A DNA stretch of 42,182 nt from Fragilaria crotonensis. Its lineage: Eukaryota > Bacillariophyta > Fragilariophyceae > Fragilariales > Fragilariaceae. The DNA is taken from positions 1-42,182 of the forward strand of contig JAKSYS010000556.1 in NCBI GenBank assembly GCA_022925895.1. Reading direction: 5' to 3'. A program made the translations under genes and the position numbers. The notes below the pieces were generated by a model. It was given only the letters and a program-made list of their open reading frames with translations, ran no database searches and was not told the DNA's origin. How positions within the stretch are numbered: the stretch's first letter is position 1; each line of letters starts with the position of its first letter. Below are positions 1 to 42,182 of the stretch, piece by piece.

Positions 1-264
1 CATTTTGCATGAGCCGAGTACCTGTACTCCAGCACAGTACATAGTGGAACATGTACTTGAAACTCGTACAGTAGTACTCCGAGTACAGTTGGGTTAGAAG
101 CATAACGGTAACAAGCAACATGCAAACATGCAGCATAAAGAAACACCTGCATTCCGCTCTACGGAGTATGTCATACGCGCATTCAACGAGTACCCAGTAT
201 CCAGTATCCATATCTACTTTATAATGTCTACAGTCGTACCGTACTGGCGTATCGAGTATGATAG
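1..264. other. Intergenic, GTAC-rich
   Basis: No gene is seen. The stretch is dense in the palindromic tetranucleotide GTAC (for example AGTACCTGTACTCC and ACAGTAGTACTCCGAGTAC), a texture that recurs in other spacers of this window and is rare in the coding regions and retroelements. Confidence 0.5.
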
Positions 265-515
265 CAACCTTGCCCTTCGCACCGATGATGTTGTGCTTTC
301 TGCCTCCATGAACTCGAAATTGACAGAAATGATGCCATCGCAGCACCAGGTAATCATAACATGCATCACAGTTGCAGCTTCTCTTGTTCAGGGACACTCA
401 TTGGTTGGATCACACCATGTTGTCATCATTGCACATGGAGGTGTCGCAATCTTGCCGAATTGGATTCCAGAGACGTGAAGAATGACATAGGATGCGGTTC
501 ATGGTTTGCCAGTCC
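265..515 (+). pseudogene. Truncated duplicate of the 2OG-Fe(II) oxygenase gene
   Basis: This is a second, shortened copy of the 5' end of the oxygenase gene at 12.35 kb, in the same orientation. From about position 270 to 476 the two DNA sequences match nearly base for base and both encode a hydrophobic leader followed by the residues GSHHV and AHGGVAILPNWIPET. Here a missing T after GAGACG creates a stop at 476-478. Matching sequence fades out by about 515, so the whole catalytic domain is absent. An ATG-initiated reading frame runs from 128 to 478, but its first half has no counterpart in the longer copy and is probably spurious. I take it as a non-functional fragment of a segmental duplication. 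Confidence 0.75.
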
Positions 516-825
516 TTGAATCGATTGCAGTTGGCTACGAGCAACCATCCCATCTCCCTATTTGTGACACTGCAGAACTCGATTTCCTTGCTTTTCCCAG
601 CACAATTGTATCTTCCCACGTGCAGATGTATTGTGTATCGGGATGATGAAGGCTCAGGACCACCAGAAAAGAATGATGCATTTGCTCCGACGTATTACTT
701 TTCCTGAGAGAATGTGGACTGCCTCGCTGCTGCATCTTTCTCAAGTGCTAATCCTACATTTTTATGCGTTGACGTCAGTCGAGCATCCAATCCATAAAGT
801 ACACAACATCATTTGGTTTGCGAAC
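516..825. other. No gene recognised
   Basis: This holds several small open frames with no recognisable similarity. It is presumably the 3' flank of the LRR pseudogene that ends at 826. A TGACGTCA octamer lies at 770-777; nothing ties it to a gene. Confidence 0.4.
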
Positions 826-2991
826 TTAGAGGCGCGTAATGTTCAAGTTGTTAAAGGAATAAACATCGCGATCGAAATCATTTCCCCAGTTGGGATCGAA
901 CTGTGCCGATTCATTACCGTACTTACAATCGGTCGCATTGTTGGGATCACAACACAGGCAACAGGTGCAGCTGATGGTGGCATTGGTAGCATTATTGACA
1001 GCTCCACAATCAGAACGAACAAAGTATGTCGTACGAGTCTCCAATTCCTCACAGAGCAACGCCAAATTTCCAGACAAATTCGGGTTCCCATCCAAAAGAA
1101 GTGCCCCTTTTCCGTAAATGACGAAACGAAATGATGTCGTGTGAGACAATTGTGGTGCAACTGAAAGTGTGGCCCCACGGCACACACGCATATGTCAAGA
1201 CTTACGAAGGGTGGACGCAAATCCCAGTTCTGTCGGAACATTTCCTTTGAACTGGTTGTGGTTCAAGAAAAGGAATACCAAGTTCACCATGTTCCCGATA
1301 ATGGTTGGAATTGTACCGTTGAGCTGGTTGCCATCCAAATCAAGAAGCACTATTCTGTCAAGATCTTTCAACCATGTTGGTAGAAGCTACGAAAGTAGAG
1401 GCATGGAAAACAAGCAGGATAACTCAGAAAAAGGTGGATGTGACATGCAGTGGAAAGTATAAGTTCACGTACCCCAGTTCGTGCCGAGCTCTTGAGACTC
1501 AAATCCACGAGGCTGGTAAGACTTTGGTACTCGTCTGGAATAGAGCCCGCGGTAAAGTTCACACCGGCCATGAAAAGATACGTCAGATCTGTTAATTCAC
1601 CAATCTCCGAAGGCATTCCGCCGGTAAATCGAGTCGATGATAAGTCAAGATGACTCAACTTGGGCAAATTTCGGATGGTTTCGGTGGGGAATGAACCAGT
1701 GATGGGATTGTTGTAGAAAGCCAGGAGTGAGAGGCCGCTATTGGTAGGAATGGAATCGGGAAACTCGGTGAGCAGATTGTTATTGATGTCAAGGATTTCC
1801 AACAAAGGCAACCCCATGAGATGCACTGGCACTGCTCCTTCGAGGAGGTTGCCAGAAACATCAATATTTGAAGGTCGGAAAGATTCTGAAGAAAGGTACT
1901 GTCCACGGTACCAGTGAATCCATTGCGATCGATACATCGCTTAAATTGGTTAGTCCTTCCAACACGCTCAAATCCCCGGTCATGGAGTTGTCGTCGACGG
2001 CGAGAAGAACAAGATTTGTAAGGGAGGCTAGGGAGTCTGGCAGGGATCCGCTGATTTCATTCGATGAGGCTTAAAGAAGTCATCGAAGTCCACTGACCAA
2101 TCCAGCTAGGAATGCTACCGGATATTGTCGAGCCTGAACAATCAATGTAAGTCAACTGCTTCAGATTCTGTAGGGTGCTGGGAAAGAACCCGTCAAGGTA
2201 CTCTTCGTTCAAAAGCATGAGGGTTTCGAGTTCAGCGAGAAGACCCAATTCGGAAGGAAGGCTACCAGCCAGGCCAATTCCAACTGTATGTTCTTGGTTA
2301 GCCGAATTCTCGATCCACATAGTACTGACACAAGCGACAGAAGTGGGCACTTACAAAACTGAAAATACTTGATCCGCTGACTGGTGTGATCGCATGATGC
2401 GCCTTGATCGTAGTAAACTCCCGATAGCTTCACCGCAACGTTCCAGATGCAGCATGAATTATCCGCGCCAAAAAGTTGCTCTGAGCTAACCATTGCTCGC
2501 CATTAAGGGCATAGTAAAGACCGCAAGAGCGTAACGCTCCATCCAAGCGATCGATTCATCCGACGTAGTCTCGGTTGGAACATCAAGTCCCATGGACTCC
2601 GCCAAGAACTCTACAGCTCGGCTCTGTGGGCTGTCCAATTCGCCAAGGATTCTGCGGAAGAGTATCCCTGTTGCACAATCCACGTCTCGATAGCCGCTTT
2701 ACGATTGGACATGACGATGGGGCTCATGGTCGGAGTAGCCTTGTCGATGCCGGTCGGGTCATCAGAATTATTGTTTCTGAACAGCTCGACCGCGAGAGCA
2801 ATAATTGTTACGAACATGACAACGACCATGATGACCAATGCAGGGACTAACCAACGTCGTCCTCGGGGAGGAGACGGAGGAGATTCGGTCACCAACTGAC
2901 GAGCACTTCCTTCGACAGGGAGGTCGCCCTCGATGCTCACACTCCCAGCATTAGTAAGAGATCCAGCCTCCAATTCTTTAGGGTTGACCAT
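826..2991 (-). pseudogene. Membrane-anchored leucine-rich-repeat protein, frameshifted
   Basis: It reads from ATG at 2991 (MVNPKE). A polar N-terminus of about 60 residues is followed by one membrane segment (LVPALVIMVVVMFVTIIALAV), then a cap region (SPQSRAVEFLAE, RYALAVF), several LRRs of the plant-type GxIPxxIGxLxxL pattern (AGSLPSELGLLAELETL, GTIPTIIGNMVNLVFLFL), and a C-terminal Cys cluster (SCTCCLCCD) before TAA at 826. This architecture is typical of the large LRR family of pennate diatoms. Two short introns are likely: one at about 1369-1469 (GTACGT...CGTAG) and one ending TTTCAG near 1165. Continuity requires changing frame near 2625, 2505, 2465, 2290 and 1930 with no splice sites to explain it, so the gene is probably dead. 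A family role in surface recognition is inferred only. Confidence 0.8.
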
Positions 2992-3612
2992 CGTTCCAAC
3001 TTTATCAGAATTCCACCAGATAGAAATGTTGAGTAATATGATCGTGCGAATGAAACTCGCACTGATACAATCATGTGTATCGCAACTCGCAAGTATCAAT
3101 CGACCATGCCTTCACTAAGTCGTATACTAGTACCTGCTACAGTAATACGCATGTAGGGAGCCAGTGTATGTCCACTAATCGAGCCGGCCATCACCTGCAT
3201 TACTGTACGGTAGTACTGTCTTCTACTGAGTACTGGTACGGTGTTGGGTACTTCTCTCTGCAGAGGAGCATCCTGAGATTCGTATGTAAAGTCGACGTGA
3301 AATTTAATCTCTAGAGTATATTTCAGGGAGTCGATTTTTTTCGAAAGCTCGATCGGCTCGATTAGGGGACATACACGGGCTCCCTAAATTCATGAAACAA
3401 ATAAAGCCACCATGTAGGGCATAGCATATTCCCAAGTAGAAAAAACTCCGTGCTGTCGCCGTCTTAAAACGGAGGACTCGCGGTATTCTGAAGGTAGAGT
3501 ATCAAGTAACACTAAAAAGTGTTAAAAAGCACAAGTACAATCAACAACAGCTGAACTAACATTAAGATTGGGATTGAGGAGTCTCTTAAGCCCAAAAGGG
3601 GGCATCCGCCAT
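2992..3612. other. Intergenic, GTAC-rich
   Basis: This is the upstream side of the LRR pseudogene. It is rich in TAGTAC/GTACTG motifs between about 3120 and 3250. No gene, intron pattern or RNA structure is recognised. Confidence 0.4.
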
Positions 3613-4230
3613 TTTGCATGAAAACCAGCACAAAGAAGAGTCGATCCGAGCAGCTGCAGCACAGGCACAGCGTCGCAAGGATGAAGAAGTATGTACTGCC
3701 AAGGCTGAAGCACGTCGCGGCTGAGGCCAAGAAGGCTGCTGCCGTTGCTGCAGCGGAGAAACAGCGCCTGGCGGAGGCTGCTGCTAAGGAACGACGTCGC
3801 GAACAAGAAGGCAGGCAACAGAGCTCTGCTCCCGACAGGCGCAGCATGAAAGCGATTCGAAAAATGCAGCCGAATGGCTGCGTTGGTTCAGAAATGTTGA
3901 CAAGAGGAAGAACACGCCAAGGATGCTGAAGCGGAAGCACGTTGTCGCGAACAAGCTGAGGCAAAGAAAGCGGCGGAAGTTGTGCTGGCTCAATGGTCGT
4001 CAGCAAAAAAGAACGTGCGGCTTAGGCTCCTGAAGCAGAAGCGGTCGTCATGAACAGGTGGGCGAGATGAAGAAGGCCGCTATATGTGGTGCAGCTGAGC
4101 GTCATCGTAAAGAGACAGAGCGCGAGGCTTCAAGAAGCTGCTGAGAGGCGACGGCAGCAGGAGAAGGAGCAACAAAGAAAGGCCGAGAAACGCAGGCATT
4201 GCAAAGAAGCTGCTCCCGCGTAGGAGGTCC
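3613..4230 (+). pseudogene. Decayed Ala/Glu/Lys/Arg-rich coiled-coil protein
   Basis: Successive frames read as one strongly charged helical protein: AAAQAQRRKDEEVCTAKAEA, then AAEAKKAAAVAAAEKQRL with EAAAKERRREQE, then KDAEAEARCREQAEAKKAAE, then AERRRQQEKEQQRKAEKR. The same biased composition jumps between the three forward frames with stops between, so this is a fossil of a low-complexity coiled-coil gene or exon. The longest surviving frame is 3618-3929. Such sequence has no specific family signature, and composition alone cannot give a function. Neither end of the original gene can be fixed. Confidence 0.5.
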
Positions 4231-4949
4231 TCCAACGAGCGTTCCCAAGATCAAGGAAGGGAGATCGGCGGGCATGATATCATCCGAACGGTGTGTGGTA
4301 ACGAGACCGCCCATATGATTCGGCAGCAGTCGCCAATGGCATCGTCGATGTTCGTTGCGGCGTTGCGCTCAAATATTCTGACCTGGAGTCTGGAGTACTT
4401 GTGGTCTCAGGGTACTGTAATTCACCCACTGGTAGAGCTAGTATTGCAATACGTAGAAGAGTACTGGGAAAAAGTTGCATCTGTTCCATATACGAAGCAC
4501 GTAAATATACCAGGTGCAAACAGATGTTGAAGAGCCCAAAATGCTGGTTATCTACTATCGTTTGCAGTTGATATGCCCCACGCAAACGCACAGAAAACGT
4601 CATCATAATTCCTATTATGCAACGTAGTACCAGTTGCTAATTAATCCGCAAGATCCGTGATTCCTATTGGATAGTACAACACCGGTTGTATTTCCGAAGT
4701 AATACCAGAGTACCGCAAGCTATTATTTGCGTATACTATTGTGTCAAATATGCATCTATCCTGGATAGAATATCTATCATACGACTATACTACCTGGTAC
4801 AGTACTACTAGCTAGCTAGCTATTGACTATTGACAAAGAGAATTGATGTGGTGGTCTGTGTCTTTAGCCTGATCCAAACGCTGCAACATTCAATTGTTCT
4901 CCCCTGAAACCGTCAAAACGTCAAAACTGTTTCTCTATCGCGTAGGGTG
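4231..4949. other. No gene recognised
   Basis: Only short open frames are seen. It contains GTAC-rich runs (4390-4480, 4680-4810) and a short GCTAGCTAGCTAGC microsatellite near 4810-4825. Confidence 0.4.
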
Positions 4950-4960
4950 GTATGGTACAG

Positions 4961-4975
4961 TACCGTATTTCTTGG
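4961..4975. repeat. Short dispersed repeat, partial copy
   Basis: TACCGTATTTCTTGG is a diverged forward copy of the repeat at 5355 and 5695. It lies next to a run of GTACTGTAC motifs. Confidence 0.5.
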
Positions 4976-5281
4976 TATTTTGTACTGTACCCCCCAAATG
5001 TACAGTACATCGGGTAGTACAGGTCACCGAGAAAAAAAACGATGTCTACGACCAGTGAAAAACTTGAAAACAAACTTGAAAACAAAGATTTAAACTTATA
5101 TCGCTTGATCATTAAAGTAATTCATGTAATAATAGGCTTCGGCATGAAGAATCAAAATGACCTGACGTTTCAGCAAAATTCAAGAATTTGCTCTGCTAAA
5201 GGATCTAAAAAGGGCTCACTTTTGGAGTTCGAGTGGGTCAAAAATGTACATCGATTTTCGCAAGGCAGAGAATCCTAGGTA

Positions 5282-5301
5282 CAAAATTCCGAGAAATACA
5301 G
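5282..5301. repeat. Short dispersed repeat, inverted diverged copy
   Basis: CAAAATTCCGAGAAATACAG matches the inverted form of the repeat at 5355 with three substitutions. With the 5355 copy it could form a hairpin with a loop of about 50 nt. Confidence 0.55.
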
Positions 5302-5354
5302 GGAGTACATCAAAATCTACACCCTGCAGCCCGGAGTCAAGTTTATACTGGCTC

Positions 5355-5376
5355 TACCGTATTTCTCGGAGATTTG
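5355..5376. repeat. Inverted repeat, left arm (22 bp)
   Basis: The 22 bases starting TACCGTATTTCTCGG are the exact reverse complement of 5695-5716. The arms are 318 bp apart. Confidence 0.85.
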
Positions 5377-5694
5377 AAATTTCACATTCCTGTACTCACC
5401 ACCCCAAAATATTGTACATTTCGAACCACTCGACTCAAAAATTCCAATTTTTATCCGATTTTTATCCTTCGGCAGAAAATCCTGCATTTCATTGAAACGT
5501 CAGGTCATTTGAATTCCACTTGCTGAAAGCTAGCTATGCATGTATAACTCTAATAATCAGAAGACAAGTTTAAATATTCACTTTCCGTCGTTTCATTTGC
5601 CAGCGCAACATTATTTTTCACGGATTCCTTTATCCATCTGACATTTTTGATGAACATTTGGGATTCTGGCACCCTCGATGTACATTTGTGGGTA

Positions 5695-5716
5695 CAAATC
5701 TCCGAGAAATACGGTA
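5695..5716. repeat. Inverted repeat, right arm (22 bp)
   Basis: This is the exact reverse complement of 5355-5376 and is followed by GTAC motifs. The pair could be the ends of a small non-autonomous element, or two dispersed copies of a family that happen to be inverted. The sequence between them encodes nothing recognisable. Confidence 0.85.
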
Positions 5717-5907
5717 GTACCTCCTACTAGTAGTACCAGTAAAATGCGAAAACAACTGCCGTACCTGCCGGTAAAGACCAATTGTGGTGATCTCTGCATG
5801 GCTGGTTTGCTCATCCTGCGACTGCATATCGTAGAGGCACGTAGACTCAGTAATCTAAAATTTAGTTGACGCACCATCATCCCATCAAACCCGATCCACA
5901 CCCAGCT

Positions 5908-6790
5908 TTATTCTTCTGACACCTCTTTCGTCTTCATTTGGAAGATACCGTTCTCCAGTTGAGGTACATATCCATTCACAAAGCCGGCGTCAAAGTAATT
6001 GCAGCCTTGTGGGTTTTTAATGCCTTGACAAGACGCCTCATGCAAGGGGTAACCTATGTTGGTGGTGTGCCATCGGCATTCTTCTTGTTCTTGCTCTATA
6101 AAGGGAATAGTATGCACAAGTGTAAGCCCTGCTCGGCCGTCTCGAAAGCTTTCTGCACGGTCTCAGTTTGAAAATATCCCTGCTTGCTGTGCATTTAACA
6201 ACTAATCCTTTGAAAGCATCTTTGCTCTTTTAAAATGCAATGGCTTACTTTCAAAGCCCGTTTGTCACTCCCCAGCTGTATTTGATGCCTTCAACCAGCT
6301 AACTCTGCATAAAATTTTGGCAAAATAATGACCAAAACACCAAGCTCATCCCCAACATGTTGGAGCACAGTCATCTCCTCTGCAAAATCCATAGAGATTG
6401 CCATCAGAACCCTTAAACTCCACTCCTCCGCACCCTCAAATACTTCACCATCGTTGTCAGTTGCTGGATCCCTGGTGTATTTTTCAAGATTTGCTTCATT
6501 GATCCATCCCCTTGTTTCCCAAAGGACCTACAAAAGGCCCTTTGGTTGCCCCTGGTAGCCTTTCTTTTCTTGTGTTCATATGATTTTGATGTCAACATTG
6601 TTTGTTTTTGCAAGTTCTTGCAATTCCACAAGTCAATATTGGCGTCGCTCAATTCAAGAGATTGAGAGGACCAAGTTCTGTTTTGAGTTCAGAAATTGTC
6701 TTGTTCCTGGTCCGAGGATTACAGGCAGAGGTGGAGTATTGATCTTGGCGGTTGAGTCTTCTCTTGGACAGTCATATAAATGAATTTGAA
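5908..6790 (-). pseudogene. DDE transposase, C-terminal fossil
   Basis: The minus strand reads almost continuously as the C-terminal part of the transposase family seen at 33.8-36.9 kb. It gives GYQGQPKGLL, a stop (TAG, probably from CAG), VLWETRGWINEANLEKYT, EEWSLRVLMAISMDF, AEEMTVLQHVGDELGVLV and LPKFYAELAG; a frameshift at about 6290 follows, then EGIKYSW and DAFKGLVVKCTA. The 33-kb copy has PKGLLQVLGERGLIER, YSLRSLLGNCRDFKEEE, GTQLGVTVLLTPKFHAELAG and EGIEYSW in the same order. The catalytic core is missing, and no terminal inverted repeats were found here. It is an old, truncated insertion. Confidence 0.8.
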
Positions 6791-7035
6791 CTAATTATAA
6801 GGGTTTTCACTGTGTTGACCGAGGCCATCACTGTGTACCTCTTCCGGCGGAAAACTCGCGAGAAGTACTGTTATTGTATCTAAGTCATGCACCAAATAAT
6901 CAATAATGTAAGCCATGGAGGATGACTGGGGTGGGAAGAGCCTGTGGAAGTGTGTCCGCACAGTAGTAGACTGGGTTCTGAGGCAGTAGGAAGGACAGTA
7001 GCCTGGTAGACCAGGAGTTGGTAGGTTTCTGTAGT
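6791..7035. other. No gene recognised
   Basis: Spacer between the transposase fossil and the minisatellite; nothing supportable is seen. Confidence 0.4.
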
Positions 7036-7250
7036 CAGTTTGTTGGTAGTCAGTAGGTCGGTGTCAGTATGTTGGCTGTCAGTAGTTTGATAGTCGGTCG
7101 GCGGTGGATAGCCAGTAGGTCGGTTGTCAGTAGGTCGAAAGTCAGTAGATTGATGGTCAGTAGGTTGGTAGCCGGTATGTTGGCAATCAGTATGTCGGTA
7201 ATTGGTCAGTTGGTAGTCAGAAAGTCGGTGCAAGTAGTCATTAGTCGGGT
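7036..7250. repeat. Degenerate 15-bp minisatellite
   Basis: About 13 head-to-tail units resemble GTTGGTAGTCAGTAG / GTCGGTTGTCAGTAG, mostly 15 bp with a few length variants (14 and 18 bp). Because the unit is a multiple of three, the minus strand stays open and would read as a Thr/Asp/Gln/Pro pentapeptide repeat (PTDNR, PTDHQ, HTGYQ). I regard the resulting 186-residue frame (6880-7440) as a by-product of the repeat and not a gene. Confidence 0.8.
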
Positions 7251-9109
7251 CGATTTGTCGGTATGGTAGGGCGTTTGTCAATAGTCGGCGTTCGGTAGAT
7301 ATACATAGTGAGACGGTGTTCAAAAGGACAGTACTCAGAGGATCGGTGTATACGACGGTGTTCGGGCGATGGAGGTGCATGAAAACAGGGAAATATGTAA
7401 GAAGGGTGGATCGGCTCTGTAGAAAACATACCAGGTACATACGTAGAACGAGAATTTCATTTGTGAAACAGAGTCATCTTCACTTTGAAATTTCTCTGTA
7501 CCCTGATGTTCAATTGTCAAGATTCTTGTGAGGACATCATTGTGCTGGTCAAGAGAACAGGTAGCAATGGACGAAAATAAACGAGAGGGGTTGGGGAGCC
7601 CCTCTTTGATCATTGTTCGGTGTGCTCTAATCGGTGTAGAGAGACAGAAAACGGACGACGGACGGAAAGGTATTACAAAAACTCAGAACGAAAAAATGTG
7701 TCTCTTGGACAGTCATCCAGAACGGCGCAGCATCGCCAGGTTTGAAGACAAACGATTGTGTGTCACCGACATTAATGGTACGTTTAAATTGACTCACGCA
7801 TTCTTGGTTGCATTCCTCCGAACCTTCGGTTCATAGCTAATATAGGCATCCAACCTGTTTGCCACTCTTTGCATGTCATTGGGAGGATCGAACAAGACAA
7901 GGGCAAAGTCAAACTGCTGAGGAAGATAAATAAACGGAATCAACATAGTCTTTAATTGAATGGTCATATGATTACATGTCCAATATCCTCCTCATTATTT
8001 GTTCCCAGTTCAAAATTTGACAACAAATGGAGTTTGCTTTAAGTCCTTCTGCTTTGAAGCTTGACCATGGATTGCTATGCTGCATTGACATCAACGTAAG
8101 TTTTTCCGCGACGAGCTTCATTGATATCCTCCAATTGAACTCTACTAATCTGAACCCTGCAACCAGTCTCACGCAATTAAAAGGCGGACATCATGAGACT
8201 CTTAAGACATCTGTCTTCGAAGAAGGGCGCGTTGACTTTCTGGTCCACCCCGTTGTCAACTTCCTAGTAAGAATTGACTACTGCAGTAGACGCCCGTCCT
8301 GGCCAAAGATCATGAGCGGCTTGACAGCACCTGGCATGCCTCACACTCAAATTCTTCCAAAGGAACCGAAACTCATTGTCATGGACATCAACACTGACAT
8401 TATGCTGTGGTGACTGGTGACAAGATGGGAATGGGTGACACAGCCAGAATCCAGAATGCAGACATGAGGTGCTTGAGAATCGTCACGTGTAGAATGATGT
8501 GTAGTAGTGTGTACTCCTGGAGTCCAGAGTATCAATTTCACTGTCATATCACTACTGCAATGATTCATACAGTAGTCGTACTTCCCATTTGACCCTACTA
8601 GGTACCAAGTACAAATTCATCGTACTCGTCGGTATGAGGAAGGGTCAAATTTTATCCCCACCTTAACTTTATATTAACCCCCAATAAAGAATGCTTTCTT
8701 TGGAAAATCTTGAAAAATCTCTCTTGTACCCACAATCCCACAATATTGAATGCAGTTAGCAGGACACAATTGCCACACACAACGCAAAATTCGGCTTATG
8801 CGTCGCTTGCAGGCACCCGGGATTCCTTTGCGGGTGCAAGAAAATCGCCAATTCTGGCCAATTTCGTGTGTCCGTAAAGCAATCTCAAGAGTCTGCGAGG
8901 AGATCATGTACAATGTTTTCATCCAATAGGAGCACTTGGAGAGCACATTTGAATTCTAATTTGACATGTCACTCTTTGAATTCACTCGAGCAGCTGTCTT
9001 GCTTGTTTTCTGTTGTCTCACTTTGTCAAAGTTGACCATTGTGGACGTCGTTCAACATGGTCACACAGCAGGCTCCGGTAGCTGGCTCTCTTCTCTCTTG
9101 TTCAATTTA
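7251..9109. other. Long stretch with no recognised gene
   Basis: ATG-initiated frames occur at 7528-7836 (+, 102 residues) and 8027-8413 (+, 128 residues, MEFALSPSALKLDHG). Neither shows a family motif, a signal peptide or obvious composition bias, and no splice structure extends them. GTAC motifs are dense at 8510-8640. The stretch may hold further unrecognised transposon remains. Confidence 0.35.
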
Positions 9110-9140
9110 AAAGACATCTGCTGATGCAGCAGATGTCTTT
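9110..9140. repeat. Perfect 14-bp-arm palindrome (hairpin)
   Basis: AAAGACATCTGCTG, a 3-nt spacer ATG, then CAGCAGATGTCTTT forms a perfect stem of 14 bp. It lies just upstream of the Harbinger relic. It may be a remnant of a transposon end or a chance regulatory hairpin. Confidence 0.8.
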
Positions 9141-9149
9141 GGCTTTCTT

Positions 9150-10557
9150 TTTGATGATAAGAACGATGCTGATGATAGATGTCTTTTACTTGATGGACAC
9201 GACAACGACGATGACAATTTAGCCTAGCAGCAGTTGGCCGTATGCCTTCGTGTTGCGTCTAATCGCGCGGGTCGAATGTCTCCAATCATAGCACCGCGCA
9301 GCACGTAAAATAGATTTCAAGTTTTTATGGCGCACTGAGTATATTGTTGATGATGTTGAAGAGGATGAAGCACCAGCAACGCCACCACCGGTTAGAAAGC
9401 AGACCAACTTATGCAAGCCAAGGAAACCACAAGCAAAGAGCACATGGTCAAGATACTTTTTGATGCCCACACTCCAAGTAACTTACATCATCAAACTATA
9501 TGGAAGAGATGCCAGAAGCTTTGAAGATTATTCTGAGTTCCTTGTGATCTCTTTGTTGTGTTGGTGGGCCTTTGCAAGAAAAGGTGGTGGACGGATTGGA
9601 CGCTGAAAAATTTGACGCCACAGGCACCACGCTCACGTCCAATCCCAACAAAATGAAGGTTCTCGGGGCGGTGTACATCCTGGGAGGAACTGGTGCTACT
9701 CAGCACCATGTTGGGTTGCAAACAAACTTGCTTTAGTGAGGAGGTTCATTGTTGCACCTTTGGCGTGGATTGTCAAAATGTCTTTGATTCAGAAGGAGTA
9801 CATTTTCATGCCGACAAATGATGAACAATTTGATTGCTGTTGTTGGTAAGTATCCAACACGGGGCTTTGCACGTCGTGGTGGTGGAGATTTATGTAGGCT
9901 GGGACAAGTGTCCCAGTATGAACCAGAACATGCACTCAGGCAAGGAGGGTTTCCATTGATTGCCTGATATGAAGTCAGTGCATTTCTTGCAAGTTTGTTC
10001 ACCAGTCTATTTCAGATGGACAACCTGGGACCAGAAATAACAATCGTATTGTCAGTAATGATGATTTGGTCTTTCCACTGTTGAGGAAACGGATGGCTGC
10101 AGTCCAAAGCCTGGAAAGCAGCTTATCCTGACGGACAACATGGTGTTTTTTGTGTATATTCGATTTGTGACGAGGCTGGTATCCTCGCCGCAGTGGTGAA
10201 GTGGTGTCGAAAGATAGAGTCCGTGCAAAGAGACATTTAAAGAGTCTTTGGGATTTTCAAGGCTAGGTTTACGTTTTCAAGAATTTCAACAGCTTGAAAC
10301 ACCATTCAGCCATTGATAAATCTTTTGTCACATGTTGTATTTGCACAACATGCATGTTGTTTGAGTCAGATGGATGGTTGGATCCCAACATACCACCTTT
10401 CCTGGCAGATTCGAGGAAAGATTGTCGAAGAAAATTGGCACCATTTAGCTATCGGAATAAATGGAACGTACCTCTGGCATTTGTAATCGAGTCGAGGATG
10501 ACGCCAGCATCACCACCAATGAAATACGTTAAAGAAGGATGCATGGGCAACGAATAG
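9150..10557 (+). pseudogene. PIF/Harbinger-type transposase relic
   Basis: The C-terminal half carries the signature of the Harbinger DDE nuclease (DDE_Tnp_4). It reads YVGWDKCPSMNQNMHSGKEG then FPLIA and YEVSAFLA, later WCRKIESVQRDI, a stop, RVFGIFKARF, and in another frame KNFNSLKHHSAIDKSFVTCC and LFESDGWLDPN. In the family these correspond to the GKEG-P block, the ESV+KDVE-FG-LK+RF block and the CC-LHN-LLE-DG block. The N-terminal part (9150-9720) is acidic then basic and matches less clearly. Stops and frameshifts are spread throughout, and the HN of the CC-LHN block is altered. The element is dead, and I could not define its ends. Confidence 0.75.
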
Positions 10558-10683
10558 GGCAAAAGTAATTGCAGCACTGGTTGACCATCATCAGTTTGGT
10601 ACGGTTAATAGGACAACAAACATTAATTACTAGAAGATCGAAAATGGTCACCAGCACACCAGTTTAATTGTAGTAGAAATGTA

Positions 10684-11217
10684 CTATAAGTAAAGAATGA
10701 GGATCAAAGTTGTTACGTAAAGTAATTTATCATTGCAATGCTGAGGTAATATTTTGTTAAAGCTGGTTCTACTAGCTTCTGGGCTCAAAGCCCACCAATC
10801 ACTTGGACGAGGGAGAGTTTCATGTTCTTTGGTGCCTTCATGAGGATCCTCATCAGTGTACATGCCACCGACTGCGTTGAGAGCAGAGAGATTGATTACA
10901 GGAGCCAAAGTGTGGAACCTGATTTCATCGTCAATTGGCTCATCACCACTGATGATGCCAGCCCCGTCGTTCGCTGGTGTCAACTCGACCTTGATCGCCA
11001 CTGCTGCAACGCGAACATCAGAACGCGGCACTCTGCTGCCGGTGGTGCTGGCAGGTAAAGGCAAGCAAAAATTGCGTCTGCTCTCATCCCCGTCGATAAG
11101 ATTGTCAGGAGACTCGCCATCAGCTGGCACAACGATAAGATTGTTGGGAGACTCCTCGCCGTCAGCTGACACAAAAGAAGGAACAGTATCGACATCAATA
11201 TCATCAACACACAACAT
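10684..11217 (-). CDS. Hypothetical acidic protein
   Basis: This frame begins at ATG 11217 (MLCVDDIDVD) and runs for 177 residues. It contains two related short acidic blocks (SPNNLIVVPADGE and SPDNLIDGDE), and no motif is recognised. It may be a degraded exon or a chance frame, since it lies between the Harbinger relic and unassigned sequence and has no clear partner exon. Confidence 0.25.
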   Translation of the reverse strand: MLCVDDIDVDTVPSFVSADGEESPNNLIVVPADGESPDNLIDGDESRRNFCLPLPASTTGSRVPRSDVRVAAVAIKVELTPANDGAGIISGDEPIDDEIRFHTLAPVINLSALNAVGGMYTDEDPHEGTKEHETLPRPSDWWALSPEASRTSFNKILPQHCNDKLLYVTTLILILYL

Positions 11218-12353
11218 CAAATCCTGTCGCAAAATTGGGACCTGCAGCGACCGCAAAAAGAATAATACTCATCATCTTTACCATCATTACAATACAATTC
11301 TTTATCTTTCAGCAATATTTGCAAACCACCCTTTGCTTCCTAAGCCAACTTATCAAAAGAAGTGTGATCAACAATTTGCCAGCAGTGCCAGCATAAGGAT
11401 GCATTCTATCTCTTGCATACTTAAAGAAAATCCCAGTTGGGATCTATTGATGCAAGCAAGGCAAGCCTGAACTGGTGATCGAGGGAGTTTTGCACTCGCC
11501 GAGTAATACGATTTCATCGGTTATCATCGTCGTGATCAACAGCACTATTGCTTTGCAACATTGCTGACCAGAGTTGCAATGGTGCGGAGTGGTCCAGGAG
11601 CACATCCATAGGAAAGACTCAATGCTGGGTAATCCTTTGATGTTCCCAATTTGACACCATTCTCCCAAACATTTGGGACAGCATTAATCAGTTGGCCAAG
11701 CTGATGATGCAGATAGCCAACAATTCAGTGAACTCAGGATACTCTTGTTGGAAACTGTATTGCTACACAGCTTGACTTTTTGGGGACAACAGCAATGAGT
11801 GACGGCATCGTCACAAAATGGCCTCTTGAAATTTTCTGTTCTGGAGTATTGCGACTTCAAATGGAGGAGCCTTCACGAGCAAGGACAGTGATGCAAGCAA
11901 TGTCATTACTCAGGTTTGGGAACATGATGATGGCCGGGGACAGAAAATTATTGCAACACATCCCAATTGGTCTCAATTCAGAACCAATTTCACAAGCGAA
12001 AACCAGCCACTTCCTGACGTACGATGACAGGAAAATGGGTGAAGTGAATACCTTTCTGATTTGGATTCCCTGACGTAACGATTACGAGATAGTGCCATTT
12101 AGTCGGATCTGTTCAAAGTTTTATGCGAGACATTACACAAGAAGTAGTACGAGTACCTCATGATATGGAAGTAGGAGTGCGGATACATACAGCGTATGCT
12201 GATAGGCAACGGAAGATGAGAACTTCAGTATATTCAGATCTGTATACTGTATTAACGGCATTTCTTATCATCGAGGACAAGCACTGGCACAAGGCACTTC
12301 TTCGCACTTAGCACAGATGATGTTTCGCCTCCATAATCTCGAAATTGACGGAA
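11218..12353. other. No gene recognised
   Basis: Small open frames occur on both strands (for example 11780-12073, +). None gives a family signature. The last 40 bases or so match the 5' flank of the oxygenase fragment at 265 kb-scale position 270-310, so the oxygenase duplication begins slightly upstream of the coding start. Confidence 0.35.
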
Positions 12354-13466
12354 ATGATGCCATCGCTGCACCAGGTAATCATAATATGCTTTACAGTTGC
12401 AGCTTCCCTTGTTCAGGGACACGCATTGGTTGGATCACACCATGTTGACATTATTGCACATGGAGGTGTCGCAATCTTGCCGAATTGGATTCCAGAGACG
12501 TTGACGAACGATATGAGACGCGATGCCCGAGTCCTCTTTGATGCTGGATACTTTACTCCCGATGGACTAACCAACACAGCCCTCACCAAAGATCAGCAGG
12601 GATTCTCTCCTCGTGCCGATCGTCAAACATTCCGCGGAGGTGATGGTTGGGATGACGTGTCTGCTGGTGACCATGGGACGCGGACCGAGTTTGCCAATCG
12701 CATGACCGCCCTGCGACTCGAACTGGCGCAAGGATTGAATCGACCGACAATGGGACTTGAAGGACAACGAGGAAGCGATCGAAATCACGAAATGACGTAC
12801 AACTGGTACGAGCCTGGAGCGAAATTGGGACGACATCTTGATGAACATCACGAAGAAACCAAGGGACCAAAAGGTTGGCAAATGCCGACACGCCGATCAG
12901 TCACGTGGTTGGTTTATCTAAATGATGGGTGGACTAAAGAGGATGGTGGAATATTACACTGCTTTTCCCGTCAAAGTCGATCGAGCGCGCCTGTCGGAGC
13001 TCACGAAGGAAATTTACAAGTGGGTTGGATGGATCATGCATCCGGTGTTTCTAGAATCGTGGCGAGAAGAGAGCGCCTATCGGCTCTACAGGTTGACATC
13101 CGATAAGCGTCCTCGGTGGAGCGAAAATACGTCAGTGCTGGTGATTTTGACATGCCACACCAGCCCATCAAGTTCCAAACATTTTTGCGTCAGGAGTATC
13201 GACAAGGCAGTCGATTTGAACAAATATCAACTGCTCGTCGGGATCCTCGTTTTTTCGACAGTACACAACCGCTGGTGTCGTCGTCAGCGTCCACTGAGAA
13301 TGAATCATATCCTGTGCATATTGTAAATGTCGTTCCAGCAGCTGGGACCTTGGTTTTGTTTGATTCAGTAACGCTTCCTCACCTGGTAGGAGAAGTGACA
13401 GGACCGAGGCAACGAATCGCGGCGACAGGGTGGTTTCATGAAGATAACCAGGCGCTGCCTTTTTAA
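12354..13466 (+). pseudogene. 2-oxoglutarate/Fe(II)-dependent oxygenase (prolyl 4-hydroxylase-like), frameshifted
   Basis: It starts at ATG 12354 with a hydrophobic leader (HQVIIICFTVAASLVQG), suggesting secretion or ER entry. The iron-binding HxD motif is in GRHLDEHHEE, the DSBH strand SVTWLVYLND follows, and the distal His and 2OG-binding Arg are in LVLFDSVTLPHLVGEV and RQRIAATGWFHE near the end. This order fits the P4Hc/2OG-FeII_Oxy superfamily, which hydroxylates protein or small-molecule substrates. The open frame ends at 13106. Continuity needs a shift to frame +1 near 13040 (PVFLESWREESAYRLYRLTS) and back near 13120 (YVSAGDFDMPHQPIKFQTF). No GT-AG intron gives the right phase. It is either a recent pseudogene or carries two sequence errors. 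Confidence 0.75.
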
Positions 13467-13609
13467 TTCCGTTTGTTCGGAGCTACAAGTAAATCCCTGG
13501 ATTGCGCGAGCATTGTGAGCGTAGTGAAGGTCGCATGAATCAAGATAACAATCAACGGCTTCATGGGTGTCTGTTAATCAGGCATAGTATTGTACACTGT
13601 TGTTTACAC

Positions 13610-13899
13610 CGAAATAAATTCGAGTCTTGTCCAAATTTCTCTAAGTCCGTTTAGTCGGATGAGTCGTCTGCTTCGTGGTTTCGTCGTACCGTTGTCTCGC
13701 GCACTGTCGCGTCGATTCGTGTGTTGTCTGTGGTCATTCTCTCTCTTTGTGCTCGTGAGACTAGTAGAAATAAATAGATGGCATCGGAATCTGGTCCTAA
13801 TAGTTTTGTCTCTCTCTCTGGTTCGTCTCGCGGTGTCGGTCCCGTGATAGTTATCTAGCGGGGTCCGTCGCGCGATTGTGAGTCGACCTGGTTTCCGCC
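13610..13899 (-). repeat. Split direct repeat B, distal copy
   Basis: It begins CGAAATAAATTCGAGTC on the plus strand and ends GGTTTCCGCC. It matches 14144-14440 apart from a few small indels (for example in the CTCTCTCTTTGTG tract). It forms the outer 3' end of the element. Confidence 0.9.
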
Positions 13900-13986
13900 C
13901 CATGCAGAGCATGGCCAGGAGGTAACCGGCGCCAGGGCGCCGATGAACCTAGGCATCGGGCCAGGAGAGGAGGTGTGGGTGGGTGG
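13900..13986. other. 87-bp segment with three consecutive hairpins
   Basis: This is the only part of the 3' end not present twice. It has three perfect stems in a row: CCATGC/GCATGG (13900-13905 with 13909-13914, 3-nt loop), CGGCGCC/GGCGCCG (13927-13933 with 13936-13942, 2-nt loop) and CCGATG/CATCGG (13940-13945 with 13954-13959). Adjacent hairpins two and three share bases, so they are alternatives. Confidence 0.8.
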
Positions 13987-14143
13987 GATTAACTAGAGTA
14001 GTGTCTTTGTCGATTCGAGTTCGTTCGGATTGTGAGCAATTCGTATCTTGTGTTGTGTTGTGTCGTGGTGTTCGTCTGTCTGTGTCTCGTGTTCGTCTGT
14101 CTGATGGCGACTGCCCGTCCTTTCCCGATCTTCGGACATGCCA
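13987..14143 (-). repeat. Split direct repeat A, internal copy
   Basis: 157 bp from GATTAACTAGAG to GGACATGCCA, almost identical to 20269-20425 (single substitutions such as GTTCG/GTTCA and GTTCG/GTTTG). It abuts the internal copy of repeat B without a gap. Confidence 0.92.
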
Positions 14144-14440
14144 CGAAATAAATTCCGAGTCTTGTCCAAATTTCTCTAAGTCCGTTTAGTCGGATGAGTC
14201 GTCTGCTTCGTGGTTTCGTCGTACCGTTGTCTCGCGCACTGTCGCGTCGATTCGTGTGTTGTCTGTGGTCATTCTCGTTTCTCTTTTGTGCTCGTGAGAC
14301 TAGTAGAAATAAATAGATGGCATCGGAATCTGGTCCTAATAGTTTTGTCTCTCTCTCCTGGTTCGTCTCGCGGTGTCGGTCCCGTGATAGTTATCTAGCG
14401 GGGGTCCGTCGCGCGATTGTGAGTCGACCTGGTTTCCGCC
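14144..14440 (-). repeat. Split direct repeat B, internal copy
   Basis: This is the inner copy of the repeat at 13610-13899. Its direct junction with repeat A at 14143/14144 is the arrangement expected after recombination of the two ends in a circular intermediate. Confidence 0.9.
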
Positions 14441-14514
14441 ATTTTCCGGTTGTCGTTCGTCCGCAGAATCTGGGGCGATCGTGTAGAAAGATTGTCGACT
14501 CGTCATGCGTGCGG

Positions 14515-17100
14515 CTACCCGAGTGTCGAGTCCGGCACTTGAATTCGGAGGTATCTCATGAACGTCTGGCTTCGCCACCTCCCCACCATCTGAATCGTCT
14601 CACTTGGAACTCCGGCGAGGTGCATGGCCATCGCGGCGCCTGATCTGATCGAGTGAGTGCCGATGCCACTCGCCTGGAGGCCAAGCCTCTCTCCCCTGCG
14701 AGTCGTCGCCATCCTGAGCTGCCTCAGTATGGACTTGGAAGAGATGTGTTGGGGTTCGTCTGAGTCCTGCGTCCTGACGGCGTTAATCTTCGGGTTCGTC
14801 CGTGAATGGCAATCGTAACCCGTACCCTCGTCGTCAGGTCCGCTAGCACGCGGACGGGGCAGATGTCCGTTTGTCCCTGCCTGTCGTTTCGATGCTGAGT
14901 CACTGTCGCGCCTTTGTCCCCGTTCTTTTGTCGCCGGAAGGTGATCGACACGGTGTCGGCATTCTCCAGTTGTCCTCGGTCGGTTGTCTGCAGGTCCTGT
15001 CCCTTCTGTCGGAAACGAACGTCGTCCACTCTGATCACTGATGTCGTCCGTCGGCTTCCGACATCGGAATATTCGCACGACCTCATGGCGAAAAAGAACG
15101 CGACCACCACAAGTTGTCCAATAGCGATGTCCGTCTCGTTTCTTGCCCAGGATCGAACCTTTGAATCACCTCTAACGGCAGCGCCTGCTGTGGGTAGGTC
15201 CTGGGTCCTCGTCGGCGTAACGTTTCAGTTGTAAAGCCAGAAGGGGGTCGAGTCGTCCGGCGGCGTCGTGGATTGGGCTCTCAAATTTGTTAAGCCTGAA
15301 GGCCTGAGCCACACCGTCGAGGGTGGCACGAATGGAACCGGACAAGGGTCCATTGCCAGCTTCCTGAGGTTGTCGGGAGCGAAGCCGTCCGTCCCGAAGG
15401 GCGGCGGCGAAGCAGGCGAACGTTTCTGCTTTCGCTTCTCGTCCGAGTCCTTGGAGAAAAGGCTCCCTCCCGACTCCGTCGATTCGTCCGAGGAATCTTT
15501 CGTAACAGCGCCAGCTGCTATCGCGCTTGGCACGGGTTGAGTCGGCAAGAGCTGCGTTTTGGGCAGCAGCTGCAGCCAGCCTCCAATCTGCGAAATAAGG
15601 GCTGGCCGCAAAGGGATGATCCTGAAGTTCTGTGGAACAAACGGTGAGCAGTTTTTCGTGATCAAGTCTGTCAGTGCCGCGTCGTCTAGAGCGAAATCTC
15701 GGGAGAGCATGTCCGCCACCTTGTTCTCTTTCCCTGGGAACGTTGAAGTTCGACTTAGCAAGCCATCCCGCTGCTGAGGTGCTGTCTCCCTGACTGAGCA
15801 GAACGTCTTCGTCCGTCCACGCGGCCCCTTCGCGGAATTCCACGATCATCCCCACAAAGGCAGCGAGGAACTCGAGAGTGTTTAGTGTCGCTCGCCCCAG
15901 CAGGTGCTCTGGTAGCTGATATCGCCACGCCAGGCCGCTCTTGAGGCAGTAGCCTCCGATGCCTTGCGGGCATGCGTCCACCCTCACTATGCGCGTCGGC
16001 CACCGGCAAACCAGCCTGTTGATCGAGATACCTCGCGACGCCTTCTGAAGGAAAGCCTTCCACAGAATCAGGTCGTCCAGTTGGGGTTTGGTCAGTCTCG
16101 CCTTCCCGGCCTGCTTCGAACGCTCGCAGGCCTTGTATAGCCTTCCCATAAAGTGTCTTGCGTAAGGGATGACGTAGGCGGCGTGGCTAAAACGTCCGAG
16201 TGTCGTCTCCAGGTCTCTCGTCGTCACGAAGGCATGTCTGTGCGTCAGCATCCTGTCAACGGCTTGCGTCCAGCTCATGTGCTTATCGTGAGGCAGTGCG
16301 ACGATGAAGCGGCGTGTGTCCACGATCCATCCGAGGATCATCTTCCTCTCGGATGGTTTGGCCTCGGCCAGGAACTTTGGGATCGCAAGGATATCGTCTC
16401 TGGGGAAAGTCTCCTCGACCTCGGGGTCGCAAGGCCTCCCGACCAGGTGAAGCGCCAGCGGGATCGCGGCAGCGCTCTTTTCTGCGTCGCGGGGATTGAA
16501 GGCCCCAAAAATGTCGTCCAGGTAGCAGTCGAAGCGAGGGAGGTCGTCGTAGGGTGGATAGTTCACTGCGAAGTAGTCCGCCTTGCCGAAAACACTCATT
16601 TTGTCGACCGACCCTTTGTCATTGTCCACTGCCCCCTCGGTGTCCAGGAGGTGCTGGTGCGGCGAGTGGTAGACGCTCGGATCCCAGTCGTCCCTGCGGA
16701 CAAGGTCGTTTGCCAAGTCCGTGATCATCTCCGACACGTCGCTCCATTGCGATGGGTTTGGCGCTCCACCGAACGTCATCCTCAGCGCCACTAACAGCAG
16801 GTCGTCGATACTCGTGCAGGACTTCATGGCTGTGGCTGCTTTGAGATGGATTCGTCTGTAGGCGGATTTGCAGTCGACCTTCGTCATCCAGATAGGCTCG
16901 TCTGGCCATAGTTGGCGCAGGAACGAGATGTGGTACATGAGTCTGCTGAATGCTTTTCCGAAACGTGCTTCTGTCAGTTGGGATGTGTCCACGCGTTCAT
17001 TTACGCCGTCCTGCCACTCCGCTCGGGCTGAATGACTGGTCGTGTCAGTCGGAGTTTCTCTAATTGAATTTCTTTCGTCGATCGACGTCTGCGCGACCAT
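14515..17100 (-). pseudogene. pol: Pol: reverse transcriptase - RNase H - tyrosine recombinase (frameshifted)
   Basis: It starts at ATG 17100, 41 nt inside the end of gag. RT motif A is KVDCKSAYRRIHLK (Asp about residue 76), followed by RMTFGGAPNPSQWSDVSE and the catalytic CYLDDIFGAF (about 192-201). RNase H follows with VDACPQGIGGY, NTLEFLAAF and QGDSTSAAGWL, then GKENKVADMLSRDFALDD. The tyrosine recombinase has an SAM-like N-terminal domain (DSTRAKRDSSWRCYERFL) and catalytic FFFAMRSCEY (Arg), GTHSIRSG (HxxR), GRW and FMRYLR (Tyr). The frame must shift near 15735, 15560, 15190, 15140 and 14820; the longest single frame ends at 15172. All visible catalytic residues survive, so decay looks recent. 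Confidence 0.88.
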
Positions 17101-19285
17101 CCCCAGGCGCGACCTCGCATCCCTTGATCTCTAAGGCGGCTTCTCGCGGCAGTGGTAGCTGCCAACCCCTTGAGGCTTCGTCCTTCAGCATGGATATCAA
17201 CTTTGCCTCGTGGCCTCGGGCCGATTTGTGATTGCCGCGAGCTAAGTTGGCGCGCACGTCCGCGAGGCGGTCAGAATCCGAGATCTCGCGAAGCGGGAAC
17301 TCGGCCCCTTCGGAGATGCGCTCCTGAAAACGCGGCCAGAGAGGGTGGGCGGACAGGAGCGGGGCGAGAAGTTCGGTGGGGCGAAACTCGGATCCCGGCG
17401 TCAGGGCGCTGAACGGCTGGGCCCGAAGGGCGGCGTCGAGGTCGAGGGCGTACCGTTTGAGCACCGCGAGGTTGTGGCGGGCGGCGTCGTGCGTCCAGTC
17501 GAAGCGAAACTCCGTCGCGTGGGTGCGCGGCTGGCCGGAGTGCAAAATGGTGGCAAGGGCATCGGCCAGGCGTGGTTCGGGAAGTCGTGGGAACGGCGAG
17601 TCGACGTTCGGGAGCGGGATCGTCGGCAATGGCACCAACGATGGGAACTTACCGGGAAGCGGGCGTGGCGTGTCTGCGAGGGCCGATGTCGGCGCGTCGT
17701 GGGCGTCTCCGGGCGACAATGCACGCGCCACGGAGTGGTCGGTCGGTGGCGAGTCGAGGGCGGGAGCGTAGCGCTCCAGGCCCGACTTCGTTTCGTGACG
17801 GGTCGTCGCAGGCTGGCGAGAGATGCGGGGCGTCGGCGACGTGGCGGGGGCGAGAAGGTTCGTGCGCGTGGGTTCCCGCGGGACTGTCTCGGGCGGCACA
17901 TTCCGATAAGGTCCGAGGCGTCCTACGTGGCGTCTGTTGTGGAACTCGGCCGTCGACCGTTCCTGGTCGAACGCCCATTGCGACGGCTGTGCGACGAAGG
18001 CGGGTTGGAAGTAAGCAGATGCAGAGGGTCCTAATTTTGTTTTCTTGCTGGGCGGCGTCGCGTCGGACGAGGGGCGGCGCATGCGCGCCCGGCACTGCTC
18101 TATCCACGCTCGTACGGCGGTCGTCTGTTCGGTCGTGAGGGCGACGTGCGAGGCGCTCAAGAAGCAGCTCTTGACGCACTTCCCGTTTAGGTGCCATCTG
18201 CAGCACATGTTCGGGATCGGTCCACTTCGGACGTGATCGAGGAACACCTGCCAGGTGTCGTTCGCGTCTCGCGGAAAAAGGTCCTGCTGAGGGTTTGTGA
18301 CTGCGTCCGCGGGTTGCCCGCGACGTCCGGCTCGAGCGCTCCCGGCGGCGGCTACAGGCTGCGAGTCGCCCTTTTGGTCGACTCCACGTCCCAGCCGCTC
18401 CTTGAGGAAGTCGCAGGCCGGGAAGACAAAGGCGCCGTCCTCCAACTGCTGCCGGGTTGACCTGAATTCCAGGAGTGCTGGGTTGATCTCGTCCTCGTGT
18501 TCGACTCCGGCGCAGAGAACCAGGTATTGCTGCATGCGTTTTTCGATGAACCAACCTAACCTGCACGCGGCTGAGGGGTCGGCGTGCGCTAGCTGGCGAA
18601 GCGTCGCCAGTGTGGATCCGACCGCCCTGGTCAGGAAACGGCTCCACTCGTCCAACATGTGTGTGAGCGGGGAATTGGCTCCGAAAAGGAGCTCCAGCAC
18701 TCCGCTCATGTTCTCGATAAGCCGCGCGAGTTCGTGAAAATCTTTCGGCACCGTGAAGTTGAGTTTCGTCATGCTCTTGATGTCCTTCTCTGAGAAACCC
18801 GTGGTCGTGTCGGTCGTCTTAAGTTGCATTTGCACAAGGGTGCTGGCGTGTTCAGAGGCTTCTCGCCCGATCGCTGCTGCTCGGGCGAACGTCTGGGGAC
18901 CGCAACAGAAGAGGCTGAAGGCCCCTGGCCGGTCAGGTGTGTCGGCCGTGAAAGACGCGGTGCGGATTGCGGCGCAGAAGCCCATGGGAATGAACGCGTC
19001 TCGACCTTTGGTGTTCCTCAAGAAATGGTGTATGTGGTTTTGTACGTAGGCCACGTTACTGAGCGTCAGGATGTCCGAGAAGGACTGGACCGGGCGGCTG
19101 CGAATCATCCCGTCGGCGTCCCTTTCGGACACGAAGAGGACCATTCGTTTCGTCGACGGCGGGAAAGAGTCAAAGCCCGTCTTCGACGTTTGGGGGGGTC
19201 GAGGTCGCTGCGTTGGCTGCCTGTCGCTCCAGTAACGTTGACAGGTTTCGAATGGCGTCCTCCGTGCGTCCTGGTGTGCTGGCAT
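17060..19285 (-). CDS. gag: Gag-like protein with Cys/His zinc finger
   Basis: A 741-residue frame from ATG 19285. A helical N-terminal half has no named motif. A Cys/His finger at about residues 357-378 (MCCRWHLNGKC, VKSCFLSASH) resembles the single finger found before RT in many such elements. The rest is Pro/Arg-rich and presumably binds nucleic acid. It ends with EIKGCEVAPGDG and stops, while the next frame resumes as the start of pol at the same place. This suggests that gag and pol were one reading frame in a parent element and were split by a single-base loss in CCTGGGGATGG (about 17101), or that a +1 ribosomal frameshift joins them. The frame itself is intact. Long frames on the opposite strand here are GC-rich shadows. 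Confidence 0.75.
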   Translation of the reverse strand: MPAHQDARRTPFETCQRYWSDRQPTQRPRPPQTSKTGFDSFPPSTKRMVLFVSERDADGMIRSRPVQSFSDILTLSNVAYVQNHIHHFLRNTKGRDAFIPMGFCAAIRTASFTADTPDRPGAFSLFCCGPQTFARAAAIGREASEHASTLVQMQLKTTDTTTGFSEKDIKSMTKLNFTVPKDFHELARLIENMSGVLELLFGANSPLTHMLDEWSRFLTRAVGSTLATLRQLAHADPSAACRLGWFIEKRMQQYLVLCAGVEHEDEINPALLEFRSTRQQLEDGAFVFPACDFLKERLGRGVDQKGDSQPVAAAGSARAGRRGQPADAVTNPQQDLFPRDANDTWQVFLDHVRSGPIPNMCCRWHLNGKCVKSCFLSASHVALTTEQTTAVRAWIEQCRARMRRPSSDATPPSKKTKLGPSASAYFQPAFVAQPSQWAFDQERSTAEFHNRRHVGRLGPYRNVPPETVPREPTRTNLLAPATSPTPRISRQPATTRHETKSGLERYAPALDSPPTDHSVARALSPGDAHDAPTSALADTPRPLPGKFPSLVPLPTIPLPNVDSPFPRLPEPRLADALATILHSGQPRTHATEFRFDWTHDAARHNLAVLKRYALDLDAALRAQPFSALTPGSEFRPTELLAPLLSAHPLWPRFQERISEGAEFPLREISDSDRLADVRANLARGNHKSARGHEAKLISMLKDEASRGWQLPLPREAALEIKGCEVAPGDGRADVDRRKKFN

Positions 19286-20231
19286 GGTCGTCCGTCCGGA
19301 TGAGGCTCCTAGCTCTGACCGCCAGATACTTGAGGTGTAGCGATTTCGCCCATTCGTCCGATCGTTTGGAGTATGCGTTTGATGCCGCCCCTCGCTTCGT
19401 CCGGGTCCTCCTCGAGTTTACCGCTACGCTGAGGACCCACCGCGGGATGTAAGAGGCTGCCTCCGCGCGGATGGTTGCTCTGGACGGGTCTGGGTCCTCG
19501 CTCGCTCTCTGTTTAATGGCGTTGACGATCAGTAGGGCGAGCTCCTCTGGAGCGGTGACGTAAGTGTCCATGATGGCGGCTGCAATGAAGGCCGGCACCG
19601 GGACGGTGGGCTTCATCGTGAACCCGACGACCGTGACGTCGTCTGTGTCGTCCTCGCTTGCTTCGACTGGCTTGCTTGGCTTCGCCCGGTGCTTCGTTCC
19701 GCTTCCTTTCTTCGGTCGTCCTCTGGTTGCAGTCGGCAGGGTGCTGGCTGGCTCGGCGTCGCGCGTGGCTCCGGTGCTGACGCCTGACACCTGCTGGGCA
19801 CGTGTCGTCAGAGATTCATTGATCGCCGCCAGTACGTCCGACGTAGAATTCCACGAGAGCATCCTCGACCAATCAAAAGGCGTTCCGATGTGTCGCTCTA
19901 CGACCTGTTTCGTGTCGACCGCCATGGCGGCGGCGAAGCCGCCAGCCCCCATCAGTGCCCAAAGGGCGTTCGTCCCGTCGTTGAGTCCATCGTCAGCGTC
20001 GTGGTGGAAGTGATGAAAGAGTCGGATCACTCCGTGCGTGTTTACCATAAGGTGGGCGACTTCCGGAGAGCACAAGTGTACGAATCCTGTAGAATTAGTA
20101 CTGACCGAGTTCGTCTTCGAATTCAAGGCGCTGAGCTTTTCGACGACCTCCCACTGGTCGAGTTTCCTGAAAACGTCCAGCCACGTCAAGGTCATCGTCA
20201 TCGGGGAGCGAGCGTCGTCTGACCTCTCCAT
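19170..20231 (-). CDS. Leading ORF of the YR retrotransposon, unknown function
   Basis: A 353-residue frame from ATG 20231, starting 37 bp inside the 5' terminal repeat boundary and overlapping gag by 116 nt in another frame. An AT-hook-like core RGRPKKGSG (about residue 170) sits in a basic, Ser/Thr/Pro-rich linker. The flanking halves look folded and end in a basic helical segment (NSRRTRTKRGAASNAYSKRS). I recognise no family. Position and charge fit a nucleic-acid-binding structural protein, or the N-terminal half of Gag split off by frameshift. Confidence 0.6.
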   Translation of the reverse strand: MERSDDARSPMTMTLTWLDVFRKLDQWEVVEKLSALNSKTNSVSTNSTGFVHLCSPEVAHLMVNTHGVIRLFHHFHHDADDGLNDGTNALWALMGAGGFAAAMAVDTKQVVERHIGTPFDWSRMLSWNSTSDVLAAINESLTTRAQQVSGVSTGATRDAEPASTLPTATRGRPKKGSGTKHRAKPSKPVEASEDDTDDVTVVGFTMKPTVPVPAFIAAAIMDTYVTAPEELALLIVNAIKQRASEDPDPSRATIRAEAASYIPRWVLSVAVNSRRTRTKRGAASNAYSKRSDEWAKSLHLKYLAVRARSLIRTDDHASTPGRTEDAIRNLSTLLERQAANAATSTPPNVEDGL

Positions 20232-20268
20232 TGCGTCGGTGGTTCAAGTCGGGTCGGGAGAGAGGCCA

Positions 20269-20425
20269 GATTAACTAGAGTAGTGTCTTTGTCGATTCGA
20301 GTTCATTCGGATTGTGAGCAATTCGTATCTTGTGTTGTGTTGTGTCGTGGTGTTTGTCTGTCTGTGTCTCGTGTTCGTCTGTCTGATGGCGACTGCCCGT
20401 CCTTTCCCGATCTTCGGACATGCCA
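20269..20425 (-). repeat. Split direct repeat A, 5' terminal copy
   Basis: This is the 5' end of the element on the minus strand, nearly identical to 13987-14143. The match stops exactly at CATGCCA (20425), which sets the outer boundary. Confidence 0.92.
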
Positions 20426-20486
20426 TGCCGGTACCGAACAATAAAAATGAACACAAGCGTCATCCTATGGTACTGGTACTTGTACA

Positions 20487-20491
20487 ATATA
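20487..20491. repeat. Target site duplication, left (ATATA)
   Basis: ATATA immediately before LTR1 matches ATATA at 26464-26468 immediately after LTR2. A 5-bp duplication is typical of LTR-retrotransposon integrases. Confidence 0.85.
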
Positions 20492-21391
20492 TGACAGACT
20501 TCCAGTATCGCCCTACATATTTTTACATCTATCCCGATCCCTAACTGTCGCCCGTGTGCACAGTAAAACGTTACATCCGTGCTCCAGTAACCAGTGCGAC
20601 ACTGCACGACTGGAATCAAAACTCTCGTCGATTTGAATTTCATGTTCATCTCATCCCATGAGATTGAACACTCATTTTCAAACGAGACTCAACGCCTCGT
20701 GTACCGACGACCACACCGCGGCACGAAACGACGTCTCCGAGAAACGAGGAGTGTTCCTCATTGTTCCAAAGGAACACTCCCCATCTATCAGACCTCTCAT
20801 CCCTTGGTGCACCTCTCCTTCTTCTCACAATTGTCGAAATTACTCATTTTAGTGCCACTTACCTTTTTTCTGCACATACTGTGAATATTGCACATCATGA
20901 ATGAAATTGACCATGACGAATTTTACCGCCGGTCGTCAAATTGTCAACCTCACCATACTGTACATATATCAGTAGTCAGTACGACGGTACTCACTATTAC
21001 GACAGCACACAACACAGCAATCAGTACAGCAGTACTTTTTGCACATCACTTCCTCTGCCCGGCCATAGTCCGTGCACGTCTGAGTCTATCGTTACCGTAC
21101 ATAACGATAAACTATTAGACAGTGCCCACTATGACCAAAGCAATATTCTTACTAGTCAGTCCTTCGCACATTTATGTAGCGATAGACAGACAGATAGTAT
21201 ACGTATCGTTATCTGTAGCAGTAGACAGCATTGTATTGCTGTACCGTACACAGATACACTAAGCAGTAGTCAGTGTCGTACTAGACACTTACCTACTGGG
21301 GGCGTACCCCGTAACGGTTACGTCCTGGTTCTTAACCCGAACCCTATGCCGACCTGCGCGTCGCTAGGTTCCGTTAACCCGAACCATATCA
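20492..21391 (+). repeat. 5' LTR
   Basis: It begins TGACAGACTTCCAG and ends CGAACCATATCA. It differs from the 3' LTR by small indels (for example CTCGTGTACCG against CTCGTACCG) and a few substitutions. It contains the inverted motif AGTGTTCCT...AGGAACACT near 20750-20778, a short hairpin conserved in both LTRs. Confidence 0.95.
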
Positions 21392-21409
21392 TGGTTGCTC
21401 GCCAGGTTG
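21392..21409 (+). promoter_or_regulatory. Candidate primer-binding site
   Basis: TGGTTGCTCGCCAGGTTG directly follows the LTR; TGG at this place fits pairing to a tRNA CCA end. The motif is partly repeated downstream (CTGGTAGCTC, CTGGTTGCTC). I cannot name the tRNA. Confidence 0.4.
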
Positions 21410-21653
21410 CTATCCTGGTAGCTCACCTGGTTGCTCGCGACGAAACTCCGAGCCTATTCAATTTATATTTGGTGCCTAGCACCAATTTAAATTGTTCTAA
21501 CCTTTGTTCTTTCCCCTTCCAGCTCAACTTTTATACCAGCAGTACATGTTCCTACTGCCAGAGAATTGAAATTCTCATTCCTTGTGCTCACTTTTTTTTG
21601 CAAAACTTGTCTAACCCAACTCACCCTTCATCCTCAACTTTGCAACTCTCACC

Positions 21654-22622
21654 ATGGTCAACCCAGCACTAACCCATTTGCCTCCAACTGAGGCCAACTG
21701 CCCACCCACCCATTGTGTCAAACCAACAAAGCACATGGCGAACTATGTTGCCGCCGACGGCGACATTACAGCTCCTTTTGATGCACTCAAAAATGCTGTC
21801 CTACCTTTCAAGAAGCATTCCTTTTCCTATGTTGCAACTTCTAACACTTCTTCCATTGCTGAATCTAACACCTACAGGCCCAAGAAGAGCCCCAAGCAAG
21901 CTCCAGGCCATTTTCAGCACACCGCAACGGCCCTGACTCCTGAGCAAGAGTCCGCCGTCATCTCGCGTTTTCTTGAAACCATCGATCAAGAACGCCTCCA
22001 AGACACCAACACCAACAACAGAGTTAACTACGCCTGCGAACTCTCCTACGAAGCAGGATCTACCGATATGGGTCGCTCCCATTCTCTATCCATCGAACCA
22101 GGCGCCATCTACGACAACGCAGCCGCCAAATTCCAAGACAATCAAGACAACAACGCGCGCAATACCTTCGCTTCCACCATCATCCCGCGCCAAGAAGACC
22201 TCCAACTCGCCTCCTACGAAAGGCCTATCAAGAACCAACGTGTCAGATTCAATTTTAACGTCGAAACCATCAAGATCAAGAACAACAATGAAGTCGCGAA
22301 ATGCGACTCTTTCAAGATTCCGGCGACGAACGCCGAAGACCTCCACTGCGACAAGAGGGGTATCATCCAAACCGCCTTCAAAAAGGCTCTCCAATGCATG
22401 TCCACAATCAAAATTCCGACGAATACTCGAGGAGAAATAGTCCGAACAGTGGACTGCATCAAAGAATTAGCGCAGAACGTACGTTTTAATACGCCGTGCA
22501 AGCGCGAAGCTCGCAAGAGCGATTCTGACGACGACATCAATCAAGCGAAGCCAGAGCTTCCCACAACATGTCTTCTTTTCTTCAGGCGCCAAGAATTGGC
22601 AGAGAACAAGCAAAAACAATAA
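21654..22622 (+). CDS. LTR element ORF, N-terminal Gag-region protein
   Basis: A 322-residue frame from ATG 21654 (MVNPALTHLPPTEANC), 262 nt downstream of the LTR. It is polar and rich in Asn, Thr, Pro and Lys, without a named domain. A middle block reads as a possible helical region (ALTPEQESAVISRFLETIDQ). It ends in a basic Gln/Lys tail and overlaps the next frame by 55 nt. The DNA between about 21960 and 22560 is noticeably richer in GC than its surroundings. I infer that it is the first part of a polyprotein or a separate accessory protein. Confidence 0.55.
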   Translation: MVNPALTHLPPTEANCPPTHCVKPTKHMANYVAADGDITAPFDALKNAVLPFKKHSFSYVATSNTSSIAESNTYRPKKSPKQAPGHFQHTATALTPEQESAVISRFLETIDQERLQDTNTNNRVNYACELSYEAGSTDMGRSHSLSIEPGAIYDNAAAKFQDNQDNNARNTFASTIIPRQEDLQLASYERPIKNQRVRFNFNVETIKIKNNNEVAKCDSFKIPATNAEDLHCDKRGIIQTAFKKALQCMSTIKIPTNTRGEIVRTVDCIKELAQNVRFNTPCKREARKSDSDDDINQAKPELPTTCLLFFRRQELAENKQKQ

Positions 22623-23662
22623 TGGCAATGTTGGACAAGTTCCAAGTCCAAAATTGCAAATTCTCCTCTGAGTGCCTCTCCAAGTCTCCAGAACTGCTGA
22701 ATCTACCTCCAAGTACTACAATGATGCAGCTTCCTATGAGATTGGAAGAACTTCACAGAATTTCTTTCCCAACTTTACCTGAGAAGGTCATTCCATTTGT
22801 AAGGCACCATAACAAAGCAGTCATACAGCATGACAGAATCCTTATCTTGCCTGTGACCCCTCCGGTTACAACTTCCCATCAAACTGCCAGCACTTCAATT
22901 GCTACTCAGAATGATGAGAACACCCCCCTCCACGCTGACACCATCAATGGCCCTGTTCCGCACGACAGAATTGGTCCGATGTCCGAACGCGATCCCGCAT
23001 TCGAAAATGCCGTTAACCTTAACTTCAACGACGACATTTCTGATAACGGCCTTGACATAGGTAACATGTCATGCGGAATCCGATGGAAACGAACGATGAC
23101 AGAGATATTCATCAAGACTCCCCCGGACGAGAAATCGAAATTCCCTACGTCGAACTCCCCTCCCACGCCGCCTTACACAGACAAGACTCCCGCGGACACC
23201 ACCTACGAATCTGCGGACATGCTGACGACTACGATTCCAGCACAGCCACAGACTACGTCCGCCTTCCGCCACCCGCCGGACACCAAGATCTACCGTGACT
23301 CGGACATCAAGCACAAGAAAACTACCCAATTCTCAGTCACACTTCCACAATTTTTGAACAGAAAGCCTGTAGCTTTTGAAAGCTGCAATCCCTTCAGTTT
23401 TCTGTCAATTGCTGAGAACTCTCACAAGTTGCATCCCACCACCGACAGCGCCTCCGATTGCCTACTATCTACGACTGCAGGCATCACCAACTTGATCAAG
23501 ACAATGTCACAAAATCCCCAGAATACCCATACACAAACAAGACACCAGAGACACTCCTTCATGTCATTCCTGGTGAGTCTAGTTCTGTGTGTTCAAATGA
23601 TGAAAACAAAGAAAATCTATTACTTGCAACTCACTTACTCCTCCTGGCCACAGACACAATGA
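22568..23662 (+). CDS. LTR element ORF, unknown polar protein
   Basis: A 364-residue frame from ATG 22568 (MSSFLQAPRIGREQ), overlapping the upstream frame. It has a short helical start, then long Pro/Thr/Ser-rich segments (TPPVTTSHQTASTSIATQN, PPTPPYTDKTPADTTYES). It has no catalytic signature of protease, integrase or RT. The C-terminal 60 residues are hydrophobic and may be read out of the original frame. It may be the middle part of a long Gag, or cargo replacing pol. Confidence 0.45.
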   Translation: MSSFLQAPRIGREQAKTIMAMLDKFQVQNCKFSSECLSKSPELLNLPPSTTMMQLPMRLEELHRISFPTLPEKVIPFVRHHNKAVIQHDRILILPVTPPVTTSHQTASTSIATQNDENTPLHADTINGPVPHDRIGPMSERDPAFENAVNLNFNDDISDNGLDIGNMSCGIRWKRTMTEIFIKTPPDEKSKFPTSNSPPTPPYTDKTPADTTYESADMLTTTIPAQPQTTSAFRHPPDTKIYRDSDIKHKKTTQFSVTLPQFLNRKPVAFESCNPFSFLSIAENSHKLHPTTDSASDCLLSTTAGITNLIKTMSQNPQNTHTQTRHQRHSFMSFLVSLVLCVQMMKTKKIYYLQLTYSSWPQTQ

Positions 23663-24342
23663 TGTGAATGTAGCAACAGAGGATTATTGCAATGTGATAA
23701 GATATGAATTGAGAAACAACAAAGCCTTTGCAAACACAATGCCCTTGCTGTTCAAACTCCCAGATCATTAATTTTACCCGAAAAAATCCGAAAACGCAGA
23801 CATCAACAACAAACGCTCCGTCAACCGAAAATGCACCTCCAGAAGGAGCAAATGCTCACCAAGAAGTGCACCACCCAATGTTTGCAAACACGCCAACTAA
23901 TTGTGAAACATTTTTGATGACAATGAGCATGAAAACAATGATGATGATCTGCCTCAAATTCCTTAACCTCCCCAGATGGTGCCCTGACATCATCAACCAG
24001 AACCGACTTCACATATCCACCGATTGAAGACTCACAAGGACGCTCCTGAAATATGCCAAGATTGCAAACCTTCAGGAACTTAGCTTCCCAACTGACCTTC
24101 TCTCACGAAGACGACAATTCAATGCCTTCATGGATAACCTCCGAATCATATGCAGCATATCACCATGGACACGCCAAGTCTTTGACCTTTGGCCGAGACA
24201 AATCAATTACTCTCATCCATGTGTTGGTATTGCAATCTTCAATCTGATTTTCAGCAACATCTGTGAGCCCTGCCAGACACACATTATTGACTGTTCCCAG
24301 ATGCCAGAACAGCCATTCTGACTCTAAGACGTCACTGTGCAC

Positions 24343-25346
24343 CGCTCACCCAAGATCACATTGAACGCACGCGAATCCTTCTACTCCATCAAGCAAGGAC
24401 ATCAAGAAGTTGCAACATCCTACTTGAATCGCATTCGACATTATCGCGCGACTGTTATCACGCCGGAATCACAAACACCGATGCTGATATAATCAAACGA
24501 GCCATTCATGGCGGCAGCAATCACCACTTCTATGCTGCTTCCTACCAACGCTTTGATGCCGACATCCGTCGAGCAGAATTACATGACAAAGAACTACCAA
24601 CATTTGCGGAACTTGAGAGCCACTTATTGAATATTGATGATTCCTGTGGACTTACTCTCCCTTCCCAAAACCAGCACAATTACAACCAACATGCAAATTC
24701 TGCACACCAACCTTCATCAAGTCTGCCTTTTCAACATCAAGGCACAACTTATGATGATTTTCCACCACATCAACAGCAAGCCTTCACCAGTTCTTCAATG
24801 ATGCAACCAAATGCAGCCAAAAACAAGAACAGGCCACCAAATCATTTTCAAAATCAAACAAACAATCTGGCCTCTGAACATCCAAGAAGACAAAACAATG
24901 ACAATGATTGCAGTATTGCAATGCAACAGCCTCAACCTTTTCAAAAGCAACATTGCAACACAAGACCTCATTTCAGACAAAATTCTTCAAACAATGCAAA
25001 TCAAAGGCGTCCTCCAGATAATTTCAGCTCACCCAATGCTGCAAATATTACATGCTACAATTGTGGACAACTTGGCCACTATGCTAATCGATGCATAACC
25101 GTCAACAGATCACAAAACAGCAACCACGGAGGACTCCCAAACACAAATCCAAACAATGATGAAACCGCACCCCACAACCAACGTGCTTATTACATCACTG
25201 ATTCAATTCCATCTCAATCACATGCTTTTCACCATCAAGCATACATTGCATCCTGCAATGACCAGGGCAACTTCAACTGCCCAAAACCAGTTACTTCATG
25301 GCCTGATATCAACACCCCTGAGCAGATGGCAATCAACAGAGTATAA
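24343..25346 (+). pseudogene. gag: Gag capsid-nucleocapsid region with CCHC zinc knuckle
   Basis: One frame reads LTLRRHCAPLTQDHIERTRE and SFYSIKQGHQEVATSYLNRI, which has the look of the Retrotrans_gag helical domain. Near 24445 the reading must shift, then continues DADIIKRAIHGGSNHHFYAA, AELHDKELPTFAELESHLLN, a long Asn/Gln-rich linker, and the zinc knuckle CYNCGQLGHYANRC (CX2CX4HX4C) at about 25050-25092. It ends at 25346, 225 nt before LTR2. Without the frameshift it would be a standard capsid plus nucleocapsid. No protease or RT follows. Confidence 0.75.
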
Positions 25347-25559
25347 CTCAATGATTTCTAACCATCAGTTCCAATATCTCCATACAGGCCAACAACAAGA
25401 CACACTACACATCAACTACACTGAAAACCTTGTGAATCACACTTCACAGACATTCCCAAAAAAATGCAAGTCTCACCAAAAAAAAACAATCTTCAGATCA
25501 AAAGATTCTGTATGTTTCCAAAGCAAATGCTACAACATCAGAAATCAACAGAGATTTGA

Positions 25560-25570
25560 TTCAAGAGGGG
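25560..25570 (+). promoter_or_regulatory. Polypurine tract
   Basis: TTCAAGAGGGG lies directly before TG of the 3' LTR. Purine runs at this position prime plus-strand DNA synthesis in LTR retrotransposons. Confidence 0.7.
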
Positions 25571-26463
25571 TGACAGACTTCCAGTATCGCCCTACATATT
25601 TTTTACATCTATCCCGATCCCTAACTGTCGCCCGTGTGCACAGTAAAACGTTACATCCGTGCTCCAGTAACCAGTGCGACACTGCACGACTGGAATCAAA
25701 ACTCTCGTCGATTTGAATTTCATGTTCATCTCATCCCATGAGATTGAACACTCATTTTCAAACGAGACTCAACGCCTCGTACCGACGACCACACCGCGGC
25801 ACGAAACGACGTCTCCGAGAAACGAGGAGTGTTCCTCATTGTTCCAAAGGAACACTCCCATCTATCAGACCTCTCATCCCTGTGCACCTCTCCTCTTCTC
25901 ACAATTGTCGAAATAATTCATTTTAGTGCCACTTACCTTTTCTGCACATACTGTGAATATTGCACATCATGAATGAAATTGACCATGACGAATTTTACCG
26001 CCGGTCGTCAAATTGTCAACCTCACCATACTGTACATATATCAGTAGTCAGTACGACGGTACTCACTATTACGACAGCACACAACACGGCAATCAGTACA
26101 GCAGTACTTTTTGCACATCACTTCCTCTGCCCGGCCATAGTCCGTGCACGTCTGAGTCTATCGTTACCGTACATAACGATAAACTATTAGACAGTGCCCA
26201 CTATGACCAAAGCAATATTCTTACTAGTCAGTCCTTCGCACATTTATGTAGCGATAGACAGACAGATAGTATACGTATCGTTATCTGTAGCGGTAGACAG
26301 CATTGTATTGCTGTACCGTACACAGATACACTAAGCAGTAGTCAGTGTCGTACTAGACACTTACCTACTGGGGGCGTACCCCGTAACGGTTACGTCCTGG
26401 TTCTTAACCCGAACCCTATGCCGACCTGCGCTTCGCTAGGTTCCGTTAACCCGAACCATATCA
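25571..26463 (+). repeat. 3' LTR
   Basis: 893 bp, beginning TGACAGACTTCCAG and ending CGAACCATATCA, near-identical to 20492-21391. Confidence 0.95.
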
Positions 26464-26468
26464 ATATA
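26464..26468. repeat. Target site duplication, right (ATATA)
   Basis: ATATA directly after LTR2, matching 20487-20491. Confidence 0.85.
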
Positions 26469-27156
26469 CTCCGTGAACATGCATGCTGCTTTCATACATC
26501 ATGCAGTACGAGGTACTACAGTCTACAGTACAAGTTACAAGGTATGACAGTGGTCCCCAAGGATTTAAATCCTTGTCTGTGATTGGTTAGCAACCACTTC
26601 AAACTCATGCACCGGCCGGGCATGGAGCTGGTGACACAGCCACCGCGAACAACGGTTATATAGGAGACGAGACAGCCACAAATTTTTAGTACTTGTTCCT
26701 GTATTCGTATCACATGGTATTCAGTAATACAGTATTGTGTCTTGCATTCTCAAGGTGCGAGAGGAGACAAAAAAAACATATGGAATCCAATCGACATCGA
26801 CAATTGACCAGGGCGTGCAATTACAACAGCAAGGTTCGCACTATTTTCGACTCGTACCTTTGCCCGTTGACTCTCGACACATTTGCTTCTCTTCTGTATC
26901 TCTTGGTCAGGTGGAGAGAAAAGATTGTTGCAGCGCATGAATAAGTGATTGTTGTGCAGATTGACAAGAAGAAGAAACGAACGAATTGGGAACTCTGAAA
27001 ATCAGAATTTCTGGCGATCATTCCAGGGAGACCACATCGAGAAGGATATCAAGTCGTGAGTAATTGACTGCGCATTCACAATTCACACAAGATTCAACAA
27101 GTACTGGCGTAACATACATACATCTGCGTTTGATTCACTTCCCTACAATACGGAAC
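26469..27156. other. Upstream region of the TMEM184-like gene
   Basis: No gene is recognised. It includes an 18-bp perfect palindrome CAAGGATTTAAATCCTTG at 26558-26575 and GTAC motifs near 26500-26535. The promoter and 5' UTR of the gene starting at 27157 must lie here, between it and the retrotransposon LTR. Confidence 0.45.
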
Positions 27157-29124
27157 ATGTCGATGTACGAGGATATTGTCGATGACGATGGTGAACCTTT
27201 TATTGCTCCGACGCTTCGAAGCAAGAAGAAATCATCTGAATTGGGTGTCGGTGTGTGCACCAATAGGGTCATCATTCTATTGCTTGTGGCGCTTTTGGCA
27301 GCAGGTGGAATTTGCTTTCAATCGGAGCTGACCGAACAGGCGAACCAAATCCGGACGGACGAATCCACGATCTTGAAACTCCAAGAGGTGATTAAGGGAC
27401 ATGAAGAAGTGATTCAAAGGTTTAATACATCTGTCACGAACAGCGATGTCATGGATCAACTGCACGACTTGAAGGTTCAACTCAGAATGAATCAGAAGGA
27501 TCTTACTGATCAAGTAAATTACGTTAAGCTGAATGTTGAGGCACAGTTGAAGGATACGATGGATCAACTCAATCGAACAGTCGCTGAAGCGGAAGGCGCA
27601 ATCAACGCAGAGGTTGAGATGGTCAAAGCGGACGTAGAAAGCTATGTCAGGACGACACAAGACCAATTCAGCATGGAGAATTCATTCATGGTCTACCAAT
27701 TGGCTGGAACCTTTACGTTGTTAAGCTGTTTGATCAGCATGTGGCACATGACGGCGCATCTCCGCAAGTTCAATGAACCCACAGTTCAGAGAAAGATTCT
27801 TGCTATCCTATGGATGTGTCCGATTTACGCAATCACATCCTGGTTCAGTCTGGTCTTTCGACCTGCGGAAGGCTACCTTGCAATTATCAAGGATTTCTAC
27901 GAAGCCTATGTTATTTATCAATTCTTGAGTTTTTGCATTGCAGTTCTGGGACGAGGCGATCGCGAAGCGGTAGTGCAGATATTGACGAAACATGCCTCGC
28001 ACCTATCGCCTCCCTTTCGTTTCGATTCCTTATGCAACAAGAATCCTTATGATAGTGACCGAGCCCTCGCGGGCGCTGTTTTGCTACAGTGCCAAAGCTT
28101 CGCGATGCAATTTGTGTTTTTGAAGCCAACCACGACTCTTGCTGCCTTCGTTTTGGACAAGATACAATATTATGGACCCACCGGCAACCCTATGGATTAT
28201 CGCTCGCCGCAGGTTTACATTGTTGGATTGCAGAATTTGAGTGTTTTCATTGCGTTCACGGGTCTCTTGAAATTCTACCATGCGGTTGACAAGGACCTTG
28301 CTTGGTGTCGTCCGTTCGCGAAGTTCCTATGTATCAAGGGAGTCGTCTTTATGACGTTCTGGCAAGGACTTGCAATCAGCGTCTTGGCGCAAACTACGGA
28401 CGTCGGTGGCAACGATTCCTCCCAATGGGCGCGATCCGCTCAAAACTTTTTGATTTGCTTGGAGATGCTCTTGTTCAGCATTGCTCATTTCTACACGTTT
28501 CCCACGGACGAGTGGGAAGAGGGGTACAGAGCCTCCCATGAAGGCGGGAAGTTCGGAGATACTATTGCATTGGGTGATTTCTTTCAAGATTTGAAACTCA
28601 TTCTACAAACTCAAAAGAAAAAGAAGAAGAAGAAGTCAGACGATGATAGCTTGGCTACTCTTGATGAAGCGGAGGAGGAGGATGAGGAGGATCTCATGTC
28701 CACGTCGAATGGAGGAAGTGTTTACGACGAAGAAAAGGCCATTAAGGATTTGAAGAAAGCCCTGCAAGATGCAGATGAGGATACCTGTGAACGAATGGGT
28801 GCCTTGGCAGATCGTATTCCGGATGACGGAGCCGACGCAGTCGCCGCCAGGAGCACTGTAGATGGCGACGGCGAGGACGACCAATATGATCCTGATGCAC
28901 CCATGGGACAATATTCAGGTGGTTCGGAGCCTGCGTGGATGGCTGCAATCAAGGAAGTCGACGAGCTGGTAGTATCAGAACGAACGAGTTTGTTGAGCCC
29001 CCAACACGCTGAATCGTCGCTCCAGGAGATCCGATCACCCAACGATCAGCTTTTGAGACCTAGCATCTTCACTACTCTGAGCGAGGTCGCGCGGACAAAT
29101 CCTTACACTTACGACGAGAAGTAA
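27157..29124 (+). CDS. TMEM184 / organic solute transporter alpha family membrane protein
   Basis: A 655-residue protein from ATG 27157 (MSMYEDIVDDDGEP); the frame is open upstream but has no earlier ATG. TM1 is at about 39-54 (IILLLVALLAAGGICF). A predicted coiled coil of about 120 residues follows (55-175), then the Solute_trans_a (PF03619) core: AGTFTLLSCLISMWHM, RKILAILWMCPIYAITSWFS, KDFYEAYVIYQFLSFCIAVL, with further membrane helices to about residue 470 and family blocks such as KFLCIKGVVFMTFWQG and EMLLFSIAHFYTFP. The cytosolic tail has a run of Lys, then acidic stretches and Ser-rich segments. In animals and plants this family is linked to solute/steroid transport or vacuolar-membrane trafficking. 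The coiled-coil insert after TM1 is unusual. The gene is convergent with the DDHD gene. Confidence 0.9.
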   Translation: MSMYEDIVDDDGEPFIAPTLRSKKKSSELGVGVCTNRVIILLLVALLAAGGICFQSELTEQANQIRTDESTILKLQEVIKGHEEVIQRFNTSVTNSDVMDQLHDLKVQLRMNQKDLTDQVNYVKLNVEAQLKDTMDQLNRTVAEAEGAINAEVEMVKADVESYVRTTQDQFSMENSFMVYQLAGTFTLLSCLISMWHMTAHLRKFNEPTVQRKILAILWMCPIYAITSWFSLVFRPAEGYLAIIKDFYEAYVIYQFLSFCIAVLGRGDREAVVQILTKHASHLSPPFRFDSLCNKNPYDSDRALAGAVLLQCQSFAMQFVFLKPTTTLAAFVLDKIQYYGPTGNPMDYRSPQVYIVGLQNLSVFIAFTGLLKFYHAVDKDLAWCRPFAKFLCIKGVVFMTFWQGLAISVLAQTTDVGGNDSSQWARSAQNFLICLEMLLFSIAHFYTFPTDEWEEGYRASHEGGKFGDTIALGDFFQDLKLILQTQKKKKKKKSDDDSLATLDEAEEEDEEDLMSTSNGGSVYDEEKAIKDLKKALQDADEDTCERMGALADRIPDDGADAVAARSTVDGDGEDDQYDPDAPMGQYSGGSEPAWMAAIKEVDELVVSERTSLLSPQHAESSLQEIRSPNDQLLRPSIFTTLSEVARTNPYTYDEK

Positions 29125-29253
29125 TTTTTTGGATGCCCAGGGGCGGGTTATATGCGAACGAATGTGTCTCTACTTTGTCTATTAGGAAAATTCATACGAA
29201 ATAGGATTTATGCTCCCGACAGTTGAACCGTAATCTAAAAATGTGCAATTATG

Positions 29254-32200
29254 TTATGGAGCTTGAGGCGACGGCGAAAATGAGCCCAAGTCATCAGAGT
29301 ATTGCATAGCTGCTTCCAGACCGCCTCGCACAATCTGGCGGGCCACAAACAGACTCAAGTCTTTCTCGTTCCAATACGCGCTGTGCGCATTCAAGGCCGC
29401 CACATATTCATTGGCACTTTCAATCTCACGTTCCTGCAACATGTAATCGATCCGTCGTCCGTGATTGAGCGATCCGCACATGGCTTGACGAGGCATGTCG
29501 CCGCCACTATCGGAGGCGCTATCCGAGACTTCGTCATCGCCCATATAATCCATCGAGGAGTCGAGCAGTCCGACCGCAGTCATTTGGGCCTCCACGACTT
29601 CAATGACATGTTGCTGTGTCTTGATCGTTTCGTCCAGAAACTTCTTCCAGATGCGCTTCGTTTGGTATTGGACTCGAAAGCCACCGTTCCAGTGTGTCAC
29701 AATGCGTGGTTCCACATCAGCATTGCGACTATCAATCAAAGGTTCGATGCGATAGGCAACGGGATCGTAGGGGTGGAAGATGTTGAACACATTCTTGCAG
29801 CCGGTCAACTCATAATCAGAGTGCAAAGGCTCGTGAGGATTCCGAATCATGAGAAAGACTGCAATCGGAGACCCCAAGAAGAAGACGTTTTGAACTGGAA
29901 AGGAAAGCTGAGGATACGAGCTAATGGCGGGGCTCTGAACGTCACTTCGAAATGATAATGGGGGTGGTCAAATTGCACTGGGTGCTCTCGATTCAAACGT
30001 GGTGAATACGTTTCGGGACTGTGCACTTCGGGAGGTGCGACTTGGTTGTCGAGAATATCCCACGTGATGATGGATCCCAATGAATGGCCAATCACGGATA
30101 TGTTGCCTTCAAATCCAGTCAAGTCTCGGAAAGTCTCGACAACGATATTCATCTCGTTAGTAACAATATCAATAATCAAATCATGATGGTGCGGTGACAT
30201 GAAATACAGAACATCCATGAGCGTATCGTTTGCGAAGGCTCTCATATTCGGAATTGTACGAAGTGAAATATCGTTCATGCTGGTCTGCGTCGAGGACGAC
30301 GTCACGACGCGGCCATCATCTGCTCCCAGTGGCTGTCTCTGAGATTGAAGAGCAAAGGCCTCGTGCCATTCCACAGGCAAATACTCAACTCGGCCATTTA
30401 CGGAAGCCAAGGATGATTGTACTTTTCCAACTGCGGCATGATTCTTGCGAAGATGTCCGCAGCATTCAACAATGGACGAGAGATTTGGGAGACTGATTCC
30501 AAAGAGGTCAGCCGATCGAAGCATTTCTCCAATACCGTGCACAATCAAGACCAAATGATCAATATTGTCGTCATTTGTTGCCTTGTGCATTTCGTGCTCA
30601 AGATCCAAATCAGCGACGGGTAGCGCTAGCAGGTTACCTTCCTCTCCTTTGTTTCTCTTTCCACTATTCTGAGTCATCATACTATCGTTCTGAAAATAAA
30701 GGTCGTCGATGTCGAGAACGTCCTGCGGACCTCCCGATGCTGGGGGCTCATTGGCGCAATCCACCCATAATTCTGCATTATCTTCTTCCTCAAACGATTC
30801 TTCCACTGGACCTTCCGACAGAGCTTCCTGTTGCGCTCTCACTTCTTCTAGCGAGACACCGCGATAAACTCGTCGTTTAAACAAAGATATGGCACTTCCT
30901 AAAGTCTTTTGAATGGCAGTCACTTGATACAGTGAAGAGAACTGCGCCAGTTGCTGCTCGGACCCATCCGGACTCGTCACTTGCACAGTCAAAAGGGCCG
31001 TTTCATGGTTAGGCTTCCACCTCAAAAACCAAAACGCATCCTCCAGAACTGCCGCAGACTCCTCCGAGTAGGGCTGGAGGCCGTGTCGCTTGGTATCGAG
31101 GAACCATACAGCGCGGCGCACTTCATCTCCTGGACCGTGAAAGCGCCATAGGGTCGGGCGCATAATCATGCTGACTGCAGGAGGGAACATGGCAGCCTCC
31201 TCAAGAGTCATGTGAACGGCGCATTCTGCGCAAAAGTTCGATGGGACATGCTGCAGTAATGGTGGCTCAGATACTGGAACCTGCCTACACTTGGGACAGC
31301 AGGCGAAAAACGAAACCGCGTGTCGGTTCTCGTCCACCAGAACGTCCTGCTCTACATTGGGTTGATACCATTGAGCCACTGTCGGGTACGATTTTCCTCC
31401 CGGTTGCATAGCATTTAATGACTGCTGTAGTCCAGTATCATGAGATTGATCCTGAGAGAGATAAGAGTCTCGCTGAGTCTGATAGTGCTGATCTCGATGG
31501 AATTTTTGGAATCGCTTTTCTAGTCTCCTACGTTCGGGCTCCGCGAAGCGCTGCCATGGAGTATCTTTGCCAGGTCGCTTTCCATTGATGTATGGGAGTC
31601 GAAAGTAGAGGGCCACAGCTTTGGGAGGCGCGGACGAGTGAAAGTCATCGACGTCGGGCATGATAAAGGGGAGGTCATCCCGTTCAAAGCGATAGGAAGG
31701 ACATGGGGCCAACCATTCATCATGCCTCGTGGCCTCGCCGCCGCGTGTCCGAAGTAAGCCAGAAACGACAAGGTCTTTGTAGAGATGAGGGTTGTGAGCT
31801 CGGATGTGAGCTGCAAACTCGTATCGAGCAATATTATCCTCCAGGGATAAATACCTCTCACACAAGTGATCCAACACTTCGACCTTGTTCAATTTATCGA
31901 GCGTTGCGTAGGGACCACTGCCCAAGACTTTCCACCGCGTATGCATTAGTGTACGGGTAATGTTGGCATCCAATCGTTTCAAGTAAAATAATATCTCCGA
32001 TGATAGAGATGAGAGCGCCCATTTCGTCATGGTGAGAGCTCGGTCCACAGATTCCCGAACGGCAGTTCGTGAGGGGATCGGATATTGTGCAATCTCCCAC
32101 GCTCGAATAGCCACCCAATATGTTTGAACAATGGCTGGTGCCAAGAACGTTTCTCCCACCAAAGGTGTCTGTCTAACGAGTTGCAATCCATTCTGAGCCA

Positions 32201-32869
32201 TTTGCGCCGCATGCGGTGACTGGAGGAATCGAAATGTTTCACTAAAGGAATGCTCCACGCCCTGAAAGGCTGGCAGAAGGACCCAATCTCGGACGGGCAC
32301 CAACAATCCGTGTTCCAGTCCCGTGACTCCCGTCTTTGCCGCACCGTAAAGTCCCGATGCCGAATGAACAGTCGCGAGCAGCAGCCCTCTCATGGCAAGG
32401 TAGGCATTCTCCCAATGATCGACGGCGGTCTGGGCAGCATCAATGGATGCGTCGTTCGAGTCCCAAATCTGCGAAATTGAGGAGAATGTATGTCAATCGG
32501 TTGTTTTAGTTGACAGTTATTTGACTTGAATTGGCAGAAGCGATCTCCAATCTCAAATGCATGAGGCGGCACGGACCAATACAGGAATATAGCTTGGCTT
32601 ACCTTGCGTTTGCTCGACATGACGGCCCGTTTGGAGACTCGTCCCAACGAAAGCGTCTTCTTTTTGTGTTGATGCTGGCTGCTGCCGCTAGCAGTATTGA
32701 TGCTGTGTGGCAAGGTGCGAGTGCCAGTATAGACATTTCCATCAGGGAAGTGATCATGGTCCAGACTTGAATTGTCATTGTCATCATCATCATTATTTCG
32801 AGCGGCATTTGCGGATTTCCGACTTCGTCGCGTATGTTTCGTTCTATTGTTGTCATTATTATTCGACAT
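29254..32869 (-). CDS. DDHD-domain phospholipase A1-like protein
   Basis: Three exons: 32869-32603, 32468-29946 and 29907-29254, giving 1147 residues. The first intron (134 nt) is GTAAGC...CGCAG; the second (38 nt) is GTGACG...CTCAG and restores the frame into SFPVQNVFFLGSPIAVFLM. A Ser/Asn/Asp-rich N-terminus leads into a helical region. The core has HLVLIVHGIGEM, the block EYLPVEWHEA, and the lipase nucleophile elbow VIGHSLGS (Ser about 884). The C-terminal DDHD domain has YDPVAYRIEPL, GRRIDYMLQE and ALNAHSAYWNEKDLS, giving Asp, Asp, His and Asp. Relatives (DDHD1/DDHD2, plant SGR2) are intracellular phosphatidic-acid-preferring phospholipases acting on ER-Golgi or vacuolar membranes. The gene ends 129 bp from the convergent TMEM184-like gene. 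Confidence 0.92.
29908..29945 (-). other. 38-nt intron in the DDHD gene
   Basis: GTGACG...CTCAG. The flanking exons are open in different frames, and removing these 38 nt joins HYHFE to LSFPVQNVFFLGSP, which fits the conserved entry to the DDHD domain. The alternative AG 13 nt further (51-nt intron) keeps the wrong frame. Confidence 0.7.
32469..32602 (-). other. 134-nt intron in the DDHD gene
   Basis: GTAAGC...TTTCGCAG. Splicing joins SSKRK to IWDSNDASIDAAQTAVDHW in frame with the long second exon. Confidence 0.8.
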
Positions 32870-33628
32870 GGGAACTATCCAGAGGTGAGAACGATTCGAC
32901 GTGATGCGCCGTCGTCAACTATCAACACTCAACAACCACGAATTGAAATGAGACTTTCTGTTCTGTTCTGTTCAGTTCTGTTATTTGTCGTGTGATAGAT
33001 CGCATAAATATGAAATGTATTTTTGTATTTTTTGTGTGAACGCCGTAGGATACACTGTATGAAAACTCCAAGAATTTGTACCGGTACTATCATTACAATA
33101 CAAAGATGCATACGTGCATACGGCATACGGCATACAGCATACTCATACGGTAGACAAGTACAGCACTAAAGTACACTCTGAGTACCTATACTGTACCAGG
33201 TATATTTCGATGCAGCGATGACGGTTCTACCTACCGGTAGAGTAGAATCTACTACCGGTAGTACATACTTGTAGACGGAGCACCGCTGGAACGGAAGTGC
33301 CACGTATGTAGCACTTGTGTCTTGTGTGTCCATCTCAACTCTCATCTCGACGTCTCCTGATCTCCTGATGATACCATGATATATTCATATACACAGTATG
33401 TGTAGTACTCGGAGTAGTGTAATACTACTATTCTGCAACCAAGGCCACGCAGGGATTTGAATATTATGAACTCATGAATCATGAATAATGAGTCATGAGT
33501 CATGAGACATACGAATATAAAATACTAGGTAGTCTACTAGACTAGACTACTAGAATTCATAAAAAACTAAAAAACACATGTCAATACATTATAAGTGTAG
33601 TATGTAGTACATGGTGTACCTGGTACAA
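32870..33628. other. Intergenic, palindrome- and GTAC-rich
   Basis: Between the DDHD gene and the DDE element. It holds CATACGGCATACAGCATAC-type runs (33118-33150), two CTACCGGTAG palindromes near 33230-33262, a GAATCATGAATAATGAGTCAT microsatellite-like run (33472-33508, read in two parts) and CTAGACTAGACTACTAG near 33537-33553. No gene is seen. It contains the DDHD promoter. Confidence 0.5.
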
Positions 33629-33631
33629 GTA

Positions 33632-33642
33632 TGGCAGGTTTC
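33632..33642. repeat. Terminal inverted repeat, left
   Basis: TGGCAGGTTTC, preceded by TA, with imperfect extension through CCTAGCG at about 33654-33660. Confidence 0.75.
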
Positions 33643-33757
33643 ATGCTCAACCCTCCTAGCGTATTGTTCGGTATATTTTATACACTCCATACAAAATCCT
33701 AGAGTAGAATTCCGCCAAATAATTCTGCAATCTTTCCGCAAATCGTATCGCCCATAA

Positions 33758-36700
33758 TCATTCATGGTTGATCATTGCACTCCTCAACTCAGAATGCACA
33801 AAGCCATTGTCAAAGTCAAGGACACATCTGTGCCCTTTGAAGGCTTTACTCACCCTCTCAATATCGGAGTATGACAGGAGCTCCTGCTTTATGTGTGAAG
33901 GCATTCTGGCAGCAGGAGATGTTCTGTCGGCGTTGGAAGCTGAATTCGAATCTTCATGTTCTGCTGCTGCTCGCTTCTGCTGCTCCTGATGAAGGTGGTG
34001 GTAAGTACAAATATATGCACGTGCACGCGAAGCAAACTTCTGAATCCTTTGCTTTGTCAGCACATTCAAAGGGCAGGTGCAGTCTTTACCAGTTGTTTAA
34101 AATTGTCGCGTCCTCGCTTCCGAGACAGCGGCATGCGTCGATAATATGCTTTCGAATGTGCCCAGCTGTATTCGATACCTTCGCCGGCAAGCTCAGCGTG
34201 AAACTTGGGTGTCAGAAGTACCGTTACTCCAAGCTGTGTTCCGATACTGCAGCGCCGTTTCCTCTTCTTTGAAATCTCTGCAGTTGCCAAGTAGGCTGCG
34301 AAGTGAGTAATGTAAGTCAACTTCGCCCGTGATTGAATCCTTTCGCCCTTCCAAAGTGTATTTTTCTAACGATGCTCGTTCTATTAGCCCTCGCTCTCCG
34401 AGGACTTGCAAAAGACCTTTGGGTTTCTCCCATCCAGGTGTGACTTGTTCCTTGCGATCATGTAACTCAATTTGGTTGTTGCGAGCAAAATCTTGAAGTT
34501 CTTTTTGGAATAGCCTCGTTGCTGCTGAAGAGTAACACCTTTAGCATGCAATGCTTCAAGCAGCTTTTTGGATCTCTCGACAAGTCTGATCTTGCCTGTT
34601 GGTCGGTCATGTCGTTGCATGGCTTGTTGCTCTGGAGACAGGTACCATGGCCCTTTATCTTTGGCTGCGAACGTCATTGATTGAATGTCCGCAACACGCA
34701 GCTCAGGTAAGTGTGGACCAAGATATCCTTCTTCTGCCATAATTGTCGTGTCTCTCATCAATGGCTGTGCTCCTCCGTAGGATTTTGACATATGCTGCGC
34801 GCTGAGGGCTTGATCGCGTTTGCGAGCATGACCTTGACTGTGATCGAAGAGGAAGACCAGATCAAATTCGGGATAGAGGACTTGTAAACAATCCACGACA
34901 TCTTCCAGTTGGAGACTCATGTAGAAAGAATTCCAGTATCCTTCATTGTTGGCCCCGATGAAAAGGTATTTAACAAACGGTGATTCTGTCAATGCCACTT
35001 TGTTGATTGTGCCTATTATTTCCATGGCTGCGTGCGTATCAGTGTAAGTAGCTCTGCTTTGTTGTCGATGTAAGTTAATCCTCGCTAACTCATCCTCCGT
35101 TAAAGGTCTTCCAAACCCAAACTCTCGCGAGACGAACGCAGATAACATATATCCATCGCCTTCCGACTTCGGAAGAAGGGGACGCTGTCCCTTTGGTCCT
35201 ATCCAAGTCTTTGCTCCTAGGAGATATTGGGCGAATACACTTTCATCCTGGCCAACGATCATTATCGGCCTCGCAATTGACGACACCCGAATGCTGGTTG
35301 TTGGATTGATGCTTTCCTGCTGAGTGCTACTATTCATGCTGGTGGCATCGGCACCACCGCAGTGCTGACTCCAGTAGTCAATATGGAATTCAACTAGCTC
35401 CTCGTCTCGGATAATGTCAAAATAACGATGTCCAAATCCAATTTCCAACCCTTCTATCATCGTAGCTTTTGCAACAGGCAATTGTATCCATCGATTGCAA
35501 TAGGGCTCCAATTTTGTGAGATACGTCTCGCAGAAGGTTTGTCGATTTGCAACCACATCCTCCCGTTCGTGGCCATCGACATAGAAGCTCTTCCTTCTAA
35601 CATCATATTTGAAGCCTAGTAACCGCATCCAGCGCCATGTAGTTGAAAAGCTCATTGATTGAAGTCTATGAGCTTGAAGAAAGGAATCAGTTACTGCTTT
35701 GTTGCGGTCAGCATTGTCGTCAGCAGTACTTGCAGTGCTTGTTCCCGACGAGTCAACAACAATTTTGTGTTGTTGTTCATGATTGTCATCCTGCCATACT
35801 ACTACCAATCGTGGTATCACCGTAGACACAATGAAGTCATGCACACCTTCTATTGTTAGGGTTGTTAAATTCCTGACACCGAATGCAACAATCTGTTCTT
35901 TTGCATCAGGAAAAGTTTCGAGCAATCGCGGCAGTGGTCGCTTCCCACACTGGACGTAGGCATTCGGGTGGGGAAGCATTCGAGCTTCCTGTAGATTTTA
36001 TTCCACTCTGCAATGGTCCTATAGAAAGTTGCTTGTTGCATTCCAAGATCATTCAAGCGGGAACAGGCTTCCTTACAACAATCCTGCCAAGTCCATTGGT
36101 TCATTTTTTGTAGTGCAAGTTGATATGCCAGACACAAAAATGATGCTCGTTGCCGAATCTCGAAGATTTCAATCTTCGAACAGAAATTATCAGGATCTCC
36201 GCCCTTCACCACACCACGCCAGCTGTCTTTGCTCTCATGAACTGCCTGTAGTGCTGCAATGCGACGTTCAAGCGTCTCCTGATGACTTTCGTCCAACGTC
36301 ATTGTATCAACGAGAGTAGTACTGTTGCTGCCAACGCCGACGCTGCCGATGCCAACGCCTCTACATATTGGTCCTCTGCTGCTGAACAACTGACAAGCCT
36401 CTGGACTTGCAGGCCAATACGAGCATGAACTGCTGGCAACCGCTTCTAATCTTTGACGCTTTTTTTGGGACTCTTCCTCATCTTCATTGGCATCACCATC
36501 AGCCCCGACACTTGTTCCAAACACTGTACTAGAATCGACGGTAGCAGGTCGTCCCCTTGTTGATGGAATTGCAAGAGCATTTGAGGCGATTTCGAGCACC
36601 CTATTCTTCCAAGCTCCATTCAGTGGAGATGGATACATCACCTGCTTCAACTCTTGAGTTAAATAGTAGTAGTGACGGTGCTGGAAGGTGACTCGGAACA

Positions 36701-36947
36701 TGCCAGTAAGGTTTGACCCATCAAACCTCAACATTGCCGATCCGTAACAGCTGGATTTGGCAAACGCTGCATTGAATTGGCGGACACTAAAGATAAGGCC
36801 TTCATCAATGTGTCCAAGCTTCCTCAGTGCTTCCACCCAAGTTTCTGCAGGGAGCCAAGAATTCAACAATCTGGGTCCGTACGTGATGTCAGAACGAATC
36901 AACATGACAGCCCTGATAACAACAGCATAAATTCTCGTGTCAGCCAT
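33758..36947 (-). pseudogene. DDE transposase of the GHEREDVV family, frameshifted
   Basis: It starts at ATG 36947. The N-terminal domain has KIEIFEIRQRASFLCLAYQL and NQWTWQDCCKEA. The frame changes at a CCCC run near 35973 and continues in a 531-residue frame (to 34384) with WRWMRLLGFKYDVRRKSFY, the family hallmark VDGHEREDVVANRQTF, IMIVGQDESVFAQYLLG (first Asp plus Glu) and LVFLFDHSQGHARKRDQALS (second Asp). After 34440 shifts continue through PKGLLQVLGERG, LGVTVLLTPKFHAELAGEG, EYSWAHSKAYYRRMPLSRK and KAFKGHRCVLDFDNGF. This transposase type is widespread in fungi and occurs in stramenopiles. At least three to four frameshifts make the copy inactive. Confidence 0.8.
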
Positions 36948-37178
36948 CGAGATAAACAACCCAGCCAACACAGCTCGTTACTTGGGAGTATTTTGAAGGC
37001 TTCTGTGTGTGCTGGGTAGTTTAAAAAGAGTGCATCTGTTGCAAACAACGGCATGCAATATCATTGTGGAAACCTCGCTTTCAGCACGAGAGTTTTTTCT
37101 AAACGTGACGTCACAGGCGCAATAATTCTTCCATTATGTAGAATCTATACTACGGCCTGCGCTAGGTTTCTCAGTTGC

Positions 37179-37189
37179 GAAACCTGCCA
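37179..37189. repeat. Terminal inverted repeat, right
   Basis: GAAACCTGCCA, followed by TA. It is the exact inversion of 33632-33642. A TGACGTCA octamer lies inside the element at 37106-37113. Confidence 0.75.
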
Positions 37190-38058
37190 TACAAGATACG
37201 TACTGAACTCCTGGATGTCAAACTGAATATGGAGGTTATACAGCGGTTTCTTTATATACAATTTAATTTTTCAATTTTTGTATGTGTGCCGTCAATCACA
37301 CATAGGCACATCTCACATACTCCGAGAACGAGACACTCCGATATCCCACACAATGTTTTTGTGGAGCAAGTTCATGAAATATGAATGCACATGATACATG
37401 ATACCCGAGCGACGAGCCATTGTACTACAAACTGCTTCCTGCTTGCGGTACTTAAGAAAAGTTATTCATGTTTGGCTTCTCTTGAATCTTCATCTTCGCA
37501 CAGGAATAACTCTCTCTATCAAAGTGGTTTTTGTATGCTCTCACCCTTCGTTCGAAATATGAGAACATTAACAATGCCGTGAAATGCACACTATTACGAT
37601 GGTTTCGATGGCTCAATGGATGCCAATCCGAAAAAATAGGGGAATGTGGGAGGAGAAGACTTATTGGAACACGTCCAAACAGGATTGCCAACGAATTGGA
37701 GCCTACGGAACGGAAGAAATTGAGTACTGGAGTATGGCATGGGCAGCCAATGGGCCGTCAAGAAGGAATGATTGTGAGTGTGCCTGTCAATGCTTCGAGA
37801 GAGTAAGCACGTATAATATAGTATCTCAAGCAATGCTTAAATTTTCGTTATGCAGTTTATCCACCAAAGGCCCTCATGTGGCGACCTTGAATAGCAGCGA
37901 CGATACCTAATCGTAACTGCAAGAGGAGGAGGGTGTGGATTCATTTCATGATCACTATACTCCAAATAATTAAGTCTGATTCACGGAGTAGCCATCAGTT
38001 GGCTGGTTTCACTGACGGCTTCCTCGTTGGTCTCCTGGTAGGTTTCGGAGATGGCTTC
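37190..38058. other. No gene recognised
   Basis: Only small frames are present (for example 37531-37806, +), with no recognisable motif. The last part is the 3' end of the protease gene: read in the alternate frame it would encode that protein's Pro/Thr/Arg/Lys-rich tail down to about 37996. Confidence 0.4.
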
Positions 38059-38988
38059 CTAGTTGTTGGCTTCAACGTCGGGCAGCTGCTGGGTTTGTTT
38101 TTTGCTGTACTGGCAAATCTTGGCATCGACCCATTTCGCAAAGTACGACACCCGGGTGTACACCTGTGGCAAATTGGCTGCCACGCAATTGGTAGCGCGC
38201 CCGGAGCTCCAGGAGGTGATTCCCACTTGTACATTCTTCGATACAGTGGAACTCGGAATCAACAACGGACCACCTGAATCTCCACGGCATGTCCCCCCGA
38301 CTCCTTCTTCGCTAGCACATATGGCCGATTGCCTGATCGCTGCACGGCCGTATGCTTTCCAGCATGCGAGCATGGGCGTTGAATTAACTGACACCTGCAT
38401 AAGATAATCCGGAAAGTTATACTCTTGATTGTTTCCAAAAGGTGACTCGGTCGTGTTTATTCCAGTGGCGCCGAGACCGATGGCAGTCAGGCGATTGCGA
38501 CTGGTGTCACTTGGGAAGGAAGCATTCCTGTTGATTAGCACCAGTGGCACGCCCACCACAGGTACGTCAAGAAAGATTAACGCAATGTCATTAAAATACT
38601 CGACAGCATCGTAGTCGGGATGAGCCACCCAACGAAGAGCCTTGCGGAAATACTCGTACTCAGAATACTTCACGGAAGATGAGTTCACCCACAACTCTAC
38701 GCTGCTGAGGGAATCAAAGGAATCGAAGCTTACACAATGTGCAGCGGTCAACACCACATCGGGTGCGATCAGAGTTCCTCCACAGAACCCACTATTTCCG
38801 CTAGAAAGGTACAGTTTGACCAATGTGTAAAAAGGATACCTCCTGGGATTTGCGATCGTGCCTCCAATGATTCGAGAGGTCAGGTCCCTGTTATGCCCCT
38901 GCAATGCATTAGATTCAATAGAACCCGAACTGCTATGAAGCACTATGAAGAGAAAAGAAAGAAAAGCTATGAAACTGCTGCTCATCAT
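38059..38988 (-). CDS. Secreted S1-family serine protease
   Basis: A 309-residue protein from ATG 38988 with a clear signal peptide (MMSSSFIAFLSFLFIVLHSS), activation site RIIGG at about residue 39, and the complete chymotrypsin-fold triad: His84 in LTAAHC, Asp134 in FNDIALIF and Ser238 in CRGDSGGP. The residue at the S1-pocket base (six before Ser) is Gly, not Asp, so trypsin-like Arg/Lys specificity is not expected. The frame ends DAKICQYSKKQTQQLPDVEANN. One A fewer in the A6 run at about 38094-38099 would instead give a tail of KPTTRKPSPKPTRRPTRKPS, as found on many diatom proteases, so the C-terminus may be a frameshift. The neighbouring gene at 40.7 kb is a divergent relative. Confidence 0.88.
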   Translation of the reverse strand: MMSSSFIAFLSFLFIVLHSSSGSIESNALQGHNRDLTSRIIGGTIANPRRYPFYTLVKLYLSSGNSGFCGGTLIAPDVVLTAAHCVSFDSFDSLSSVELWVNSSSVKYSEYEYFRKALRWVAHPDYDAVEYFNDIALIFLDVPVVGVPLVLINRNASFPSDTSRNRLTAIGLGATGINTTESPFGNNQEYNFPDYLMQVSVNSTPMLACWKAYGRAAIRQSAICASEEGVGGTCRGDSGGPLLIPSSTVSKNVQVGITSWSSGRATNCVAANLPQVYTRVSYFAKWVDAKICQYSKKQTQQLPDVEANN

Positions 38989-40646
38989 GGTGTGATGTGG
39001 GATGTGTGTGTTGATTGTTGTGACTGAAGCAAACGCATGCGACACAAAAATGTGTCCAAAAGAAACTCCAAAATTTAGCAGAATGAAAGCGCATCCTCGT
39101 TCGGTTTTGTCCTATGTCCTATGTCATATATCATTCAAGTCTTGGGAGCGCTTTTTTCGCCCAATTCATGGTCGATGTGAAGTTTTCGCGTAAAACGCAA
39201 CACATGAATCCGATTTTTATACCATCATATGACGTCATCAGCACCTTCGTATTGCTGAGAGGTCTATGCATAATGCGTATGTATGGGATGCTACTGTACC
39301 AGGTACATGCATATGACATATCATACAGTGCATACAGTATGGTTCAGATGCGGTGGTACTACAGTGCACAGCATGCATCACAGGGGTTCCCATGAATAAT
39401 CGAGGCGCATGCCACGTCTAGATATTTCATGCTGACAGCCAAAATTATAACTTACTTTGTTTCATAAACAGGAAACACACATTAGATGCTTAGCCAGTGT
39501 TGTACGACGTAGGTCGCCTAAATCTGCTTTTTCAATCATTTGTGTACAACATTTTTGATACTCCGGGTACTTGATAGACTTCTCCTACTAGAGTAGGGTC
39601 ATTTTTGTCGTCGCTAAGCCCGGCACTGCTGGGTACATCATTCTTCTCCTTCATCGACAAGCCCAGACAAGAGGTCTTGACCAAAACAAACCGAAGTATG
39701 TCACTGGGTTCTACTTTCTGCCAATGCGCGGATTGCAAGCGCTGTTAAACTTCATAGCAGCATATATCTCTGTTTCCATCGCTTCCATTGATGTGCTCCA
39801 TTCAACTCGTTGGTAAGTGCTGTCACCTTGTCTTTCTGCCGTGGCTCTCCATTCATGTTTATGGCAACTCACAAATTGCACCCTCTTCTCACACTCCATG
39901 ATCCTAGTCGTCATTCTCAGGCTGTACATTTCGGTTGATTAAAGATTTGCTATCTCAGCAGATCCGCGTTTCGCACGACTCAATGGATTTCTGCCCGTCC
40001 GTTGTCGACATTCCACATCAGGACGACAGATCTACCGAACATAGAGCATTCAGGGTTGAAACACATGCCGCAATAAGAATCATGTACACTACTCCGTACT
40101 GTACATCGTATAGCCTGCAAGTTGAGTTGGTTCACATACCGAAATCCCAGACAGTGGCAAGAACTCAGCTTCTGATACGACCGGTCTGTGGCGAACGGGA
40201 CAAGTAGCCACAGTGCGGAATGAACTGCTAAATCCTACTTCATCACGTAGATCTAAACTCTGAACTCTGAACTTGCTTCTTGAAATGCAAACGAATGGCA
40301 TTCAAAGGCACCAAGATCCTTGGAGCGTGCACTGTTCAAGCGATGACACTCCGCATGATCATAAAACCGGACATCGTGCCGAACTCTACCGGTAGAAAGA
40401 TCCACCCTGACGAAGAAACATCACGTGGAAACGAACTTTAATCTTGGGCTTCAAAGGAAGGACATTCAATCGCACCAAGCTCCGTTAAGTTTATGGTATG
40501 ATACTCTGACCTCCCAGGGAGCGACAAACCAGTAAGTTGTAAGAAAGGGTAGTTCGGAACAACCCACGACTGGTAAAAATCAAATGATCGCACACACACG
40601 AGTTAACGAGCCGCTAAGGCGAACTGGTATTAGGTGTGAGGTATGA
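38989..40646. other. Spacer between the divergent protease pair
   Basis: No gene is recognised. Frames at 39532-39738 and 39711-39929 (both -) are unassigned. A palindromic TGACGTCA lies at 39230-39237, about 240 bp upstream of the protease start. GTAC motifs are dense at 39290-39370. Confidence 0.4.
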
Positions 40647-41573
40647 GCAACACAAATTCGTTTCCTGCCTCAAAACTTGCTTCACATTACTTCGGGTGCG
40701 ACTGTTCGTAATCGCCTTGACTATGGGGACTATGTGCCGCCTGCGGTCCCGATCACGTATCCTTTCTTCGCGCTGGTCAAGTTCTTTTTTGCTCATGGAC
40801 AGTCTGGGTCTTGTGGTGGGAGTCTGATCGCTCCTGATGTAGTTTTGACGGCAGCGAAGTGCGTAACAGAACGTAGCAGTACAGGCCTAGGCCCTCCCGT
40901 CAGTGTAGAGGTGTGGGTGAATTCTACTTCCTCTGCCTATTCTGAGTACGATTACTTCCGCAAGGCCGTTCGCTGGGTCGTCCATCCTGATTACAACGAG
41001 TTCAGCTTCGCAAACGACATAGCGTTGCTATTTCTTGACACGCCTGTGATGGGTGTGCCTCTAGCGCTGCTGAACAGGGACGATGCCCTCCCTGACAACA
41101 GCTCCTGCATGAAAGTCCTTGCCAATCCTAATTCAAGAACCAATCGTGGTTTTAGTCAATTTTCTCGCGCCATCACTTATGCTCCATCTCTTTCGCAGGT
41201 GCCAGTAAGGACATTACCTGCCCTTGCATGCTGGAAAGCATTCGGCGCCAACAACTTCAAGGAATCACTCCTTTGCGCTGCTGACCACGGACTCCGCGGT
41301 GGCATTTCTGGAGGGCCACTGCTACTTTCATGTTCTTCTGTGCAAGTGGGCATCGCCATCTGTGGTGCGAGTCTGGACAGTCGTTACTCGTCGTACTCAT
41401 TGGACGAATATCAGGGACGCAGGACGGATACGAATTCGAATACACCCAAGGGTTATACAAGGGTGTCGCACTTTGTTGAGTGGATCGATGCTCAGATTTG
41501 CCAGTTCAGTGCAAGCAAACCCAGCAACTGCCAGACGAAGGCCCTGAAAGCCGTCGGTGAAACCGCGGTATAG
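40647..41573 (+). pseudogene. S1-protease homolog lacking catalytic His and a start
   Basis: It is closely related to the protease at 38-39 kb: ALVKFFFAHGQSGSCGGSLI, APDVVLTAAKC, SEYDYFRKAVRWVVHPDYN, NDIALLFLD and WIDAQICQFS match block for block. The catalytic His is Lys (AAKC for AAHC), GDSGGP is GISGGP so the Asp before Ser is lost, and the neighbouring Cys is gone. The activation site RIIGG reads RLDYG. There is no in-frame ATG before the homology begins (the frame opens after a stop at 40644), and no signal peptide. A long intact frame remains, so it could be an inactive protease homolog with an unseen 5' exon, but a 5'-truncated pseudogene is more likely. It has no proline-rich tail. 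Confidence 0.8.
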
Positions 41574-42182
41574 CAATTCCATGTCCCAAACAAGATTATT
41601 TGAAAAAGAGCATTTACCTTTGTTCGACTAGGTTCCATCGCTGCAATCCGAGGTCACCATATCTGAATGTTTGGTGTATACAATGTAAACTGTCAAATTC
41701 ACCTATTGCTTGAGATGTTATCCAACTACATGCTTTGTTTTGTCGCTCGCAGGACGGAAACTATCACGATAAATATACATGTTAGCGCATGAACACCTTC
41801 TTTCAGCTTCTTTGTAATTGAGAGCCGCTTGGAAGTGTTTTTACTTTTCAAAACTAGCCGGATGTCCATTTTCTAATGACCTGCTGCTTTCTGGAACGGA
41901 CCGAAAATTTCAATGACAATGCAAGCCCCAACTTATGCGTGGCCAAATGCAATGAGACTACCATTAAAGGATGGGGATTGAAAGGAACGCTATCGTACTC
42001 GCTACACCCTTTTGGCTCGCATGCCACACAAAACAACCGATTCGTCGAAACTTCCTTCGAATCCGAATGCTTCTTCATCATCTGAGGTTGGATTCGCCAT
42101 TGTGATCTGTTTGAGTGATGTGGTACGAAGCCCTTATCGCACAGCTCCAGCAAACGTACACATCATGAAGCGCCTCTGTATC
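41574..42182. other. No gene recognised
   Basis: Downstream of the protease homolog. Two overlapping frames on opposite strands (41876-42085 + and 41854-42153 -) show no known motif and may belong to a gene that continues beyond the window. Confidence 0.35.

What the first reader, a model, noticed from the sequence alone, without database searches (positions are those of the whole stretch)
13610..20425. Split-direct-repeat tyrosine-recombinase retrotransposon in a diatom-like genome
Two different repeat modules (157 bp and about 293 bp) are each present twice in exactly the A-ORFs-B-A-B order of PAT/Ngaro elements, and pol carries RT, RNase H and a tyrosine recombinase with Arg, HxxR, GRW and Tyr visible. 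Such elements are known in animals, green algae and fungi; a full-length one with intact end architecture in a diatom-like genome would extend this group and gives clean ends for finding active copies.
Basis: partly seen in the sequence, partly recalled or inferred. Interest (0 to 1): 0.75.

Follow-up and report, generated by a model that had tools for sequence, protein, structure and literature searches.

The report
Ngaro-type retrotransposon family in a diatom
The window carries one copy of a multicopy diatom jumping element that is copied through RNA but pasted in by a tyrosine recombinase, a rare but known kind whose diatom members are hardly described.

Summary
Confirmed. On the minus strand, 20425-13610 is a full-length split-direct-repeat element, A1-ORFs-B1|A2-B2, with gag-like, RT, RNase H and tyrosine recombinase (YR) coding parts. 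Of 16 other family copies read whole, 13 keep the complete A-B-A-B order. B1 abuts A2 with no spare base, and that joint is the exact fusion of the outer ends. Empty sites found for four copies match the joined flanks without a gap: no target duplication or loss. Six more loci in two clades (about 38% RT identity) repeat the architecture; the B|A joint is TCG|T in all nine loci read. Plastid PsaA is closest to diatom photosystem I. Part order and lack of a methyltransferase make it Ngaro-type, not PAT or DIRS1.

The novelty premise is weaker than claimed: Ngaro is published from brown alga, Cafeteria and an oomycete, and DIRS is listed for Phaeodactylum. The window copy's coding region lies in several frames, but the assembly is indel-rich (psaB is split too), so decay cannot be told from sequencing error. 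Unusual: no Pfam RVT_1 match at any of 90 related loci, and recent, diverse expansion. A phylogeny with reference elements could not be run.

The parts
20269..20425 (-). A1, 5' terminal split repeat (157 bp; begins TGGCATG)
19161..20231 (-). gag-like coding segment (ORF1, 353 aa), first frame
   Evidence: continuous with the next segment in relatives L018 and L022
17060..19285 (-). gag C-terminal part with a Cys/His finger-like motif (CCRWHLNGKCVKSCFLSASH), running into the start of RT; second frame
15237..17106 (-). reverse transcriptase (VDCKSAY, FGGAPNP, YLDD) and RNase H (VDACPQG, LEFL, QGDSTSA), two frames
14518..15273 (-). tyrosine recombinase (MRSCE, THSIRSG, GRW, YLR), at least two frames
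14144..14440 (-). B1, internal copy of the 3' repeat (297 bp)
14143..14144 (-). B1|A2 joint TTTCG|TGGCA, equal to the fused outer ends; inferred site of circle closure and recombination
13987..14143 (-). A2, internal copy of the 5' repeat (157 bp)
13900..13986 (-). 87-bp spacer between A2 and B2 (83-88 bp in the 12 other ABAB copies)
13610..13899 (-). B2, 3' terminal split repeat (290 bp; ends TTTATTTCG)

Best explanation
It is one copy of a multicopy Ngaro-type YR retrotransposon of a diatom. Shown: A1-(gag, RT, RNase H, YR)-B1|A2-B2 architecture; exact B1|A2 abutment whose sequence equals the fusion of the two outer ends; few or no substitutions between paired repeats; precise insertion without target duplication or loss at the four copies with an empty site; the same layout in six more loci of two deep clades. 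Inferred from the published Ngaro/PAT model: the element RNA is copied by RT/RNase H; the internal B1|A2 block serves as the template that regenerates and joins the outer ends into a circle with a B|A joint at TTCG|T; the YR recombines that joint with a chromosomal site, with at most about one base (T) of favoured identity. The last step rests on the joint and on a flanking-base bias; no circle was observed.
For: ABAB order in the window and in 12 of 14 copies; 0-bp B1|A2 gap in all 14 that keep both repeats, window and L009 included. The C133 allele is also ABAB. Paired repeats: 11 of 14 ABAB copies (window and C133 included) have no substitution between A1 and A2, 10 of 14 none between B1 and B2. 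Empty sites for 4 of 11 queried flank pairs; the one aligned for each shows no gap across the joint. Six of 12 further loci show ABAB, including three from a clade with about 38% RT identity. B|A joint TCG|T in 9 of 9 loci read. YR model: the 10 Foldseek matches with E up to 0.15 and all 50 rows of the second look are tyrosine recombinases or topoisomerase IB, best Z 12.4. RT-RH model: six best Foldseek matches are retroviral RTs; second look Z 10.6 for RT and 9.9 for RNase H. No Dam-family match in the genome, and about 210-230 aa between the RNase H end and the YR Arg motif in 7 of 7 loci measured.
Against: No RT or YR phylogeny with reference Ngaro, PAT, DIRS or VIPER sequences could be made. 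Pfam RVT_1 does not recognise the RT, and profile comparison with gypsy and intron RTs gave no match, so RT identity rests on motifs and on a low-confidence model (mean pLDDT 56.5) in which only residues 340-584 were well matched. PF00589 is weak (E 0.002 to 1e-4, under the cut-off) and absent in the two clade-2 YR ORFs scanned, L026 and L028. Three of 16 family copies are not ABAB (L009, L013, L018). The window copy's coding region is broken across frames. No circle, transcript or transposition was observed.
Confidence: 0.88

Rival explanations
1. A PAT-like element: the same split direct repeats, but in the methyltransferase-bearing DIRS/PAT lineage.
For: Split direct repeats are shared by PAT, Ngaro and VIPER; Ectocarpus has PAT-like as well as Ngaro families; a gag finger motif is reported for Pat1 elements.
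Against: No Dam-family match in the genome, while the control rang in E. coli (1 of 14 control genomes); little room for a methyltransferase between RNase H and YR; internal repeats lie downstream of YR, the Ngaro/VIPER layout described in PMC4157794. A methyltransferase too diverged for Pfam is not excluded by the search alone.
Confidence: 0.07
2. A DIRS1-like element with inverted terminal repeats.
For: RT, RNase H and YR content is shared.
Against: No inverted repeats in the region or inside the element; direct repeats in the copies read.
Confidence: 0.01
3. An LTR retrotransposon plus a tandem or nested insertion, or an assembly artefact, that mimics A-B-A-B.
For: The assembly is indel-rich and holds two versions of this locus.
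Against: Same order in 12 of 14 other copies, nearly all at different sites, and in six more loci of other sequence; gap-free empty sites; YR present, and no Pfam match to an rve integrase in the 21 ORFs scanned.
Confidence: 0.02
4. The window copy is a dead, frame-broken copy (real decay) rather than a sound copy read with sequencing errors.
For: Coding parts lie in several frames.
Against: Indel density against the other version of the locus is alike in flanks and element (8.9-10.1 per kb); the plastid psaB gene is split in two frames in the same assembly; the C133 allele breaks at other places.
Confidence: 0.3

Closest known systems
Ngaro superfamily (order DIRS), e.g. Cafeteria burkhardae Ngaro types 1-4
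   Same: A1-[ORFs]-B1A2B2 split direct repeats, gag-like, RT, RNase H and YR order, about 6-7 kb, stramenopile host (PMC8547959, passages).
   Different: Cafeteria RT and RNase H hit Pfam PF00078 and PF17919 as reported there; here no RVT_1 match. The Cafeteria elements often sit in virophages; not tested here.
Ectocarpus DIRS/Ngaro (15 families) and DIRS/PAT-like (5 families)
   Same: YR retrotransposons, abundant and diverse in a photosynthetic stramenopile (PMC12477816, passages).
   Different: Sequences not available to compare; brown alga, not diatom.
PAT-like elements (Pat1, Toc, Kangaroo)
   Same: Split direct repeats A1-B1-A2-B2 (PMC4157794, passages).
   Different: They encode a putative methyltransferase; none found here.
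VIPER/TATE of kinetoplastids
   Same: Split direct repeats in VIPER ordered A1...B1 A2 B2 (PMC6681497, passages).
   Different: Different host group; sequences not compared.
DIRS annotation in Phaeodactylum tricornutum (Phatr3, 14 copies, 18,118 bp)
   Same: Same order of elements listed in a diatom (PMC5859163, table passage).
   Different: Only a count is given in the passage seen; no end architecture or classification below DIRS.

Membership tests
YR retrotransposon (order DIRS) | RT and RNase H in the element | tested here: met
   Motifs aligned over 12 sequences; retroviral RT and RNase H best structural matches, Z about 10. Pfam RVT_1 negative and model of low confidence, so met on motifs and fold only.
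YR retrotransposon (order DIRS) | tyrosine recombinase instead of DDE integrase | tested here: met
   PF00589 E 0.002 in the window, 1.6e-4 in L021 and 1.2e-4 in L022, all under the curated cut-off; none in L026 and L028. Motifs; structure Z 12.4.
YR retrotransposon (order DIRS) | no target site duplication | tested here: met
   Empty sites for four copies equal the joined flanks with no extra or missing base; 7 of 11 queried pairs gave no listed empty site.
Ngaro | split direct repeats A1-ORFs-B1-A2-B2 | tested here: met
   Window plus 12 of 14 other copies.
Ngaro | no methyltransferase domain | tested here: met
   No Dam-family match in the genome; spacing between RNase H and YR; no methyltransferase match in relatives' ORFs.
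Ngaro | internal repeats downstream of a co-oriented YR | tested here: met
Ngaro | RT/RH and YR cluster with reference Ngaro sequences | not testable with these tools
   No eukaryotic reference sequences held; viral and prokaryote scans found no relative.
PAT-like | methyltransferase domain | tested here: not met
DIRS1-like | inverted terminal repeats and internal complementary region | tested here: not met
VIPER-like | RT/YR affinity to kinetoplastid VIPER | not testable with these tools
   No reference sequences.

The most novel reading that the evidence does not exclude
The two diatom clades form a separate, old group of YR retrotransposons beside Ngaro, PAT, DIRS and VIPER. Its RT has drifted beyond the reach of RVT_1, and its members share a fixed recombination joint TCG|T although much of their A and B repeats has diverged, so the joint would be the true attachment site of the YR. 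Insertions that end exactly at a single B (L013, L022) would be products of the minimal A-ORFs-B circle rather than later B1 x B2 deletions.
Probability: 0.18. Interest if true: 0.55.

Novelty: new member of a known kind. Interest (0 to 1): 0.4.

Why it matters
YR retrotransposons are rare and their integration chemistry is largely modelled, not measured. This diatom genome offers many near-identical copies with clean ends, matching empty sites and a fixed B|A joint across diverged families, which would make circle formation and target choice directly testable if the alga can be cultured. The Pfam RT model (RVT_1), as run here, matched none of 90 loci of this class, so repeat annotations of diatoms that rely on it may under-report them (inference).

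Tried and rejected
PAT or DIRS1 identity: rejected on the missing methyltransferase and the repeat orientation. Nested LTR element or artefact: rejected on independent copies and empty sites.

Led nowhere: 18S rRNA search for host identity gave machine errors twice. IMG/VR and GTDB scans with the RT alignment had 21 and 8 pattern matches, none confirmed as a relative. PDB sequence searches with the window's 642-aa RT/RH ORF and with the RT alignment found nothing; the YR alignment gave three weak fluorescent-protein matches, taken as chance. Pfam gave three weak matches taken as chance (Xlink 0.2, Dehalogenase 0.055, BCA_ABC_TP_C 0.058). Profile-profile comparison with a gypsy family and two intron RTs of the same genome gave no match; the alignments were shallow, so this is uninformative. 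The empty-site search scored only 40 of 193 candidates, so the 7 of 11 flank pairs without a listed empty site say nothing. One search failed because of a wrong strand in my coordinates and was repeated correctly within. A repeat scan with a filtering bug that printed no repeats was redone.

Dropped before counts: from the 22-site flank count, C133 and C641 (same sites as the window and L010), L011 (same site as L010) and L009 (no B2); L013, which ends at B1, was kept. In one search the narrow fetched ends showed the 3' end in 11 of 20, the 5' end in 12 of 20 and both in 7 of 20; misses are not evidence of absence.

Full report
OBSERVATION. The element lies on the minus strand and reads A1 (20425-20269), ORFs, B1 (14440-14144), A2 (14143-13987), 87 bp, B2 (13899-13610). 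No inverted repeats were found.

HOST. The window is contig C510 of a 62.1-Mb, 881-contig genome. Its plastid contig C881 encodes PsaA. The four best PDB matches (8xls, 6l4u, 8zeh, 6ly5; 1663-1699 bits) stand clear of the next (1547 bits) among the 60 of 171 shown. 8XLS is Thalassiosira pseudonana and 6LY5 Chaetoceros gracilis (PMC11527431, passages); that 6l4u and 8zeh are also diatom structures is recalled. The host is therefore most likely a diatom; the species was not determined.

COPIES. DNA searches scored 40 of 75 RT candidates (97-100% identical), 40 of 120 A candidates and 40 of 109 B candidates, so counts are lower bounds. Of the 39 other RT matches, 16 were read whole. In the 14, 12 are A-B-A-B; L009 lacks B2, where foreign sequence with an LDTGAS protease-like motif begins within the first bases of B2 (motif read by eye), and L013 ends exactly at B1. 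The C133 copy is A-B-A-B. L018 (C208) keeps A1 but none of B1-A2-B2. That makes 13 of 16. L016 is about 1.2 kb shorter inside. In the 14 copies that keep both, B1 touches A2 with no base between, and the joint TTTCG|TGGCA is exactly the fusion of the two outer ends.

REPEATS. Between A1 and A2, 11 of 14 ABAB copies (window and C133 allele included) have no substitution; between B1 and B2, 10 of 14; short gaps are more common. This is what the published Ngaro/PAT model requires, in which paired repeats should be nearly identical at insertion (PMC6681497, passages).

INSERTION. Joined flanks of 11 copies were searched. Four had empty sites: L015 (C440), L013 (C869), L010 (C135) and L006 (a repeat; 37 of the 41 rows). 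One empty site for each was aligned over 120 bases, and in all four the alignment runs across the joint with no gap, so there is neither target duplication nor loss. The L010 empty site (96% identical) has C where the filled site has T as first 3' base; that may be plain divergence. Over 22 distinct sites the first base of the 3' flank is T 11, A 7, C 3, G 1 (counted by eye; the window itself is the G; binomial p 0.010 for T and 0.002 for A or T against equal base frequencies). The element starts with T, so a one-base T overlap is the most that crossing over appears to favour, and half the sites lack it. Target choice is otherwise loose.

RELATED FAMILIES. A protein search with the window RT scored 116 of 309 candidates and gave 128 matches, which fall into 90 loci when matches under 1,500 bases apart are merged: 39 at 80% identity or more, 24 at 60-79%, 12 at 45-59%, 15 at 30-44%. 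Of 12 further loci fetched, six are A-B-A-B: L019, L021, L023, L024, L026, L028. L029 shows the B pair only; L025 has B and a partial A; L022 has one A and one B with exact ends; L018 and L027 keep A only; L020 none. RT identity between the two clades is about 38%. The joint read in nine loci is TCG|T every time, TTCG|T in eight.

PROTEINS. RT motifs (K-x-D...AYR, FGG[SA]PNP, DD) and RNase H acidic motifs are conserved. The YR has MRSCE, [HR]S[IL]RSG, GRW and Y[IL]R; clade 2 has Arg where HxxR has His. Pfam finds YR weakly in the window, L021 and L022, not in L026 and L028, and RT not at all. A genome-wide RVT_1 search gave 111 matches; comparing its list by eye with the 90 loci, none overlaps. 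AlphaFold models are of modest confidence (pLDDT 56.5 and 63.1), yet the RT-RH model's best matches are foamy and murine RTs (Z to 10.6, 97 residues, rmsd 2.3) and RNases H (Z to 9.9), and the YR model's are Int, Cre and XerH (Z to 12.4, 164 residues, rmsd 3.4). The palm part of RT is poorly modelled and was barely tested. Pfam finds no Dam-type methyltransferase in the genome, and the RNase H to YR interval (632-698 bp in 7 of 7 loci) holds little beyond the YR N-terminal part, a judgement by length.

READING FRAMES. In the window the coding region runs through several frames, while relatives L018 and L022 hold gag-RT in one frame of 1501 and 1586 aa. The same locus is also assembled as C133 with the element in place: 10,106 columns at 97.7%, 78 mismatches and 99 gap openings. 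Gap density is alike in both flanks and element (9.4, 8.9 and 10.1 per kb; mismatches 3.0, 13.0 and 8.2 per kb), and 64 of 99 gaps are single bases. psaB is split into two frames too. The frame breaks may therefore be sequencing errors; I make no claim of decay or of activity for this copy.

MECHANISM. Shown: architecture, exact joint, repeat identity, clean insertion. Inferred: RNA copying, circle closure on the B1|A2 template, and YR integration at TTCG|T. L013 and L022, which end precisely at one B, fit either B1 x B2 recombination or insertion of a minimal circle; I cannot decide.

KNOWN WORK. Ngaro and PAT-like families are published for Ectocarpus (PMC12477816, passages), four Ngaro types for Cafeteria burkhardae (PMC8547959, passages), Ngaro copies for Phytophthora nicotianae (PMC8400872, passages), and 14 DIRS copies for Phaeodactylum tricornutum (PMC5859163, table passage). 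A 2011 review names DIRS/Ngaro-like elements in E. siliculosus (PMC3145265, passage). Searches for 'tyrosine recombinase retrotransposon', 'Ngaro', 'diatom' (20 of 23 listed), 'diatom genome' with 'Ngaro', 'Ngaro' with 'Bacillariophyta', 'DIRS' with 'diatom' (25 of 95 listed) and tyrosine recombinase, retrotransposon, diatoms, DIRS together listed no paper whose title or start of abstract describes a full-length split-repeat element in a diatom. The library is open-access PubMed Central only, and most listed papers were not opened, so this is no proof of absence.

VERDICT. A real, well-formed Ngaro-type family, recently expanded by the identity of its copies, in a diatom. Ordinary in kind, useful in detail.

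Noticed in passing
G000:C881:97856-100013 (loci L002, L003): Plastid psaB is split into two overlapping frames in the assembly, a sign of uncorrected indel errors.
   Followed up: partly
window 11598-21659 and L070 (C133): C510 and C133 are two versions (haplotypes or duplicate contigs) of one locus, both with the element; gap openings outnumber substitutions.
   Followed up: yes
window 12345-13466: 2OG-Fe(II) oxygenase gene beside the element, apparently also broken across frames in the assembly.
   Followed up: partly
G000:C880: A contig with more than ten RVT_1 matches, two of the ORFs with YADD; looks like an intron-rich mitochondrial genome (inferred).
   Followed up: no
L013 and L022: Copies of two families end exactly at a single B repeat, A-ORFs-B only; L013 has a matching empty site.
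   Followed up: partly
window 34384-36971 (-): Two overlapping ORFs (531 and 368 aa) without Pfam match; a transposase-like impression only.
   Followed up: no
window 38059-39045 (-) and 40677-41573 (+): Two trypsin-like serine protease genes facing opposite ways.
   Followed up: no
L019-L029: RNase H is followed by a YR frame that overlaps or shifts differently between families (f1 or f2), so YR expression may use different frameshifts or restarts; assembly errors not excluded.
   Followed up: no
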